DNA from: Desulfobacteraceae bacterium
Lineage (GTDB): Bacteria > Desulfobacterota > Desulfobacteria > Desulfobacterales > SKZT01
Assembly (NCBI GenBank): GCA_011389745.1
Contig: JAABTQ010000005.1
Coordinates: forward strand, 62,001-126,000
Direction: 5' to 3'
DNA length: 64,000 bases
In this document: positions 1 through 64,000 of the stretch, piece after piece
Layout: each line of letters begins with the position of its first letter
How positions within the stretch are numbered: the first letter of the stretch is position 1
Notes under the pieces: generated by a model
The model's database searches: none
What the model was told of the DNA's origin: nothing
What the model saw: only the letters and a program-made list of their open reading frames with translations
Made by a program: the position numbers and the translations under genes

Positions 1-1
1 A

Positions 2-712
2 GATTTCGCAGTCTACGAACAATGGCTCCAAAAGCATCAGCTTTCCCTGGCCGGTATTCGTAAAATCCCCAACGAATTTACCGCCTGCGCTTACATTACC
101 ACTGATGAAGCCGATAATCAGATTACCGGATTTAATCCCGGTGCCATGAAATTTCCATCGTTATACAGCTTCAACGGGTTGGCACCTGACAACACGCTGG
201 CCATCATCTCACCAGGCTGTATCGAAGATATGCGCTCCTACAGCCGATTTTTCAAGGAACAAAAAATTCCTTATATCTTCGATCCGGGCCAGAGCATTCC
301 CGCACTTTCCTCTGAAGATATGATGAACATGATTACCGGTGCACAAATATTGGTCTCCAATGACTATGAACTGGAAATGATTAAAAAAGGTACCGGGTGG
401 AATAAAAATGACATACTTCAAAAAACCCCAACGGTAATTACCACACTGGGTGAACATGGTTCCATCTTAACTACGAACGGCAATGAAATAAAAATCCGGG
501 CAGCCAAAGCCGCCACACTTCATGAACCCACAGGGGCCGGGGATGCCTATAGGGCAGGCCTTATTAAAGGGCTTTTGATGAAAAAAAGTTTGCTTGAATC
601 GGCACAAATGGGTTCCACCTGCGCCAGCTATGTTGTTGAAAAACATGGCACCCAGGAGCACCAATTTACCCTGGATGAATTCTGGAAACGATATCGTGAG
701 AATTTCCAGTAA
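2..712 (+). CDS. PfkB-family sugar/nucleoside kinase (5' truncated by window edge)
   Basis: Predicted cytoplasmic ATP-dependent kinase of the ribokinase/adenosine kinase family, phosphorylating a sugar or nucleoside hydroxyl. The reading frame is open from base 2, so the first methionine at 146 is internal and the true start lies upstream of the window. The C-terminal PfkB signature EPTGAGDAYRAG is present, with the GAGD motif that forms the anion hole and carries the catalytic Asp. The upstream NDYE segment and the TLGEHG strand that precede the ATP site in this family are also visible. The substrate cannot be told; an N-terminal fragment with FNPGAM looks closest to adenosine-kinase-like members. 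It converges with sppA. Confidence 0.88.
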   Translation, partial: DFAVYEQWLQKHQLSLAGIRKIPNEFTACAYITTDEADNQITGFNPGAMKFPSLYSFNGLAPDNTLAIISPGCIEDMRSYSRFFKEQKIPYIFDPGQSIPALSSEDMMNMITGAQILVSNDYELEMIKKGTGWNKNDILQKTPTVITTLGEHGSILTTNGNEIKIRAAKAATLHEPTGAGDAYRAGLIKGLLMKKSLLESAQMGSTCASYVVEKHGTQEHQFTLDEFWKRYRENFQ

Positions 713-736
713 TATTTGCCCGGACTTTCTGAGAAA

Positions 737-2509
737 TTAATGAATATTGGAAATCCAAAAAGGCATTGATAATACGCCCTGGTCGGCACCTAAGCCAAGT
801 TCCGAAAAAACCTTTAGTTTGGGACGAACTTCTTCCAGAACACTTACCGCCAGGATTGAATTTGCCGATTCCTTTCCAAATAAGGGCATACTTTCGATCA
901 AAAGGTTTATCATGGACTTTTTCCCCGGAAATTCCTTCAGTTCAATTTCTTCTTTTTCCCCGATTCCCGCTGATTTTTTTGCCAGACCAATAGCCTCCCG
1001 GTAACCTCCCAATTCATCCACAAGGCCTATTTTTAGTGCATCCTCTCCGGTCCAAATCCTGCCTTTGGCGATTTCCAGTACCTTTTCCATGGGGATTTTT
1101 CTTCCCTCACCCACCTTTACAGTAAAGTCTTCATATATTTGATCCAGAAAATTTTGAAAGAGTTCCCATTGTTCAGGGGTATAATCGTGTGTTCCGGTCC
1201 AGAACGTGGCATTTTTGCTGGTGTGAATTTCATCCCAGCTAATTCCCAGCTTTTCCCACAGTTCAGAAGTGAGCATTTTACCCGCAAATACTCCGATTGA
1301 TCCTGTGATCGTTCCAGGTTGGGCTACAATCTTATCGGCGGCCATGGCCACAAAATAACCGCCGGAGCCTGCCATATTGCCCATAGATACAATGACCGGA
1401 ACACCTTTTTCTCTTGCCCGGACAGTTTCCCTCCAGATGGTGTCGGAAGCTACATATGAGCCCCCTGGACTGTCGATTCGAAATATTATAGCTGAAACCT
1501 TGGCTTCATCCACGGCCTGACGGAAAGCTTTGGATACTGTTTCCGCCCCCATGGCCAGCTTTCCCGACATTGGAGAAAAGCCGCTTTTGCCCCTTTGCAC
1601 TGCCCCTACCCCGTAGATAAGAGCGACGGTCTTTCCTTTTTCATGGAGCACCCCCGCACGTTTTATATACTCAGACCATTCCAGTCGCTGAGCCGAAGAT
1701 CCGGCTTCTTTTTGCACAAAAGACAGCACCTCATCCGCATAATGAAGACCATCAACAAGACCCGCCTCCAGAGCTTCCTGGGCAGTAAACAAACCCTGAT
1801 CAAAAAGATTTATCACCTGTTCTTTTTTAAGCCCTCTATCGAAAGCAATATCCTTAACCATGTTTTGAAACCATGAATTCAATAAAGCTTCCAAAGCTTG
1901 TGTGTGAGGTTGGGTATAATGCTCCTCGGTAAAAGTGTTCATGGCGTTTTTGTACTCATATCGACTATCCATTCTGGCCGTAACACCAATCATATCCAAA
2001 GTGCCTTTGATAAATGGCGTTTCAGCGATTAAACCGGTCAACCCGATATTACCCGAAGGCTGAATATAAATTTCATCAAAAGCACAGGCCAGATAATATG
2101 CGCCATTGCCCTGTCCAAATTCTCCTAAAGTGTCTGTATAAGCAACTGCCTTTTTTCCCTTTTCGCGAAAAACTTTAATAGCAGATCTCAACTCCTGAAT
2201 TCTTGCAAAACCTAATCCCTTGTTACCCACTTTCGCTACAAGCATGGATACCTTTTCATCATCTCCTGCTTTTTCAATGGCCCCCAAAAGATGAATCAAT
2301 CTGGGACTGTCATCCAGAAAGGCCATGGCCAGAGTTTCATCCGGCTTATATTCGATAATTTCTTCATCTAAATTCAATTCAAAGACAGTATTTTCCGGGA
2401 CACTCGGCTTGTAAAAAAAGATCACCACATTAATTATGAAAAACAAAATTAACAAGAACAGTGAGATTCCTCCCAAAACCGTAAGCAACCTTAGAAAGAT
2501 GCTTTTCAT
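737..2509 (-). CDS. sppA: Signal peptide peptidase SppA, 67K type
   Basis: Membrane-anchored serine protease that degrades cleaved signal peptides. At 590 aa it matches the long, duplicated SppA form. An N-terminal hydrophobic segment (about residues 5-32) anchors it in the inner membrane. The two tandem S49 domains hold the Ser/Lys dyad: Lys about residue 186 in EYKNAM and Ser about residue 382 in NMAGSGGYF, a spacing close to that of the E. coli enzyme. The start ATG follows AAGGAAG at a good distance. It is first in a run of minus-strand genes that includes enoyl-CoA hydratase and helicase upstream, but the gap to them suggests separate transcription. Confidence 0.95.
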   Translation of the reverse strand: MKSIFLRLLTVLGGISLFLLILFFIINVVIFFYKPSVPENTVFELNLDEEIIEYKPDETLAMAFLDDSPRLIHLLGAIEKAGDDEKVSMLVAKVGNKGLGFARIQELRSAIKVFREKGKKAVAYTDTLGEFGQGNGAYYLACAFDEIYIQPSGNIGLTGLIAETPFIKGTLDMIGVTARMDSRYEYKNAMNTFTEEHYTQPHTQALEALLNSWFQNMVKDIAFDRGLKKEQVINLFDQGLFTAQEALEAGLVDGLHYADEVLSFVQKEAGSSAQRLEWSEYIKRAGVLHEKGKTVALIYGVGAVQRGKSGFSPMSGKLAMGAETVSKAFRQAVDEAKVSAIIFRIDSPGGSYVASDTIWRETVRAREKGVPVIVSMGNMAGSGGYFVAMAADKIVAQPGTITGSIGVFAGKMLTSELWEKLGISWDEIHTSKNATFWTGTHDYTPEQWELFQNFLDQIYEDFTVKVGEGRKIPMEKVLEIAKGRIWTGEDALKIGLVDELGGYREAIGLAKKSAGIGEKEEIELKEFPGKKSMINLLIESMPLFGKESANSILAVSVLEEVRPKLKVFSELGLGADQGVLSMPFWISNIH

Positions 2510-2581
2510 CTAAGTCTTCCTTTCAACGATTATAAAAGAAAATCCGTAATATTTTCGGATTGCCGACTAATCGAGTCTATT

Positions 2582-3361
2582 TCATTTTTTTAGCAGGGCT
2601 GACAATGCCTTTTGATGTTCATCACTATAATGACAAAGGGCCTGGTATGCTGCTGACTGCTCGAGAAGCTCTTTCAAACCATGTTTTTGGCCCATGTAAA
2701 GCAGTCTTTTGGTCATGCGAAGCGCCGCCGATGCTTTGGAAACAATTTTTTCGGCCAATTTTTGAGCAGATTCCATAAGCTTTTCATGGGAAACCACATC
2801 ATTGACCAATCCTATCTTCAAAGCTTGAGGGGCATCAATAATATCCCCGGTAAAAGTTAACTCACAGGCTTTGGCCATGCCCACAGCCCGTGGAAGAAAA
2901 TAAGCACCCCCATCTCCCGGAATCAGCCCGATATTGATAAAGGTTTCACCAAATTTGGCTTTTTCTGATGCCACCCTCATATCGCACATGAGAGCAAGAT
3001 CGCACCCGGCTCCTATTGCAGGTCCGTTTACCGCGGCAATCGTAGGAGTTTCCACATGATGAACCGCCAATGGTATCCGTTGAATGTTGCGACGATAGCT
3101 TTCCATTATCTCGACGGGTGATCCGGCAAACATCCCTTTTTTCTCGGCCATATCCTTGATGTTACCCCCCGAGGAAAAGGCCGGATCCACAGCAGTGAGA
3201 ATCATTACCTTGATGGTCATATCCAGATTGACAATTTTGCATGCTGCTTCCATTTCCTCGATAATTTCAACACCGGAAATAGCATTTCTTATGTCCGGCC
3301 GGTTAAGTGTCAGAACAGCAATGCCGTTATCAACCTTAAAATTAATCTCTTTGAAATCCAT
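2582..3361 (-). CDS. Enoyl-CoA hydratase/isomerase (crotonase family)
   Basis: A 259-aa single-domain crotonase, expected to hydrate or isomerise enoyl-CoA esters in fatty-acid or aromatic-acid breakdown. The N-terminal NRPDIRNAIS segment and the oxyanion-hole region around SSGGNIKDMA and AVNGPAIGAGCDLALMCD are typical. The glutamate usually found in the hydratase active site falls in the GDGGAYFLPR segment, where Asp-Gly-Gly replaces the usual Glu-containing motif, so the reaction may differ from plain hydration. Its first 20 bases overlap the 3' end of the helicase gene upstream, implying co-transcription or translational coupling. Confidence 0.9.
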   Translation of the reverse strand: MDFKEINFKVDNGIAVLTLNRPDIRNAISGVEIIEEMEAACKIVNLDMTIKVMILTAVDPAFSSGGNIKDMAEKKGMFAGSPVEIMESYRRNIQRIPLAVHHVETPTIAAVNGPAIGAGCDLALMCDMRVASEKAKFGETFINIGLIPGDGGAYFLPRAVGMAKACELTFTGDIIDAPQALKIGLVNDVVSHEKLMESAQKLAEKIVSKASAALRMTKRLLYMGQKHGLKELLEQSAAYQALCHYSDEHQKALSALLKK

Positions 3362-5225
3362 CGTTCCCCCCGGGTTTGATCACTTTTGAAAGTTCATTCA
3401 AAAAGCGGCTCTTTTGATTGAACTGTCCCTTACGATAATTTGCGGAACTTAAATAAAGGTACTTTTCCGACCGGGTGATTGCCACATACATCAAACGCCG
3501 TTCTTCCTGAAGCCCGGAATTGGAATCCACGGATCTCCAGTGCGGAAAAATCTGTTCCTCGCATGCTACCACAAATACGGCCGAGTACTCCAGACCTTTT
3601 GCCGCATGTATTGTCATCAGATTCACACCACTGGCTTTGTCTTGAGCATCCTCGGTGTCTTCCTTAACCAAAGCGGCTTCTTCAAGGTAATCCAAAAGTG
3701 TATTGTTTTTGGATGCGGAATATAAAAGCTGGTCGATATTTTCCTCGCGTGAGGTAAATTCCATTGAACCTGACCGGACATATTCTTTCAGATGTTCCAT
3801 GTAGTCGACTTTTTCAATCACCGCTCTGATGGCTTCATCAGGTCTTAAGGTTTTGATCTCGTCAAGGATACAAATGAGATGATCGAGCGCTTTGTATAAT
3901 TTAGGGGTCAGAAGCTTTCCTTTGATGGCCTTTCTCACGGTCTCCTGAAGCCCTGTATCCCCTTCCCTGTTTTGATAAAACTTTTTGATCGTGGCGGGCC
4001 CGACACCTCGTTTTGGAATATTGATAATCCGCTCAAAAGAAACGTCATCACGGGGAAAAACTGCTGCCGTAATATAGCAGTTCAAATCCAGAATTTCTTT
4101 CCGTTCAAAAAAACCTTTTCCCCCGAGAATTCTGAAAGGAATACGATGAGCACGAAAGGCCTTTTCAAAAGGAAGAGAACAGAATTTGGTTCGGTACAAT
4201 ACGGCCATCCTCCCATAAGGCATCCCCAGATCTTTCAGAACCCCGGCCTTTTGCGCTACCCAGTCGGCTTCCTCTTCATCGCTGAAAAACCCGTGCATTT
4301 CTATATGCCCGCCATCTTTTTGGGAAAAACATTTCTTTTTCATCCGGTCGGCATTTTTTTCAATGAGATCATTGGCCACTCTTACGATCTCATTTGAACT
4401 CCGATAATTTTGTTCAAGACGAAATATTTTGGCCTGATCATATTTTTTCCTGAAAGATAAAAAATGATCCACATTGCTTCCCCGAAATGAATATATCGCC
4501 TGCCAGTCATCGCCCACACAAAACAGCCTGCCCTCCCGCACCAGAAGCCCGGTAAGTTCCTCCTGTAAATTGTTGGTGTCCTGATATTCATCACAAAGAA
4601 CATATTCGAAATGGTTTCGATATTTTTCACGGATGTCCTCGTGGTCTCTGAGCAGATTACGGGTCATCATCAGAATATTGTCAAAATCGACAGCATTGAC
4701 ATTTTTTAATTCTTTTTCATAGTTGTCATATACTTCCCACAACGGAATATGATTGAATTTGGGCCGACGGTCGAAGTACCCGGATGGATTTCCAGAATTT
4801 TTAGCCTTGGATATCTGTGAAAGCACGGAAAGCACATGTTTTTTATCAAAATTCAGCTTGCCGACCAGAATATCTCTTAGCAGTTTTTGCTGTTTGTAGG
4901 TATCATATATCTGAAGCGGGTTGTGATATCCCAGGCGGGAACAGTGTAGCCGCAAGATCTTATAACAGGCCGAATGAAAAGTCCTTACCCATGGAAAACG
5001 GGATATATCCAAACCGGTTTGCTTCACCAGTCGTACTTTCATCTCTTCGGCTGCTTTATTTGTAAAGGTGATCGCCAGAATCCGCTCAGGCTCAAATCCT
5101 TTTTCAACCAGATAAGCGATTTTAGCCGTCAATGTTCTTGTTTTACCCGAGCCGGCCCCGGCCACAACCAGTGTTGGCGTACCTAAATGCTCTACAGCTT
5201 TTTTCTGTTGTTCGGAAAGATTCAT
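3342..5225 (-). CDS. UvrD/Rep-type ATP-dependent DNA helicase (superfamily 1)
   Basis: A 3'-5' DNA helicase of superfamily 1A acting in repair or replication restart. Walker A is AGAGSGKT at residues 22-29, the Walker B/DEAQ-like motif is CDEYQDTN, motif III contains VGDDWQAIYSFRG, and motif VI is EERRLMYVAITR. At 627 aa it is shorter than UvrD (about 720) and closest in size and motif text to Rep-like members. The Q-motif SEQQKKAV directly follows the start. The stop overlaps the enoyl-CoA hydratase start by 20 bases. Rep and PcrA/UvrD cannot be told apart by eye. Confidence 0.93.
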   Translation of the reverse strand: MNLSEQQKKAVEHLGTPTLVVAGAGSGKTRTLTAKIAYLVEKGFEPERILAITFTNKAAEEMKVRLVKQTGLDISRFPWVRTFHSACYKILRLHCSRLGYHNPLQIYDTYKQQKLLRDILVGKLNFDKKHVLSVLSQISKAKNSGNPSGYFDRRPKFNHIPLWEVYDNYEKELKNVNAVDFDNILMMTRNLLRDHEDIREKYRNHFEYVLCDEYQDTNNLQEELTGLLVREGRLFCVGDDWQAIYSFRGSNVDHFLSFRKKYDQAKIFRLEQNYRSSNEIVRVANDLIEKNADRMKKKCFSQKDGGHIEMHGFFSDEEEADWVAQKAGVLKDLGMPYGRMAVLYRTKFCSLPFEKAFRAHRIPFRILGGKGFFERKEILDLNCYITAAVFPRDDVSFERIINIPKRGVGPATIKKFYQNREGDTGLQETVRKAIKGKLLTPKLYKALDHLICILDEIKTLRPDEAIRAVIEKVDYMEHLKEYVRSGSMEFTSREENIDQLLYSASKNNTLLDYLEEAALVKEDTEDAQDKASGVNLMTIHAAKGLEYSAVFVVACEEQIFPHWRSVDSNSGLQEERRLMYVAITRSEKYLYLSSANYRKGQFNQKSRFLNELSKVIKPGGNDGFQRD

Positions 5226-5331
5226 ATTCAGTTTGCGTTACCTTATGGGCAATATATTTATCAAAGTTGGTTAAACATGTCTTTATACCCCATGAGTTCA
5301 GAAATGTAAAAATAACTTTGAAAAGAAAAGT

Positions 5332-6117
5332 TCACATCTTCAGGAAAAACTCAGGATTCAAATCTTCACGGATTCCAAGGCGAGTAAGACAAAAGTCATA
5401 GCGGACAGGATCTTGAGGGGATATTCTCCCAAATTCCCGGGTGATCTCCATAGCAGTTTTCATGTCCGCGCTCCGGCGTGTTGTAAAGCCCAATTGAAGA
5501 CAGATTCTATGCATATGGATATCTAACGGTATGATTAACTGGGTCGGTGAACAGTAATTCCACCCACCGGGGTCCACCGCATCGTGGCGTACCATCCATC
5601 GAAAATAAAGATTAAATCTTTTACAGGCGCTCAATCGCCCCGGAATCGGTACCAAATGTCCGGGACATACGGGACAATACTTTCGAATTTGTTCTGCAAA
5701 AAAAGATAATCCTGAAAAAACAGTTTGTTCCGTTTTATCAATACCGGCATTAAAACATTGTTCCAAAGATCCGAATTCTTGTATCACGCCTTTGATCCCA
5801 ATCACAAATGCGGCCATTTTTTCTGAATTGGCAAACCTGTGGGTGAAACCATTGAGAGACATCTTTATGGTTTCAAAGGAGTTTTCTTCCACATAAACAA
5901 AAGGACTTGTGCCCATTTTCTTTAAAATGGCGGATACGCTTTTTAAAATTCCGGCCACCCTGCCATATGCCAGGCCTGCACTGATGAGGCCCACAATTTC
6001 ACGATCTCTGATATCTTTGTATCCATATAAAAATTCCAGGGGATCCGGATGAACGTATTCACGATGATTTAATTTTTCATAAAGCAGCTCGAATTTCTTT
6101 TTATTCATCTCAACCAA
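5332..6117 (-). CDS. TIGR02757/DUF2400 family protein
   Basis: A 261-aa cytoplasmic protein of the uncharacterised TIGR02757 (DUF2400) family, found in scattered anaerobes and Bacteroidetes. The family-typical opening YVHPDPLEFLYGY..RDREIVGLISAGLAYGR is split across residues 20-55, and the WMVRHDAVDPGGW and PLDIHMHRI segments appear towards the C terminus. Those segments resemble helix-hairpin-helix DNA glycosylase-like proteins, but the role is not established. It lies between the helicase and an IHF-type gene on the same strand, so a DNA-maintenance link is possible but only by position. Confidence 0.85.
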   Translation of the reverse strand: MVEMNKKKFELLYEKLNHREYVHPDPLEFLYGYKDIRDREIVGLISAGLAYGRVAGILKSVSAILKKMGTSPFVYVEENSFETIKMSLNGFTHRFANSEKMAAFVIGIKGVIQEFGSLEQCFNAGIDKTEQTVFSGLSFFAEQIRKYCPVCPGHLVPIPGRLSACKRFNLYFRWMVRHDAVDPGGWNYCSPTQLIIPLDIHMHRICLQLGFTTRRSADMKTAMEITREFGRISPQDPVRYDFCLTRLGIREDLNPEFFLKM

Positions 6118-6150
6118 GGCAATTGCGCTTCAAGGTTTGCTATTTTTTGA

Positions 6151-6438
6151 CTAAAAATGGTTGTTTATTTTTTCCCTTAATTTGCCGCTGCACTTAAACG
6201 TAACCACTCGTCGTCTTTTAAGAATCATATCATCTCCGGAGGAAGGGTTTCGTCCTCTTCTGGCCTTTTTTTCATTGACACTGAATTTTCCAAAACCACT
6301 GATCAAAATATGATCATCTTTTTCCAGTGCCTTTTTCATGGTTTCAATAAGATTTTCCATTAATTCCGAACAATCTCTTTTGGGCAGACCGATATTTTTC
6401 TGAAAAGCATCGATGATGTTCGCTTTTGTAAGGGCCAT
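6151..6438 (-). CDS. Integration host factor / HU-family DNA-bending protein
   Basis: A 95-aa nucleoid protein that bends DNA as a dimer. It opens MALTKANIIDAF as IHF-alpha subunits do, has the ISGFGKFSV core, and carries the beta-arm motif GRNPSSGD where the intercalating proline sits, followed by basic residues that contact DNA. IHF-alpha is the closest match; IHF-beta or HU are less likely from the N-terminus. The ATG is preceded by AAGGAG at 11 bases. The 290 bases upstream contain no gene and include AT-rich stretches suited to a promoter for this gene, but I could not define one. Confidence 0.92.
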   Translation of the reverse strand: MALTKANIIDAFQKNIGLPKRDCSELMENLIETMKKALEKDDHILISGFGKFSVNEKKARRGRNPSSGDDMILKRRRVVTFKCSGKLREKINNHF

Positions 6439-6729
6439 GTTAAGAACATCTCCTTTTGTCTTAAGTTTTAGTTATATAAGTCATTTACTTTCTCAATTTT
6501 TTGAATTTACTGTCAATTCACTTTTATGTCAATAACTAATAATCTTTTAAATGGGCGATAATATAAATTGACAGCCTGGTTTTTCAGCTGCTAAAACCAG
6601 AAACATATCAGCATTGATGTTCAGGGCACAAAATAGGCATCTGCAGGGAATCAGAGTATTGCATAATACCGTTTAAAAGAAATCCGGATTTAAACTAACC
6701 GATATTGCCCGAATATTTTTCGGATTTGA

Positions 6730-8292
6730 GTGATGCAATCAGATAAACAAGAACAAAATAAAAATGGAAAAGACCTGACAGCACACAAACTTGGGACTTT
6801 TGCCGGTGTTTTTACCCCCAGTGCATTAACGATACTGGGTATTATCCTCTTTTTACGCCTGGGTTATGTGGTCGGCGCTGCAGGGCCCGCAAAAGCCCTG
6901 GTGATCATCGCCATGGGGATTTGGCGAGGCCATTGCCGGCTCAGCCCTTATACCCACCAGCACAATATCTCCTCGCCTTTTAGCGGCGATAGCTATGTCC
7001 TTTCTTTTTATTTTTGCATGGATAGGAGCGGATTGGGCCACCAGGTTCCAGTATGTTGTCATGGCATTGCTGGTCGCAGCTCTTTTTTCCTTTTTTGCCG
7101 GGGGTCTGCCCACGTGGAATTCCGGGATTTTTATGGCAAACTGGTCGGCACCGGGTGAGGCCGTTCCCTTTTGGGTGCTGTTTGCCCTTTTCTTTCCGGC
7201 AGTAACAGGGTTCACACAGGGGGTAAGCATGTCGGGAGACCTGAAAGATCCCGGAAAAAGCCTTCCATTGGGTACCTTCCTGGCTGTGGGTGTTTCGATT
7301 GCTTTCTATTTCGGCTCGGCTGTGCTTTTCGCAGGAGTCCTTTCCAATCAGGAGCTGGTGGCTGATTATACAGCCATGAAACGGATTGCACGTTTCAGTG
7401 CGCTCATTGATACAGGTGTCATTGATGCAACACTTTCTTCCGCCGTGGCCTCATTTCTTGGAGCACCGAGAATTTTGCAGTCACTTGCTTCGGATCGTAT
7501 TTTTCCCTTTCTTTCAATTTTTTCCAAAGGTTTCGGACCTGCAGGTAATCCTCGTCGCGCTGTTTTGCTTGCAACCGGTATCGGCTTTGCTGCTGTCTGG
7601 CTGGGAAACCTTGACTTGATTGCACCGGTGGTATCCATGTTTTTTTTGATTTCCTACGGTTTGCTCAACTATGCCACTTATTACGAGGGCCGCACCGCAA
7701 GTCCTTCTTTCAGACCTACATTCAAATGGTTCGATTTTCGACTGAGTTTACTGGGAGCCGTTGCCTGCCTTTTGGTTATGTTGGCCATAGATCCGGTAAC
7801 CAGTATCATCGCCATATCTATCCTGTTTGCCATTTTTCAATACCTTCGGCACACGGCAGCCCCGGCACGCTGGGCCGATAGCAGCCGTGCCCAACACCTT
7901 CAGCGAACAAGGGAGAACCTTCTGGCTGAAAATGTTTCTCCCGAACATCCCAGAGATTGGCGTCCGCAAATTCTGGCATTTTCGGAAGATCCTGACCGGC
8001 GGCCTCCCCTTTTGCGGCTGGCTTCATGGCTCGAAGGCGGAAGCGGCCTGACAACGGTTGTTAAGTTGATGGAAGGCAGAGACCTGCTATTATCCAAAGA
8101 AAAGGAAAAAGTCGAAAGCCGCTTGCACCAGGATATCCAGGATCATAATCCCGCTGCTTTTCCATTAGTGTTGACAACCAGAAACCCTGAAATTGCTGTT
8201 CATACGCACGGGTCAAGGCCGAGGATGTCCAAAAACAAATTGAAGAGGAAAATATAAGTTCTGAAGTAAAATCAGAAAAAAAGGATTCTTAG
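6730..8292 (+). pseudogene. Decayed cation-chloride cotransporter / amino-acid permease-like gene
   Basis: Remains of a bacterial transporter of the APC superfamily (Na-K-Cl cotransporter-like). Frame 1 (from 6730) encodes the N-terminus and first membrane helix (GTFAGVFTPSALTILG). Near 6912 the protein jumps to another frame at GFGEAIAGS, a segment that in intact relatives lies after helices 2-3, so about 50-60 codons are missing. The second frame runs to about 8205 (EIAVHT) and then needs the original frame again for a charged tail (VKAEDVQKQIEEEN) ending at 8290-8292. Two separate out-of-frame deletions therefore fit better than sequencing error. No function is expected. Confidence 0.8.
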
Positions 8293-8353
8293 TTCAAAGC
8301 CTCGTCTGAGGTCTTTTTCGGATAGCTTCATAGTTTCATCTCCCGCTTGCTTG

Positions 8354-9067
8354 TCACGCTTTAACCCATCCCTCGGCCCGGAGTCTTTCCCAGGCAAGCC
8401 TAATATTTGCCGGTTTAAACAAACTTCTTTTGCGATCGTTCCATTCGGCCATTGCAGCAATAGCAGTTTCCGCATCGGAGACTTCGCCGTCATGAATAGC
8501 CGTCCAATGAACCGAGGCTAGCATCTCCATGCCGTAGGGTGTTTCAAACCCATCCACGAGATCGGCCACCCGCTCAATATGGCCTACGGCTTTTGGATTA
8601 TTCCGGAGAAAATGATCGGCCGCCTTGTCGGCGTCCGGAAGCAGGGTAATTTCCACATCCGGTTTCTGGGTATCCCCATATCCCCGGATATGATGCCCCT
8701 CCAAGATTTCCAGAACCTTATTGAGGTTATGAGCGTAGGGTCCATACAGGTGTTTGACATACCGCAGCTTCAGATCCATGCCCGATTCCTGCAGAAAATA
8801 GGCGAGCTTCTGTATCTCCAACAGCGTCAACCGGTATGCGAATCGCGCATACTGCTTCATGAGCTTGATGAGCAAGGCCCGGGCCACAGTCATCTTCGGT
8901 CTTGCAGTACCAACAGGCATATCCTTTGCATCCGGGCTGCCTTTGGGTTCGAAAAGCTTCACCTGAACGTCCGGCATGTTCTGAAACACCGATTCGATCA
9001 TTGCTTTGACCCGGCTCCACTGCAGTCCGCCCAATCCGGAACCCAACTCCATTGCTGTCGTATTCAT
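8354..9067 (-). pseudogene. 3' portion of DarG-like antitoxin (macrodomain remnant plus C-terminal domain)
   Basis: DarG proteins remove ADP-ribose from DNA and neutralise the DarT toxin. Here only the last part of the macrodomain survives (GSGLGGLQW, then FEPKGSPDA), followed by an apparently complete C-terminal domain with RLTLLEIQKLAYFLQESG, HLYGPYAHNLNKVLE and DGFETPYGMEMLASVHW. The N-terminal macrodomain strands that bind ADP-ribose are absent, and upstream bases (9068-9388) show no DarT. An open frame extends to a methionine at 9169 but that stretch does not look like macrodomain. It may still express an isolated DarT-binding domain; more likely it is a relic. Confidence 0.75.
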
Positions 9068-9388
9068 GTTATTATTATTTGATAAAGGGTCAAAAAACAA
9101 AGTATTTTCTGATTCAGCCGCCTGATATATTCTCGGAAATAAAGCCAGCTTACATTTTCCACGGAGCATTCGTAGTCGTTCACGGGGATGGTCAATGTCG
9201 GCCGGTTCTTGATGCGGTCGGATTTCATGATTGTGTCGTTTGTCTTGATATTTTCTTGGTTAACTGCTTGGGACCATGATAAATTTTCAACCCTAGATCC
9301 GGAATACGGTCCATGCTCAAAGCTCCTTATTGGATTGGTTCCCATGCTTCGCGTGGGAACGGGATAAGCTTGCAAGAACACCCTAAAG

Positions 9389-10939
9389 CTACAGGGGAAG
9401 ATTGTCATGTTTCTTGTCGGGCATCCGGTCCTTTTTGTTCAACAACCCTTTCAGTGCCCGGATCAGTTTCGGGCGGGTTTGTTCCGGAAGGATCACTTCA
9501 TCCACATATCCGTGCATGGCCGCCTGATAAGGATTGGCAAACTTTGTGCGATATTCTTCGATCATCTCCAGTTCTTTTTGAGCCGGGTCCGGCGCTTCCT
9601 GGATCTCCTTTCGGAAAACAATGCCCACCGCCCCCTCGGGTCCCATGACGGCAATCTCAGCAGTGGGATAGGCGAAATTAATGTCACCTAATAAATGTTT
9701 GCTGCTCATCACAATATAAGCACCACCATATGCCTTGCGTGTGATTACGGTAATCTTGGGCACCGTCGCTTCGCAGTAGGCGTAAATCAACTTGGCCCCG
9801 TGCTTGATGATTCCGCCGAATTCCTGCTGGGTTCCCGGCAGGAACCCGGGTACGTCGCAGAATGTAATCAGAGGAATATTGAAACAATCGCAGAAACGGA
9901 CAAAGCGGGCACCCTTTGCGGAAGCATTGATATCCAGGCACCCGGCGGCAATATTAGGCTGATTTGCGACAATACCTACCGGATAACCATTGAGGCGAGC
10001 AAATCCCACGATGATGTTTTTGGCATAGTTCTTATGGACTTCCACAAAATGACTGTTATCCACAATGCTGCTGATAAGCGTATTCATATTATAGACACGT
10101 TTGGGACTCTCCGGAATCAGATTTCTAAGCTCCATGTCCGTGCGGGCCGGGTCATCCGTCGGTTCCTTGCGAGGAGGTTTTTCCCGGAAATTGGGAGGGA
10201 AAAAGGAAATGAGTTCCCGCACCATCTGAATGACTTCATTATCGCTTCCCCCCTTAAAATGGGCTACCCCGCTCATGGTGGTATGGGTAGCCGCACCTCC
10301 CAGTTTCTCAGTGGTCACATCCTCATGGGTGACAGCTTTGACCACCTGGGGGCCCGTAATAAACATGTAAGAGCTTTTTTCCACCATAAAGATGTAATCC
10401 GTCAAAGCAGGAGAATAAACAGCCCCTCCGGCGCACGGTCCCATGATGACTGAAATCTGTGGAATAACACCCGATGCCAGGACGTTGCGCATGAAAATAT
10501 TGCCGTAACCCGCAAGGCTGGTGACTCCTTCCTGGATACGGGCGCCACCGGAATCCAGCAGGCCGATAACAGGGCATCCGTTTTTCAGTGCCAGATCCTG
10601 AATTTTGCAGATCTTGTTGGCGTGAGCCAGGCCAAGCGAGCCACCCAACACTGTGAAATCCTGACCGAAAACAAACACCTGGCGACCATCCATCATTCCG
10701 TAGCCTGTAACAACCCCGTCTCCGGGAAACCGCTTTTTGTCAAGACCGAAATCCGTAGCCGTGTGGTATACGAATTTGTCGATCTCCTGAAACGTATCCC
10801 TGTCCAGCAGTGCGGCAAGTCTTTCCCGGGCAGTCCATTTATTCTTTTTGTGCTGCTGTTCGATACGGTCCTGTCCGCCTCCTAGTTTCGCGGCGGCCAA
10901 ATGCTCCTCCAACTGCTTGAATTTTTCCTCGTTTGCCAT
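9389..10939 (-). CDS. Acyl-CoA carboxylase carboxyltransferase subunit (PccB/MmdA type)
   Basis: A 516-aa biotin-dependent carboxyltransferase that moves CO2 between carboxybiotin and propionyl-CoA, or works in the decarboxylase direction on methylmalonyl-CoA. It has both crotonase-fold halves: the N-terminal half with [12 protein letters not shown] and [14 protein letters not shown], and the C-terminal half with [14 protein letters not shown] and [14 protein letters not shown]. An ATG at 10939 is preceded by GGAGG with a 5-base gap; the GTG 12 bases upstream sits on that Shine-Dalgarno and is rejected. No biotin carboxylase or biotin carrier gene is adjacent, so partners must lie elsewhere. 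Enzyme direction cannot be told from sequence. Confidence 0.93.
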
Positions 10940-11071
10940 TTTTTCCTCCACGTGAGCGACGACTCCTCAGAATAGAAAGAATTAAAAATAATAAATCTCC
11001 TAAAGATAAAATAACCGATATTCAAGGACAGCCTGAAAAGACAGACAAAATGATCCCGGGAATTTCTGATA

Positions 11072-11491
11072 TCACAAACTGCGGGCATAAATCTTAATCT
11101 GGTTTAAAAACTCTTCAAAATTGGGTAAATGTTTTTTGAGGATTCCATAAATCAGTCCGTTGTCAATTCGATCGTAGCCGTGAACAAGGATATTTCTAGT
11201 TCCTGCCATGGGTATCAAAAAGCCCAAACTCTTTTTTGTAATAATACCCGCTTCAGCAAGTACCATAAAAATACCCTTATTATCCGAAGGTTCCTGCAAC
11301 TCCTTGTTTGCGATGATAATTTTGCCGATATCCAGGCATGCCTCAAGGGCCACTTGTATGTTTCTTTCCACAATATCGATTTTGTCCCGGGAAGAAATGT
11401 ATTCTTCAAATGAACTCAATTCCCCGGACAATCTTTTTAATTTGGAGATTCGTTCCTCGGCTGTTTTAATTTTTTTTTCAATTGATTTCAT
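11072..11491 (-). CDS. hepT: HepT-like HEPN toxin of a HepT/MntA pair
   Basis: A 139-aa HEPN (DUF86) protein, predicted RNase toxin. The catalytic/regulatory motif R-x4-H-x-Y is intact as RNILVHGY at residues 99-106; in studied pairs the tyrosine of this motif is modified with AMP by the partner MntA. The start overlaps the stop of mntA by four bases (ATGA), so the two are translationally coupled with the antitoxin first. The protein is rich in Lys and Ile and forms a predicted all-helical bundle. Both partners look complete, so the system may be active. Confidence 0.88.
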   Translation of the reverse strand: MKSIEKKIKTAEERISKLKRLSGELSSFEEYISSRDKIDIVERNIQVALEACLDIGKIIIANKELQEPSDNKGIFMVLAEAGIITKKSLGFLIPMAGTRNILVHGYDRIDNGLIYGILKKHLPNFEEFLNQIKIYARSL

Positions 11492-11952
11492 GCCCTGCTC
11501 TCTTTGTCGGATATTCTTGAAATGACACGTTTCCGCAAATTGTTCAGAAACGGTTTAAAATCAAAATACAATCCTTTCAAGACTATTTCATATCCGATCC
11601 GACTGTCTTGGTCAGCCTCAAATATCACTTTCCCGGTAGTTAAAACCTGGTAGGCGGTTTCAATGGATGCGGAATTTAAAACAATAACGTCGGTTTGTCG
11701 ATTGAGCATCAATCCGATATGTGTTGCCGCAAGGTAAGCAGGCGATGAAGCCATAAAAGGGTCCTGTTTATAAAGGACTCGGTCCACAAGAAAGGCCAGA
11801 TCGACATCGGAATTATTTTTGAATTTTTCATTGTCCAGGACCGAACCAAACAGATATACGGCCATTATGGTTCGTTTTGCATCAGCAGATCCGCATATGT
11901 ACTGGTTTATCTTATGCTCGATGACTTCAACAAGTTTTTTGTTTTTCGACAT
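11488..11952 (-). CDS. mntA: MntA-like minimal nucleotidyltransferase antitoxin
   Basis: A 154-aa nucleotidyltransferase of the MNT family that inactivates HepT by AMPylation. The GSx11DxD signature is complete: GS at residues 36-37 and the metal-binding aspartates at 49 and 51 (SDVDLAF). I chose the methionine at 11952 (MSKNKK) rather than the one 60 bases upstream because the extra residues would be hydrophobic and unlike the family, which starts shortly before the helix leading to AVYLFGS. It overlaps hepT by four bases. A longer C-terminal helix ending in RKRVISRIS probably contacts the toxin. Confidence 0.87.
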   Translation of the reverse strand: MSKNKKLVEVIEHKINQYICGSADAKRTIMAVYLFGSVLDNEKFKNNSDVDLAFLVDRVLYKQDPFMASSPAYLAATHIGLMLNRQTDVIVLNSASIETAYQVLTTGKVIFEADQDSRIGYEIVLKGLYFDFKPFLNNLRKRVISRISDKESRA

Positions 11953-12008
11953 AACCCATATTAACACAAAACCTGAAAAGATAGCCATACTTTCAGGTGC
12001 AATGTGAC

Positions 12009-13937
12009 TCAAAGGGCGCGGCCGGTTTCTTCGGCTTCGCTCAAGGCCGGCATGAGATGGCGGGGACTTTTGGCATCACCGATGACATAAAGCTCAACAT
12101 GGCGCCGATCCAGCATCGGCTTGGCGTCGCGCACAGCACTCATGGACTCGGCCACCACGACGGTGTCGAACCTTTCCAGGGTCAGCGGTTTGCCGGCGAA
12201 AGTGAAAATCACGCCGTCGTCGGTGAATCGTTGTACAGCCACCTGCTTGTAAAGCCTCACGGAATCTCTGTTGAGGCGCTCTCTAAGGTAATACCGGTCG
12301 TTGCTGGACATTTCTTCGGCAAAGTGTCGTTTGCGGTTGAGCACCACCACCACTTTGCCCTGCTCTGCCAGAAAATCGGCTGCCACAAGCCCGGCCTGGC
12401 CTCCTCCCAATACAATCACCCGATCGCCGATAATTTTACCGTCCAGCACTTCAGTAACCGTACACAGATCCATCTTTACGGTGAACAGCCCCTTGATAAT
12501 GGGCATCTCCGGCAGGCTTCCCGAGGCCAGAATCACAGCCTGCGGATTCAATTCATCCAGCAGCGTTTGGTCCAGTTTGGTATTGAGACGCACCCCAACC
12601 TTTAGGCGCTCCAATTCCCGTGCAAGAAAATGGATCATATCCATGATCTCTCCCCGACCTGGAGCCCTGGCGGCCAGCAGAAGCAGTCCGCCCACGCAGC
12701 CCTTTTCTTCAACCACGGTGACATGATGACCACGAATGGTCGCCACGCGGGCCGCTGCCAGCCCGGCCGGACCGGCTCCCACCACCAGGACACGTTTGGA
12801 AACCGCCGTCGTCTCCTTATCCGCCATCATATATTCCCGCCCCACATCGGGGTTGACCACGCAGGAACCTGGTTCGAGAGCCAACACCTGGTGAATACAC
12901 CCCAGACAGCAGCCGATACATGGCCGGATGGCGTTCAGGTTTCCGCTGCGGGCTTTTTCCGGAAGCATGGGATCGGCAATCAACGCACGTCCCATGGCCA
13001 CTACGTCAACCCGCCCCTCCCTGAGAATGCGGTCGGCCATTTCCGGATTTTTTATCCGTCCCACACCCACTACGGGTATGCGAACTACCTGTTTGACGGC
13101 CTCGGCCAGATAGACAAAGCAGCCGTGCTCAACATACATGGAGGGAATGGACAGTTGTTTGGAACCATAGACTCCGCCCGACACATGCAGGTAATCCGCA
13201 CCATTTTTCTCCAGAATCGGTGCCAGACGCAGGGCATCATCCAGGGTCCAGCCCCCCTCGACATAGTCGTCGCCGTTGATTCGCAATCCCACAGGAAAAT
13301 CGGCACCGGCCCTGGTTTTGATGTTGTCCAGCACCTCCAGAAAAAAGCGGATGCGGTTTTCAAAACTTCCACCATAGCGATCCTGTCGATGGTTGGCATT
13401 GGGCGACAAAAACTGGTTGATCAGATAACCGTGGGCCCCGTGGACCTCGACGAAGTCGAATCCAGCGTCCCGGCAACGTCTTGCCGCATCACCGAAAGAG
13501 GCTACCAGTTCGCCTATCTCCGCCATGCTCAGCTCCCTGGGAACGCCTTTGACCACCGCTAAGGCGGGAATCGGCGACGGTGCCACTTTCCGGTCGTGGT
13601 AGGACTGCCGGCCACCGTGCATTAACTGGACACCAAAACAGACATCATAGGGCTTTATAGCCCTGACCATCTTTTTCATCGGCGCAATGCATCCGTCTTC
13701 CCACAGGGCGGGAAGGCCGGGCAGTTCAAGACCGGTGGGATGCACACCGGCACCGCCCACCAGGATCATGCCGGCACCACCCTGGGCCCGGGCTGCCAGA
13801 TAGCCGGTGAGCTGGTCGGTAACATAATTGTTCTCATCCACACCGAAATTAATACTCATGGCGGACATGAGCAACCGGTTCTTGGCGGTTATCCGCCCGA
13901 TCCGAACGGGAGAAAAAAGGTGTCTGAGAACGGTCAT
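12009..13937 (-). CDS. NADH:flavin oxidoreductase / 2,4-dienoyl-CoA reductase-like flavoprotein
   Basis: A 642-aa fusion typical of FadH-type enzymes: an Old Yellow Enzyme TIM barrel (about 1-370) followed by a FAD/NAD(P)-binding module. The barrel shows EVHGAHGYLINQFLSP and NHRQDRYGGSFENR. A [4Fe-4S] ligand set CIGCCLGC...C links the halves, and the dinucleotide fold VLVVGAGPAGLAAAR follows, with a second one at VIVLGGGQAGLVAADF. It reduces unsaturated substrates, perhaps dienoyl-CoA, bile-acid-like or trimethylamine-like compounds. The ATG at 13937 follows GGAGGATCC; an upstream in-frame methionine at 14030 is rejected. It ends just beyond the mntA upstream region on the same strand. Confidence 0.92.
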   Translation of the reverse strand: MTVLRHLFSPVRIGRITAKNRLLMSAMSINFGVDENNYVTDQLTGYLAARAQGGAGMILVGGAGVHPTGLELPGLPALWEDGCIAPMKKMVRAIKPYDVCFGVQLMHGGRQSYHDRKVAPSPIPALAVVKGVPRELSMAEIGELVASFGDAARRCRDAGFDFVEVHGAHGYLINQFLSPNANHRQDRYGGSFENRIRFFLEVLDNIKTRAGADFPVGLRINGDDYVEGGWTLDDALRLAPILEKNGADYLHVSGGVYGSKQLSIPSMYVEHGCFVYLAEAVKQVVRIPVVGVGRIKNPEMADRILREGRVDVVAMGRALIADPMLPEKARSGNLNAIRPCIGCCLGCIHQVLALEPGSCVVNPDVGREYMMADKETTAVSKRVLVVGAGPAGLAAARVATIRGHHVTVVEEKGCVGGLLLLAARAPGRGEIMDMIHFLARELERLKVGVRLNTKLDQTLLDELNPQAVILASGSLPEMPIIKGLFTVKMDLCTVTEVLDGKIIGDRVIVLGGGQAGLVAADFLAEQGKVVVVLNRKRHFAEEMSSNDRYYLRERLNRDSVRLYKQVAVQRFTDDGVIFTFAGKPLTLERFDTVVVAESMSAVRDAKPMLDRRHVELYVIGDAKSPRHLMPALSEAEETGRAL

Positions 13938-14205
13938 GGATCCTCCGGGAGCGTTGGTATTGGTCAGGAAAAAAAGGCCTGTCAGGATTTCAACAAAGAT
14001 AACATGTGAGATCCTGATTTTTATAAACATAAATACTGAATGGTTGCAATATTAAAATGGTTGAAATAGACTCCATTTTACAGGTTGATTTTGCAGTCAT
14101 AATCCAATTGAGCCTGCCGGCAATTTTGAAAAATGCGCAAATTTGTAAGTTTCAAGATTCGATCAATTTTGAGGCGGGTTAACATAACATACTGATCATG
14201 CCAAA

Positions 14206-16062
14206 ATGGAAAAGAAAATCATTATAGACTTTTTGGAAAAAATCGAACTTTTTCAAAGCCTTGAAAAAGAAGAATTTGACACTGTTGCCCAAAATATCAC
14301 TACCAGAAATTTTGCTCCTAAAACCATGTTGTTTGCTGAAAACAGACCCCGTGAATACATTTTCATAATCTACAAAGGGGAAGTGGAGCTTTTTAAGAAA
14401 TCCCCCTCCGGGGTTGAAATTATGCTTTCGGTTTTCCGGAGACTCGATTTTCTGGGCGAAGGTTCCCTTACCGATGATTCCCAGCACTCTACCTCGGCCC
14501 GCGCCAGAATTAAAACCGAAGTGTTTTGCCTGCACAAGGATTTTTTTGCCGCTAATGGTCCCATTGCTCTTAAAATTTTTTCGAATATCGCCAGGGTTAT
14601 TTCCCGTCGGATGCGACAAACCAATGCCAGAGCCGTCAGTTTATCGGCACAATACGAATCAGGCCGAACCCGCCGAGAACAAGACCTTCTTGGCGAAAGG
14701 GACGTACCCGATGAATATTACTATGGGATTCAGACCCTTCGTGCTCTGGAAAATTTTAACATTACAGGTGTTACCCTAAACTTTTATCCTGTTTTGGTTC
14801 AATCACTTGCCATGGTAAAAATGGCCGCAGCCAAAGCCAATTATGATCTGGGATTGCTTTCCTCTCCCCTTTCCGATGCTATTATCAAAGCTTGCTGCGA
14901 AATAATAAACGGCAAATACATTTACCATTTTGTGGTGGACATGATGCAGGGGGGAGCCGGCACATCCACCAACATGAACGCCAACGAGGTTATCGCCAAC
15001 AGGGCTCTGGAAATTCTGGGCCATGAAAAAGGCCAATACCGATATTGTCATCCCAACAACCATGTCAACATGTCCCAGTCAACCAATGATGCGTATCCCA
15101 CAGCCATTAAAATTGCGCTGATCCGCAGCAACGAGGGTCTGGTGCATGTTCTCACAGAACTCATCAAGGCTTTCAGAGATAAAGCTGATGAATTTGCCCA
15201 TGTCATTAAAATGGGTCGCACTCAGTTGCAGGATGCTGTTCCAATGACCCTGGGCCAGGCTTTTGAAGCCTACGCAGTTACCCTTGAAGAAGAAATACAG
15301 CGGCTGAATGAAAATGTTCGCCTTTTCCTCGAGGTTAACTTGGGTGGAACAGCTATCGGCACAGGTATCAATGCCTTACCGGGCTACAGCTCTGCTGTCA
15401 TTGAGAATCTGCGCAAAATCACAGGTTATGAAATTGTAGTCTCGTTCAATTTGGTGGAAGCCACCCAGGATACCGGGGCTTTTGTGATGTATTCTTCAGC
15501 CATAAAGCGACTGGCGGTTAAGCTTTCCAAGATCTGTAACGACCTTCGCCTGCTGTCTTCAGGTCCCCGCGCCGGTTTCAACGAAATCAACCTGCCGCCC
15601 ATGCAGCCGGGCAGCACCATCATGCCCGGCAAGGTGAATCCCGTGATCCCGGAAGTAGTCAACCAGATTGCTTATAAGGTTATCGGCAATGACCTCACGG
15701 TTACGATGGCCGCCGAAGCAGGACAATTGGAATTGAATGTGATGGAACCCGTGATGGTGTTCAGCTTGTTCGAATCCATTGAAATGCTGAAAAATGGTAT
15801 GGAGACTCTAAACCATCGATGCATCAAAGGAATTACTGCCAATGAAAAACGTTGTCGTGAACTGGTTGAAAACAGCATTGGTCTGGTCACGGCTCTGGTT
15901 CCCTATATCGGCTACGAAGAGTGCGGACGGATAGCTGCAGAAGCGCTTCAATCAGAACGCAGTGTCTATGACCTGGTGCTTGAAAAAAAACTGATGTCAA
16001 AAAAGGAACTGGATATAGTACTCTTGCCTGAAAACATGATTACACCTAAGGGTCTATTTTAA
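14206..16062 (+). CDS. aspA: Cyclic-nucleotide-binding domain fused to aspartate ammonia-lyase
   Basis: A 618-aa two-domain protein. Residues 1-130 form a cNMP-binding (CRP-like) beta-roll, with FIIYKGEVELFKK and a phosphate-binding-cassette region GEGSLTDDSQHSTSARA. The arginine normally binding the cyclic phosphate appears to be His there. Residues 155-618 are a complete aspartase/fumarase-superfamily enzyme: TSTNMNANEV, NMSQSTNDAYPTA, and the signature GSTIMPGKVNP at 469-479. Aspartase, converting aspartate to fumarate and ammonia, fits better than fumarase (which would read GSSIMPGKVNP with other pocket residues), though by eye this is not decisive. Threonine aldolase follows 36 bases downstream, suggesting an amino-acid catabolic operon. 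Confidence 0.9.
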   Translation: MEKKIIIDFLEKIELFQSLEKEEFDTVAQNITTRNFAPKTMLFAENRPREYIFIIYKGEVELFKKSPSGVEIMLSVFRRLDFLGEGSLTDDSQHSTSARARIKTEVFCLHKDFFAANGPIALKIFSNIARVISRRMRQTNARAVSLSAQYESGRTRREQDLLGERDVPDEYYYGIQTLRALENFNITGVTLNFYPVLVQSLAMVKMAAAKANYDLGLLSSPLSDAIIKACCEIINGKYIYHFVVDMMQGGAGTSTNMNANEVIANRALEILGHEKGQYRYCHPNNHVNMSQSTNDAYPTAIKIALIRSNEGLVHVLTELIKAFRDKADEFAHVIKMGRTQLQDAVPMTLGQAFEAYAVTLEEEIQRLNENVRLFLEVNLGGTAIGTGINALPGYSSAVIENLRKITGYEIVVSFNLVEATQDTGAFVMYSSAIKRLAVKLSKICNDLRLLSSGPRAGFNEINLPPMQPGSTIMPGKVNPVIPEVVNQIAYKVIGNDLTVTMAAEAGQLELNVMEPVMVFSLFESIEMLKNGMETLNHRCIKGITANEKRCRELVENSIGLVTALVPYIGYEECGRIAAEALQSERSVYDLVLEKKLMSKKELDIVLLPENMITPKGLF

Positions 16063-16098
16063 TTGACGATATAACGACCAGAAAGGGTAGTAGAGGTA

Positions 16099-17142
16099 AT
16101 GGCAAACATCGTAGATTTGAGATCCGACACGATCACCAAACCGACCCGGAACATGAGAAAAGCGATGGCTGAGGCTGAGGTGGGCGATGATGTATTCGGG
16201 GAGGACCCGACGGTAAAAACACTGGAGGATATGACAGCGGACCGTTTAGGAAAACAGGCGGGTCTTTTCGTAACCAGCGGCACCATGGGCAATCTCGTGT
16301 GCGAAATGTCCCACTGTGGAAGAGGCGACGAGATGATATTGGGAGATCAGCACCACATTTTCTTTTATGAACAGGGAGGCTCGGCTGCCATTGGCGGTAT
16401 TCATTCCCGGACGATTCCGAACAATTCTGACGGGACCATTGATCTCAAAGCCATTGCCGGGGCAATCAGGCCCGACAACATTCATTTTCCCAGAACCAGG
16501 CTTATCGTCCTGGAAAATACCCACAACCGGTGCAACGGCTCACCGTTGTCAATCGAATACATGAATCAGGTGGGAAAGCTGGCCCATGACAGGGGGATCA
16601 AGCTTCACGTGGACGGGGCCAGGCTTTTCAACGCTGCCCGTGGCCTGAATGTAAAGGCCCGGGACCTGGTCGCCCCGGCTGATTCCGTCACCATTTGTCT
16701 GAGCAAAGGCCTTGCTGCACCGGCAGGTTCGGTGGTTTGCGGCAATTCGGATTTTATAGCAAAAGCAAGAAGGGTCCGAAAGGTGCTCGGTGGCGGGATG
16801 CGTCAGGTGGGGGTGCTGGCTGCCGCGGGCATTGTGGCCTTGACGGAGATGGTCGACCGGCTGATTGAAGACCATGAGAACGCCAAAAAGCTGGCACGTG
16901 CCCTGGCGGAAATACCGGGCTTAAAAATCGACCCGGCAACCGTTTTGACCAATATCGTTTATGTTGAGATCACAAAAGAACAATTGACGGCTGAAACTCT
17001 GGTGAATCGCTTGGATCGGGCCGGCGTAAAAGTGCTTCCAACCGGAGCACGCAAGATTCGGGCGGTTACCAATTATCATATCCGGCCATCGGATATCGAA
17101 ACCGTTATCGGGGTTTTTAAAACCGTTATAGTGAGGGAGTAG
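16099..17142 (+). CDS. ltaE: Low-specificity L-threonine aldolase
   Basis: A 347-aa PLP-dependent fold-type I enzyme that cleaves L-threonine or allo-threonine to glycine and acetaldehyde. It opens with the family hallmark DLRSDTITKPT. The PLP-ring aspartate lies in HVDGARLFNAA, and the Schiff-base lysine is Lys203 in CLSKGLAAPAGSVV, followed by the conserved KARRVRKVLGGGMRQ. The length matches the family (330-350). It sits 36 bases after the aspartase fusion and may share its transcript, which would pair glycine/acetaldehyde formation with aspartate deamination. Confidence 0.94.
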   Translation: MANIVDLRSDTITKPTRNMRKAMAEAEVGDDVFGEDPTVKTLEDMTADRLGKQAGLFVTSGTMGNLVCEMSHCGRGDEMILGDQHHIFFYEQGGSAAIGGIHSRTIPNNSDGTIDLKAIAGAIRPDNIHFPRTRLIVLENTHNRCNGSPLSIEYMNQVGKLAHDRGIKLHVDGARLFNAARGLNVKARDLVAPADSVTICLSKGLAAPAGSVVCGNSDFIAKARRVRKVLGGGMRQVGVLAAAGIVALTEMVDRLIEDHENAKKLARALAEIPGLKIDPATVLTNIVYVEITKEQLTAETLVNRLDRAGVKVLPTGARKIRAVTNYHIRPSDIETVIGVFKTVIVRE

Positions 17143-17417
17143 TGGAGCCATATTTGGAATATTTCCAGAGATAAAGAGTCCTGAAATTGGTTTTAAATTA
17201 AAATCAATCATTAGCAGAGGTATCATGTCAGTTTCAGCCTCTGAAGGGTGTGGTATGAAGGATTCTTTTTAAGTTCATAAAAAAAGCTAACGCGTTAACA
17301 GCTATCCGTCTACAGTGTTCGTCGAGAATAAAATCTTCTGGATTTGTGTAGACCTCGAGTGTCTTGTTTCCCAACTGAAATGTTGCCAACAAATTTGTTT
17401 TAATAAATTATTGACAG

Positions 17418-18100
17418 TTGAATCGTGAAAAGTTAATTGCAGTCTTTGACGAGGTGGTCTCCCGCTTTAGTGATCATGACAATCCTAAAATTCTCACAAA
17501 GGTCGCAGGTGCACTTTTTAATAAGGCGGTCGTTTTAGGAAGTCTTGGCAAGGCGGAAGAAGAGATGGCGGCCTATGACGAAGTGGTTTCCCGTTATGCT
17601 GATCATGATGATCATGAAATCCTTAGACAGGTCGCAAGTGCAAAGAATGGAAAAGCCTGGACGATTTACTGTTTAAATAACAAAGAACGTTTTCCGGAAG
17701 CATTATCCCTGGCGATATCAGCAAGTGCATCAGATCCAGAAGATTCCTTTATTTCACATACAATCGCCATGATTTCAGGTTCGTTGAATCAGTGGGACAA
17801 GCGTTTCAGTTCGCTCGTAATTTTTTAGCTGATAACCGCTTAATAGAATGTCAAACAACCGATATTATCCAATTTTTCATCCTTGCCGCTGTGCATGGCA
17901 AGGCAAATTACGCGCTGAAATTAATTAAAGAGTATCCTGGTGCATCAGCAAAACTGGAGCCGCTTTTGGTCGCTCTAAAAATGAAAGCTCAAAAAGAGTT
18001 TTCCGCACCCCAGGAAGTCGTTGAGGTAGCAATGGATATTCTCAAACAGATTGATAAATCTGAAAAAAGTCCTAAAACGAGCCTGAGAATCACAGTCTGA
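17418..18100 (+). pseudogene. Frameshifted TPR-repeat protein fragment
   Basis: The region codes for degenerate tetratricopeptide-like repeats, for example two units built on DEVVSRF.DHD and DEVVSRYADHDDHEI. The first frame starts with a weak TTG at 17418 and runs to 17828, but at about 17800 the homologous text continues one base out of frame (AFQFARNFLADNR) to a stop at 18098-18100. Restoring one A in the short A-run would give QWDKAFQFARNF. Family members are usually far longer, so the 5' part is also missing. Probably a relic of a larger, horizontally shuffled repeat protein. Confidence 0.7.
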
Positions 18101-18116
18101 ACGTGGGGAATTGAGT

Positions 18117-18341
18117 ATGAAAAAATCATCAGTTATTTACGAAGAAACAAGAATATTGACAGCGAAATATTATCATCCAAAATCCGATGACTATTTAGAT
18201 TATATTTCGAAAATTCAAATCAGAGATTCGGGAAAAAATCCTGTTGAAATGAATTTGAAATTTGATGGAATACCACCTTTTGCTGCTCCAATGCCACCAA
18301 AGGAGCATACCATCAAGGCTCCGGCAATCCTTGATTCATAG
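18117..18341 (+). CDS. Small hypothetical protein (possible 5' fragment)
   Basis: I do not recognise this 74-aa frame. It starts MKKSSVIYEETR, with a weak GGGGAATTG upstream, and is Lys/Tyr rich for about 60 residues. The last ten residues (APAILDS) look like read-through into unrelated DNA: from about 18310 the opposite strand carries a better-looking coding stretch (IEEFMAGMQALMGG, 18320-18435) that is also only a fragment. The reading is therefore of two unrelated gene pieces joined tail to tail. Low confidence that it is a functional gene. Confidence 0.3.
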   Translation: MKKSSVIYEETRILTAKYYHPKSDDYLDYISKIQIRDSGKNPVEMNLKFDGIPPFAAPMPPKEHTIKAPAILDS

Positions 18342-18492
18342 GCAAAAACCTGTCGCATTTCAGCCATCTGCTCCGGATCAGCGCTTTCGCCTCCCATGAG
18401 CGCCTGCATGCCTGCCATGAATTCTTCAATGTCCACCATCCCTGATGTCCTGCTGAGGCAACTCCATAACAACATCATCATCCTATTTTACT

Positions 18493-18660
18493 ATGGATTT
18501 GGCGGTTTCCTGCAGGTTTCTAAATCACTTTACTATTTATGCGAATGTGGAAAACATTTTCGACAAGGAGTATCCCATTTTTCTGTCTTCTTCTTCCGGA
18601 GATACCATCGCTCCGGGAACCATTGTCACCAGCGGTTTGAGTTTTAAGACATTTCCGGTC
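18493..18660 (+). pseudogene. C-terminal fragment of a TonB-dependent receptor
   Basis: Only the last barrel strands of an outer-membrane TonB-dependent receptor remain. The stretch IYANVENIFDKEY is the near-universal motif before the penultimate strand, and PGTIVTSGLSFK gives the final strand, which in intact receptors ends in a terminal Phe. Here the frame continues into unrelated sequence to 18822 and there is no barrel or plug upstream. It lies among other relics between the TPR fragment and the intact acyltransferase. Confidence 0.7.
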
Positions 18661-19091
18661 AATCGACGAGCATCAATGGCGCGGGGCAAGCTCTTCTATC
18701 GCCTCGTTCAGCAGTCAGTTCTATCAGGTCCGGTCAACTCTCAGACAATCGTTGGTGGTACAGAATCTTCAGAGGTAATGGAAATAGTGCAGCATGACGA
18801 GTTGCACGATTTACCATTTTAAAGCAAGTACAAAATATAGGGGTAGTAGGAGTCAAGTGCATACCCCCGTTCTCATATTGACCGTGTACTGCCGGGCTTC
18901 AGAAAAATGGAAAATCTGCCGGGGAAAATTAAACTGGCTCTGGAGAAATGTTCATGATTCAACAAAGTCCAACTGAATTTTGTGGCCATAGCATTTTCAG
19001 TATGCTATATTCCTCAGGTCAAAATCATTACCTTTTCCACGCAAATGGGTTACACTCAAATTATACGCAAAAGTTAAAGGATTTACAAGAA

Positions 19092-20180
19092 ATGCGTTTG
19101 TTCTGGGTAGACCTTCTGAAAGTACTCGCCATCTTCGGGGTGATCATCCTGCATGTCTCTGCCTCGCTTCTGGTTCCCTTTGAAACATCAAAGGAGTGGT
19201 GGATCGGTAACATCTACGATTCGCTTTCCCGATGGTGTGTACCCCTGTTTGTCATGGTAAGCGGAGCCGTGGTACTACCCGGTGTGGAAAAGCAGCCGCT
19301 TGGACAATTTCTTCTTGTTCGCGTCATAAGAATTCTGATTCCCTTTCTGGTCTGGAGCGGCATCTATTTTCTTTACCGTATCCATTTCAAAGAAGACGAT
19401 CTCACTCTTTCACAGTTTTTCCCGATGCTGCTCAGCGAGCCGATCTATTATCATCTCTGGTTCATTTATATGCTGGTTGTCCTCTATTTATTCGCACCTC
19501 CGGCCGGGGTATTTCTGAATCAGGCACCGGAAAAATACACCTGGTATCTTATTGCTCTCTGGTTTTTCTGGGCCTCACTTCTTCCGATTCTAGATAAACC
19601 TCTCGAGAATGAGCTTTATTTCTTTCCGAGCATGGATGATTACTCACCACTCAAACTTTCGGGATACTTTTTATTAGGTTATATGCTTAAAGACCAGCGT
19701 ATCCAATCAAAAAGACAATTTTTCATTGTGGTGCTCGTGTTCCTGATCGGAGGAGCAGTTACCATCATCGGAACCTTTTTGATGAGTCACGACAGAGGAG
19801 AATTTTCTCCCTTTTTCTACAAGTATTTCAGTATCACCGTCGTGGCCATGACCCTTTCTCTTTTTCTCATGGTGAAAGGCGTTTTTCATACTCACAAAGA
19901 GACCACGGATGATGGAAAGGAGCAAATTCGGATGAATTCTCCCAAATTTCTGCAAAAACTCGGGATGAGCGTTTTCGGAATCTATCTGATTCATGCACTG
20001 GTTCTCGAACTTCTGCGGGATGGAAGACTCGGTTTTATCATCGACCATACCAGTGTTTTCGGAGTGGCGATTTCGCCTGCAGCGGGAATTCCTGTTTTTG
20101 CAGCAAGTATTTTCATTTTTTCACTGATTCCTGTTTTTATTTTAAGTTACATTCCAATGGTAAGGAAAATGGTTGCATGA
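19092..20180 (+). CDS. Acyltransferase 3 family membrane protein
   Basis: An integral inner-membrane O-acyltransferase of the acyltransferase-3 (WecH/OafA) family, about 362 aa with around ten hydrophobic segments. It starts RLFWVDLLKVLAIFGVIILH, with the catalytic-type His of this family in the first helix, and has the PLFVMVSGAVVLPG loop. It probably transfers acetyl or another short acyl group onto an envelope glycan. The methionine at 19092 is preferred over 18948 because the extra 48 residues are non-homologous; AAAGGA lies upstream. Its stop overlaps the next gene start by four bases (ATGA), so the hydrolase gene is translationally coupled. Confidence 0.88.
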   Translation: MRLFWVDLLKVLAIFGVIILHVSASLLVPFETSKEWWIGNIYDSLSRWCVPLFVMVSGAVVLPGVEKQPLGQFLLVRVIRILIPFLVWSGIYFLYRIHFKEDDLTLSQFFPMLLSEPIYYHLWFIYMLVVLYLFAPPAGVFLNQAPEKYTWYLIALWFFWASLLPILDKPLENELYFFPSMDDYSPLKLSGYFLLGYMLKDQRIQSKRQFFIVVLVFLIGGAVTIIGTFLMSHDRGEFSPFFYKYFSITVVAMTLSLFLMVKGVFHTHKETTDDGKEQIRMNSPKFLQKLGMSVFGIYLIHALVLELLRDGRLGFIIDHTSVFGVAISPAAGIPVFAASIFIFSLIPVFILSYIPMVRKMVA

Positions 20181-21253
20181 ACCTTTTAAAATTCATCTAC
20201 ATCGGATTTATTTCCCTTTTCGGACCCCTGTTTGTGTTCGGCTCATGTTCCAATGAGGCTGCCGAAATCCATTTTGTTCCGGAATATATTTCATTTAAAC
20301 AGGTTGCGGAGCTACCCCTGCATAATCTTCCTAAAATGGAGGCCTGGCAGAAAGCCGTACCAAAGGTTGTTGAAATTTCAATTCCAAGAAACAATAATGA
20401 ACCTGATCAGCCTGCGCTCTGGTATCATTCAGGAACAAAAACGAAAAAGCCGCTTTTTCTGGTTCTTCATAGCTGGAGTGCTGACTACCTTCAACATTAC
20501 GGTATCCCGTACGGCGCATTTGCCGAAAAGAATGACTGGATTTTCATTCATCCCAATTATCGAGGCAAATTCGACAACCCGGAAGCCACCGGATCGGAAA
20601 AAGCGATTCAGGATGTGCTTGCTGCTCTCGAATATGCCAAAGAGCATGCACCGGTAGACAATGATCGGATTTATCTGGCTGGATTTTCCGGAGGGGCTAT
20701 GATGTCGCTCATTCTGGCAGGTCGATACCCGGAAAAATTCACCGCAGCGCTGGTATGGGTGCCCGTATATGACCTGAACGACTGGTATGACACTGTTATT
20801 CAATCCCAATATAATTACACTGCCTACTACAGAAACGACATCGAAGTTTCCTGCGGTGGAAAACCGGATAAGGATGACAAGGCGATGGAAGAATGTCGAA
20901 AAAGAAGCCCTTCAGCCTATCTGGCCAATGCCAGGGGAAAGGGTGTTCAGGTGTTCATCAGCGGAGGGATCCAGGACCATTTTGTTCCTCCTTCTCATGC
21001 AATCCGGGCTTTCAATGACCTCGCCGACGATAAAGACAAAATATCTGAAACCGATTACAAAGCCCTTGATGAAACCAAATCCCTTTCGGACGGACTCAAA
21101 GGGTACGAGGAAAACAACCGGTTTTTTGACGAAGCTGAACTTCCGGTCATTTTCAAAAGAAAGTCAGGAAATGCCACCATCGTTCTTTTTGACGGCGGTC
21201 ATGACATTGTTTATAATGCCGGATTCCATTGGCTCTCCGAATTACATCGCTGA
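20177..21253 (+). CDS. Exported alpha/beta hydrolase (prolyl-oligopeptidase-like)
   Basis: A 358-aa serine hydrolase exported across the inner membrane. An N-terminal hydrophobic segment ends in FGSC, a plausible but imperfect lipobox (Phe at -3), so it may be a lipoprotein. The catalytic triad can be read: nucleophile Ser in LAGFSGGAMM, Asp in SGGIQDHFVPP, His in DGGHDIV. Coupling to the preceding acyltransferase by a four-base overlap and the dipeptidase 25 bases downstream argue for a joint role on the cell envelope. Esterase or deacylase is a reasonable guess; the substrate is unknown. Confidence 0.82.
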   Translation: MNLLKFIYIGFISLFGPLFVFGSCSNEAAEIHFVPEYISFKQVAELPLHNLPKMEAWQKAVPKVVEISIPRNNNEPDQPALWYHSGTKTKKPLFLVLHSWSADYLQHYGIPYGAFAEKNDWIFIHPNYRGKFDNPEATGSEKAIQDVLAALEYAKEHAPVDNDRIYLAGFSGGAMMSLILAGRYPEKFTAALVWVPVYDLNDWYDTVIQSQYNYTAYYRNDIEVSCGGKPDKDDKAMEECRKRSPSAYLANARGKGVQVFISGGIQDHFVPPSHAIRAFNDLADDKDKISETDYKALDETKSLSDGLKGYEENNRFFDEAELPVIFKRKSGNATIVLFDGGHDIVYNAGFHWLSELHR

Positions 21254-21278
21254 CTCAAAAACATCTCCGAGTGTAAAC

Positions 21279-22049
21279 ATGATTTACGATTTTAAAATAA
21301 AAAAACAATTGATCAATATATTACTTATCTTTGCAATGTGGACAGGTTTTGCTTGTTTTTTATCCCGCACAGCAATACCCCAGGAATCTGATCCTATTCA
21401 CAATCCCTTTGTCGTAGAACCAGAGAAAGAATTAATGCAAATCTCCGATTTCGAACAACGGCTCATTCAGGAAGACCTTGTCAATGTTCATACGTTAGAC
21501 CCATCTCTGGTGGTGGACCTGAAATACGCCAAAACCGATAATTTCATGGGAGTAAACGTCTATGGTGATTTCACCCGAGCATATCTTCGCCTGAAACCGG
21601 CATTGAAACTCGTCAGGGCTAACCAGATTCTCCGCGAAAATTATCCGAATCTTCGCATTCTGGTGGCTGACGCCCTGAGACCGCGGTCTGTCCAGCATAT
21701 GATGTGGAATCTCGTGGTCGGCACCCCCCAGCAGCCATATATCGCAAATCCGAATTCGGGTTCCATGCACAATTTCGGTGCTGCAGTGGATGTCACCCTC
21801 TATAATGTGGAAACTAAACAGCAACTCGATATGGGAACTCCACTCGACCACTTCGGTCCTCTGGCTCAGCCTGTGCTGGGTACTAAATTTTTTAAGGAAG
21901 GGAAGCTGAGCGAAGCCCAACTTAAAAACCGCCTTATTTTAAGAAAGGTTATGATCGATGCAGGCTGGTATCCTCTCAATATTGAGTGGTGGCATTTCAA
22001 TGCCTTTTCCCGGGATTACATCCGGAAAAATTATTCTATCATCGAATAA
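21279..22049 (+). CDS. D-Ala-D-Ala dipeptidase-like M15 metallopeptidase (VanX/DdpX type)
   Basis: A 256-aa exported zinc peptidase expected to cut D-alanyl-D-alanine or related cell-wall dipeptides. An N-terminal membrane segment (residues 10-28) directs export. The zinc and catalytic residues are visible: SGSMHNFGAAVDVTL supplies His and Asp, and EWWHFN near the C-terminus supplies the catalytic Glu and third zinc His. The substrate Arg appears in VADALRPRSVQ. The reading frame is open back to 20787, inside the hydrolase gene, but only the ATG at 21279 gives a signal sequence. Third gene of the acyltransferase-hydrolase trio. Confidence 0.88.
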   Translation: MIYDFKIKKQLINILLIFAMWTGFACFLSRTAIPQESDPIHNPFVVEPEKELMQISDFEQRLIQEDLVNVHTLDPSLVVDLKYAKTDNFMGVNVYGDFTRAYLRLKPALKLVRANQILRENYPNLRILVADALRPRSVQHMMWNLVVGTPQQPYIANPNSGSMHNFGAAVDVTLYNVETKQQLDMGTPLDHFGPLAQPVLGTKFFKEGKLSEAQLKNRLILRKVMIDAGWYPLNIEWWHFNAFSRDYIRKNYSIIE

Positions 22050-22212
22050 GGGACTCGGATAAAATAAATCGCCCTTACCTTACATTTCCGCGGACCAGCT
22101 AAAGGAAATTCGAATCGCCGACAGCATGCGTAATGGGCCGTCCCGGTCATCCTTATACCCGGCTTCTCATTGCCGGTGCGCGGGGTGAAACCGAAACAAC
22201 GACCGGATCCAT

Positions 22213-24090
22213 TTAATCCGGAAACTCCCTTAAGGATTCGTGGATCCCCTTGTGCATCTCATACCAGAAGTCCAGAGCCGCCTTGTGCTTGTCATCGGTA
22301 AATCTTTTCAGCCAATATTCCAGTTGATCGTTCTGAAGACCATCCGTCTCCTTTTTCTTTCTCAGAAATGACCAGACAATATCAGTATTTCGTTCCGGTT
22401 CCCAAAAAATGGACGCATTTCGGCTGTTGATGCGGCCGGCAGTCAGTGACAATGATCGCAGGAACGCATCCCTGCAACAGAATAGTTCCTCAATGACATC
22501 CGGCATCATGTCCTCCGCCCAGGCACGGTGAAAACGGCAAAAACCCAAATTGTCGAGCATAAGTTCCTTGACCATTCGTTTGGCGTTTTCCTGACCCAAT
22601 CGATAAGGCGGCAGAAAATCTTTACCATAATGCATATAGTATTTCCCCATGATGGCCATGGGAGACAATACTCCCGGTGTCCAGTACTGGTTGGGCACCA
22701 TCCATCCCTGACGGGCAAACGCATTGTACACAAAACAATCCATAACCCGTTTGCCTCTTTCACGTCCCAGACGACGGGCAAACTTGCGGGGGCCGAATTT
22801 AAGGGGGATTCGACTGTCGGGTTTGACCATTTCATGAAGCAGGGCAACCCCAAGTTTGGCGTTATGCATCGAATCTGCCACAAGGTCGAACCCGTTCCGG
22901 GAAAAAACGGGCAAAGCGGAAACTCCCAGTTCATCGGGTGTCAGATACCTTTCGTGAAGGCATTCCATGAGCCAGGAAACCACGCCGCCGGCCGAAATGG
23001 CATCAAAACCCAGCGAGTCACCGGCCTGGTTCAATATTTCAGCAGCGCGCTGGTCGAAGATTCCGCACAAGGGGCCAAGGCACTGATACGGTTCATAATC
23101 TTTTTTGAACTCGCCCCGGAGTTTTTTGCAAACAGCCGCACAGGGTTCCCCACAGGTTTTTTGCTGTTTGGTTGCTATGGTTTCTTCGTTGAATTGCTTC
23201 AGGTAATGGTTGAGGATAAATTCACGATTAAACTCGATTCTTTCTTCTTCGGTCCAATAGATGCTTCGATAGTTGAAAGCGATCATATTGCCAAACTGCG
23301 TGGCATAATTCACACCAAACGTTCCACCGGTATCAAACTGGGGATCGAAACGGTATTTGGTGGTTGCTTCAAAGTCTTTGGCTGCCAACCGCTTTTGATA
23401 TTTGTCTTCAAACCATTTATCAGCCACCTTTCGATCCCGAAAATCCTCATCAATAAATGTTCCGCCATAAATGACACCTGCAATGCCATGGTCCATCAAC
23501 AGCTTGGTACCAAACCCCCCTCTGCCTGCCCATGTGTCAACATGGCTCAGCTTGCCCTTGGACACCGGGGCCGAAGCAATCGCCCCGAAATCGGTATATT
23601 GGGCTGCGGGACCAACGGCGAGCACCCTGGGATCGGTTTCATAACGGTCACCCAACTGTTCAAGCGCATAAGCCATGATGGCATACACCCCTTTTCGGCC
23701 CTGCTGCCACACCTCGTGCAAATCCAAAGGGATGAGCTCCACATCGATCTCTTCTCCGTGAAGACGGTTCAGATATAACAGAGAAGGGGTGGATGCTTTG
23801 TTGATAATGGAAACCATATTGATCCCGAGGTTATCGAACACGAGGGCTGCTCCTCCCATGGAGGAAATATAAAAACCATGCCAGCAAGGAGAAATACCGT
23901 TAAATATCAGCCGATTCGACCCCGGAAAAATCGAACCGGCAAGCAGGCCGGCACCGATATTGAGGCTATTGTGTTTGTAGGCCAGATGAATACCCAGATC
24001 AACAGGTCCGAAAAAATCTCCTACCTTGTAACGTTTCATTCTGTAAAAGCCATTTGAAGCATCCAGCATGAGTATTTTTAACCAGTTCAA
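22213..24090 (-). CDS. aor: Aldehyde ferredoxin oxidoreductase (tungsten enzyme)
   Basis: A 625-aa cytoplasmic tungstopterin enzyme that oxidises aldehydes to acids with ferredoxin as partner. Conserved cofactor segments are present, e.g. DTWAGRGGFGTKL. The cluster ligands are C313, C317 and C321 (CGEPCAAVC, a Cx3Cx3C spacing slightly wider than the CxxCxxxC of studied AORs), with a fourth Cys in DNLGFCRF. The start is a TTG at 24090 preceded by AAGGGG. It is a single gene with no adjacent ferredoxin or moaD-type gene. The AOR subfamily cannot be assigned. Confidence 0.9.
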   Translation of the reverse strand: MNWLKILMLDASNGFYRMKRYKVGDFFGPVDLGIHLAYKHNSLNIGAGLLAGSIFPGSNRLIFNGISPCWHGFYISSMGGAALVFDNLGINMVSIINKASTPSLLYLNRLHGEEIDVELIPLDLHEVWQQGRKGVYAIMAYALEQLGDRYETDPRVLAVGPAAQYTDFGAIASAPVSKGKLSHVDTWAGRGGFGTKLLMDHGIAGVIYGGTFIDEDFRDRKVADKWFEDKYQKRLAAKDFEATTKYRFDPQFDTGGTFGVNYATQFGNMIAFNYRSIYWTEEERIEFNREFILNHYLKQFNEETIATKQQKTCGEPCAAVCKKLRGEFKKDYEPYQCLGPLCGIFDQRAAEILNQAGDSLGFDAISAGGVVSWLMECLHERYLTPDELGVSALPVFSRNGFDLVADSMHNAKLGVALLHEMVKPDSRIPLKFGPRKFARRLGRERGKRVMDCFVYNAFARQGWMVPNQYWTPGVLSPMAIMGKYYMHYGKDFLPPYRLGQENAKRMVKELMLDNLGFCRFHRAWAEDMMPDVIEELFCCRDAFLRSLSLTAGRINSRNASIFWEPERNTDIVWSFLRKKKETDGLQNDQLEYWLKRFTDDKHKAALDFWYEMHKGIHESLREFPD

Positions 24091-24229
24091 GTTATTACCC
24101 CTTACATTATTGATTTTTTATTTTTTACACGAGCTTTTTTGAGAAATGTCAGAGCCCATGTGACGGCAATTTCTCCTCAAGAGAGAAAAGTTGTTTCTTT
24201 TTTGGATTCTCAAGCAGATGCCATGGCGC

Positions 24230-24898
24230 TTATGAGTCGCCATGGTTCGACTGATTTTTTTCCCACCTGTCTTTCAAATCCCCCAGGTTTTCGCTATGTG
24301 TCAAAACAACCATCTCATCATCTTTTTTAAGCTTGGTTTCCTCAGTCGCAAGGTTAAAATGACCATCACGATAAAAACAAATAACCCGGGTGTTCTCCGG
24401 AAGATCGAGATCAGCAACGCTCTTTCCCTTTTCTTTATCCACCGTGAACGTAAAGAACCTTGCCTCTGCTTTAATCACTGTGGAAAGTTCAAGAAAATCG
24501 ATGCCTTCCACCATGTCAGCAAGATATCGGCCGATGGTCCGGGATGGAAAAATAGTGTGTTTGAGGTCCAGCTCAGAGCAGATTTCCTCAAATTCAGGAT
24601 CCTGAATTTGAGGGATGACCCGTTTGAAGCCCAAAGATCTTCCCACAAGACTCGATATCATATTTGCCTGGTCGCTGTTGCTGAGGCAAAAAAGCACATC
24701 AGTCTGCTCCGGACCCACCTCTCGAAGAATAGCGGGATTGCTTCCGTCTCCGTTTAAAAAACTGCAGTCTAATATGTCCGAGAGATTATCTATCCTTTCC
24801 TGGTCCTTTTCGATAATAATGACTTCGTGGCCTCTTTCTATCAACAATTCAACGGTCCTCACGGTGAGTTCACCGGCACCGACAAAAGCGATTCTCAT
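24230..24898 (-). CDS. trkA: TrkA-type K+ uptake regulatory subunit
   Basis: A 222-aa cytoplasmic RCK protein: an N-terminal NAD/ATP-binding Rossmann domain opening MRIAFVGAGELTVRTVELL, with the acidic residue after strand 2 (IIIEKD), and a C-terminal TrkA_C ligand domain after residue 140. It gates the TrkH channel according to nucleotide state. The length is that of the single-RCK (half-size) form rather than the doubled E. coli TrkA. It follows trkH with a 4-base gap on the same strand, so they form one transcript. Confidence 0.93.
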   Translation of the reverse strand: MRIAFVGAGELTVRTVELLIERGHEVIIIEKDQERIDNLSDILDCSFLNGDGSNPAILREVGPEQTDVLFCLSNSDQANMISSLVGRSLGFKRVIPQIQDPEFEEICSELDLKHTIFPSRTIGRYLADMVEGIDFLELSTVIKAEARFFTFTVDKEKGKSVADLDLPENTRVICFYRDGHFNLATEETKLKKDDEMVVLTHSENLGDLKDRWEKNQSNHGDS

Positions 24899-24902
24899 AT
24901 AA

Positions 24903-26360
24903 TTATAACCTCCTTCCTATCCAGGTTCTGGGATATACCATCACCAGCCAGGCAAGTATTTCAAGCCTTCCAAGAAGCATGTCAATACAAAGAATCCCTT
25001 TGAGCAGATTCGGCATCTCGGAGCTGACCACCCCTGCGGAGAGCCCGACAGTCGCCGTGGCCGAAACCACTTCGAAAAGGGAATCCATCGGATTATATCC
25101 CATGAATAAGAAAGGCATCCATGAAAGGAGAATGATCGTTACAAAAAGCAAAATAATGAGAAGCGCTTCCTGAATCTCCGTTTCTTCCATGCGCTGGCCG
25201 GCTATTCGCGGTTTAGCCACCGCATGAATGCTGGCGCAAGCCTTCCTGAGCACTATCCGTAAAAGATTTATGACCATCAGCAGTCGTAAAATCTTCACCC
25301 CTCCTGCTGTTGAGCCGACTCCTCCTCCTATGGCCATGCTTATAATCAGCAAGAGCTTGGAACCATCAGCCAGTTGTGAGAGATCCATAGTCGTAAACCC
25401 GGCTGTTGTCTGGGCTGAAAGAGCAAGAATTGGGGCATTAAGAAGCGCTTGCGTCCATTGCGCTTTTTCCGTTATTACCAGAGAAATGCCAAGTACCAAA
25501 CTCACCAACCCACTCACAATAAGTATTCCATACAATTGTAAAGTAACGGTAGTTGGTCTTGAATCCTTTTTGTAGAGCCTGTGATAAAAGCTCAAAGGTA
25601 TTGCGCCTGCAAGGCAGATCAAAATAACGGAAAAGTGAAAAACCGGACTTCCCAGAGCAGCAAGGCTGGTATCATGAGGAGCGAAACCTCCAGTGGATAC
25701 CGATGCCATGGTGTAAAGAAGAGCGTCGAAGGGTCTGGTTCCCACAACCAGCAGGAGCAGGAAACCAGCCACGCTCAAAACAGTATATACGGTAAGCACG
25801 CGACGCGCATGGGCTTTTGTTCCTCCTACCAGATCATCTTCCCTGGCCTCGGTAACAGCAAAACGTATTGATGAAGAACCTGGCCGGAAAAGCAGGGCGA
25901 GAGAAAGGACAACGATTCCCAGACCGCCATACCATTGCATCCAGGCGCGAGCAAAGAGAAACGTCTGTGCCTGATTTTCCAGGCCATTTAAAGTACTAAG
26001 ACCGGTGGTGGTGGCGGCGGAGATGGTTTCAAAAAGTGCATCGGAAAAAATCAGCCCTGAGCCCATTACCGGAAAAGACATAACCAGGGGCGTAAAAAAG
26101 AACATGAAAGCCACAAGAACCATGGCTTCATTGACCTGCACTTCCATAGGAGCCCGCATTCTCCCAAGGAGAAAACCAATTCCTGCCAGTGCGACAATGA
26201 CAACTGCGTATCTGAAAGTAATATGGGTCTCCCCATAGATCAGTGACACCGCCAAAGGAATAACCGTCAATATGGCGACCACAAGGCAAAGCTGTCCGAA
26301 ATATTTTGCCAGGACCGGAAAACGGACCGCATAGCTGAGTCCGGCTGCTTGCTTTGTCAT
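24903..26360 (-). CDS. trkH: TrkH-type potassium transporter
   Basis: A 485-aa inner-membrane K+ channel/transporter of the Trk/Ktr family with about ten hydrophobic helices and the four re-entrant P-loop repeats. Examples of selectivity glycines are TTTGLSTL, STGGFAPHD, TTAGFTTMD and ATVGLSAGV. Conserved arginine-rich MGGGVGSTAGGVK near the gating loop is present. Together with trkA immediately downstream it makes a complete Trk system; no third gene is visible. Confidence 0.94.
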   Translation of the reverse strand: MTKQAAGLSYAVRFPVLAKYFGQLCLVVAILTVIPLAVSLIYGETHITFRYAVVIVALAGIGFLLGRMRAPMEVQVNEAMVLVAFMFFFTPLVMSFPVMGSGLIFSDALFETISAATTTGLSTLNGLENQAQTFLFARAWMQWYGGLGIVVLSLALLFRPGSSSIRFAVTEAREDDLVGGTKAHARRVLTVYTVLSVAGFLLLLVVGTRPFDALLYTMASVSTGGFAPHDTSLAALGSPVFHFSVILICLAGAIPLSFYHRLYKKDSRPTTVTLQLYGILIVSGLVSLVLGISLVITEKAQWTQALLNAPILALSAQTTAGFTTMDLSQLADGSKLLLIISMAIGGGVGSTAGGVKILRLLMVINLLRIVLRKACASIHAVAKPRIAGQRMEETEIQEALLIILLFVTIILLSWMPFLFMGYNPMDSLFEVVSATATVGLSAGVVSSEMPNLLKGILCIDMLLGRLEILAWLVMVYPRTWIGRRL

Positions 26361-26529
26361 GAGTTACCTCATTTTCCTTTATGATAGTGCACTTTCGTCG
26401 CCGGTGTCCTGAGTGAATAGACACGATGATGATCAGCATGGCACCACGAGTTGTTTCCAGTGATTAACTTAATGGTTTGGTTTATGCAAGGGCCGATATG
26501 TATTATTTTTTCAAATTCAAGACGATGAC

Positions 26530-27315
26530 TCAATGCCAAATGTATGCTGCCAAAGATAATACACCATATATAAATTCCTTATGAAGCAGTTCTGCTTTTT
26601 TGCCTTCTCCAACAGCACCCAGGGGGACAAACAAAGGTAGAAAATGTTCGGAAGGATAAGGATGGTTTTTTTCAGCATCAAGCCCCTGCTTTTTATAGTT
26701 CAACAACGATGGTGCATCCCCATTCAAGAGGTTATTTTCAAGCCAGGAATCAAAATTTATTGCATATTGGACAGGTTCATCATTCATTTTACGCCCGTGC
26801 ATGTCTTCAAGATTGTGAGTAGCTCCACCACTTCCCATGATTAATACACCCTCGTCCCGAAACCGGGCAAGGGCGTTGCCCATAAGAAAATGATGGTCCG
26901 GCCCGAGGTCTCCCTGGATCGATAACTGGATTACCGGAATTTCAGCTTCGGGATACATCAAAGAAAGTGGAACCCAGACCCCATGATCGAACCCTTTGTC
27001 GAAATCAATTTTAGATGAAATTCCATTTTGGGAAAAAGCCTCGGTGATCTCCTTTGCAAGCAAAGGGTTACCCGGAGCGGGGTAGGAGATTTCATAAAGT
27101 TGTCTCGGAAAGCCGTAAAAATCATGGATTGTTTGGGGAAAATCAGCACCTGAAAACATTGGAGCAACAGTCTCCCAGTGAGCAGAGACGCAAACAATAG
27201 CTTTTGGAGTCCCCAGCTTTTTTCCGAGTTTTTTTAGAAAATTATGCGTTGGTGATGGCAAAATAGCCATAATCGGCATACCATGAGAGATAAAAATGCT
27301 GGGAAATGATTTCAT
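26530..27315 (-). CDS. DODA-type class III extradiol dioxygenase
   Basis: A 261-aa protein of the YgiD/4,5-DOPA dioxygenase family (LigB-like), which opens aromatic diols or is of unknown substrate in bacteria. Metal-binding residues are visible in FISHGMP (His), SAHWET (His), FDHGVWVPLSL and GSGGATHNL. The start at 27315 is preceded by AAGGAG with an 8-base gap; an upstream in-frame ATG at 27369 lacks this and is rejected. It stands alone between trkH and an RHH antitoxin stub. The enzyme needs oxygen as a substrate, which is odd for a strict anaerobe, so the role here is uncertain. Confidence 0.88.
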   Translation of the reverse strand: MKSFPSIFISHGMPIMAILPSPTHNFLKKLGKKLGTPKAIVCVSAHWETVAPMFSGADFPQTIHDFYGFPRQLYEISYPAPGNPLLAKEITEAFSQNGISSKIDFDKGFDHGVWVPLSLMYPEAEIPVIQLSIQGDLGPDHHFLMGNALARFRDEGVLIMGSGGATHNLEDMHGRKMNDEPVQYAINFDSWLENNLLNGDAPSLLNYKKQGLDAEKNHPYPSEHFLPLFVPLGAVGEGKKAELLHKEFIYGVLSLAAYIWH

Positions 27316-27426
27316 GATGTTTCTCCTTAAATATGTTTCTATCGTCTTCAGAAAAGTGGTTAATATCAAGCAAGGGTTTTCTACAAATAGATTAGCAGTT
27401 CTTCCTTTGACATTACCTGTTTGTTA

Positions 27427-27461
27427 TCATATTATGATGCTAAATTGACAACATAATATGA
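27427..27461. promoter_or_regulatory. Inverted-repeat operator upstream of antitoxin stub
   Basis: A perfect 10-base inverted repeat TCATATTATG / CATAATATGA, centred with a 15-base spacer, lies 18 bases before the start of a ribbon-helix-helix-like antitoxin stub. AT-rich dyads at this position are the usual self-repression site of type II antitoxins. Its preservation next to a 13-codon gene suggests the operator outlived its gene. Confidence 0.6.
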
Positions 27462-27479
27462 CTTAAAACAGGAGACGGT

Positions 27480-27521
27480 ATGAAGGCAGTTACCATCAGA
27501 GGGGTGGATAACGAGTTATAA
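27480..27521 (+). pseudogene. 13-codon stub of a ribbon-helix-helix antitoxin
   Basis: The frame reads MKAVTIRGVDNEL and stops. This opening closely resembles the N-terminal strand of RHH antitoxins of the plasmid-stability type, in which the strand MKAVTLRG... binds the operator. A proper ribosome site (AGGAGACGG) precedes it. No remainder of the antitoxin or toxin is seen before mscS at 27644. A deletion has probably removed the rest. Confidence 0.5.
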
Positions 27522-27643
27522 GCTTTTCAGCAGAGACAGGCATTTTGTTTTAATTCCCGGCTTGGTACAATTGTAGGAAAGTGTTAAAAGCTTTATCCCG
27601 TAACTCTGAATGCAAAGGCACAAAAGAATTGAGATTTTAATTC

Positions 27644-30211
27644 ATGACTTATAAAAACGTTTCAAGATTATTTTTTCCGGTATTTTTTTATTTACTACTT
27701 TGTTTTTTTATACCGCCTCATGCTTTAGCTCAACAAAACTCCGCTGAAGTAACCACGGAAAAGTCAAGCATCGAAGAATTTAAGCAATCACTTGAAAAAG
27801 CCATCAACAATGAAAAGGAAAACCTTGATGATTTAAAAAATCAACTCAGCCGGATTGAGGAAACTCAAAATAAGGTAGAGGAGGACCTAAACGGTTATAC
27901 AATTCAAATCTCAGCACATAACAATCTTTTTTTGTTGCCTGACACCAGCATCAAGGATCTTGAAGAAGCCCGATTAGTCAACCAGGCTGCGATGGCAAGC
28001 GTATCGGACAGAATTAAAAATTTCGAGCAAAGAGCAGGTACCGTTGATCTGCAGCTTTTAAAGACAAATGAACAATCTCTTATCAATGAAAGTCAGTTAA
28101 AGGATTTCAAAGAGCAAAAACCGCTCACCGAATCCATGCAAAGTGTTATTAAAGATCTTCAGGAATTAAATAAACTCTTTTCTTCCAAAAAAGCCACACT
28201 GGATAAAATACAACAGATCCATCGTAATAACATCCAGGAATTTCAACTGACCCGGAAAGCATTATCAGAACAGGCGAAAAAGTTTGAAAACCAGATTCAG
28301 GTTCGCAAGAAAGAAGAATTGTTTAAAAGAACATCCGATGCCCTATTTGGTGTTGGAATCAAACCATTGGTTGAGGAATTTTTCCAGATTGACAAACATA
28401 TGAGGTCCATTTTTTCGAAATATTTCTGGGAAACGGAACTGTCTGTTTTTTGGCGATCCAGCGATTTTTATACTTTTTCTTCCCTAGTGCTGTTTTTACT
28501 CTTAATTATTCTGTTTTTTCGCATGGGTCGTCATTTGGACCGATTTCTTAAAGATCCCAAGATGGAAGCCTTTCCATGGACATCTCTAACATTAAGGATC
28601 CTCAGGCGAAGCCTGCTTCTTTTGGTTTTTGTTCTCTTCTTTTATCTTTATTCCGCGATTCTGGCCATCAATTCCGGAACCTCTCTTTTTCATCTGTCTT
28701 TGACGCTTTTATTTATCTGGCTTTTTACCAAATGGCCCATAGATCTTCTAAGACTCTGGAACAATGATAACCGTCCCAACCTTCCCTTTGCGGTTCACTT
28801 TCGAATCAGGCTGTTGATCGATTCTATTCGATATTTTGCCATGGCCTATGTGTCCATCCAATGGCTGATTTCCAGTTCGAGCATCATACTGGTTCTGGGT
28901 CGATTTGTATTTGAAATCAGTCTTCTGACCTGGACCGCGTGCTTCTGGAGGCTTCTGCGAAAAAAAGCTTCGGATTTTTTCTCCATACAATATAAAGGCA
29001 TCAGGGTATTTCACACATTCACCTCTTTTATTCTATACACCGTTGCTGGTGTAGGATTTTTATTGGACCTCACCGGTTTCGGAACGCTGGCTGTCTATTG
29101 GTACACCTCTTGTGCGAAATCTGCGATCATATTCATGTGGTCGGGACTTATATTTTTATGCATCAGGGAATGGGCAGACAAGGCGCCTTCAAGGCAAAAA
29201 ACCGAAGACTATTCCGAAAAAAAGCCGGCATTTCCGATTCGATGGCTGACCCTTCGCATTGCCGGACTTTTTCTTGGGCTGTTATTTTTGTTTTCGATAC
29301 TTTTTGCCTGGGGAGCCAAACAGGCTTTATTGTTGAACATCTACAATGTTTTGAATTATCCTTTTCATGTCGGCCAGATGCGATTTTCCCTGCTCAATTT
29401 GATTTATGCCTTCCTGGCTGTGGTGTTGACACATGTTATTGTGCGTTTCTGGCGTCATATCCTTCGTGAAAAACTTCTTGACAACAAAGACCTCGAGCCC
29501 GGACTAAAAGATTCGGTTACCACCATAACAGTCTATATAGCCTGGGCACTGGGTATTCTTATAGCCCTTCGCGCTTTTGGCCTAAGTACCACATCCATGG
29601 CGGTAGCTTTCGGTGCCCTGAGCATCGGTCTTGGATTCGGCCTTCAAAACATTTTCAGCAATTTTATCAGCGGCATTATTTTGCTGTTTGAACGCCCCAT
29701 ACAGGTAGGTGACGCCATCGAGATCAACGGAACATGGGGTGAAGTTCGCCAAATAAACGTACGTTCAACTTTGGTACAGACATACGACAATGCATCCCTG
29801 ATTATCCCCAATGCCGATTTTATCAGCTCTCAGGTCACTAACTGGAGTTTCAAGGATATGAGACTGAGACGTACCATCGTTGTCGGGGTCGCTTACGGCT
29901 CCGATGTGAATCTGGTCAAAAAAACCCTCGAGGAAATAGCACAAAAGATAACCTGGGTGCTAAAGTTTCCCGTACCTCAGGTGCTCTTTTCAGATTTTGG
30001 TGACAGTGCCCTGATTTTCCGTATGCGTGTCTGGACAGACATCGATCATATGCTCACTGTCGAATCGGATATACGTTTTGAAATCTACCGCCTTTTTGAC
30101 GAAAGGGGCATTGAAATCGCCTTTCCGCAACTTGACCTTCATGTTAGATCAGTTGTGGATGAAGAAACATTTTTGGATAAAAATACGGATGGAATAAGCG
30201 CAATAAAATGA
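27644..30211 (+). CDS. Large MscS-family mechanosensitive channel with periplasmic coiled-coil domain
   Basis: An 855-aa inner-membrane channel opening under membrane tension. It begins with a signal peptide (hydrophobic 8-24, cleaved after HALA), then about 200 residues of Lys/Glu-rich coiled coil in the periplasm, then around ten membrane segments (265-600), and the MscS core. The pore helix is recognisable in FGALSIGLGFGLQNIFSNF, followed by beta-domain text ERPIQVGDAIEINGTWGEV and PNADFISSQVTNWSF. It is closest in plan to MscK/MscM-type or DUF3772 channels. It is followed after 7 bases by SSADH, so they may be one transcript. Confidence 0.9.
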   Translation: MTYKNVSRLFFPVFFYLLLCFFIPPHALAQQNSAEVTTEKSSIEEFKQSLEKAINNEKENLDDLKNQLSRIEETQNKVEEDLNGYTIQISAHNNLFLLPDTSIKDLEEARLVNQAAMASVSDRIKNFEQRAGTVDLQLLKTNEQSLINESQLKDFKEQKPLTESMQSVIKDLQELNKLFSSKKATLDKIQQIHRNNIQEFQLTRKALSEQAKKFENQIQVRKKEELFKRTSDALFGVGIKPLVEEFFQIDKHMRSIFSKYFWETELSVFWRSSDFYTFSSLVLFLLLIILFFRMGRHLDRFLKDPKMEAFPWTSLTLRILRRSLLLLVFVLFFYLYSAILAINSGTSLFHLSLTLLFIWLFTKWPIDLLRLWNNDNRPNLPFAVHFRIRLLIDSIRYFAMAYVSIQWLISSSSIILVLGRFVFEISLLTWTACFWRLLRKKASDFFSIQYKGIRVFHTFTSFILYTVAGVGFLLDLTGFGTLAVYWYTSCAKSAIIFMWSGLIFLCIREWADKAPSRQKTEDYSEKKPAFPIRWLTLRIAGLFLGLLFLFSILFAWGAKQALLLNIYNVLNYPFHVGQMRFSLLNLIYAFLAVVLTHVIVRFWRHILREKLLDNKDLEPGLKDSVTTITVYIAWALGILIALRAFGLSTTSMAVAFGALSIGLGFGLQNIFSNFISGIILLFERPIQVGDAIEINGTWGEVRQINVRSTLVQTYDNASLIIPNADFISSQVTNWSFKDMRLRRTIVVGVAYGSDVNLVKKTLEEIAQKITWVLKFPVPQVLFSDFGDSALIFRMRVWTDIDHMLTVESDIRFEIYRLFDERGIEIAFPQLDLHVRSVVDEETFLDKNTDGISAIK

Positions 30212-30218
30212 GGTAGCC

Positions 30219-31697
30219 ATGATAAAACTCAAGGATCAAGCACTCTTAAAATTTCAGGCTTTTATTAATAATGCCTGGGTGGACTCCCAAACAGGGGCCC
30301 GCATATCCGTAAGCAATCCGGCCACGGGAGAAACTATCGGGACTGTCCCTGATATGGGAGCTGCAGAAGCCCGAATGGCTATTGACGCTGCAAATGCCGC
30401 ATGGCCGTCATGGCGGGCAAAAACCGCTAAAGAACGGGCTATAATACTTCATCAGTGGTTTTCTCTCATGATGGAGCATCAGGAAGACCTTGCCCTGATT
30501 ATGACTACGGAACAGGGAAAACCCCTGGCGGAATCCCGTGGTGAAATCGCCTATGCCGCCTCCTTTTTCCAATGGTTTGCCGAGGAAGGCAAAAGGCTTT
30601 ATGGCGATGTGATCCCTTCCCATCAGGCCGGCACCCGTCTTGTGGTATTAAAGGAACCCGTGGGCGTATGCGCAGCCATTACCCCCTGGAATTTTCCTTC
30701 CGCCATGATTGCGCGAAAAGCAGGGCCTGCTCTGGCCGCCGGATGCACCATGATTGCCAAGCCTGCGAGTCAGACACCATTATCGGCTCTGGCACTGGCA
30801 GAACTCGGAAACCGGGCCGGACTTCCTCCCGGGGTGTTCAATGTGATCACCGGAGCCTCCGGACCCATCGGCAAAGAGCTTACATCCAATGCCATCGTAC
30901 GTAAACTGACCTTTACCGGTTCAACTCAGGTGGGAAAACTTCTTATGGCCCAATGTGCGGATACGGTCAAAAAAATCTCTCTGGAACTGGGCGGCAATGC
31001 GCCGTTTATCGTTTTTGAAGATGCAGATATGGATCAGGCAATAGCTGGTGCCATATCATGCAAATTTCGTAACACAGGACAAACCTGTGTTTGCGCCAAT
31101 CGTTTTTTAATTCAGGACAGTATTTACAATCGATTTGCACAAAAACTGACCAGAGATGTGTCGGCTCTGAGAGTTGGGCCCGGAGACCAGCCGGAAGTTT
31201 TTCAGGGCCCATTAATTGACATGAACGCCCTTGAAAAAGTCGAAAACCATTTGAGCGATGCGCTGGCCAAAGGAGCAAATCTTTTGACCGGTGGCAACCG
31301 CCATAATCTGGGGGGAACCTTTTTTGAACCTACCGTGCTGACGGAAGCCAGTGCCTCCATGAAGATCGCACGGGAAGAAACCTTCGGACCGGTGGCGGCC
31401 CTGTTTCGATTCACTACCGAGGCTCAGGCCATTTCCATGGCCAATGATACTCAATTCGGCCTGGCTGCCTATGTGTATACCCGGGATCTGGGGCGAACCT
31501 GGCGAATGGCCGAAGCCCTTGAATACGGCATGGTGGGCGTTAACACTGGTATTATCTCGACAGAAATTGCTCCTTTCGGGGGAATGAAACAATCGGGCAT
31601 CGGCCGGGAAGGTTCCAAATACGGCATTGAAGAATTTATCGAGGTCAAATATGTGTGTATGGCAGTGCCCAAGCCACAGCACAAATTAATGCAATGA
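30219..31697 (+). CDS. gabD: Succinate-semialdehyde dehydrogenase (aldehyde dehydrogenase family)
   Basis: A 492-aa NAD(P)-dependent aldehyde dehydrogenase that oxidises succinate semialdehyde, or a similar aldehyde, to the acid. The catalytic Glu256 lies in LELGGNAPFIVFEDAD and the nucleophile Cys290 in GQTCVCANRF. The N-terminal opening and the TPWNFP stretch (AAITPWNFPSAMIARK) fit the GabD subfamily. It begins 7 bases after mscS and its stop overlaps the ferredoxin-nitroreductase start, so three genes may be co-transcribed. Assignment to succinate semialdehyde rather than another aldehyde is by similarity only. Confidence 0.92.
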   Translation: MIKLKDQALLKFQAFINNAWVDSQTGARISVSNPATGETIGTVPDMGAAEARMAIDAANAAWPSWRAKTAKERAIILHQWFSLMMEHQEDLALIMTTEQGKPLAESRGEIAYAASFFQWFAEEGKRLYGDVIPSHQAGTRLVVLKEPVGVCAAITPWNFPSAMIARKAGPALAAGCTMIAKPASQTPLSALALAELGNRAGLPPGVFNVITGASGPIGKELTSNAIVRKLTFTGSTQVGKLLMAQCADTVKKISLELGGNAPFIVFEDADMDQAIAGAISCKFRNTGQTCVCANRFLIQDSIYNRFAQKLTRDVSALRVGPGDQPEVFQGPLIDMNALEKVENHLSDALAKGANLLTGGNRHNLGGTFFEPTVLTEASASMKIAREETFGPVAALFRFTTEAQAISMANDTQFGLAAYVYTRDLGRTWRMAEALEYGMVGVNTGIISTEIAPFGGMKQSGIGREGSKYGIEEFIEVKYVCMAVPKPQHKLMQ

Positions 31698-32620
31698 TGA
31701 TCAATAGAAATGTTACCACCTCAATAGACTCTGAAAAATGTATCGGATGCGGCCTTTGCATATCGGTGTGTCCCTCGGAAACTCTGTCCATGAAAAACAA
31801 TAAGGCAGTCGTGACCGGCAACCGCTCCCTGTCATGCGGGCATTGTGAGGCCGTGTGTCCGGCCGGTGCTGTTCGTGTCAATGGAATCGACACGAACAAT
31901 CCCTTTTTTCAATCATTTATGGTATCCGATCAATGGATTCCCTTCGGAGATTTCAATATATCCGAACTTGTCGGCTTAATACGATCCCGCAGGTCCTGTC
32001 GAAATTATACCCGAGAACATGTTAAACATGAACTTCTTGAAGATCTGGTCAATGTGGGTATCTGCGCTCCCTCGGGAACCAACAGCCAGAAATGGACCTT
32101 CACAATTCTTCCTGACCGGGATTCGGTCATGGTGGCGGCAAAAAAAATCCTTGAATTTTTTCGCAACCTAAACCGTATGGCTGAAAGTTTGTTTTTTCGA
32201 AAAGCATTGAAATTAATTGGAAAAAACTCACTGGATGTCTATTACCAGGGCTATTACAAGTCCGTCAAAAAAGGGATCGAACAATATGAAAAATATGGTA
32301 AAGACGTTCTGTTTCATGGTGCGACCGCGGCAATTTTCGTTGGTTCAAAACCCGGCGGAAGCTGCCCTTCCGAGGACGCACTTCTGGCAACGCAAAACAT
32401 TTTGCTGGCGTCTCATGCCATGGGTTTAGGTTCCTGCCTGATCGGTTTTGTGGTGGAAGCCATCCGACATGATTCTTCCATTAAACAATCCCTGAATATT
32501 CCCAGGGATGAAAGCATACATTCGGTTATCGCTCTCGGATACCCTGATGAGAAATACCAGACCTTTTGCAAAAGAAAAAAACCGGTGATCCGTTTTTTTA
32601 ACAACCGGAAAAAGGAGTAA
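31694..32620 (+). CDS. Ferredoxin-domain nitroreductase family protein
   Basis: A 308-aa flavoprotein with an N-terminal two-[4Fe-4S] ferredoxin domain (CIGCGLCISVCPSE and SCGHCEAVCPAGA) and a C-terminal FMN nitroreductase fold (SRRSCRNYTREHV for flavin phosphate binding, GSCLIGFVVEA). It probably passes electrons from the clusters to FMN to reduce nitro groups or other substrates, as in other anaerobe Fe-S nitroreductases. The ATG at 31694 overlaps the gabD stop (ATGATGA); an upstream in-frame ATG at 31655 lies inside gabD. Natural substrate unknown. Confidence 0.9.
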   Translation: MMINRNVTTSIDSEKCIGCGLCISVCPSETLSMKNNKAVVTGNRSLSCGHCEAVCPAGAVRVNGIDTNNPFFQSFMVSDQWIPFGDFNISELVGLIRSRRSCRNYTREHVKHELLEDLVNVGICAPSGTNSQKWTFTILPDRDSVMVAAKKILEFFRNLNRMAESLFFRKALKLIGKNSLDVYYQGYYKSVKKGIEQYEKYGKDVLFHGATAAIFVGSKPGGSCPSEDALLATQNILLASHAMGLGSCLIGFVVEAIRHDSSIKQSLNIPRDESIHSVIALGYPDEKYQTFCKRKKPVIRFFNNRKKE

Positions 32621-32625
32621 CACCT

Positions 32626-33006
32626 ATGGAACTGAACGTCATTAAAACCCAAAAAGCGCCGGCTGCCATCGGACCCTATTCCCAGGCCATTGCTGTAAAC
32701 CAATGGCTCTTTGTGAGCGGACAGCTCGGATTGATCCCTGAATCAGGTGAACTGGCCGGACCCGATCTTGCCTCCCAAACCAGTCAGGCTTTAAAAAACT
32801 TGACACAGGTGTTAAAGGCAGGTGGCACCGATCTGGACAAGGTAGCATCCGTGGACGCTTTCCTTACCAATATGGATGATTTTGCCGAGTTTAACAGGAT
32901 ATATCAACAATTTTTTACAACACACAAACCTGCCCGTGCCGTGGTGGGTGTAAAAAGCCTGCCCAAAGGTGCTTTGGTGGAGATTAAGTGCATTGCTATC
33001 TGTTAA
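32626..33006 (+). CDS. ridA: RidA/YjgF-type enamine/imine deaminase
   Basis: A 126-aa trimeric RidA family protein that hydrolyses reactive enamine intermediates made by PLP enzymes. It shows the GPYSQAI opening motif and the catalytic-type arginine in KPARAVVGVKSLPKGALVEI, with the usual C-terminal LVEIKCIA. It starts 5 bases after the nitroreductase gene and so belongs to the same transcript. Its presence fits well with the PLP and amino-acid enzymes elsewhere in the window. Confidence 0.93.
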   Translation: MELNVIKTQKAPAAIGPYSQAIAVNQWLFVSGQLGLIPESGELAGPDLASQTSQALKNLTQVLKAGGTDLDKVASVDAFLTNMDDFAEFNRIYQQFFTTHKPARAVVGVKSLPKGALVEIKCIAIC

Positions 33007-33052
33007 GGACAATTTAAAAATCGAAAAATATTAAACAAAGAATGACAAAAAA

Positions 33053-35773
33053 ATGACAAAAAAAACTAAAGCCAGAACCATGGCAGAGGAAAAATGGCAC
33101 TCATTGTCCGAAGAGGATGCCTTAAACGAATTGCAAACCTCACGTGATGGGCTTAGCTCGGAAGAAGCCTCCAAAAGACTCGGGCAATTCGGGGTAAATG
33201 CACTTCCAATTAAAGAACCGCCGACAATCTGGTCAATTTTGCTTCATCAGATTCTCAATCCACTTATTTTTATATTGATTGCCGCCGGCCTGGCTTCATT
33301 GGCAATCGGAGAAATGGCTGATGCGATTTTTATTTTAATTGTCATTGTTCTCAACAGCAGCATGGGGACCTACCAGGAATACAGTGCTGAAAAAAGCGCA
33401 CACAGTTTACAAAAAATGCTGAAAATAAATGCCCTGGTGTTACGTGACGGCAACAAAATGGAGATACCTGCTGAAAACCTAGTGCCCGGAGATATTGTTT
33501 TTCTGGATCCCGGTAAAAAAGTCCCTGCTGATATACGCTTGCTTGATGTGAGTGGATTGGAAGCGGACGAAAGTTTTTTGACAGGCGAATCCATCGCTGC
33601 AGGCAAATCATCCGAACTGCTCGATGAAAAAGTTTCTGTATCAGAACGAAAAAATATTGCTTTTGCAGGAGCTACCATTACCAGTGGCCGCGCCATGGGT
33701 GTGGTGACCTTTACGGGAATGAACACCGAGGTGGGAAAGATAGCCGAAAATGTTACATTGTCGGAAAGCGCCAAGCCTCCACTGGTGTTGCGCATGGAGA
33801 GTTTTACAAAGCAGATCAGCCTGCTGGTTCTTTTTTTCAGCCTGATAATGGCATCTATATTATGGCTGCAAAACACAGCTCCCGCGGAGATTTTTTTCTT
33901 TGTAGTGGCCCTGGCTGTTTCTGCAATTCCCGAAGGACTTCCTGTGGCGCTTACTGTTGCCTTGTCTATTGCCACATCTCGCATGTCCAAGCGAAATGTG
34001 ATTGTCAGAAAGCTCACCGCCGTGGAAAGCCTTGGGAGTTGCACGGTCATTGCCAGCGATAAAACTGGAACCCTGACCGTCAATCAGCAAACCATTAAAT
34101 TAATCGAATTTCCCAATGGCAAAAGCTACAAGATTACCGGCGAGGGATACAATGGAGAAGGCGAAGTCAGGCCTTCTGAAACAGGTGACCTTCAGAAAAG
34201 TGATAAAGAGCATTTGGAAAAAATTTCAAGGCTTGGAATTCTCACCAATGAGGCCGGCCTTAAACAAGAAGATGACCGGTGGGTGTATCATGGGGATGCC
34301 ATGGATGTGGCATTTCTGGCATTGGGATTCAAATTGAAACAGGATCCTGAAACGATCCGAAAGGAATTTTCTCTGGCAGGCGGAATTCCTTATGAATCCG
34401 AACATAGATTTTCCGCAACCTTCTATAAACAAAACGGGAATGTGTATGTAGCAGCCAAAGGCGCGGTTGAAACCATCCTTGGATTGTGCGAACATAGCAT
34501 TGTCAACGGATCATCGGCAAAACTTGATCCGGAAAACATAGAGAAACGTGCCTTGGCCATGGCAGAACAAGGGTATCGTGTTCTGGCAGTCGCCGGGGGT
34601 CAATATAGTGATTTAGAAAAATCTGAAGATTATAAGGGTAAAGATCTGCCGCCACTTAATTTTTATGGACTGATTGGCTTTATTGACCCTTTGCGACCTG
34701 AAGCCAGGGATGCTATCGAAAAATGTCGCGATGCCGGAATCAAGGTCTTGATGATCACCGGCGACCATCCTGCCACGGCCGCAAGCATTTCAATGGAAAT
34801 TGGTATACTGGAGAAAGATGAAAAAGTAGTTACGGGCAGTGAACTGGAAAATATCGGCCCGGTCGACTCTCCTGCTTATGAAAAAATGGTTTGCTCCACC
34901 CATGTTTTTGCACGGGTTTCCCCCACGCAAAAACTTGACATCGTTGATGCTCTCATACGGAAAGGGGAGTTTGTCGCCGTTACCGGCGATGGCGTTAACG
35001 ACGCTCCGGCTCTGCGTAAAGCTAACATCGGTGTGGCCATGGGGTCCGGCACGGATGTCGCCAAAGAGATCAGCAGCATGATTGTCACCGACGATAATTT
35101 CTCTTCAATTGTTGCCGGAGTGGAAGAAGGCCGATTTGCATATGACAACGTAAGAAAAGTCATTTATCTGCTGATTTCAACCGGTACCGCAGAAGTCATC
35201 TTGTTCATAGCGTCTATTATTGCCGGTCTTCCCCTGCCCCTGTTAGCGGTTCAGTTGTTGTGGCTAAACCTGGTAACCAACGGGATTCAGGATGTGGCTC
35301 TCGCTTTTGAAGGAGGCGAACCAGGTGCCATGAAAAGAAAACCACGAAAAACCAATGAAAGAATATTTAATCCCTTGATGATACAGCAGACATTGATCTC
35401 GGGTTTCACCATGGGACTTATTGCATTTGGTTTCTGGTTATTTCTGATAAACTTTCAGGGCATGGAAGAAACCCACGCCCGAAACATGGTGCTTCTCCTG
35501 ATGGTTTTTATGCAGAATGTGCATGTATTCAGCTGCAGATCCGAAAAAGTTTCAGCATTTAAGGTCCCAATAAACCGCAATATTATTCTGGTGTTCGGAG
35601 TGTTGATTGCTCAGGGCATTCACATGTTATCTATGCATATACCCTTTATGCAAAATGTTCTGAGAGTGGAACCTATAACATTTTTGGAATGGGCGGAGGT
35701 ACTTGTCCTGGCGATACCTTTATTGCTTGTGATGGAAATATTTAAAAAAGTGAGGGAAAGAATTAAAAATTAA
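33053..35773 (+). CDS. Cation-transporting P-type ATPase (P2, Ca2+-type)
   Basis: A 906-aa inner-membrane ATPase that pumps cations, most likely Ca2+ by similarity to the SERCA/PMCA-type bacterial enzymes. Features: actuator TGES motif (FLTGESIAAGKS), ion-site PEGLP in helix M4 (AIPEGLPVALT), phosphorylated Asp336 in DKTGTLT, nucleotide-binding KGAVE, hinge TGDGVNDAPALRKA, and six C-terminal hydrophobic helices. A second ATG with repeated AATGACAAAAAAA sequence just upstream means the start could be a few codons earlier. A strong terminator follows. Confidence 0.93.
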   Translation: MTKKTKARTMAEEKWHSLSEEDALNELQTSRDGLSSEEASKRLGQFGVNALPIKEPPTIWSILLHQILNPLIFILIAAGLASLAIGEMADAIFILIVIVLNSSMGTYQEYSAEKSAHSLQKMLKINALVLRDGNKMEIPAENLVPGDIVFLDPGKKVPADIRLLDVSGLEADESFLTGESIAAGKSSELLDEKVSVSERKNIAFAGATITSGRAMGVVTFTGMNTEVGKIAENVTLSESAKPPLVLRMESFTKQISLLVLFFSLIMASILWLQNTAPAEIFFFVVALAVSAIPEGLPVALTVALSIATSRMSKRNVIVRKLTAVESLGSCTVIASDKTGTLTVNQQTIKLIEFPNGKSYKITGEGYNGEGEVRPSETGDLQKSDKEHLEKISRLGILTNEAGLKQEDDRWVYHGDAMDVAFLALGFKLKQDPETIRKEFSLAGGIPYESEHRFSATFYKQNGNVYVAAKGAVETILGLCEHSIVNGSSAKLDPENIEKRALAMAEQGYRVLAVAGGQYSDLEKSEDYKGKDLPPLNFYGLIGFIDPLRPEARDAIEKCRDAGIKVLMITGDHPATAASISMEIGILEKDEKVVTGSELENIGPVDSPAYEKMVCSTHVFARVSPTQKLDIVDALIRKGEFVAVTGDGVNDAPALRKANIGVAMGSGTDVAKEISSMIVTDDNFSSIVAGVEEGRFAYDNVRKVIYLLISTGTAEVILFIASIIAGLPLPLLAVQLLWLNLVTNGIQDVALAFEGGEPGAMKRKPRKTNERIFNPLMIQQTLISGFTMGLIAFGFWLFLINFQGMEETHARNMVLLLMVFMQNVHVFSCRSEKVSAFKVPINRNIILVFGVLIAQGIHMLSMHIPFMQNVLRVEPITFLEWAEVLVLAIPLLLVMEIFKKVRERIKN

Positions 35774-35774
35774 A

Positions 35775-35810
35775 AAAAAGGCGAAGCCTGTCAGGGGCTG
35801 CGCCTTTTTT
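35775..35810 (+). terminator. Rho-independent terminator after P-type ATPase
   Basis: A hairpin AAAGGCGAAGCC / GGCTGCGCCTTT with a short loop, followed by TTTTTTG, lies 2 bases after the ATPase stop. Stem pairing is nearly complete (one mismatch). The A-rich 5' arm may also serve the minus-strand small gene that ends at 35862. Confidence 0.88.
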
Positions 35811-35861
35811 GTTTTAAACTTGTTATTTCGCGTAAATTATTAACGCCGATAAATTAAAAAA

Positions 35862-36188
35862 CTAACTAAAGCGAGCAGCGCGAGGTGCTTTGCCTGCAAG
35901 CGGGTTATAAAGCTTCATGATGGCGAATTTCATTACATCCAGTGTCTTCATATCATTAATGATACCACAAAGCTTGTTTTCAGCTTCTTCCGGAAGCACG
36001 CAGGCATTGGCGGCATCAAAAGTCAGATCTGGAAACCCTTTAAGCAGTTTTTTCTGCTCTTTCGGGGTCATTTCCACCTGAACAGCTTTTTTTCCGTCAA
36101 TTTCGACAATCTTATCCGTCAACCCTATAGCCTCGATGGTCTTTTTTTTGTCATCGTCTAAAAAGATATTAATAAAATAATTTGCCAT
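35862..36188 (-). CDS. Conserved hypothetical protein, 108 aa
   Basis: I do not recognise a named family. The protein starts MANYFINIFLDDDKKKTIE, with AAAGGA 7 bases ahead, which decides the start over the ATG 60 bases upstream. It is soluble, Lys-rich, with Cys residues in NACVLPEEAENKLCG and a basic tail GKAPRAARFS. The mixed beta-alpha start and acidic middle suggest a small globular cytoplasmic protein. It runs convergently to the ATPase terminator and stands alone. Confidence 0.65.
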   Translation of the reverse strand: MANYFINIFLDDDKKKTIEAIGLTDKIVEIDGKKAVQVEMTPKEQKKLLKGFPDLTFDAANACVLPEEAENKLCGIINDMKTLDVMKFAIMKLYNPLAGKAPRAARFS

Positions 36189-36366
36189 GCGTTTTCCTTT
36201 CGTTCTGGTTACCATAAAATCCAAATTTAATACCACCTGTTTTGCCAAACATGCAGATATTTATTAAAGATTTTACAAACTGTCAATCTTTTAATATGAA
36301 AAATTAGAAACTCAGGGATCTCAACAGGATAGTTTTAGGCTCTGAAAACATTGTTTACAAAATGTT

Positions 36367-37053
36367 CTATCGGGCATAGTGATCATAAAGTTTCAGGACC
36401 ATATCATGCTCCCATCGGGCCGTATATTTCAAAAACTCTGTCATTCCTCCGGGCCAGGGATAGACTGCCCAAAAGGAAGCTCCAAAAAACTTAAAATGGG
36501 CCTCTTGCACTACCTGTGTGGTATTTCCATGTGGATTCAACAAAATATGCCCATAATGAAAATCGTGTCCGGTGGTTTCCGGGTTAAGAAGTACAAAGTC
36601 TAACCGGAAATCCTGGTAGAAAAAAGTGGTTTTCCATCTGAAAACAACTTTTGGTTTGCTTGTATATTCGTTTTCGGTAATGACGGAATTATTCTTCCGG
36701 CTGATAAAGCGGTGGCTATGGATAAATTTGTTATCCTTTAAAAAATTGTTGTCAAAGTCAGTCTTAAATCGCCAGTATACATCACTGGGTACAGGCACAT
36801 AATAAGTGAGACGGTACGCCTGACCTCCTTTTGATCCGGAAGTAATATGCTCAATCAGAATCTGATCCTCATAGGGCTTAAGGCTCGGAGTTTGTTCCGC
36901 AAATAACAATCTTGTACCAAATCCAATGCTCACTAAAAAACATAATGCCGTTAGAGACAAAATAACCGCATTTATTGCATTAAACCTTCCGCAACGAACC
37001 TTTCGGATATTTATCAATGCATTTTCCTGAAGCTGCAATCGACTCATTTTCAT
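36367..37053 (-). CDS. Membrane-anchored SRPBCC/START-like protein
   Basis: A 228-aa protein with an N-terminal membrane anchor (hydrophobic about 28-52) and a periplasmic domain whose text resembles the SRPBCC (Bet v 1/START) fold: VPVPSDVYWRFKTDFDNN as the first strand-helix, and a C-terminal long helix LKYTARWEHDMVLKL. Such domains bind hydrophobic ligands. The match is by fold pattern, not motif, and no active-site residue can be named. It lies 19 bases after the DUF3786 gene on the same strand, so the two may form an operon. Confidence 0.55.
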   Translation of the reverse strand: MKMSRLQLQENALINIRKVRCGRFNAINAVILSLTALCFLVSIGFGTRLLFAEQTPSLKPYEDQILIEHITSGSKGGQAYRLTYYVPVPSDVYWRFKTDFDNNFLKDNKFIHSHRFISRKNNSVITENEYTSKPKVVFRWKTTFFYQDFRLDFVLLNPETTGHDFHYGHILLNPHGNTTQVVQEAHFKFFGASFWAVYPWPGGMTEFLKYTARWEHDMVLKLYDHYAR

Positions 37054-37071
37054 AAAATGAAATCGCTCAAC

Positions 37072-37896
37072 TTAATTATGAAATTCTGCTTCTGAATAAC
37101 CATGCCTTACGGCAAGTTTTTCAAACATCTGAGCCAACCCTGCTCCCAGTGTAAAAATTGCCCCATTGTCGAGATTCTTATCCGCAGTTTCATCAAAATA
37201 TACATTTAAACTGGAGGCCAGACCATCCTCGGGCATCCAGTAACATACCATGACAGGAACTTTCGGAAATGGATATAAAATAACGGAAATATCCGATTCA
37301 AACTCTTCATCCACCTGTTTTGCGTTAAACAGATGCACCATATCGTCAAAAAGGGGGGTATATATATCGGCTACACGTTTCATAGGCTCTTCACAACGTT
37401 TACGAAAGAGCGGATAACCTTCTTTTCCATCTTTTAAATCCCTGAACGATACCCAGTTACCCGTTGGCGAAAGTCCTTCCCCGTCGATAATGTAGTTAAG
37501 AAACGGGATCGCCACCCAGGGATTGACATGAATATCCGTATAAATATTACCTTCCTGATCGACACTGAAAGACTTGCCAAGAATCTTGATGGTCAGTTTG
37601 CCGTCCAGAAAACGACCGCCTGTCTTCTTTGCCTGGGCGGCAAGATCCAGGCCTGCTATCTGATCTTTTAGCATTTTTAAGTGTTCATCTCGGTTTTGAT
37701 CAACAATATTATGGTTTCCACTGCAATCACTGTAACGCTCAATGATTTCTCGGTCGAGTTTAGGGCATTCATCAATTGACTTCTGGCCCTTGAAAACCGA
37801 TGCCGCAAATGCGAGACATGTTTTATCACCACACTCCCCGCAATTGGATTTGTCGAGCAATTGGAATATTTCCATGGCATTTTTGATTTGCGTCAT
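37072..37896 (-). CDS. Fe-S cluster protein with DUF3786 domain
   Basis: A 274-aa cytoplasmic protein with an N-terminal [4Fe-4S] module, CGECGDKTCLAFA with a fourth Cys downstream in DECPKL, the pattern seen in corrinoid/CO dehydrogenase-related Fe-S domains, followed by a DUF3786 domain (DIHVNPWVAIPFLNYI, GLSPTGNWVSFRDL). The start at 37896 is fixed by AGGAGG 6-7 bases ahead. Proteins of this type are widespread in sulfate reducers and acetogens and may take part in methyl-transfer or Fe-S maturation; no partner enzyme is visible here. Confidence 0.75.
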   Translation of the reverse strand: MTQIKNAMEIFQLLDKSNCGECGDKTCLAFAASVFKGQKSIDECPKLDREIIERYSDCSGNHNIVDQNRDEHLKMLKDQIAGLDLAAQAKKTGGRFLDGKLTIKILGKSFSVDQEGNIYTDIHVNPWVAIPFLNYIIDGEGLSPTGNWVSFRDLKDGKEGYPLFRKRCEEPMKRVADIYTPLFDDMVHLFNAKQVDEEFESDISVILYPFPKVPVMVCYWMPEDGLASSLNVYFDETADKNLDNGAIFTLGAGLAQMFEKLAVRHGYSEAEFHN

Positions 37897-38045
37897 AACA
37901 TTCCTCCTAATTCTGAATATACCTGTGTGTGAATTACACCCCACCTGGTGTATCATTTTTATAATACATCGATAGTTATTGTAGCCGGATATGTCAACCG
38001 GGAGGAAAGATTTTCAGAAAGCTTGCAAAATCTGTTTTCGGAAAA

Positions 38046-39125
38046 TCAATCATCCCTGTTGATGGCATCGATCAGTGTCCTGAGCCTGGCGAAATGAACT
38101 CGGTTGAAATTCACAAGAAGGCGCGGAAGATCTCGCAAATCAGGCTCGTCATCCTCCTCGGGAAGTGCCCCGGAAAGTCTAATGTTCCCCCCCGGTGAAA
38201 GGATATCGCAAAATTGTTTCCGAATGGTTTCCAGTGTATGGTCGGAAAGACTTTCAACCATTCGGATTACCAGAAGGTCCCGTACGTAACGAAGGCTGTG
38301 GAAACGCCGGTAGAATCGATGAATTCGTTCTACCACATCTTCTACAGACTGAGTCAGCCGAAACAAATTGAGATCCTCATGATCGACGAATCCCAAACCC
38401 GCAAGCCTCTTTTCAAGAAAGTCCAGCCACTTTTTCCAATAGTCACTTCCCGGCGGATCTACCATAAAAACGGGTATCGGGTCCCGTTTGCCGGTCTGAA
38501 TAAGGGTCATGGTTTCCATGCCCTCATCAAGAGTGCCGAAACCGCCTGGAAACAACACAACGGCATCAGCTTCCTTCAGAAAAGCAACCTTTCGATTAAA
38601 AAAATACTTGTAATTAATGCTCCGGGGACTACCCTCCAGGATGGGGTTTGGCTTTTGCTCGAATGGCAGCCGGATGTTGACTCCAAATGAATGTTCCGCC
38701 CCGGCACCCTCATTGACGGCATGCATGATACCTGAACCGCCGCCGGTGATTACCATAAATCCCTCTTTGGACAGCTGCCGGCCCATCTCTTTGGCCATAA
38801 TATAGTTGGGATCTTTATCGGTGGATCGTGCAGAGCCGAAGACCGTTACTTTCCGCCGATCCCGATATGATCTGAAAACCTTTGAGGTAAACCTCATTTC
38901 TTTGAGGGTGGAGTTCATGAGTTTGAGATCTTTCCGGTCAGTGTTTTCCTGTCCGGCCTTGAGTGCGGCAAGTATCAGTTCCCGCACAATATCGGTTTGG
39001 TCAATCCCGCCAACCATGGCCATCAATTCGTCAATAGCCCTGTCTGCTTCTCCGTTGGTACGGGTAAAATGAAGCTCGATCAGTGCATTATTTTTGAATT
39101 TAAAAATCTGTTTTTCAGTGGTCAA
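38046..39125 (-). CDS. LOG-family nucleotide 5'-monophosphate nucleosidase-like protein
   Basis: A 359-aa Rossmann-fold protein with the LOG signature PGGFGTLDE and the earlier GGGSGIMHA; members cleave cytokinin ribosides or nucleotide monophosphates (PpnN-like). A unique start is a TTG at 39125 preceded by AAGGAGG with a 6-base gap; this opens MTTEKQIFKF. An upstream in-frame ATG at 39215 exists but has no ribosome site. The N-terminal ~120 residues (with EADRAIDELM) form an added helical part and the C-terminus a short helical tail. Specific reaction not assignable. Confidence 0.85.
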   Translation of the reverse strand: MTTEKQIFKFKNNALIELHFTRTNGEADRAIDELMAMVGGIDQTDIVRELILAALKAGQENTDRKDLKLMNSTLKEMRFTSKVFRSYRDRRKVTVFGSARSTDKDPNYIMAKEMGRQLSKEGFMVITGGGSGIMHAVNEGAGAEHSFGVNIRLPFEQKPNPILEGSPRSINYKYFFNRKVAFLKEADAVVLFPGGFGTLDEGMETMTLIQTGKRDPIPVFMVDPPGSDYWKKWLDFLEKRLAGLGFVDHEDLNLFRLTQSVEDVVERIHRFYRRFHSLRYVRDLLVIRMVESLSDHTLETIRKQFCDILSPGGNIRLSGALPEEDDEPDLRDLPRLLVNFNRVHFARLRTLIDAINRDD

Positions 39126-39396
39126 GCATTGCCTCCTTATCCTTAAATATAAAAGTTTAATTTTCGTATGTATGGAGAAAAGTGAAAATTTGTATATTAT
39201 TAAAATTTCATCCACATTATTAATTTCTCAAAATCATATCACAAATTTTAAAAAGAAAAAAACTTCCCGGCAAAGAAGTTTTCACGTTCAGACTCCCTCC
39301 TTATTTGACACCTATCGGTTCGTTCCATATATTGTCACCATAATAACCGGTTTTGGGCAGCATCAACGTGCAGGCTATATAGAGGAAGCAATTTAC

Positions 39397-40458
39397 ATGA
39401 TGATTAAAAATTTGTTCGGTAAACATACATTGACAAGCCTTGCCAAGACTTGTGGTTGAGCGGCAAAAATCAGCCCGGTCGGGCTAAATGAATTACTGGC
39501 ATCCCTTCCTGTGAATCAGGATCCGAACCTTCTGGTGGGATTCGGATCAAACGACGATGCCGGTGTATACCGTATCACCGATGAGATCGCCATTATAACC
39601 ACAGCGGACTTTATCACACCACCGGTGGATGACCCCTTTCTGTTCGGCCAAATTGCCGCTGCAAACGCCATAAGTGATGTATACGCTATGGGTGGAAAAC
39701 CCCTAACCTGCTTGAACCTGGTGGGATTTCCCTCCAAAAAGCTTTCTCCGGGGATTCTTCATGGAATTGTTGCCGGTGCACTGGAAAAGATAACCGAATC
39801 CGGGGCGGTCCTTGCCGGAGGACACACTACGGAAGACGATGAACCCAAATTCGGCCTTTCAGTTGTCGGGGTCGTTCATCCTGAAAAAATTTGGACCAAC
39901 AGCAATGCCAGGCCTGGGGATGCTCTTTTGCTGACTAAACCGATCGGAAGCGGTGTTCTGTTCAATGCCAATCGCAAAAAACTGGTTTCCCAGGAGGCAA
40001 TGACAGAATGCACAGATATTCTCATCACCTTGAATAAGATCGCTTCCGAGGTCATGCAAGACTTTGAAATCCACTCCGTCACTGACATCACCGGATTCGG
40101 TCTTGCAGGACATAGCTTCGAGGTGGCCAGGGCTTCACAGGTGACTTTCAAAATTATGGTGGACAGTTTGCCCATTATGCGCGAAGCCCTTGAAATGTAT
40201 AAAAAGGGAATTAATACCGGCATGAATTCATCCAACCGGGAACTGGTGAAAGAAATTGCTTTGTTTAAAAAAGCTTTTCCTCCATGGCATCAGGAAATTC
40301 TCTATGATCCCCAAACCAGTGGCGGTCTCATGGTTTCATTGCCTGCCAACCAGTCGGAAACATTACTCAAAACACTTCACAAGCATGGGGTCAAGCGAGC
40401 CTGCATAATCGGTAACGTTATAGAATTGCAGGATAGAACGTACTTAGTGTTCGAATAG
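39397..40458 (+). CDS. selD: Selenide, water dikinase with in-frame UGA (selenocysteine)
   Basis: SelD makes selenophosphate from selenide and ATP for selenocysteine synthesis. A start at the GTG 39511 gives 315 aa and lacks the glycine/Cys loop. The same frame is open upstream through a single TGA at 39457-39459 to ATGs at 39397 and 39400, with GAGGAAG upstream. The read-through text is SLAKTCG-U-AAKISPVGLNELL, matching the family opening where the catalytic position is Cys or Sec (E. coli GAGCGCKISP). Sec would be residue 21 of 353. The rest is standard: LAGGHTTEDDEPKFGL, SVTDITGFGLAGHS, YDPQTSGGLMVS. A SECIS-like hairpin follows the UGA. Confidence 0.9.
39460..39495 (+). promoter_or_regulatory. 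Bacterial SECIS-like hairpin of selD
   Basis: Directly after the UGA codon, AGCCC-GGTC-GGGCT (39472-39485) can pair perfectly over five bases with a GGUC loop. The first loop G lies 17 bases after the UGA, within the usual distance of a bacterial SECIS, and GGUC occurs in the loop of the E. coli fdhF element. A flanking UCA/UGA pair may extend the stem. Pairing is seen directly; SelB binding is inferred. Confidence 0.65.
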
Positions 40459-40624
40459 ACATTTAACCCATGGGAACGGAATAAACTCAAAAAATATGGA
40501 AAACCAGGTGAAGGGTTCGATATAATAATTAAGAAACTATTTTTAAATGAAATTAGAATCCGACGGCATAAATTGATGATAATGGGATCTTAAGTCCGTA
40601 GTTAAATTACCAAAGGAGCGTGCC

Positions 40625-42001
40625 GTGAAAAAAATAAAAATTCTCATAATGGCGGTCAGTTTGCTCCTGACACCTTTAATATACCAGGTGCAGTCAGCCC
40701 AAAATCCCGGCACACCACCTCCGGTTGCTTCCATACTGGTTCGCCAGGGCGATTTTGCACACAGTTTGCTGGAAATATTGGAATTGGATACGGCTTATTC
40801 AGAACCGCAGGCGCTGGAAATGCTGACTGAACTCGGGATTGCTCCGAAAAACGGATGGATCTCGGATTACCCCATGACACCCGACATCATCGGCGAATTA
40901 CAGGATGCCGTGGCAAGTGCCTCGGATAATGGATATCTGACCATAACCCGCCCAGAGGCGTTAAACCTTTTTCAAACCCTTGTTGCGGATTATGGATTGC
41001 CGATTGCTCCGGATCATAGTCCTGAAAATTACAACGAAACTCCACCATCCTTTGGATACTATAATTACACAGAACCGACGGTAATCAACAACTACTATCA
41101 CCATAGCGGACCCCCGGTGATCACATATTATCCACCCCCTTACGGGCATTATCACCTCTACAGTTGGGTTCCATATCCATTCTGGTGGGAAAATTTTTGG
41201 TTTTCAGGTTATTTTGTGTTGAATGATTTTCACAGAACTTCACGTGTTGTCATTCTTAACAGGCGTGGGTACAAAAAACATTTCAGAAGTCACAAGAGTG
41301 GCTTTGGGGTGGTCAGCAATCGCTCAAAAAGATATTACCATCCTAAAAAAGGTTTTGCAGTTTATCCCTCGAAACGAAAATTTGAAAAAGATTTTCGTTC
41401 AGGAAGCAACACAGGCAGACGATGGTCCAAACCGCATAAATCCGGAATCAGAGATAAGTCACGGTTTTTGAGACATGGTCCCGAACAAAAAGGCGGTTCC
41501 GGCAAAAAGGCTTTCCTTCGGGGTGATAACCGTTCCAATCGTTCCAATGACAAATTCCGCAATGATACAAGGCGTCAAATCAGTAATCGTTCTTCGAAAA
41601 ATCCCAGGCAACTAAACCAATGGATGGAGAGAAGAGGAACCCGCAGCAGAACGCGAACCGGAAACAATTCACCGGAAATAAAGGGACCCCGAAATAACCG
41701 TGGTTCCGTAAATGCTCCCCGTAATAATAACACTGCCATCCATGAAAATCGTCAAACCAACAACCGTGGTATCCGCGATAACCGCATTCATAACTTTCGT
41801 GAAAAGCGATTCCGGGATAATCGATTCCGTGATAATCGATTCCGTGATAATCGTCGTGACAACCCTGTTTTTCCCCAAAACCGCTCCAACACTGTTCGTG
41901 AAAATCGCAACCCTGTTGTACATGAAAATCGGAGAAGTGTTGACCGCTCCCGTTCCTTTGAAGGAAACCGATCTTTTCAAGGACGTGATCGCAGCTTTTA
42001 A
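40625..42001 (+). CDS. Secreted Arg/Asn-rich repetitive protein
   Basis: A 458-aa exported protein of unknown function. A signal peptide (hydrophobic 6-20, cleaved near QSA) is followed by a globular stretch (30-130) and a Tyr/Pro/His-rich segment (YYHHSGPPVITYYPPPYG). The second half is low-complexity and strongly basic, built from Asn-Arg-rich text such as FRDNRFRDNRFRDNR. There is no catalytic motif that I recognise. It looks like an envelope or extracellular structural or nucleic-acid/anion-binding protein. A stable hairpin follows 8 bases after the stop. Confidence 0.75.
   Translation: MKKIKILIMAVSLLLTPLIYQVQSAQNPGTPPPVASILVRQGDFAHSLLEILELDTAYSEPQALEMLTELGIAPKNGWISDYPMTPDIIGELQDAVASASDNGYLTITRPEALNLFQTLVADYGLPIAPDHSPENYNETPPSFGYYNYTEPTVINNYYHHSGPPVITYYPPPYGHYHLYSWVPYPFWWENFWFSGYFVLNDFHRTSRVVILNRRGYKKHFRSHKSGFGVVSNRSKRYYHPKKGFAVYPSKRKFEKDFRSGSNTGRRWSKPHKSGIRDKSRFLRHGPEQKGGSGKKAFLRGDNRSNRSNDKFRNDTRRQISNRSSKNPRQLNQWMERRGTRSRTRTGNNSPEIKGPRNNRGSVNAPRNNNTAIHENRQTNNRGIRDNRIHNFREKRFRDNRFRDNRFRDNRRDNPVFPQNRSNTVRENRNPVVHENRRSVDRSRSFEGNRSFQGRDRSF
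41807..41851 (+). repeat. 15-bp tandem repeat coding FRDNR
   Basis: Three units of 15 bp (CGATTCCG[G/T]GATAAT) lie head to tail in frame, each encoding RFRDN; a fourth, degenerate unit follows. Adjacent diverged copies suggest this part of the secreted protein grew by slippage. Confidence 0.85.
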
Positions 42002-42008
42002 AAGTATT

Positions 42009-42034
42009 GAGGAGGGCTATCAACCCTCCTCTTA
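42009..42034. terminator. Bidirectional terminator hairpin
   Basis: A perfect 8-bp stem GAGGAGGG / CCCTCCTC with loop CTATCAA lies just downstream of the secreted-protein gene and of the minus-strand gene ending at 42080. The T-tract is weak (TTAGTTCT) on the plus strand, so efficiency is uncertain. Confidence 0.65.
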
Positions 42035-42079
42035 GTTCTATCAGCTAATTATATTTACGCGCTGTCCGATGATTTTGGA

Positions 42080-42277
42080 TTATACACGACCTCCCAACCA
42101 TCCCGGAGGATCATTGCGTTTTGAGGTCCATGAGGGACTATTTTCGCTGGGTGCACTGTACTCCGAACTCATCGCATTCATTTCTTGTTGGCGTTTTTCG
42201 TCGCTTTCGTGTACACGGTCCCGACATTCACCTTCGTCACACCTACCAGTTATATCTCTTGATGGTATTTTTTTCAT
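42080..42277 (-). CDS. Small hydrophilic protein of unknown function, 65 aa
   Basis: A short frame with AGGAG 9 bases ahead of the ATG encodes a 65-residue, highly charged protein starting MKKIPSRDITGRCDEGECR, with Ser/Pro-rich middle and GWLGGRV at the end. It lies about 120 bases downstream of the cysteine-rich small ORF on the same strand and ends 46 bases before the terminator hairpin, as a two-gene unit would. I recognise no family. A longer frame starts at 42325, but only the internal ATG has a ribosome site. Confidence 0.45.
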   Translation of the reverse strand: MKKIPSRDITGRCDEGECRDRVHESDEKRQQEMNAMSSEYSAPSENSPSWTSKRNDPPGWLGGRV

Positions 42278-42397
42278 GGTACTTTTTCTCCTAATTTCCC
42301 TTAATATATTTAAAGCCTTTTTCATTTCAATTGCATGTGGCTTCTTTATCGTTCAGGCATTTATTCAGCATATTTTACATTAAGACCACCCATCGGG

Positions 42398-42544
42398 CTA
42401 CCAAGTGCAATCATTAAAGCAATTTCGCTCCCGGGTTTTGCAAATGGAAACACCATCTTCCTGCTCAACACATTGAACCCATTCGAGCACACAAAATTGT
42501 TCACATCGAAGGTCCGACATTGGTTCTTTAGTTTCATTATTCAT
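42398..42544 (-). CDS. 48-residue cysteine-rich small protein with mirror-symmetric Cys spacing
   Basis: A frame too short for a standard gene call. AAAGGAG sits 7 bases before the ATG at 42544, and translation gives 48 residues ending CFNDCTW. Six cysteines fall at 14, 18, 25, 35, 42 and 46: spacing 3-6-9-6-3, a palindrome. The CEQFC and CFNDC pairs frame two predicted helices, like a twin Cx3C helical hairpin held by disulfides or a metal. No signal peptide is present, and the N-terminal 13 residues are polar. Not recognised as any named family. Could be an intracellular metal-binding or redox peptide. Confidence 0.55.
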   Translation of the reverse strand: MNNETKEPMSDLRCEQFCVLEWVQCVEQEDGVSICKTRERNCFNDCTW

Positions 42545-42761
42545 GTTATCTCTCCTTTGCGACTACGGTTTTTGAACGGTTTATGGTTCAAAGGTCCGAA
42601 GCAGCAATTTTCAATTCAAACTGCCTTTTCCGACAGAAATACATCGGTGACACTATTTATTTTAGTTGACTGCCAATACATTATCGTTTGAATTGATTGT
42701 TTTATAGTATTTAGGGTAATGCGTTACAAAGTTTTGTCAAGGAAGTCCGTGCATGGGAAAT

Positions 42762-42787
42762 GGCCGGTCTATTTAACAAGACCGGCC
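42762..42787. terminator. GC-rich hairpin between divergent genes
   Basis: A perfect 9-bp inverted repeat GGCCGGTCT / AGACCGGCC with an 8-base loop lies between the small minus-strand genes and the acyl-CoA dehydrogenase. No T-tract follows on the plus strand, so termination is uncertain; it may be a regulatory dyad instead. Confidence 0.45.
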
Positions 42788-42898
42788 TGCATTTGTGGTA
42801 ACTTCTTGTCAATATTTAAAGTTTAAATGCGTCAGTTGAAAATTGACTGATATTACTTATTTTTTATTTCAAACCATTTAAAAGAGGGCTTATAAATC

Positions 42899-44545
42899 AT
42901 GGACACAAATATTCCGACACTGACTGATGCCTATTTGGGTTTACTAGAGAAATACGCGAATCGCAGGGTAAGAAATTCCGAACCCGGTGAAAAAGCACAG
43001 CAACTGGCTGGTCGCTATCTGGAACTGGTAGATGAATACCCCGATAACATGATCGAAAGGGAAAAAAAAGTTCCCGACGAGCTTCTGGAAAAGCTGAAAC
43101 AGGCTGGGTTTTTCGGCATGACCATACCAGAGAAATATGGGGGACTCGGAATGACCCTCAAGGAATATCTTGCTCTTGTGGAATCTATGGCTTCCAAGTC
43201 CGTTGCGGTGGGGATCACAATAATCGCTCATTTGTCAATCGGAATAAAGGGGATCTTGCTATTCGGAAGTCAGGAACAGAAACAAAAGTACCTTCCCGGA
43301 GCCGCATCCGGAAAAATCATTTTTTCTTATGCGCTGACTGAACCCGAAATAGGGTCAGATGCCCAAAACATTACCACGACAGCCGAGTTGTCCGAAGACG
43401 GTTCCTCATATATTGTAAACGGGATTAAAACCTACATTACCAACGCAAACTATGCAGAAGCCATGACCGTCTTTGCCAGGTTCAAATCCGGCGGTCTGGG
43501 TGCTTTTATTGTAGAAACTTCCTATAAAGGTGTCATAATCGGAAAAGAAATGCCCAAAATGGGTCTTAAGGCCAGTTCCACCGCATCAGTCAAATTCGAT
43601 AATGTCCGGGTTCCCCGGGAAAATCTGATCGGTCGTGAGGGTGATGGGTTCAAAATCGCCATGACAATACTAAATTACGGGCGTCTGGCTCTTGGAGCAA
43701 CCTCATCGGGCATCATCAAACGGTCCCTGGAAGACATGGTTAAACGATCATCCTATAGGAAACAATTCGGGGTTGCCATCAAAGAATTCGAACTGATCCG
43801 GGAAATGCTGGTCAGGGCAAAGGTTAACGCAAAGATAGTCTCGGCCATGACCGCATTTTCGACTGATATTTTGGAAAACAACCCAACGGCCAACATTTCG
43901 GTGGAAAGCTCTCACAGCAAGCTTTTCGGTACTACAAGAGCATGGCAGACCGTGTACGATGCGCTTCAGGTTGCGGGAGGTTCCGGATATCTAATGACTC
44001 TTCCCTATGAAAAACGAATGAGGGATTTTCGGGTCACCACCATTTTCGAGGGCACTACTGAAATCCACTCAATATACCCCGCACTTGTACTGGCCAAAAA
44101 GTTGCAAGACCTGCTGAAAAACACCAAGGGGTTTGCTTCTAAACTGAAGCTCGTTTTCCGGTTTCTTTTTCCCGGCTTATTTCAGCCGATAAAGGTCAGT
44201 TCACCTGCTTTGAAACCTGCAGGCCGGATGGTGTCACGGCTGGTTGGAAAAATTTTCTTTTTTACTCTTTTCGGACTTATTCGTTACGGCAAAAATCTTC
44301 GATGGAAACAATTTTTTCTTCGCAGAATCACATTCCTCAGCATGTATAGCTTTGGGATTTTGGCCATGATCGCTCAAATTGAGACCGCTCGTTCGGAAAG
44401 CAAATCCACTGAGAGTGATCTCGACGTACTCCGCTTTTTTGTCCATGAAGCCAGCCAATACAGCAAGCACCATGCCGGTTTGTTTTCAAAAACAACGGAT
44501 CATATCACGGAAAAAGTGTTCAGGACCATTGAATTGCCTGATTAA
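42899..44545 (+). CDS. Acyl-CoA dehydrogenase
   Basis: A 548-aa FAD enzyme that introduces the first double bond in acyl-CoA beta-oxidation or in an acyl-CoA/aromatic degradation branch. Conserved text: YALTEPEIGSDAQNI for FAD/substrate contacts, KMGLKASSTASVKFD, and the family signature GGSGYLMTLPYEKRMRD with IFEGTTEIH, in which the glutamate acts as catalytic base. After residue 400 there is an added 140-aa tail with two hydrophobic stretches (LKLVFRFLFPGLF, VGKIFFFTLFGLI), unlike short-chain enzymes and reminiscent of VLCAD-type C-terminal domains that bind membranes. The start follows AAAGAGGG. Confidence 0.92.
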   Translation: MDTNIPTLTDAYLGLLEKYANRRVRNSEPGEKAQQLAGRYLELVDEYPDNMIEREKKVPDELLEKLKQAGFFGMTIPEKYGGLGMTLKEYLALVESMASKSVAVGITIIAHLSIGIKGILLFGSQEQKQKYLPGAASGKIIFSYALTEPEIGSDAQNITTTAELSEDGSSYIVNGIKTYITNANYAEAMTVFARFKSGGLGAFIVETSYKGVIIGKEMPKMGLKASSTASVKFDNVRVPRENLIGREGDGFKIAMTILNYGRLALGATSSGIIKRSLEDMVKRSSYRKQFGVAIKEFELIREMLVRAKVNAKIVSAMTAFSTDILENNPTANISVESSHSKLFGTTRAWQTVYDALQVAGGSGYLMTLPYEKRMRDFRVTTIFEGTTEIHSIYPALVLAKKLQDLLKNTKGFASKLKLVFRFLFPGLFQPIKVSSPALKPAGRMVSRLVGKIFFFTLFGLIRYGKNLRWKQFFLRRITFLSMYSFGILAMIAQIETARSESKSTESDLDVLRFFVHEASQYSKHHAGLFSKTTDHITEKVFRTIELPD

Positions 44546-44769
44546 TTGTCCGATTGAAATTGGATAATAGCAGTTACGGTATTTCCCCTTGCGGATTAAT
44601 ACCAAAATGAGAGATTCCATGCATGGATTCTCTTTTGGTCATACCGGCAAAGGCCGGTATATAGTCCGGTGAACCTTCCATATGGATTCCGGCTTTCGCC
44701 CATAAGCTTCAAAGTAAAAGTTCTTTATGCCGACTTCAGTGTTCGGAAATTTGAAAGTAACCCCTGGCA
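44546..44769 (+). repeat. Intergenic stretch with degenerate REP-type palindromes
   Basis: No gene is seen. From 44601 an imperfect palindrome (ACCAAAATGAGAGA...TCTCTTTTGGT) forms a long hairpin. Close by, ACCGGCAAAGGCCGGT and ATTCCGGCTTTCGCC resemble broken copies of the 52545-52624 CCGGC-type element. The clustering suggests repeated insertion or decay of small palindromic elements here. Confidence 0.45.
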
Positions 44770-45006
44770 TGTCATTCTGAGGGAGCAACTCCTAGCGGTT
44801 TGATGGTTAGAAAGATAATATTTACCAATATACTGATTGAAGCTATAGCGACCGAAGAATCTTTCACCCCAAGACTGGATTGATCCTTAGATCTGACTTG
44901 GAGTTGAAAAGAAGAAGAGACCGTGATAGTGGAGACGAAAGATTCTTCGTCGGCCATTGAGTGTGTGCCATACAACCCATTACGATGTGGCCTCCTCAGA
45001 ATGACA
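44770..45006. repeat. MITE-like inverted-repeat element, 237 bp
   Basis: The element begins TGTCATTCTGAGG and ends CCTCAGAATGACA, 13-base perfect terminal inverted repeats. Inside, a second inverted repeat pair (CGACCGAAGAATCTTTC near 44850 and GAAAGATTCTTCGTCGG near 44938) makes the whole element self-complementary. There is no open frame with gene character. The combination of short TIRs and palindromic body is typical of a non-autonomous MITE. No target-site duplication could be fixed by eye. Confidence 0.65.
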
Positions 45007-45153
45007 GTCTTTATTGCCTGATCAACCGCCTGAAACCTGAAACCTTCAGAATTGACGGTTTAGAAAGTGACGGGGCCGGAGGGAAACCATTTATTAAAAT
45101 CCTCATAATAGGATCGGATCATGAAAACAACTCGCTATGACAGGTGGATCACC

Positions 45154-45492
45154 TCACATGGGAATTTTCTCGGGCAGATACTCTTCCCGAACAGGAGAAA
45201 ACACCTCGATGGCTACTGAATTTTCCAAAATCTCCGCACTATGATCTATATTGCCTGGAATACACCAGCTATCTCCCGGCTCAACCTCAAAGGTTTCCTG
45301 CCCGATGGTGAGCCTGATTTTTCCTTTTACCAAATAGCCGGTTTGCTCATGAGGATGTGAATGTTTGGACAACGTACTGTCGGCTTCCATCCTGAATTCC
45401 GAAAACAGAGTTTTTTCACCATATACCAGGGTTTTTAACTTTATCCCCGGCAATACCTGATTGTATCCACTTTCATTTACTTTATAAAACAA
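45154..45492 (-). CDS. Cupin-domain protein
   Basis: A small beta-barrel cupin. The metal-site motif 1 reads HSHPHEQTGYLVKG and motif 2 GDSWCIPGNIDH, with histidines placed as in metal-binding cupins. I prefer the TTG at 45492 with AAAGGAA ahead, giving 112 aa (MFYKVNESGYNQ), because the upstream 34 residues from 45594 are not cupin-like; an ATG start upstream is possible. Substrate or ligand unknown; may bind a metal and small molecule. It is convergent with nothing close and is bounded by the MITE-like element. Confidence 0.7.
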   Translation of the reverse strand: MFYKVNESGYNQVLPGIKLKTLVYGEKTLFSEFRMEADSTLSKHSHPHEQTGYLVKGKIRLTIGQETFEVEPGDSWCIPGNIDHSAEILENSVAIEVFSPVREEYLPEKIPM

Positions 45493-45747
45493 TGTGATTT
45501 CCTTTCTGTTTTGTAATGCCCATGACCGTTCGCACCAATGGGGTTGCATATTTAATACAGCCGATTCATCATTTTTGATATGGCACGATATCATATCAAG
45601 GCTGTTTTAGAATAATTTTTTTTCAAGGATTCAGGCTTCGTTACAAACCCGCGCACAGACTATATTCATTGCTTAAATATTTTTTTACTGGTATTCTATA
45701 AAAATTAACAAACAAGGGTTTATGTATGCTTATAATGGTTTGAAATA

Positions 45748-47130
45748 ATGCCAGAAAAAAAAATTATTAGAGAGTTCATAAATTTAACTCCCGCATTTCT
45801 CTGTTTGGTGCTGATTTGTTTTCAGGTTCAGGCATGTTACGGAACTTCAAGTCAGGTGGAAAAAAACCAGACCGGACATGCAGCTCTCTCTGTTGAGGCC
45901 GATAAATCTTTGGTACCGGAGCCGGATTTTTCTTCACCTAAGCTCAAATTTCAGGATAATGTCGTTAGGGCCGGGCTTTTGTATGACCTTTCTTCGGATA
46001 CCATTCTCTGGGAAAAAAATATGCACAAGGCTTATCCCATTGCCTCCTTGACTAAAATGATGGTGGGGCTTCTGGTAATCGAGGAAATTTTTGCCGGTAA
46101 AATTACCTGGAAATCCATGATCCGGGTGACGCCTCAAGCAACCCGTACAGGTGGATTTATGGTTTCCCTGAAATCAGGCAGTTCACTTTCCGTGGAAGAC
46201 CTATTGAAAGCTGTGCTCGTATCCTCGGGAAATGATGCTGCTTATCTGCTGGCACAATATCTGGGTGGTACGGAACAAAAATTTGTAACTCGTATGAACA
46301 GGCGTGCTCAACAATTAGGAATGACATCAACCCGTTTTACCAATCCTACCGGCATGCCTGCATCGATCAGCCGGAATGACAATCATTCCAGTCCATGGGA
46401 TCTTCTCATTCTTTGCAGGGAAATGCTCAAACACAAAGAGCTGTTGTGGATTGCCGGCATGAGTGAGTCCACAATCTCGCAGGGGGAAAAAATTATCAAA
46501 CTGAGAAATCACAACCGGCTTGTAGCCCTTTATGATGAGGTGGACGGTTTTAAAACAGGATACACCAGAAATGCAAAATTTTGCCTGGCGGCCACGGCCA
46601 ACAAAAAAGATCGCCGGATTATCGCCATTGGTTTAGGCTTTGAATCTCAGAACCTGAGAAATCAATTTGTCGGAAACATGCTATCCCAATCTTACGATGC
46701 CCTTGGCCTGGGATCTCTCCAGCGAAGCACCTCTTATTCAAAAGCTTTCGCAGCAAAAACAAAACGTCCCAATCCACCCGCTTCGATCATTCATCGGGTT
46801 CGAACAGGGGATACTCTCTATGGCATTGCTAAAACTCACGGCTGCTCGATTGCGCAATTGAAAAGCTGGAACCGGCTGCGGGGAAATGTGATCAAACCGG
46901 GCCGGCAATTGAAAATATATCATAAATCTCAGAAACTTTATACTACTACCGCCCAATCCTCCGGTTCAAACGTGATTTATTACAAGGTCCGGCCCGGTGA
47001 TACACTATGGCGAATCTCTCAAAAATATAAGGGAACATCCGTGCAAAAACTGATGCAGATCAACGGAATCAAACGGGCCAGCGACCTGAAAGCCGGAGAT
47101 ACTATCAAAATCGTGATCGATGTGGGTTAG
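45748..47130 (+). CDS. D-alanyl-D-alanine carboxypeptidase (S11) with two LysM domains
   Basis: A 460-aa periplasmic penicillin-binding protein of low molecular weight that trims the terminal D-Ala of peptidoglycan stems. A signal peptide ends near QACYG. The SxxK motif is at residues 100-103 (ASLTKM), SxN at 160 (SSGNDA), and KTG at 269-271 (FKTGYT), all complete. After a linker, two LysM modules (about 352-393 and 410-453, e.g. HRVRTGDTLYGIAK and YKVRPGDTLWRISQ) bind glycan, replacing the usual amphipathic anchor helix of DacA. Such a DacA-LysM combination is uncommon but known. Confidence 0.93.
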   Translation: MPEKKIIREFINLTPAFLCLVLICFQVQACYGTSSQVEKNQTGHAALSVEADKSLVPEPDFSSPKLKFQDNVVRAGLLYDLSSDTILWEKNMHKAYPIASLTKMMVGLLVIEEIFAGKITWKSMIRVTPQATRTGGFMVSLKSGSSLSVEDLLKAVLVSSGNDAAYLLAQYLGGTEQKFVTRMNRRAQQLGMTSTRFTNPTGMPASISRNDNHSSPWDLLILCREMLKHKELLWIAGMSESTISQGEKIIKLRNHNRLVALYDEVDGFKTGYTRNAKFCLAATANKKDRRIIAIGLGFESQNLRNQFVGNMLSQSYDALGLGSLQRSTSYSKAFAAKTKRPNPPASIIHRVRTGDTLYGIAKTHGCSIAQLKSWNRLRGNVIKPGRQLKIYHKSQKLYTTTAQSSGSNVIYYKVRPGDTLWRISQKYKGTSVQKLMQINGIKRASDLKAGDTIKIVIDVG

Positions 47131-47825
47131 AACTCAATATCTGAAGAAACAACTTACAATGACTTAACAAAGGAATGATTTTGCATCTTTGGTGAAAGCA
47201 AGGCTTTCGCACTCCATTTTTATAACTTTTCTCAGCATACCAAAATCCTCACAAAGCCGGATTGTGTTTCAGAGCCTCACATTAGTCTCGATTTCTTCAT
47301 TTTTTTTTATTGACACATAGTCATGTACTTACCATATTTTATCTTATTCTTTTACTTTATCCATGATTATATCATTTGCATCAAAGGCATTAACAAAGCA
47401 TGGGTAATTATTGATCCAAAAAGAAAAATTATCCCTCGAAAAAAACAAAATTATACCAAATACTTAATGGTTGGTTACATTGCATATGAGGCTATCATTG
47501 ATTTCTGCCGGTTTTAACCTGCAAACGGATATTATTCTGAAACCGAAAAAGCGGAGCTATGCGAACGCTTCAATGTTCCTTCCGGCAGTGAGGAACTTTT
47601 AAATCCACCTAAATCCCCCCTTTTATGCCAAAGGGAAACTTCGATTGGGAGATACGCCTGCGGAACAATTCGCCGCCATTTTCTACAAAGCCCTTGCACT
47701 CGGACACTCTACCTGAATCCGAGGATTTGGCAAAACCTGAGCGGGCAATCCGGATGGCCGTTCATTATTGGGGCAAACTTCAATCATCCAAACACAGTCA
47801 TTGGCGTCATCCTCAGACTCTGATC
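47131..47825 (+). other. Long region without a convincing gene
   Basis: About 700 bases hold only short open stretches. A 64-codon frame at 47323-47517 is hydrophobic then basic and has no clear ribosome site. From 47640 a stretch reading KLRLGDTPAEQFAAIFYKALALGHST looks gene-like but stops quickly and lies in a different frame from the EEP relic that follows. It probably belongs to the same broken locus. Confidence 0.5.
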
Positions 47826-48305
47826 ATGAAAATTTCAGGTATCGAGCTGGAATTTATCGGGGGACACCTGAAAAGTAAAATCAATACCATGCAGCCTATT
47901 GATGAGGCCGGTAAACTGATGGCGGACTTTGTGGATGAAGCTCTAAGGGCACGCGTCCGGCTTGTAACCGAGGCCTCCGATATACGCCGCTACATCGAGC
48001 GAAAATTTGAACAGGAAGCCAACCCTCGCGTTTTTGTCTGCGGCGATATGAATGATGGGCCCGGCCGTGGATATTTTGAGCCTGGTGCAGATGCTTTGCC
48101 TTCAGAACCGGTCAATCCGACCCGATTCCAGCTTATCGATCACATTTTGTTCACACAATCGCTGGTAGGCAAAAACGCATCACCCCGAGTAAAGGCCCAT
48201 GCCGGACTGATCGAACACACCATTCATCAGCGAAACAACGCCTTGCTGACAAATGTCAATCGCACAAGCGACCATGTCCCCGAGTCGGTTCATATTACGC
48301 TATGA
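47826..48305 (+). pseudogene. C-terminal part of an endonuclease/exonuclease/phosphatase protein
   Basis: Text of the EEP superfamily is clear: the Asn/His-bearing GGHLKSK, RVFVCGDMNDGPG with the catalytic Asp and Asn, LIDHILF, and a final SDHVPESVHITL containing the catalytic His. The usual N-terminal strand with the first Glu and metal site is missing, and the open frame to 47625 in front does not match. It also lacks expected spacing between DMNDGPG and LIDHILF, so an internal deletion is likely. Probably non-functional. Confidence 0.7.
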
Positions 48306-48407
48306 TCGGCTCTGGTGTCATCTCCGCATCATCAAACCACCGATTCAGTAAATTCTTAAACTATGAGGTGAGGACCTTCCTTGAAATATATATCTTATAA
48401 TCTATAC

Positions 48408-48433
48408 TTGACATATTCCAGCCATTGGGTCAA
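48408..48433. promoter_or_regulatory. Possible operator/promoter upstream of vapB relic
   Basis: TTGAC and GTCAA face each other across 16 bases, about 40 bases before the vapB start; a further ATATTTTTTGAATAT dyad follows. The TTGACA also resembles a -35 element. Such dyads are the usual autoregulation site of VapB-type antitoxins, but nothing here proves binding. Confidence 0.35.
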
Positions 48434-48473
48434 TATTTTTTGAATATGAACCAACAAATATAAGGAGGCGCTT

Positions 48474-48675
48474 ATGGAAAACCGCTAAACTATTCATTAA
48501 CGGAAGAAGTCAAGCTGTTCACTTACCCAAAGCCTACCGGTTCGAGGGAATTGAGGTCTATATAAAAAAAGTACCCGGAGGGGTATTGTTAATGGATAAA
48601 AATGAATCTATCTGGGATCTTTGGGAAAAAAATCTAATGAAATACCCCAATGTTCATATTCAAGGATGCCCGTAA
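48474..48675 (+). pseudogene. Frameshifted VapB-type antitoxin
   Basis: A ribosome site (AAGGAGG) and ATG are followed by GAA, one extra A, and then the VapB opening [21 protein letters not shown]. Removing one A (48480) would give [13 protein letters not shown], the usual SpoVT/AbrB-fold start. The frame then passes EVYIKKV and ends early at a stop within the VOC gene relic, missing the toxin-binding tail. No VapC gene follows. This is a broken antitoxin with intact control elements. Confidence 0.8.
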
Positions 48676-49082
48676 GGCCATTGAATTCTATAAAAAGGCC
48701 TTCGGGGCAGAAGAGCGTTTCATCATGCCTACCCCGGATTGACAAGGGCGTGATGCACGCTGAGTTCCAGATCGGTACTTCAATCATCATGATAGGCGAA
48801 GAAAATCCCCAGTGTCCCAGTAAAAGTGCAGAAACCATGGACGGTTCCCCTGTCAGTTTTTATGTTTATCTCGAAAAAGTAGATGAGGCTTTTAAGATCG
48901 CGGTTGACTCAGGTGCCGAGATCCGGATGCCTGTCGAGGACATGTTCTGGGGTGACCGTATGGGTACCGTGCAGGATCCGTTCGGCTACACATGGAACGT
49001 CGCAAGCCACACCAGGGACCTGACACCGGAGGAAATCCAGGAGGGTGCGAAGGCCGCTTTCGCCAAGATGGCAGAAAAGTAG
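48650..49082 (+). pseudogene. Frameshifted VOC/glyoxalase family gene
   Basis: The first frame ([19 protein letters not shown]) ends at TGA 48740-48742; the adjacent frame carries on with KGVMHAEFQIGTSIIM, YVYLEKVDEAFKIAVDSGAE and DRMGTVQDPFGYTWNVASH. One extra T (GATTGAC for GATGAC) explains the break. The protein would be a PhnB/VOC-type fold of about 145 aa. It overlaps the vapB relic, so a deletion also removed its first residues. Same style of single-base insertion as in vapB. Confidence 0.78.
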
Positions 49083-49278
49083 GTCACCTGTACCCCCTTT
49101 CCTTTCTCAAGCTCTTTACCAGAAACAACCAAAAGCATGATATTGGCTGGCGGGAAGATATTTAAGGTTTCCCCCTGTCGTATATCCTGCCGGCAAATTA
49201 ATTTGCCGTTCGGAAAGAATGTGCCGTCGAATTTAACGCGCGGGGGTAAAACCATTGATTCAACCAGGAGGTTAGAAC

Positions 49279-49899
49279 ATGCGACAGATATGGATTGCGA
49301 CCTGCTTTGCAATAATCATTTTCGGGTGCCAGGTGATCTCGACTGACGAGGCGCAAAAAGCGGAAGACGCTAAGAGCAAGGCGGAAGTATTGGAGCAGAA
49401 CGCAGCGCCCGAGGGAACCAAGAAACCCCCCTCTCTATCCGAGATCATCACGAAGCCTGAAGCGCAGGCTGTGGATCCGATTGGTAAAGGCCCCCTGGAT
49501 GATGCAATTACCTGCCTTTCACGAACCATCTACTGGGAAACCAAGGGCGAGGGGGCTGCCGGCATGGAAGCAGTCGCCAATGTTGTCATGAATCGGCTTG
49601 GCAAGGAGGGCTTTCCAAACACGATTTGTGAAGTCGTCATGCAAGGCAGCGAGCAGGGTGCCTGCCAGTTCTCATGGTGGTGCGATGGCCGTTCGGATGA
49701 CGTAGAGGAGGAAAAATCCTATGCGATCGCCAAGGAAATAGCTCGAAAAGCTCTTAACCGGCAACTAACAGACCGAACCGGTGGCGCATTGTCTTTCCAC
49801 CATCGGAAAGTATCCCCAGGTTGGGCCGCGGAATACATCATGACAAACAAGGTCGGCGAGCATATTTTTTACAAGCCTCACAGCAAAACCACGAAATAA
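49279..49899 (+). CDS. SleB-like cell-wall hydrolase, probable lipoprotein
   Basis: A 206-aa exported Hydrolase_2 (SleB-type) peptidoglycan hydrolase. An N-terminal hydrophobic segment leads to IFGC, a likely lipobox. The core reads LSRTIYWETKGEGAAGMEAVANVVMNR split across residues 79-110, with the catalytic-type Glu, followed by ACQFSWWCDG and GALSFHH. In spore-formers this family opens the cortex; in other bacteria it trims septal or glycan strands. The AGGAGGTTAGAAC before the ATG is a good ribosome site. It is the one intact non-TA gene in this decaying zone. Confidence 0.9.
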   Translation: MRQIWIATCFAIIIFGCQVISTDEAQKAEDAKSKAEVLEQNAAPEGTKKPPSLSEIITKPEAQAVDPIGKGPLDDAITCLSRTIYWETKGEGAAGMEAVANVVMNRLGKEGFPNTICEVVMQGSEQGACQFSWWCDGRSDDVEEEKSYAIAKEIARKALNRQLTDRTGGALSFHHRKVSPGWAAEYIMTNKVGEHIFYKPHSKTTK

Positions 49900-49956
49900 G
49901 CCCTGTATGCATTCTTCCCGGCTTCGTCTCATTACCTCCCTGCCCTCTCCGTAAGC

Positions 49957-50040
49957 AAGATGATGAGTTAAAAGAATTGACCGAAACTGCATTAAACGGA
50001 TGCCCAGGATGATAGTGCTGAAAAGAGGTATGATTATTGA
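49957..50040 (+). repeat. 84-bp partial copy of the mazE-mazF junction
   Basis: These 84 bases match 51204-51287 with only two differences. The copied segment covers the last codons of the mazE-like antitoxin and first codons of mazF. Directly after it the sequences diverge (ATGGGGTAAAG here, CATCAATCTTG there). The copy lies 1.2 kb upstream of the intact pair in the same orientation and is followed at once by a REP-like segment and a Y1 transposase relic. Confidence 0.85.
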
Positions 50041-50045
50041 TGGGG

Positions 50046-50096
50046 TAAAGTGGGGTCATGCCACGCCAAGATCCTGTTTTATCGACATTACCTCTT
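50046..50096 (+). repeat. REP-associated segment, copy 1
   Basis: AAGTGGGGTCATGCCACGCC and ATCCTGTTTTATCGACATT here recur with small changes at 50805-50853. The GTGGGGTC-GCCACG palindrome just ahead of a Y1 transposase-like frame is the layout expected of REP/Y1-transposase elements. Confidence 0.6.
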
Positions 50097-50179
50097 GATA
50101 AAAGGCCCTAATTACGGCTAATATTGCAATTTTCAGGAGAAAAAATTCAGATATTGAAGTTCTCCCGACGAGACAAATT

Positions 50180-50344
50180 ATGGCAAGGGCCAAAAGGCAC
50201 TATCTACCTTGGCAGGTGTGGTACATCACTCATAGATGCCACAAAAGAGAGTTTCTGCTCAAACTGAAAATCGATCGGCAGAGATGGCTCCACTGGCTTT
50301 ACGAAGCCCGAAAGCGATATGGTTTGGTCGAAGATCATCGGTAA
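50180..50344 (+). pseudogene. 5' fragment of a REP-associated (Y1) transposase
   Basis: Starts MARAKRHYLPWQVWYITHRC, the opening of the REP-associated tyrosine transposase family, and continues to KRYGLV before a stop at 50342-50344. The HuH motif and the catalytic Tyr, which come later, are missing. About 54 of 230 or more residues remain. The abrupt end coincides with the start of the minus-strand GGDEF relic. Confidence 0.8.
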
Positions 50345-50563
50345 TCAAGAATCATTTCCAGGCGCGTAAAAACTAATCTTATTCCTGCCCGTGTCTTTGG
50401 CGACATACATTGCCGTGTCGGCATTCTTGATCAAATCCGCGGATGTAATTGCGTCGGCGGGGAACATGGCAATGCCGACGGACGCTCCTACGCGGAGCAC
50501 TTCACCGAGAATCTCCATAGGCTCATTGATCGACCTGACGACACAGGTGGCGATGGAAGCAAG
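50345..50563 (-). pseudogene. C-terminal fragment of a GGDEF diguanylate cyclase
   Basis: On the minus strand the text GEVLRVGASVGIAMFPADA and ADTAMYVAKDTGRNKISFY is the end of a GGDEF domain, and the stop (50345-50347) follows YAPGNDS. The GGDEF catalytic loop and sensory parts are not present upstream of 50563. It is joined end to end with the transposase relic, suggesting a rearrangement at their boundary. Confidence 0.75.
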
Positions 50564-50804
50564 GCAGTTGCTTTATTTAACCACCGGACTTTTTTCGTTG
50601 TGACATTCATGTTCTATCTTTTAGGATAGGAAGACGCTTTTGTCAAGAAACGTGTGAAGGATGTTTGAATAGGATGATTATAGAAGGGTCTTTGTTGACT
50701 CTTATCTGCAGTAGAAGTTTAAAGTAGATGTATCAAGGCCACATCACATTGAAAACTCGGATGCCTGATATCATGGGATAAATCTTGGTAAGGTTAAAGT
50801 GATT

Positions 50805-50853
50805 AAGGTGGGGTCGGGCCACGCAAGATCCTGTTTATCGACATTACCTCTTA
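50805..50853 (+). repeat. REP-associated segment, copy 2
   Basis: Near-copy of 50046-50096 (AAGGTGGGGTCGGGCCACG, then AAGATCCTGTTTATCGACA). It lies before the intact mazEF pair, whereas copy 1 lies after the 84-bp partial mazEF copy. Confidence 0.6.
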
Positions 50854-50894
50854 GGTGTGGAATTTGGGGGACATGATACTTAATTCAGAAAACA

Positions 50895-50915
50895 CACCGG
50901 TAAACCGGTGTTTTC
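50895..50915. terminator. Hairpin with T-run upstream of mazEF
   Basis: A perfect 8-bp stem ACACCGGT / ACCGGTGT with a tight AA loop, with AAAA before and TTT after. Flanking A and T runs allow termination on either strand. It could shield mazEF from upstream reading. Confidence 0.55.
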
Positions 50916-51025
50916 ACGTTCGCCTTTTCTCATCTGCTCAAACAGTTTTATTGACTTTAGGTGCACTAGTCCCTATAATAGGCCTGAAAACAAGGTTCCA
51001 ATGTTACTACCCAAAAGGAGGCTAT

Positions 51026-51259
51026 ATGTTACAGGCAAAATTCAGCCTTGAAGAAACGCAAGCCAAGTTTTTGAATAATTTTAAACTCTATGGATTTAAG
51101 GATAAAAGCTCTATGCTTCGTGAGGCTATAGAGCTTTTCAAGAAAGAAGTTGAACTTGAAAGTCTAAGAAAATCCGCTGAATTATATTCTGAAATTTATT
51201 CTGAAGATGATGAGTTAAAAGAATTGACCGAAACTGCATTAAACGGATGGCCAGAATGA
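51026..51259 (+). CDS. MazE-like antitoxin
   Basis: A 77-aa antitoxin placed just before a MazF/PemK toxin. It starts MLQAKFSLEETQAKFLNNF and is helix-rich, with an acidic C-terminus (YSEDDELKELTE) that would wrap around the toxin; the N-terminal part probably forms the DNA-binding ribbon-helix-helix or related fold. The ATG at 51026 is preceded by AAAAGGAGG, so the longer open frame from 50855 is not used. Its stop overlaps the toxin start (ATGA). An 84-bp copy of its 3' end occurs at 49957. Confidence 0.8.
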   Translation: MLQAKFSLEETQAKFLNNFKLYGFKDKSSMLREAIELFKKEVELESLRKSAELYSEIYSEDDELKELTETALNGWPE

Positions 51260-51615
51260 TAGTGCTGAAAAGAGGTATGATTATTGACATCAATCTTGAT
51301 CCGACAATAGGTTCAGAAACTGGAAAAATCAGACCTTGTGTAGTTGTGACTAACAATGTTTATAATGAAAGAGTCCCAGTTATCCAAGTTGTTCCAATTA
51401 CTGAATGGAGTGCAAAAAAAGCTCGAATAAAAACCAATGTTGAAATTTATCCTTCCTCCGATAATGGTTTATCTAAAAAATCGATAGCAGACTGTTTGCA
51501 GACACGTCCAATAGATCATCGTCATAGGTTGGTCAAATTTCGTGGGAGACTGTCAATAGATAAAGTTCAGGAAATTAACCAGTCTTTAAAGGTTGTTTTT
51601 GAACTTAATGCATAG
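51256..51615 (+). CDS. mazF: MazF/PemK-type endoribonuclease toxin
   Basis: A 119-aa PemK-fold mRNA interferase. Core text is present: LKRGMIIDINLDPTIGSETGKIRPCVVVTNN for the S1-S2 loop (split over residues 4-35), and VPVIQVVPITE, RPIDHRHR and KFRGRLS. The RG pair in the first strand and the Arg in KIRPC are typical catalytic-region residues. An alternative ATG nine bases upstream (51247) exists, and a third at 51277 would cut off the first strand. It overlaps the antitoxin gene by four bases, so the pair is coupled and looks complete. Confidence 0.88.
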   Translation: MIVLKRGMIIDINLDPTIGSETGKIRPCVVVTNNVYNERVPVIQVVPITEWSAKKARIKTNVEIYPSSDNGLSKKSIADCLQTRPIDHRHRLVKFRGRLSIDKVQEINQSLKVVFELNA

Positions 51616-51731
51616 CGCAAAATACCCAAAGGCTAACCCATAAGGATTGAACAGACCTGCCAGGAAAATGTGACAAATTAATCGGGAGTTTGATGGCAGG
51701 TCGGATTCAATCCATTCCTCGAAACCGGCCC

Positions 51732-51903
51732 CCGACTCATCCAAGGAAATGCTTTTCGAGGAGTTTATTTCACTTAGGCTAACGCAGACAGAGCTGGCTC
51801 TGCGGCTTGAAGTTTCATAACCTCGGCTAAACAAAATCGTAAAAGACCATCGCTGGGTAACTCCGGACACCGGTTTGCGCCTTCCCCAAGTTTTGGGTGG
51901 CAA
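51732..51903 (+). pseudogene. HigA-type antitoxin relic
   Basis: Text KEMLFEEFISLRLTQTELALRLEVS stops at TAA (51818-51820), and PRLNKIVKDHRWVTPDTGLRLPQ continues in the same frame. In intact HigA the stop position is Tyr (VSYPRLNEIV), a one-base change from TAT/TAC. The THP motif before KEML appears only in a neighbouring frame, so a second lesion is likely. No HigB toxin is seen. Confidence 0.7.
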
Positions 51904-52544
51904 GTGTCCATGCCGGAAGTGCTCTCCATCTGCAGAACAACGCGCGGATGCGAGGCATTTATGCAGCAAGGGTTGTTGGTCGCAAGGAGACCTTTATGTC
52001 CGGATCGGCGGCAGCGATATTGATTGGCAGCCCTATTACTCCGGATACCGGGACTACCAGTAGTATGCCCAAGGTGCGGGGCTGGAAGGTAATATGGACA
52101 ACATTAAAAACACCACTGAAATTACTCATGTCATCTGGGGACAAATAGAAGTTACTGTTAATGGGGGCTTCGTCGATCTCCAAAAAAGATATGGTATTCA
52201 CGCATTGATTCATAATAGTACCACGACCCTTTCGGGATTGGGTGTATTCAAAGATTGCAAAAAATAGATATAGATGGTTTGGTAAAAAGCAAAGTTGTAC
52301 GGTTCTGTCAGAGGATGAGAAATCGTGGTTTTTGTAGTAAAAGAATTCGGTCATTTTGATTGGAAAGAACAAAAAAAGCATGGGTAGCCAATCCCGACAT
52401 TCCCCTCAATATCGGGAGACCAACATCGTTGTTTATTATTTAGGGGGATTTCCCTAAGACAATTTTAGACTCTTCAAATAAATAACTTGACAGGCTTAAG
52501 TTCTCATAGGTACCTGAAATCAATCATTATCGATCTTTTTGTAT
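51904..52544 (+). other. Gene-free or unrecognised stretch
   Basis: Short frames occur on both strands; a minus-strand stretch 51959-52140 reading GVFNVVHITFQPRTLGILLV and a plus-strand frame over the same bases look equally plausible, and I recognise neither. No ribosome site supports either. Confidence 0.4.
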
Positions 52545-52624
52545 CGTCATTCCGGCGAAAGCCGGAATCCAGGTGGATTCAAGAAGTTGGTTTTTCTGGA
52601 TGCCGGATCAAGTCCGGCATGACG
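52545..52624. repeat. CCGGC-type REP/MITE-like palindrome
   Basis: Begins CGTCATTCCGGCGAAAGCCGGAATCCAG and ends CTGGATGCCGGATCAAGTCCGGCATGACG (each given in full only as two arms); the two arms are imperfect reverse complements and each also folds on itself around GCCGG. This type of 80-bp element is common in intergenic DNA of related bacteria. Position: just before the patatin gene. Confidence 0.75.
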
Positions 52625-52666
52625 GAAAACTTTGGACTGTCGAGGTAATAATTAAGGGGGATAAAT

Positions 52667-53932
52667 ATGAATACAGAATATTTTACTCAAAACGAGGAAA
52701 TTCAGAAGATAATCTCTAACCTTAAAAATGATATCTCAGAAAAATCATTCTCCGACGTTATCGACGAAAAAGGAAATCAGTACGTCGATCTCGTCCAGGA
52801 AGGCGGGGGGGTGCTTGGAATCGCTCTGCTGGGTTATACATACGCGCTTGAACAGGTCGGTATAAGATTTTTCAGCCTTGCCGGCACATCCGCAGGAGCC
52901 ATAAACACGCTATTGCTCGCTGCCTGCGATACTGTTGACAATCCAAAATCCGAAAAAATCATAGGGTTAATGGCCAATAAAAATCTTTATGACTTTGTTG
53001 ACGGGCCTTTCTTTGTCAGGTTTCTTCTGAAAACAATCAAAATGGGTTCAAAGGATAAACCTTCACTTAAAAGGATAATTTTAACCACATTGAAATTATT
53101 TGGTAATCTATTGTTTATTGTGCCGGTAGTTGTATATGTCCTGGCCAGGAAAGGATTAAACAAGGGAACCAACTTCAGAAATTGGATATCCGATATTCTT
53201 AAAACCAGCCGGATCGAATCCACCAAAGACCTTTTAAATCTGAGAATAAAACCCGAAGGATTATATCTCAAAAAAGGTGTAGACAGAACTGTTGATGATC
53301 TTCACCCTAAATTAAAAATAATCGCCGCTGAAATCACAACTGAAACCAGAGTAATATTTCCCGAAATGAATAATTTATTCTGGAATGAACCCGACAATAT
53401 CAACCCAGCGGATTATCTTCGTGCCTCCATGTCCATTCCCATCTTTTTTCATCCGCTTAAAGTCGCCATTGAAAACAGAGTCAAGAAAGAAGATTGGAAA
53501 AGGTACGTTAAATATAAAGGAAAACTTCCTTCTGTGGCCCATTTTGTGGACGGCGGTGTGTTATCTAACTTCCCAATCGATGTATTTCATAAAAACAATG
53601 TCATCCCGCGACTGCCCACATTCGGAGTCAAACTCGGCGATGATCGGAATCAGGTAAGCAAAGTCGGGACAGTAACAAAATTTTTACTGGCGATTTTCAA
53701 CAGTGCCAGACATGTTTTGGATTACCAATTTCTTTTAACCCATGATGATTATGAACATCTGATTCAAAAAATCGATATCGGCGAACACAACTGGCTGAAT
53801 TTTTCAATCAGCGATGAAGACAAACTTGACTTGTTTATAAGAGGTGCAAAAGCCGCTGATGAATTTTTAAGAAAGTTCAACTGGGATAAATATAAAAAAA
53901 TCAGGGAAAGCCTGATCTTAAAACAGTTGTGA
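52667..53932 (+). CDS. Patatin-like phospholipase
   Basis: A 421-aa Ser-Asp dyad lipid hydrolase. The oxyanion-hole glycines are in VQEGGGVLGIALLG, the nucleophile Ser75 lies in GTSAG (LAGTSAGAIN), and the catalytic Asp295 in FVDGGVLSNFPID. A hydrophobic stretch around residue 142-160 (LFGNLLFIVPVVVYVL) may sit in or on the membrane. The start follows GGGGATAAAT. No co-transcribed partner is visible, so it is not obviously part of a defence system. Substrates could be phospholipids or lipid storage esters. Confidence 0.92.
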   Translation: MNTEYFTQNEEIQKIISNLKNDISEKSFSDVIDEKGNQYVDLVQEGGGVLGIALLGYTYALEQVGIRFFSLAGTSAGAINTLLLAACDTVDNPKSEKIIGLMANKNLYDFVDGPFFVRFLLKTIKMGSKDKPSLKRIILTTLKLFGNLLFIVPVVVYVLARKGLNKGTNFRNWISDILKTSRIESTKDLLNLRIKPEGLYLKKGVDRTVDDLHPKLKIIAAEITTETRVIFPEMNNLFWNEPDNINPADYLRASMSIPIFFHPLKVAIENRVKKEDWKRYVKYKGKLPSVAHFVDGGVLSNFPIDVFHKNNVIPRLPTFGVKLGDDRNQVSKVGTVTKFLLAIFNSARHVLDYQFLLTHDDYEHLIQKIDIGEHNWLNFSISDEDKLDLFIRGAKAADEFLRKFNWDKYKKIRESLILKQL

Positions 53933-53979
53933 TGTGTTATTGAACCTCTGCAGCGACCGCCGCGTTTGCATCATCGGTT

Positions 53980-54168
53980 TCAATTGGTGTCTTTTGCCAG
54001 ACTGCTGTGATTGGATATCCCTTTAAACAGGCTTGATGCTGTCGGAGATTTAACTATATCAGCATTTTTACACTTCGGACATAAGGGTTTTTCTTCTTTA
54101 TCGCCCATAAAAATGATCTTTTTGTATTTATGCCCACAGTGTCGGCAATTATATTCAACTGACGGCAT
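53980..54168 (-). CDS. FmdB-family zinc-ribbon protein
   Basis: A 62-aa protein with two CxxC pairs, NCRHCG and CPKCKN, forming a zinc ribbon of the FmdB type (named after a formylmethanofuran/formamidase regulator). It ends in a polar tail KGISNHSSLAKDTN. It follows rubrerythrin with a 9-base gap, so it is likely on the same transcript. The role is unknown beyond regulatory suggestions. Confidence 0.85.
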   Translation of the reverse strand: MPSVEYNCRHCGHKYKKIIFMGDKEEKPLCPKCKNADIVKSPTASSLFKGISNHSSLAKDTN

Positions 54169-54177
54169 TGTTTTATA

Positions 54178-54753
54178 TTACCAGTTTTCACCCAGAAGTT
54201 CAAAATAAGCACGCGGTTTGACGCAGGCCGGGCATTTTTCAGGTGCCTCTTTTCCGGTATGCAGGTAACCACAGTTTCGGCATCGCCAGACCGCTTCATT
54301 TTCGCGGGTAAACACCCGGTCGGCCAGGATATTTGCGGCCAGATCCCGGAAACGTTTTTCGTGCTGTTTTTCCGACACGCTTATGGCATCCCATGTTTCA
54401 GCAGCACGGGTAAAGCCTTCTTCCATAGCAATTTTTGAAAATCCCGGATACATGCTGGAATGTTCAAAACGCTCGCCATCGGCTGCCAAAAGGAGGTTCT
54501 CATAGGTTCCCCTGACCACACCCGTTGGATATGACCAGTTAATCTCCATTTCGCCGCCGTTAAAAAATTTGAAAAAACGAAAAGCATGCTCGCATTCCTG
54601 ATTGGCGGTCTCTTCGAAAATATCGGCGATCTGGATAAAACCCTCTTCAGTGGCAAATCGGGCAAAATAGGTATACCGATTTCGGGCCTGGGATTCACCG
54701 GCAAAAGAGATAAGCAGATTTTGAGCGGTTTGACTCCCCCTGAATTTTCCCAT
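54178..54753 (-). CDS. rbr: Rubrerythrin
   Basis: A 191-aa non-haem iron peroxidase that reduces hydrogen peroxide in anaerobes. The N-terminal ferritin-like domain has the diiron ligands in FAGESQARNRYTYFA and EETANQECEHAFRFF, and again in EEGFTRAAETWDAI / SEKQHEKRF. The C-terminal rubredoxin-like domain has VWRCRNCGYLH and KCPACVK, two CxxC pairs for one iron. The ferredoxin gene ends 29 bases upstream of its start and may supply electrons. Confidence 0.96.
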   Translation of the reverse strand: MGKFRGSQTAQNLLISFAGESQARNRYTYFARFATEEGFIQIADIFEETANQECEHAFRFFKFFNGGEMEINWSYPTGVVRGTYENLLLAADGERFEHSSMYPGFSKIAMEEGFTRAAETWDAISVSEKQHEKRFRDLAANILADRVFTRENEAVWRCRNCGYLHTGKEAPEKCPACVKPRAYFELLGENW

Positions 54754-54782
54754 GTCGAACCCCCTTTAAAAAAGGCAGTAAA

Positions 54783-54974
54783 CTATTCTTCGATTTCGAT
54801 GGCTACCGGAACGCACTCTTTTGCAGCTTGTCGAACAAGGTCATGGTATTTTTCAGGAATTTCCTCAAACTTGACGATTGAAAGTAACTGGTCTTCGTCG
54901 TATTCAAAAACTTCCGGACAAAGCTTATTGCAGTTTCGATCGCCCATGCACTGCTTATTGATAGTAACTTTCAT
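54783..54974 (-). CDS. Small ferredoxin with Asp in place of one cluster cysteine
   Basis: A 63-aa single-cluster ferredoxin. Ligands are C9, D12, C15 and C19 followed by Pro (CMGDRNCNKLCP), and a distal Cys54 (KECVPVAIEIEE). The second cysteine of the usual CxxCxxC motif is Asp, as in Pyrococcus furiosus ferredoxin, where it makes an interconvertible [4Fe-4S]/[3Fe-4S] site. The start ATG 54974 follows CAAAGGAGG; an in-frame ATG at 55070 has none. It precedes rubrerythrin on the minus strand and follows the nuo cluster. Confidence 0.88.
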   Translation of the reverse strand: MKVTINKQCMGDRNCNKLCPEVFEYDEDQLLSIVKFEEIPEKYHDLVRQAAKECVPVAIEIEE

Positions 54975-55161
54975 TGAAACCTCCTTTGACCTTCCGGCCG
55001 GTAAGTTAAATTTCATTTTTTTGAAAATGGGAAAAAGTATCGTATTGGGAATTAATTTTGTTTGATTCAATCTATTTTAAAATGCGCTATTATGTCAACA
55101 AACTTTCCACCATTTCTAATTTTAGCATAAGAATATCCATGGTAATCAGGTAACAAACAAC

Positions 55162-56583
55162 TCAGATAAACACAGCAGTCGCAGCCTCGGCGATTCGGAT
55201 CAGGTAAACCGGGAAGAAGCCTGCGGCCACAATGGCTGTAATCATGGCGGCGGCAAGTATTTTTACAGACATGGGTGTTGGGAGTTCAGACAGTGGCCTG
55301 TCGGGTTCGGTGAGGTAGGCGGCTTTCAGCACCAGTATATAGTAGTAGAGGGAAATGACCACGTTGATCATGGCGATAAGTACCAGAAAAAAATAGCCTT
55401 GCTGTATTGCCGCGCTAAAGACCAGCAGTTTTCCGGTAAATCCGACTGTGGGAGGGATTCCTGCCAGTCCGAACAAAGCCACAAGCAATGCCAGGGCCAG
55501 GATAGGAGAGCGCTGGTGAAGGCCGGCCAAATGAGCCATGGTGGGGTTCTGACCCTCAGTGGCTGCCTTTATAACCACAAAAAAACAGGTAAATTTGAGT
55601 ATCAGGAGCGCCAGGGCATAAAAGACTGCTCCGGAATATCCTGCATGGTTCATGCTCAAGATGCCGATAAGCGCGTATCCCGCATGAGCGATGCTGCTGT
55701 AAGCGAGCAGCTTTTTAAGGTCTTTTTGGACAATTGCTGAAAGATTTCCCACGGTCATGGAAATAATGGAAAGACAGATAAGGACTTTTGCCAGATACTC
55801 GCTATGTCCGCCACTCAGTGCTATAACCCGGATCAATATGGCGATGGCCGCCACCTTGGATGCGGTAGCAATATAGGCGGCTACCTGATTGGATGCACCG
55901 TGGTAGGCTTCCGGAACCCAGAAATGAAAGGGGAACACGGCAAGTTTGAAAAAAAAGCCGGCGAGGGTAAAGAAAATCCCTATGATCACGATGGGCCGGT
56001 CTATAATAGCCGGAAGGGTGTTAACGATATCGATCAGGTATGCGGACCCGACAAAACTGTAAAGGATTGCCAATCCAAAAAGCATCACAGCCGACGCTGT
56101 TGCGCCGATGATGAAGTAACGTATTGTGGCTGAAAGGCTACGTTTATGTTCTGTTCTCAGATAGACCAGAATATACAGACAGTAACTTGACAGTTCCAGG
56201 GAAATATAGATTGTCAGCAAGTGGACACTGCTTACCAGAATCATCATGGCAAGTGTGGCAATGACCAGAAGAAAATAAAATTCCGGGTGAAGCCGTTCCG
56301 GGATGCTTTTCAGCTCCGAACAAATGCAGATGATCAGAAACAGACCCATGGACAGCAGGACTTTAAATACCTGGGAGAACATATCAATCCGGTATGCCTG
56401 GGCAAAAATGTCACCTTGCTGAGTGATGCCTGCCAAAGCCACCCCGACTCCAATAGCGGAAAGGGCCAGTGCCGTCTGGTAGTCTCGATGAGCATCGGCT
56501 TTTGGTAAAAGCGACAACACCAGAAAGCCGGCCGCCGTTATCAAAAAATAAATTTCGGTATTAAAAAGAGCCCAGTTTATCAT
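55162..56583 (-). CDS. nuoN: NADH-quinone oxidoreductase subunit N
   Basis: A 473-aa antiporter-like membrane subunit of complex I with about 14 helices. Typical text: SLELSSYCLYILVYLR with the acidic helix residue, AFPFHFWVPEAYHGASN for the TM7 Lys region, and QKDLKKLLAYSSIAHAGYALIG. It pumps protons in the distal membrane arm. It overlaps nuoM by 4 bases. It is the last nuo gene; a spacer of about 190 bases separates it from the ferredoxin gene. Confidence 0.96.
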   Translation of the reverse strand: MINWALFNTEIYFLITAAGFLVLSLLPKADAHRDYQTALALSAIGVGVALAGITQQGDIFAQAYRIDMFSQVFKVLLSMGLFLIICICSELKSIPERLHPEFYFLLVIATLAMMILVSSVHLLTIYISLELSSYCLYILVYLRTEHKRSLSATIRYFIIGATASAVMLFGLAILYSFVGSAYLIDIVNTLPAIIDRPIVIIGIFFTLAGFFFKLAVFPFHFWVPEAYHGASNQVAAYIATASKVAAIAILIRVIALSGGHSEYLAKVLICLSIISMTVGNLSAIVQKDLKKLLAYSSIAHAGYALIGILSMNHAGYSGAVFYALALLILKFTCFFVVIKAATEGQNPTMAHLAGLHQRSPILALALLVALFGLAGIPPTVGFTGKLLVFSAAIQQGYFFLVLIAMINVVISLYYYILVLKAAYLTEPDRPLSELPTPMSVKILAAAMITAIVAAGFFPVYLIRIAEAATAVFI

Positions 56584-58058
56584 GGTAATCCCTTAAAAAA
56601 AGAACTGGATGCAGTTTCAATCATGTCAAACATAAAAGAGGGAAAAAGTCCGAAAAAAATAATCACGACGGAAAGTATCATTCTGGGCACACCTATTGCG
56701 AAGGAGATATCCCGGATATGCGTATGATGTTCTTTGGGAGGTCCGTAACAGGTTTTCTGGACCACCCTCAGCATAAACAGGGCCGTCACTACAAGCCCGC
56801 AGATGGACAGCACACCCAAAACAGGATAGACTTTAAAACATGCGATAAACACTACCAGCTCTCCCCAGAAACTAGCCAGGCCCGGTACTCCGATCGAGGT
56901 CAATGCCGCCAGTATAAAGTAGAATGCAGCCACCGGTATGATCCGGCTCAAACCTCCCAGTTCGGGGATCATTTTCGTGTGGGTTTTATCGTAGATATAG
57001 CCGACAGACGAAAAGAACAGGGCTGTCATAATGCCGTGTGCAAACATCTGGTACACGGCACCGTTTAATCCCTCCACGGTAAGAGTGGAAAGCCCCAGTC
57101 CAACAATGCCCATGTGAGAGACGCTGGAATAGCCGATGACATATTTGAGATCTTTCTGGGTCAAACCCACAAACGCGCCATAGACAATACCTACGGTAGC
57201 CAGAACGGCCATCAGGGGAGCAAAGTAACGCCATCCTTCAGGGCATAGAAAAATTCCCACCCTCAGAACGCCGAATGCCCCGATTTTCATTAATACTCCG
57301 GCATGGACCATGCTAACTGAGGTCGGTGCCGCCACATGACCCACCGGAGACCAGGTATGAAAAGGCCATACACCGGCCAGGATTCCAAAACCGATGTAGA
57401 TAAAGATAAAGGCGAATTTCTGCTGAAGGGGTGTGAGAGTACCCGGAGCCATCAGGGCCAGCAGATCAAAGGTTTTGAGTCCGGATACATTCACAATGTA
57501 GAGAATGGCCGGAAGGATCAGGGCACTTCCAGCCAGAAGGTATAAGGTGAGTTTCATGGCACCGTATTCCTTGCGGGTACTTCCCCATACCGCAATGAGC
57601 AGATACATGGGAAACAAGGAAACATCGTACCAGACAAAGATAAAAAACAGATCCAGACTCATGAAAAGTCCGAAAACGCCGGTAACCATCAAAAAATAAA
57701 GGGCGAAAAATTCCTTGACCCGGGTATCCAACTCCCACATGGAAAGCACACCGGTAAAAAAGACAATACCGGTCAAAAGCAGCATGGGAAGGTTGAAACC
57801 GTCAGCGCCGTTAAAATAATAAATTCCCAGAGACGGCACCCATAACACCCGTTCGACAAACTGTAATCCCCCGATATTTTTATCATAGGCAATAAAGAGA
57901 AAAATGGAAATCACCATGGTAATGCCGGAAAAAACGACACCCACCCATTTGATTTTGTTTTGTTCCCTGCCAGGTAAAAATAAAATGGTAAAAAGTCCCG
58001 CAATGCAAACGATAAGGAGTGTTGAAAGGTACGGAAAATTTGCGTATTGCATATCCAT
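56580..58058 (-). CDS. nuoM: NADH-quinone oxidoreductase subunit M
   Basis: A 492-aa antiporter-like subunit. Landmarks: FIFVWYDVSLFPMYLLI with the TM5 acidic position, GVWPFHTWSPVGHVAAPTSVSM, QKDLKYVIGYSSVSHMGIVG, and GLFPSFMFDM at the end. It forms the middle proton channel beside NuoL and NuoN. Note the TM5 acidic residue reads WYDVSLFP (Asp) where NuoM usually has Glu. The start is 7 bases after nuoL. Confidence 0.96.
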   Translation of the reverse strand: MDMQYANFPYLSTLLIVCIAGLFTILFLPGREQNKIKWVGVVFSGITMVISIFLFIAYDKNIGGLQFVERVLWVPSLGIYYFNGADGFNLPMLLLTGIVFFTGVLSMWELDTRVKEFFALYFLMVTGVFGLFMSLDLFFIFVWYDVSLFPMYLLIAVWGSTRKEYGAMKLTLYLLAGSALILPAILYIVNVSGLKTFDLLALMAPGTLTPLQQKFAFIFIYIGFGILAGVWPFHTWSPVGHVAAPTSVSMVHAGVLMKIGAFGVLRVGIFLCPEGWRYFAPLMAVLATVGIVYGAFVGLTQKDLKYVIGYSSVSHMGIVGLGLSTLTVEGLNGAVYQMFAHGIMTALFFSSVGYIYDKTHTKMIPELGGLSRIIPVAAFYFILAALTSIGVPGLASFWGELVVFIACFKVYPVLGVLSICGLVVTALFMLRVVQKTCYGPPKEHHTHIRDISFAIGVPRMILSVVIIFFGLFPSFMFDMIETASSSFFKGLP

Positions 58059-58065
58059 GGGATTG

Positions 58066-59961
58066 TTATCCTAACAATAAATAAAGGCTTAAGAAAAATA
58101 GGGTCGCAAATACCACGATCAGTCGATATTGAATCATTCCGGCATGCAAAAACGATAAAAACCGGCTGCTTTCAACGATACCATCGCAGAAGGTGTCGAT
58201 ACTTTTGTCAATAACCTTTTTGTCATTCCGGGCACATATTTTGGCCACACCCCGGTCGATCACATAGTCTATGAAATACCGGTAAACATGATCGATATAC
58301 CAGCGTTTGGAAAACAGGTTGTATACAAAAGGCATCCGTTCTGCAAATCCAATCTGACGCGACTTCGGGAGTCCGAATTCTATCAGGGCCAGAAGAACAC
58401 CGGCGACCGAAAGCCCCAGTGCCATAAATGCCGGCCAGCCATGATGCATACCGGAAGCGCTTAAGGACTCCGTCACTGTAGCGGATAAAAATCGCTCAAC
58501 AGGATCTTCAAAAAATCCAAGAACCAGGGTAATCGCAGCCAGAATAATCAGGGGTGTGGCCATGGTCTGTCTGATGGGATGGGGTTTTACGTCATGCCTT
58601 TCAGCTTCATCTGCGGCTATTGAAGTGGAATCAGCATCTGAAGGCCCCGGTTTTGGAAACAGGATAATGAAAATAAGCCGGAAAGTATAATAGGCGGTGA
58701 GAAACACCCCGGCCAGCGCAAAGATAAGCCAGATGGGATTGTCGAGAGCAGCCAGTTTGGCCAGGATCAATTCCTTGCTGAAAAAGCCGGAAAAAGGCGG
58801 AAGACCGGCAAGGGCGGCTCCGGCAATAATCAGGCAAATGACAGGAATTTTCATTCTACGCCCACTGGATTTAGCGATGTCAAACATGTCATTGGTGTGA
58901 AGTGCATGGATAAATACCCCGGAACAAAGAAACAACAGGGCTTTAAAGACTGCATGGGTGGTGAGATGAAAAACGCCTGCAACATAGCCTCCCGCGGCAA
59001 GACCCATAATCATGTACCCAAGCTGGCTGATGGTGGAATAAGCCCACACCTGCTTGATATCCCGACTCACCATCGCCATGGTGGAGGCCAGGAGCATGCT
59101 CACAGTCCCTATGGCAAGGCAGAGCGCCATGGCTGTCGGTGTCAGGCTGAAAAATGGAAATAAACGGGCAAAAAGGAAAACTCCGGCTGCCACCATAGTT
59201 GCCGAGTGGAGCAGAGCACTGACCGGTGTGGGGCCTTCCATGGCGTCCGGAAGCCATGTAAGAAGAGGAAACTGGGCGCTCTTGCCGATAATGCCGCCAA
59301 ATATCAGCAATACGGCCAGGGTGATAATAAGCGGGGACATGGTTTCCGAAGGCCCGAGGCTGTTTATTTCAACAATATTTAAATTACCCGCATGGACCAA
59401 TACGAGTAATATTCCGATTAGAAACGCCACATCTCCCAGGCGGGTCATAACAAAGGCCTTTTTGCCGGCCTGGCCGGCACTGAATTTTTCATACCAGAAC
59501 CCGATCAGAAGATAAGAAGAAAGGCCCACCAGTTCCCAGAACACATAAAGCTGGAGCATAGTCGGTGAAATGGTCATGGTGATCATGGCCCATGCAAACA
59601 AAGACATGAATGTAAAATAGCGGGAAAACCCGGGATCACCTTCCATATATCCGATCGAATAGATTTGCACGAGCAGACAGATACCGCCGACAATGACAAG
59701 CATCAGAAGGCTCAGCGGATCAAGCATTATTCCCAGTGGAATGCTTATTGCTCCTGAAACCATCCACGTTGAGGTATACAGCACAGGTTCGGTCATTTCC
59801 CAGTGCCGGAAAAGCAAAAACACCGCGCACACTGTCGATATGGAAACCGCGCCAACAGAAATGCCGGCGGAAAGCCATGGACGCTTTCGGGTTAAAATGA
59901 GAGTAACAAAAAATGCCATCAAGGGTGCGATTGCCGCTAAAACGGCTGCGTTTACACTCAT
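58066..59961 (-). CDS. nuoL: NADH-quinone oxidoreductase subunit L
   Basis: A 631-aa antiporter-like subunit with about 16 helices and the long lateral helix near the C-terminus. Landmarks: FVFWELVGLSSYLLIGFWYE, LTWLPDAMEGPTPVSALLHSATMV, DIKQVWAYSTISQLGYM. The ATG at 59961 is preceded by AAGGAAGGAGT; a longer open frame to 60099 is not homologous and overlaps nuoK. It is the most distal proton pump of the complex. Confidence 0.96.
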   Translation of the reverse strand: MSVNAAVLAAIAPLMAFFVTLILTRKRPWLSAGISVGAVSISTVCAVFLLFRHWEMTEPVLYTSTWMVSGAISIPLGIMLDPLSLLMLVIVGGICLLVQIYSIGYMEGDPGFSRYFTFMSLFAWAMITMTISPTMLQLYVFWELVGLSSYLLIGFWYEKFSAGQAGKKAFVMTRLGDVAFLIGILLVLVHAGNLNIVEINSLGPSETMSPLIITLAVLLIFGGIIGKSAQFPLLTWLPDAMEGPTPVSALLHSATMVAAGVFLFARLFPFFSLTPTAMALCLAIGTVSMLLASTMAMVSRDIKQVWAYSTISQLGYMIMGLAAGGYVAGVFHLTTHAVFKALLFLCSGVFIHALHTNDMFDIAKSSGRRMKIPVICLIIAGAALAGLPPFSGFFSKELILAKLAALDNPIWLIFALAGVFLTAYYTFRLIFIILFPKPGPSDADSTSIAADEAERHDVKPHPIRQTMATPLIILAAITLVLGFFEDPVERFLSATVTESLSASGMHHGWPAFMALGLSVAGVLLALIEFGLPKSRQIGFAERMPFVYNLFSKRWYIDHVYRYFIDYVIDRGVAKICARNDKKVIDKSIDTFCDGIVESSRFLSFLHAGMIQYRLIVVFATLFFLSLYLLLG

Positions 59962-59989
59962 ACTCCTTCCTTTATCAAATCCAATGGTT

Positions 59990-60283
59990 TCATTCGCCGA
60001 TCCCCGGATCCAATGAACCTGTACGACGGTATACACAGACAAACAGTGCCAGGCCGACAGATACCTCGGCAGCAGCCGCCGCAATAATAAACAGAGCAAA
60101 CACCTGTCCTTCCATCAGGTGAAAATGCAGTGACCCCCCGACAAATGCAATAGAAGCGGCATTAAGCATGATTTCGAGGCCCAGCAGAATCATGATAAGA
60201 TTTCTGCGGGCAACTGCGCAGAATACTCCCATGAGAAACACGATACCCGACAGTATCATGACATGACTGAACGGAACGATCAT
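59990..60283 (-). CDS. nuoK: NADH-quinone oxidoreductase subunit K
   Basis: A 97-aa three-helix subunit. The conserved acidic residues are in LLGLEIMLNAASIAFV (Glu in helix 2) and AAAAEVSVGLALFVCVYR (Glu in helix 3). It sits between nuoJ (overlap of 4 bases) and nuoL and couples quinone reduction to the antiporter subunits. Confidence 0.96.
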   Translation of the reverse strand: MIVPFSHVMILSGIVFLMGVFCAVARRNLIMILLGLEIMLNAASIAFVGGSLHFHLMEGQVFALFIIAAAAAEVSVGLALFVCVYRRTGSLDPGIGE

Positions 60284-60798
60284 GATGGATCCTCTGATTT
60301 TGCAGATAATTTTGATTTTCCCAGATGAAACGCACCTACCAGGGCAACGAGCAGCAAAATGGAAACCAGTTCAATAGTCAGCCAGTGACGTTTGAATAGA
60401 TAAAAGCCAAAATCGGAAGGCGTTGCAATGGCGGTTTCCAGAGGTTTTCCCAATTGCGATTCCGGAATCAGAAGCAGCAGGCCCAAAACAACAGATGCAG
60501 CGCACAGGGCTGCCGCCGGAACCCATTGACTAAAGGGGAACATGGAAATTTCGGGTGCTTCCACCCTGAGCATCATGATGATAAACAAAAACAGAACCAT
60601 AACGGCTCCTGCATAAATAATGATCTGCAATAAAGCCAGCAGGGGAGCGCCTAACAGGTAAAAGAGCATGGCAGTGCCAAAAAATGAGAAAACAAGGTAA
60701 ATCACCACATGCACCATGTTGCGACGGGTAATGGCAATACCGGTAGAGATAATAATCAATGCTGCCAGAAGATAGAAAATTATGGCGTAAAGTGTCAT
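60280..60798 (-). CDS. nuoJ: NADH-quinone oxidoreductase subunit J
   Basis: A 172-aa five-helix membrane subunit; TM3 carries the conserved gating stretch QIIIYAGAVMVLFLFIIMML, which forms a pi-bulge in structures. It overlaps nuoK by 4 bases and follows nuoI, typical of the cluster. Confidence 0.95.
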   Translation of the reverse strand: MTLYAIIFYLLAALIIISTGIAITRRNMVHVVIYLVFSFFGTAMLFYLLGAPLLALLQIIIYAGAVMVLFLFIIMMLRVEAPEISMFPFSQWVPAAALCAASVVLGLLLLIPESQLGKPLETAIATPSDFGFYLFKRHWLTIELVSILLLVALVGAFHLGKSKLSAKSEDPS

Positions 60799-60834
60799 TT
60801 TCAGAATTTAACCTAATAAGTTAAAAGATAATTT

Positions 60835-61374
60835 TCATGGCATATTACTTCTGATATTGACCGGTTCGGTCTCTTTTACATGCTCTCCTTTGCCCCTTAC
60901 AAGGGTGACCACTCCGGCATATCTGTAAAAATTATATTCCCTGTCTTTTCCGCCGTGGTTCACCTGAAGATCCTCCTTTTCATATACCATGGAAAGGACA
61001 TCGCGTTTGCAGATCTCAAAATCCGGAGTCAGTTGAATGGCGGAAGTAGGACAGGCTTCTTCGCAAAGGCCGCAGAATATGCAGCGACCAAAGTTGATTC
61101 TAAACCATCCGGCATAACGTCTTCCGTCTTTTTTACGCTCTGCGGCCTCCATGGAAATACAGCTCACCGGACAGGCTGCAGAGCACAAAAAGCAGGCCAC
61201 ACAGCGTTCATCGCCGCCGGGATCACAGGTAAGGACAATTCGGGCCCGGGTACGTTCCGGCAACGGACGTTTGTATTCCGGATATTGCTCGGTTATCGGT
61301 TTTCGACCCAAATGTTTGAACGTGGTTCCAAAACCTTCCGCCAATGCCTTCAGTGCTTCAATTGCAGATGACAT
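60835..61374 (-). CDS. nuoI: NADH-quinone oxidoreductase subunit I (ferredoxin-like)
   Basis: A 179-aa peripheral-arm subunit that holds two [4Fe-4S] clusters (N6a/N6b). The ligand sets are CVACFLCSAACP and CIFCGLCEEACPTSAI, intact. It feeds electrons to the quinone-site cluster N2 in NuoB (not in the window). The C-terminal tail is polar. Located between nuoH and nuoJ. Confidence 0.96.
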   Translation of the reverse strand: MSSAIEALKALAEGFGTTFKHLGRKPITEQYPEYKRPLPERTRARIVLTCDPGGDERCVACFLCSAACPVSCISMEAAERKKDGRRYAGWFRINFGRCIFCGLCEEACPTSAIQLTPDFEICKRDVLSMVYEKEDLQVNHGGKDREYNFYRYAGVVTLVRGKGEHVKETEPVNIRSNMP

Positions 61375-61399
61375 GACTGTTTTTTTCCTTAAATATCCA

Positions 61400-62389
61400 C
61401 TAAATAATTAAAATAACCGCGCCGGTGATTACAATATTGATTAAAGCAGCGGGTACAAGGACTTTCCACCCGATGGCCATGAGCTGGTCATAACGAAGGC
61501 GTGGAAGAGTCCCCCGGATCCAGATCATGACCAACGCTACCATAACTATTTTTATCAGGAGCCACACCGGTGCAGGCAGAAAAGGTCCCTGCCAGCCTCC
61601 CAGGAAAAATACCGCCGTCAGAGCGCCCAGCACCTGCATATGCACATATTCTCCGATAAAAAAAAGCCCGAAACGCATGCCGCTGTACTCCATATGATAA
61701 CCGGCTCCCAGCTCGTTTTCTGCTTCGGGAATATCGAACGGAATTCTTTTGCTTTCGGCCATGGCGCTGATCAAAAAAATAACAAATGAAACCGGTTGAA
61801 CAAAAATAAACCAGACGTTTTGCTGGGCTTTTACAATATCCACCAGGCTCAATGAGCCTGCAATCATGACAATGGGAATCAGGGACAGTCCCAGGGAAAG
61901 CTCGTAACTGATCATCTGGGCCGCACCACGGATACCGCCCAGCAGGCTGTATTTGGAGTTTGATGCCCATCCCCCCAGTGCCACCCCGTAAACCCCCAGG
62001 GATGAAAGAGCGATTATAAACAACAGCCCCACATTCAAATCGCTGATGACCATAGGAACGTTTTGGCCAAACAGGGTTATTTCTTCCCCAAACGGAACCA
62101 CTGCAAACATCAACAATGCAGTAAATGCCACCACCGCCGGGGCCAGAAGGAAAATGAAACGGTCGGCGCCATCCGGCATCAAATCTTCTTTGGTTATCAT
62201 TTTGATGCCATCGGCAATGGGCTGAAGCAAACCGAATTTTCCAGCCCGGTTCGGACCGTAGCGTACCTGAAACCTGGCGAGCAGTTTACGCTCCGCCCAG
62301 ACAAGGTATGCAGCCAGAAGAAGCAGCACGCCCAGCACCACGGCCATTTTTAAAAGCAGAAGTACAAATCCGATAATCCAACTCGCCAT
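61400..62389 (-). CDS. nuoH: NADH-quinone oxidoreductase subunit H
   Basis: A 329-aa, eight-helix membrane subunit forming the quinone channel at the junction with the peripheral arm. Landmarks: YLVWAERKLLARFQVRYGPNR and RIPFDIPEAENELGAGYHMEYSG, with the conserved Glu/Asp clusters that link to NuoD. The 98-base spacer to nuoCD is GC-rich and contains a CCTCC/GGAGG repeat, long for this cluster. Confidence 0.96.
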   Translation of the reverse strand: MASWIIGFVLLLLKMAVVLGVLLLLAAYLVWAERKLLARFQVRYGPNRAGKFGLLQPIADGIKMITKEDLMPDGADRFIFLLAPAVVAFTALLMFAVVPFGEEITLFGQNVPMVISDLNVGLLFIIALSSLGVYGVALGGWASNSKYSLLGGIRGAAQMISYELSLGLSLIPIVMIAGSLSLVDIVKAQQNVWFIFVQPVSFVIFLISAMAESKRIPFDIPEAENELGAGYHMEYSGMRFGLFFIGEYVHMQVLGALTAVFFLGGWQGPFLPAPVWLLIKIVMVALVMIWIRGTLPRLRYDQLMAIGWKVLVPAALINIVITGAVILII

Positions 62390-62487
62390 TATAATGTTCC
62401 TTTAACTAGTGCTTGAGCGAAAAGTCCATAATTCCCTCCCTCAGCCCCCCACTGGAGGGGAGTTTTTTCGTTAAAGCGCTAACTATT

Positions 62488-64000
62488 CTACCGGTCAATG
62501 TCCGGCAGGATATAATCAATGGAGCCCGCAATTGCGATGAGATCAGCAAGGCTCCATCCAATGGTCATCAAAGGCATCACCTGTATATTGGCAAAACCCG
62601 GTGTCCTGACCCGCATCCGGTAAGCATATCCTATCCCGTCACTGACTACATAATACCCCTGTTCTCCTCTTGGAATTTCACATGATGCATATGCTTCACC
62701 TTCAGGAATTTTCGGGCCGCGCGTCACATTGATAAAATGATGGATCAGAGACTCAATATCCTTTAGCATATCTTCCCGTTTGGGTATTACGTAGCGGTAA
62801 TCATCGGTGACATATCTTCCCGGCGGCATTCCGGAGGCGGCCTGATCGATAATACGAAGGCTCTGGCGCATTTCTTCCACCCTGATCAAATACCGGTCGT
62901 AGCAGTCTCCCTCAGAGCACGTGGGGACCTCGAAATCAAAAGCATCGTATCCGGAGTAGGGAAACTTTTTTCGCAAATCCCACTCCAGGCCGCATGCCCG
63001 AAGGTTTGGGCCGCTGACTCCCCAATCGATGGCCTGGTTTAAGGTTAATTTGCCGATTCCTTTGGTTCGGGCCTTGAAAATGGGGTTTTTTGTAATGAGT
63101 GACTCGTATTCCTTGAGCCGTTCGGGAAATATTTTGACGAACTGATCCAGCTTTTCTTTCCAGCCTTCAGGAAGATCCGCCTGAAGACCTCCCAGTCGAA
63201 ACCATGATGGATGCAGTCTTCCGCCGGTGATCAGCTCCACGATGTCAAGAATCATCTCCCGTTCACGAAAAACATAAAAATTTGGGGCCATGGCACCGAC
63301 ATCATGGGCAAAAGTGGAAAAATAAACCAGGTGATTGCTCAGGCGAAACAGTTCACTGAGCAAAACCCTTGTGAACTGTGCTCTGTCCGGCACTCTAATA
63401 CCGGCCAGCTTTTCAACGGCCATCACATAAGGAAGATTGTTTGCAGCTCCAGCCAGGTAATCCACCCGGTCGGTATAAGGGATAAACTGGTTCCAGTTTT
63501 GGCGCTCGCCGATTTTTTCGACCCCCCGGTGATGGTAGCCGATATCCATGTCGATATCTGTAATGATTTCACCCTCCAATGATACAATATATCTGATCAG
63601 TCCATGGGTGCTCACATGATGGGGGCCGACATTTAAGATCATATTTTGGCTTTCGTCTTCTTCACTGACATAATTACCGGCATCCAGGGGTTCAAGATTT
63701 CGGGCATCATCAAGGGTATAAGCCGGTAACTCAGTGGCTCTTCCCGGATAGTTTTTTCTTAACGGGTTGCCCTCCCAATAAGCGGGCATGAGAATCCGTT
63801 TGAGATTGGGATGTCCATCAAACCGGATTCCCATCATATCGAAGACTTCCCGCTCGTACCAGTTGGCGGAAGGCCAGATATCCACAATGGATTGCATTGA
63901 CGGATTTTCACCCTGAAGCGGCACTTTGACACGTACACGGGTAGGCGGGTCAAATGCCAGAAGACTGTATACCATGGTGAAATCGGGATAGTTTTCCCGC
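62488..64000 (-). CDS. nuoCD: NADH-quinone oxidoreductase subunit CD fusion (5' end outside window)
   Basis: The NuoC part ([39 protein letters not shown]) runs without a break into NuoD ([34 protein letters not shown]), so the two are fused. NuoD holds the quinone-site His and Tyr (GPHHVSTHG) and [12 protein letters not shown]. The frame remains open to 64000 at its 5' end, so the start lies beyond the window; a methionine at 63975 is internal. NuoE, F and G, which often sit between D and H, are absent here. Confidence 0.95.

Follow-up and report, generated by a model that had tools for sequence, protein, structure and literature searches.

The window analysed here, a stretch of 64 000 nucleotides from the genome of a Desulfobacteraceae bacterium, carries on its forward strand a gene for selenide, water dikinase (SelD) at 39397–40458 (stop-codon at 40456–40458), whose frame is open throughout except for a single internal TGA at 39457–39459. 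Read through this codon from the ATG at 39397, the gene would encode a protein of 353 aa with selenocysteine (Sec) as residue 21. A Shine–Dalgarno-like GAGGAAG, read from the sequence, precedes the ATG (39382–39388, +), and a sigma-70-like promoter (TTGACA-17-TATATT, 11/12, a consensus match only) lies at 39305–39333 (+). The earliest start downstream of the UGA is a GTG at 39511, which has no Shine–Dalgarno-like sequence ahead of it, and the product that standard gene calling would give from there (39511–40458, +; 315 aa) lacks residues 1–38 and with them the loop carrying Sec and Lys. An earlier note on this DNA had described just this arrangement, namely a frame extending upstream through exactly one TGA, a SelD devoid of its catalytic loop if translation began beyond the UGA, and an annotation shortened by about 38 residues, and our analysis bore it out.

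The read-through product matched the NCBIfam model TIGR00476 with 369.7 bits (cut-off 125) over model positions 2–309 of 311 and contained the Pfam domains AIRS and AIRS_C; by this full-length match above the equivalog cut-off, the gene is predicted to encode SelD. Its N-terminal loop reads G-U-A-A-K, with Sec21 followed by a lysine at +3 (Lys24), and the text surrounding the TGA (SLAKTCG-U-AAKISP) aligns with the opening of the SelD family, with Sec falling, as the note had proposed, in the position occupied by Cys or Sec; this is also the Cys/Sec column of the Escherichia coli and Aquifex alignments.

Just 3′ of selD lies an ORF of 458 aa (40625–42001), rich in Arg and Asn, in which a signal-like start is followed by short repeats and for which no Pfam match was obtained. 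On the other side, a LOG/lysine-decarboxylase-like gene (38046–39128) is divergent from selD and lies near a gene (37072–37956, −) whose DUF3786 product has an Fe-S domain at its N terminus. When 545 in-frame TGAs were scanned by codon score, no other convincing selenoprotein gene emerged in the window, and a search of the window against Rfam gave nothing above threshold.

The UGA codon in related SelD proteins

Sec21 and Lys24 correspond to Cys17 and Lys20 of E. coli SelD, both by alignment and by the match to the solved structure (PDB 3u0o; window residues 12–341, E = 8e-63). The structure match does not depend on the E. coli sequence used in the alignment, and both gave the same correspondence. 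The E. coli enzyme differs in having Cys instead of Sec, and in that its neighbouring Cys is at +2 (C-G-C) whereas that of the window protein is at −2 (C-G-U). Sec21 also aligns with the catalytic position of Aquifex aeolicus SelD (PDB 2yye/2zod; 217.6 bits, E = 2e-63), a member of the same fold family in which this position is likewise followed by A-A-K, although Cys at −2 is missing (SSGCAAK versus TCGUAAK). The solved Aquifex chain reads GCAAK there, the native residue being Sec. Cys at −2 of Sec (C-x-U) was found to be specific to the clade of the window protein, while the SelD types of Bacillaceae carry Cys at +2 (U-x-C) and the type of the second SelD described below carries neither.

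SelD relatives from Paenibacillus, Cohnella, Brevibacillus and Lacrimispora have TGC or TGT in the Sec column, so that the comparison with Cys/Sec forms suggested by the earlier note places Cys exactly where the window has UGA. SelD was present in 131 of 146 genomes of the same order, and every match listed that covers the Sec position contained exactly one TGA; the two listed matches devoid of TGA are fragments beginning after that position. A single TGA in SelD is also found, with few exceptions, throughout the phylum, which was recognized from its named relatives as Thermodesulfobacteriota. Relatives starting only after the UGA, which would have spoken against the note, were not what we observed: the residues 5′ of the TGA are conserved, with L−9, L−6, T−3, C−2 and G−1 being 100% identical among 27 relatives of the window's clade, and the Cys forms have their Cys at the UGA column. 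UGA 39457–39459 is very likely read as Sec.

A conserved hairpin downstream of the UGA

A hairpin typical of bacterial SECIS elements (AGCCC-GGUC-GGGCU, 39472–39485, +) follows the UGA, with a perfect 5 bp stem (39472–39476/39481–39485), a 4 nt loop (GGUC, 39477–39480) that has G as its first base, and a folding energy of −8.3 kcal/mol. The earlier note had placed this hairpin 17 bases after the UGA, a distance which holds for the loop, whereas the stem begins after 12 nt. The published model of bacterial SECIS elements specifies a stem of 4–16 bp, a loop of 3–9 nt with G in the first two positions, a UGA-to-loop distance of 16–37 nt and a minimum free energy of at most −7.5 kcal/mol (PMC13188914, Fig. 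2A), and the window hairpin agrees with the model in all these items. Its folding energy, however, was no better than that of shuffled sequences (z = −0.04) and did not differ significantly from that of codons resampled at fixed amino acids (z = −0.49). As folding energy alone is not significant, the case for a SECIS element rests on comparison.

For 27 SelDs from the window's clade, conservation could be ranked over 72 four-fold silent columns. Codons +6, +8 and +7 downstream of the UGA, whose bases make up the inner part of the stem and the loop, had their silent sites at ranks 1, 2 and 4. Compensated pair changes were observed from C-G to U-A in one sequence (L054) and from C-G to G-C in three others (L102, L105 and L106), and in L109 the pair changed from C-G to U-A was kept at the cost of replacing Pro by Ser and Gly by Glu. 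In sequences with Asp or Glu in place of Ser at codon +5, Leu at codon +9 is encoded by CTC in 14/15 cases, as against 3/20 otherwise, so that a shifted stem can form. In the 19 Ser-type sequences, 94.7% of the cells pair and three pairs are changed on both sides; their covariation score was reached by none of 500 shuffles in a control that keeps sequence relatedness, and slid versions of the hairpin pair in only 17–63%. Other SelD types have a conserved hairpin of their own at the same place. The structure of the hairpin therefore appears to be under selection beyond the protein code.

The CCGGTCGGG core of the hairpin recurs in six window-type Sec-SelDs (L099, L100, L102, L105, L106 and L107) from assemblies labelled Anammoxibacter, Calditrichia, Acidobacteriota, Gemmatimonadetes and Verrucomicrobiales, indicating either wide transfer or binning errors. 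On the opposite strand, the hairpin (39470–39487, −) resembles an intrinsic terminator, a stem followed by TTTTT, and such sites occur at chance level in the region.

Selenium machinery and a second Sec-selD gene

The assembly to which the window belongs (3.6 Mb, 99.9% complete, 2.5% contamination) contains selA (601 bits), selB (373 bits) and a tRNA-Sec with the anticodon UCA (74 bits), the set that the note had named as a check on its reading. Neither ybbB, the marker of selenouridine, nor yqeB, that of the selenium cofactor, was found in the genome. With these two absent and the Sec set complete, no known use of selenophosphate other than Sec decoding was found there.

A second selD gene, whose product is 43% identical to the window SelD, was detected on another contig of the same genome (C30; L001:1480–3211). 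It also contains one TGA, within SGAGUASKLSP, and is followed by yedF, encoding TusA and DsrE domains. We refer to the type of this second SelD as SD1, to that of the window SelD as SD2, and to the sister group of SD2 as mid. In a tree of 146 SelDs, the window SelD and the types nearest to it formed a clade of 66 rows with an SH-aLRT support of 100 and a long stem, and the clade of the second SelD lies apart from it. The two clades occur together in a minority of relatives; at least two SelD matches were present in 16/146 genomes of the order sample, and a genome of the same genus (G043) carried the yedF-linked type only. Contamination was rejected as an explanation for the additional selD, as the window fits the contigs carrying selA, selB, tRNA-Sec and the other selD in GC content and four-letter make-up. 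The absence of ybbB and yqeB from the genome likewise led us to discard selenouridine or a selenium cofactor as the reason for a second SelD. A mobile origin received no backing from plasmid and phage collections, which held no relative at ≥60% identity.

selA was present in all 44 genomes checked, whichever SelD type they carried. Full-length yedF, on the other hand, was found in 21/22 genomes with a strict SD1-type SelD and in 3/4 with a third, SD1-related type, versus 1/18 with only SD2 or mid, where two more gave partial matches. Pooling SD1 and the third type (24/26 versus 1/18) gave a Fisher p of 4e-9, uncorrected for the relatedness of the genomes. yedF adjoins SD1 in 10 of 12 loci and no SD2 gene, except in L061, where both SelDs are neighbours. 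In this locus (relative G001, 4998–8844), about 2 kb of a single contig separates the two SelD types, and both yedF and a gene for a C-GCAxxG-C-C protein are located in between.

No conserved operon was detected around SelD genes of the window's clade in 20 relatives. In five of these 20 (L060, L061, L066, L068 and L078), a C-GCAxxG-C-C (seleno)protein gene lies directly 5′ of the window-type selD; it corresponds to TIGR01909 in the three that were scanned, and is missing at that place in the window.

Discussion

The gene in the window is, with a probability that we put at about 97%, a selD encoding a Sec-containing selenophosphate synthetase, and the proposal of the earlier note that this SelD is itself a selenoprotein is supported by the conserved TGA, the exchange of Cys and Sec in its column, the hairpin and the Sec machinery of the genome. 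By analogy with established knowledge of the family, the ribosome would start at ATG 39397, and SelB bound to the hairpin just 3′ of UGA 39457–39459 would deliver Sec-tRNA(Sec), so that translation runs on to 40458. Sec21 and Lys24 would then form the catalytic selenium-binding loop of an enzyme that, as expected from the chemistry of the family, converts selenide and ATP into selenophosphate, which SelA would use in loading tRNA-Sec, also with the Sec that SelD itself requires.

Since Cys forms of SelD exist, the TGA might in principle be a sequencing or assembly error for TGC or TGT. This is scarcely credible, as independent genomes throughout the order and the phylum carry the identical TGA, and a Cys codon would have no need of the conserved SECIS-type hairpin. 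A true stop, leaving selD as a pseudogene or as a gene starting at GTG 39511 while the second selD does the work, draws on the presence of that second, complete Sec-selD and on the same-genus genome that has the yedF-linked type only. We nevertheless consider it highly improbable: GTG 39511 lacks a Shine–Dalgarno sequence and a start there forfeits the catalytic loop, the residues before the TGA and the silent sites of the hairpin are conserved among the relatives, and 12 relatives that apparently have only SelDs of the window's clade still have selA.

Reading the UGA as Sec is a correct observation and an ordinary one, because TGA-bearing SelD is the rule across the order and the phylum and Sec-SelD has long been established (PMC1794560; PMC4561486). 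Syntrophobacter, Desulfotalea, Desulfovibrio, Geobacter and others are among the Deltaproteobacteria with a listed Sec-SelD (PMC1794560); that table gives SelD without copy number, whereas the genome studied here has two Sec-SelDs. This is the less ordinary part, a single genome with Sec-selD genes that descend from two separate, old branches of the SelD family, and the best-supported account of it is an ordinary Sec-SelD accompanied by another Sec-SelD of ancient divergence. The literature searched, which covered a minority of the subscription papers, yielded no prokaryote described as having more than one Sec-selD. For a pair of selD genes within one prokaryotic genome, the single earlier record that we found there is that of Photobacterium profundum, with a Sec-type gene beside selAB and a Cys-type gene beside ybbB (PMC1273633). 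It resembles the present genome in having two selD genes and differs in that one is Sec- and the other Cys-type, whereas here both are of the Sec type and ybbB is absent.

A division of labour between the two Sec-SelD types, which would add to this account and not replace it, is possible, though we regard it as rather unlikely: the YedF-linked type would serve one route of selenium delivery, and the C-x-U type another, or other redox or selenium conditions. It is favoured by the deep and well-supported separation of the clades, by the presence of yedF with strict SD1 and its near absence with SD2 or mid only in genomes that all have selA, by its position adjacent to SD1 and not SD2, and by the clade-specific Cys at −2; neither selenouridine nor a selenium cofactor explains the second copy. 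Redundancy after horizontal transfer would look alike, however, and is the simpler alternative. Moreover, the status of having SD2 only was drawn from metagenome-type assemblies, and the genomes are related, so that the yedF count is not one of independent events.

For annotation, the present results mean that a standard gene caller drops 38 residues of SelD, the catalytic loop among them. The delivery of selenium to SelD in the cell has been described as incompletely known (PMC13188914). It is conceivable, though in our view rather unlikely, that bacteria of the sulfate-reducer type possess two anciently diverged Sec-SelDs with different jobs, one coupled to YedF and the other a YedF-independent C-x-U form, each needing the Sec machinery that it feeds. 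Genomes with both Sec-SelDs, or with one type only, would make it possible to test if YedF is dedicated to one of the two types.

Follow-up and report, generated by a model that had tools for sequence, protein, structure and literature searches.

Gene A, a 48-codon gene on the minus strand of the window (the whole stretch of 64,000 nucleotides that was analysed), almost certainly represents a real, conserved gene family, and its product might be a cytosolic hairpin whose cysteine thiolates bind a soft metal, a function that we favour tentatively, at slightly less than an even chance. The translation, MNNETKEPMSDLRCEQFCVLEWVQCVEQEDGVSICKTRERNCFNDCTW, carries six cysteines at residues 14, 18, 25, 35, 42 and 46, giving the mirror spacing 3-6-9-6-3, in agreement with the earlier note on this DNA, which had read the same frame and array without naming a strand. 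The AAAGGAG ribosome-binding site that it described before the ATG is indeed present (...gcAAAGGAGagataacATG; Table 1), and the gene does lie in an apparent intergenic gap, since a divergent ORF (42899..44545, plus strand), labelled acyl-CoA-dehydrogenase-like by eye, and a convergent ORF (40625..42001, plus strand) stand on either side. Overlooked in that reading were a second short gene, gene D, and a terminator-like stem. Rfam gave no match within the interval, and no signal peptide is visible in the protein on inspection by eye. The protein matched no Pfam family at E ≤ 10 and no NCBIfam model, in keeping with its first description as undescribed.

Table 1. Coordinates and motifs of the small cysteine-protein genes and nearby elements (window positions unless a locus is given)
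Feature	Position	Strand	Remarks
Hairpin gene A, 48 aa, CX3C-X6-C-X9-C-X6-C-X3C	42398..42544	-	frame reading, relatives, purifying selection
AAAGGAG ribosome-binding site of gene A	42552..42558	-	7 bases 5' of ATG
Gene D, 65 aa, MKKIPSRD..., Cys pair, C-terminal NDPPGWLGGRV	42080..42277	-	AGGAG upstream; homologues in order
Promoter-like site between A and D, TTGAAA-16-TATATT	42303..42330	-	weak; number of sites in the region not above shuffles
Terminator-like stem-loop after D	42009..42031	.	seen on both strands
Second hairpin gene, window's own genome	G000:C3:28245-28343 (locus L154 3213-3362)	+	A' type, 49 aa, seven Cys
Family B loci	L021 9109-9285; L026 10052-10228; L025 3249-3428; others		
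Family C loci	L025 3545-3706; L085 1729-1884; L089 1040-1210; L090 1297-1464; L062 1038-1190		
Subfamily A			CKTRERNC
Subfamily A'			...ESVCxMK...CxCxC; includes the second gene of the window's own genome
Subfamily A''			CYFEAKNCRQxDDGTWDC
Subfamily A'''			CSxxCKxxxxxCEAxG...

Protein searches found gene A members in 10 of 291 genomes of the order (E ≤ 1.2e-7) and one more (G360) in a class sample of 389 genomes, hence 11 genomes in all; a phylum sample of 395 genomes gave no further members above chance level. Four named loci encoding gene A, from MAGs labelled Desulfobacterales or Deltaproteobacteria, overlap with four of the sampled-genome members. All six cysteines and their identical spacing are kept in 10 of the 11 members, the exception being G200, which lacks the first and last; the segment ICKTRERNC is likewise invariant in 10 of 11, and AGGAG-type ribosome sites precede most of the relatives' starts. 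Homologues with conserved cysteines and ribosome site, which the earlier note had suggested looking for, do exist in the order, and the orthologues also carry a signature of selection on the protein. Indeed, pairwise substitution counts over the 33-codon Cys core show mostly synonymous changes in the closer pairs, with 0 non-synonymous and 3 synonymous between G203 and G127, and 2 and 11 between G203 and G187; for G187 and G088 the counts are 9.75 and 9.25 (dN/dS 0.15), and for the window and G234 they are 11 and 18, with dS saturated.

The earlier note held that the absence of a homologous frame from close relatives would speak against the gene. Gene A is indeed absent from the one same-genus genome (G043) and the one same-family genome sampled, so its distribution is patchy; however, clear orthologues in more distant families of the order mark it as patchy rather than spurious. 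The best acyl-CoA-dehydrogenase match in G043 is 37% identical, so the neighbouring acyl-CoA-dehydrogenase-like gene itself seems absent from that genome. Matches in G038, G277, G009 and G245 (E 0.02-0.06), one in G386 of the class sample (E 0.009) and two in the phylum sample near E 0.01, one with a stop and one a fragment, were taken as chance, and a second, degenerate A-like frame in G207 (E 9.8e-4, internal stop) was left out of the count. That gene A is a chance open frame without a product, as its shortness and its absence from G043 could suggest, has next to no probability left, being already contradicted by the conservation, the synonymous bias and the ribosome sites, and by the six-Cys codon pattern, which occurs once in the 64 kb of the window but never in 100 dinucleotide shuffles of it.

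The array extends well beyond gene A. In genome G152 a D gene shares a single open reading frame with another kind of protein carrying the same 3-6-9-6-3 array, which prompted a DNA scan of the 291 order genomes for CX3C-X6-C-X9-C-X6-C-X3C, followed by reading the frames of the fetched candidates. Raw matches occurred in 58 of the 291 genomes, many of them in simple repeats, and a reversed-pattern control matched in about 21 genomes (counted by eye). Candidate places were picked by eye from 80 bases each, dropping simple repeats and visible stops; 47 frames were recovered, and removal of one in G139, which lies inside a 340-aa ORF, left 46. The resulting superfamily, to which gene A belongs by its six cysteines at 3-6-9-6-3, its short ORF and its ribosome site, comprises 46 distinct small proteins, mostly 44-57 aa, from 34 genomes, with a ribosome-site match by simple pattern in 39 of the 46 and several subfamilies grouped by eye (Table 1). 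Of the cores, 89% have a hydrophobic residue at position 9 and 83% a charged or polar one at position 11. A cysteine occupies position 31 in 14 of the 46, the sister subfamily A' having CxCxC and with it seven cysteines.

Because the codon pattern itself selects for the spacing, the claim that the spacing is fixed rests on a profile search and on the G152 member, which was met before the pattern was applied. The search covered 46 hand-chosen genomes, most of them with B or D (below). Of its 21 matches, spread over 11 genomes, 18 show the six-Cys spacing unchanged; the remaining three have lost cysteines without any indel (C1 and C6 in G200, C6 in G216, C1 and C4 in G140), and no member with altered spacing was found among these genomes. 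Tallied over the selected loci, the mirror order of the five spacings occurs 59 times and the other of the 30 possible orders at most 9 times each, a count that is no test because the loci, repeats included, had been picked for mirror spacing. Beside an intact hairpin gene in G211 (L147) lies a degenerate second A''-type copy (GTWDCSSSPRFCQEHC).

The mirror spacing kept over the 46 proteins argues for a hairpin geometry. AlphaFold, run on the window protein with four relatives, predicts a two-stranded β-hairpin with arms 13-27 and 33-47 and a turn at 28-32. The predicted hairpin is β where a helical one had been suggested earlier, but the β assignment itself is of modest confidence (mean pLDDT 77 and pTM 0.35 for the gene A protein, two of five models near pLDDT 56), and the superfamily alignment shows helical periodicity in the N-terminal arm and β-like periodicity in the C-terminal arm. 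Whether the arms are α or β, each of the three Cys pairs would be brought face to face. Foldseek returned no significant relative of the gene A model or of the model of family B (below), and the sole match of the gene A profile among PDB chains was cytochrome bc1 subunit 6 at E 2.4.

Gene D lies 120 bases downstream of gene A on the same strand, with the pattern PSRD...GxC...GECRDRV...NDPPGWLGGRV and no Pfam family at E ≤ 10. A promoter-like site falls between the two genes, and the putative stem-loop after D would mark the end both of the convergent gene and of the unit made up of A and D. Genes of the D type were detected in 49 of the 291 order genomes at E ≤ 0.01, about a sixth, mostly with a CX3C motif (GxCxGEC) where the D of the window has CX4C. 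Gene A is followed by D in the window (genome G000), G234 and G360, and a sister hairpin by D in G127. At the joint in G152 a Leu codon stands where the separate genes in G127 have a stop codon, and the ribosome site of D is kept, so the joining may be incidental or a sequencing error.

Two other families of small cysteine proteins accompany the hairpins. Family B proteins (~58 aa) have cysteines invariant at four positions in a first alignment, and at E ≤ 0.01 they were found in 48 of the 291 genomes of the order; family C proteins (~53 aa) have CCC runs and adjoin family B, with aconitase or UspA genes adjacent in three of the loci listed. Neither has a Pfam family at a meaningful level or an NCBIfam match. 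B stands with C, sometimes also with D, in G135, G249, G151, G187 and G234, and a hairpin with B in G042, G207, G127, G203 and G187. Among the 291 genomes, 23 have both hairpins (33 genomes) and B (43), where 4.9 would be expected; 17 have both hairpins and D (44), against 5.0; and 26 have both B and D, against 6.5. These counts come from hand-typed lists, take B and D at E ≤ 1e-6 and allow for genome kinship only through a family-level count. That count, also hand-typed, finds hairpins in 16 of 73 families, B in 19 and both in 15. The window's own genome has A, A' and D, and no B was detected in it. B, C and D are three further unannotated families, whose genes cluster with those of the hairpins and tend to occur in the same genomes.

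Aconitase directly adjoins the hairpin gene in G174, G127 and G189, and in G152 one 93-aa frame lies between them; in G234, G151 and G249 it stands beside a C-B pair or is separated from it by a single UspA gene. Genes for OsmC and PNPOx-like proteins, named by Pfam, recur near the small cysteine genes, and most other hairpin neighbours are mutually unrelated. No recurrent metal-related neighbour of the hairpin genes was found among the neighbourhoods examined. A 59-aa cysteine-containing protein in G207 (L026 9798-9977) resembles part of a 187-aa PNPOx-like frame in G127 (L166 7030-7593), and is possibly a free-standing version of that domain.

From the Cys pattern, the odd seventh cysteine of the sister subfamily and the neighbouring genes we infer a metal-binding or redox role. 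The chain would form an antiparallel hairpin of two arms with its centre at residue 30, which would place C14 opposite C46, C18 opposite C42 and C25 opposite C35, the residue numbers of each pair adding up to 60. Strict anaerobes keep a reducing cytosol, in which the six thiolates could form a cage around a soft metal, be it a Zn or Cu(I) ion or an Fe-S cluster, and the small thiolate hairpin would then serve to buffer or carry the metal. In subfamily A the near-invariant ICKTRERNC is a candidate docking surface for partners, which might be the other small cysteine proteins encoded nearby, D in the window and B and C elsewhere.

The same pairs could instead serve as a redox switch, reduced and in a loose chain under anaerobic conditions and closing under oxygen or sulfur stress, with as many as three nested disulfides (C14-C46, C18-C42, C25-C35), to give a small redox-dependent chaperone, inhibitor or thiol buffer. 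We regard this as possible and as less probable than metal binding. The strict mirror spacing puts all pairs in the same cross-arm register, C1 and C6 are lost together in G200, as expected of a pair, and family B is modelled by AlphaFold as a helical hairpin (pLDDT 89) with conserved cysteines predicted to face each other by position; however, G216 loses C6 alone and G140 loses C1 with C4, and the seven cysteines of A', the CCC runs of family C and the reducing cytosol also argue against a switch. The OsmC, UspA, PNPOx-like and aconitase neighbours found in several genomes are in line with it, although such stress and Fe-S neighbours fit metal and redox readings alike. With seven cysteines, an A' chain must have one thiol or more that finds no partner in the same chain, and because of this group and of the CCC runs of family C we favour thiolate chemistry over purely structural disulfides. 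Binding of a soft metal, the reading that we prefer, has points against it as well: the recurrent neighbours are stress- or Fe-S-related and include no recurrent metal gene, the Cys-loss variants of G200, G216 and G140 do not fit a single four-Cys metal site, and the predicted fold is unsure and has no structural match.

It is unlikely, if conceivable, that the hairpin is a structural or regulatory adaptor that docks onto an enzyme or onto D, its cysteines merely stabilising the fold through metal or disulfides. The invariance of ICKTRERNC and the recurrent order of hairpin and D, with the two in one ORF in G152, would suit such a role, but no enzyme is constant among the neighbours and the G152 joining carries the doubt noted above. 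Very improbable is a peptide product, with A and D giving rise to a peptide that is modified or secreted, or forming a toxin-antitoxin pair: two adjacent short genes with charged N-terminal parts and variable sequence might suggest one, but no modifying-enzyme, transporter or immunity gene recurs beside A and D, hairpin genes are often found on their own, many genomes have D but not A, and viral contigs, plasmids and phages gave no gene A match.

Known small cysteine proteins resemble the gene A product in part. Bacterial metallothioneins are small, Cys-rich and cytosolic, with CXC or CC clusters; gene A shares the first three traits and has a mirror array instead of clusters, family C being closer in composition, and no curated metallothionein model in Pfam or NCBIfam matched it. 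Small Tims have CX3C-X15/16-CX3C and CHCH proteins CX9C-Xn-CX9C, as given in the passage cited (PMC12114033). These mitochondrial proteins are likewise small, with Cys pairs mirrored on antiparallel arms and nested pairing expected; in contrast, 23 residues separate the outer CX3C pairs of gene A, which enclose an inner Cys pair, its protein is bacterial, and AlphaFold suggests a β-hairpin. We rejected membership, as the spacing (CX3CX6CX9CX6CX3C) differs and there is no sequence relation to a solved member. Plant α-hairpinins are also short hairpins with CX3C pairs, with a 4C motif CX3C-X4-20-CX3C and a six-Cys variant CX3CX3C-X4-20-CX3CX3C in the section cited (PMC11591084); they are plant antimicrobial peptides, whereas gene A encodes a bacterial cytosolic protein with CX3CX6C-X9-CX6CX3C, the 6C motif is absent from it, and its 23 residues between pairs exceed the 20 allowed by the 4C motif. 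The bacterial copper storage protein Csp3 is cytosolic as well, with Cys-lined helices bearing CXXXC pairs in the part of the account cited (PMC5171941), and differs in forming tetramers of four-helix-bundle monomers with 18-19 cysteines, against 48 residues and six cysteines here; gene A had no Pfam or NCBIfam match that would make it a Csp.

More speculatively, and with the odds against it, the order might carry a toolkit of tiny cysteine proteins (the hairpins with B, C and D) that forms a dedicated cytosolic system for handling soft metals, Fe-S or thiol redox, a convergent bacterial analogue of the mitochondrial twin-Cys mini-proteins, with its genes placed as interchangeable modules next to those for aconitase, UspA, OsmC and PNPOx-like proteins. 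This recurrent set, which dozens of the order's genomes carry, appears previously undescribed, because its genes are short, and thus easily missed in annotation, and have no match in the family-model libraries searched; we found no description of such a bacterial family in the open-licence literature. If metal binding or redox switching holds true, the set would open a way to test how these anaerobes maintain usable metals and Fe-S enzymes through pulses of sulfide and oxygen. The fixed mirror spacing amounts to a strict design rule that could be useful for studies of minimal metal or disulfide hairpins.

Two other genes of the window deserve mention. The convergent ORF is Arg/Asn-rich and without a Pfam match; a tandem 15-base repeat (window 41798-41853, 3.7 copies) within it codes for RFRDN units. 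The second is a gene (listed 39511..40458) whose name and active-site motif we take to be those of SelD, and its frame continues upstream past an in-frame TGA (window 39457-39459). Because this TGA falls within TCG-U-AAKISP, the selenophosphate synthetase of the window's genome is probably itself a selenoprotein.
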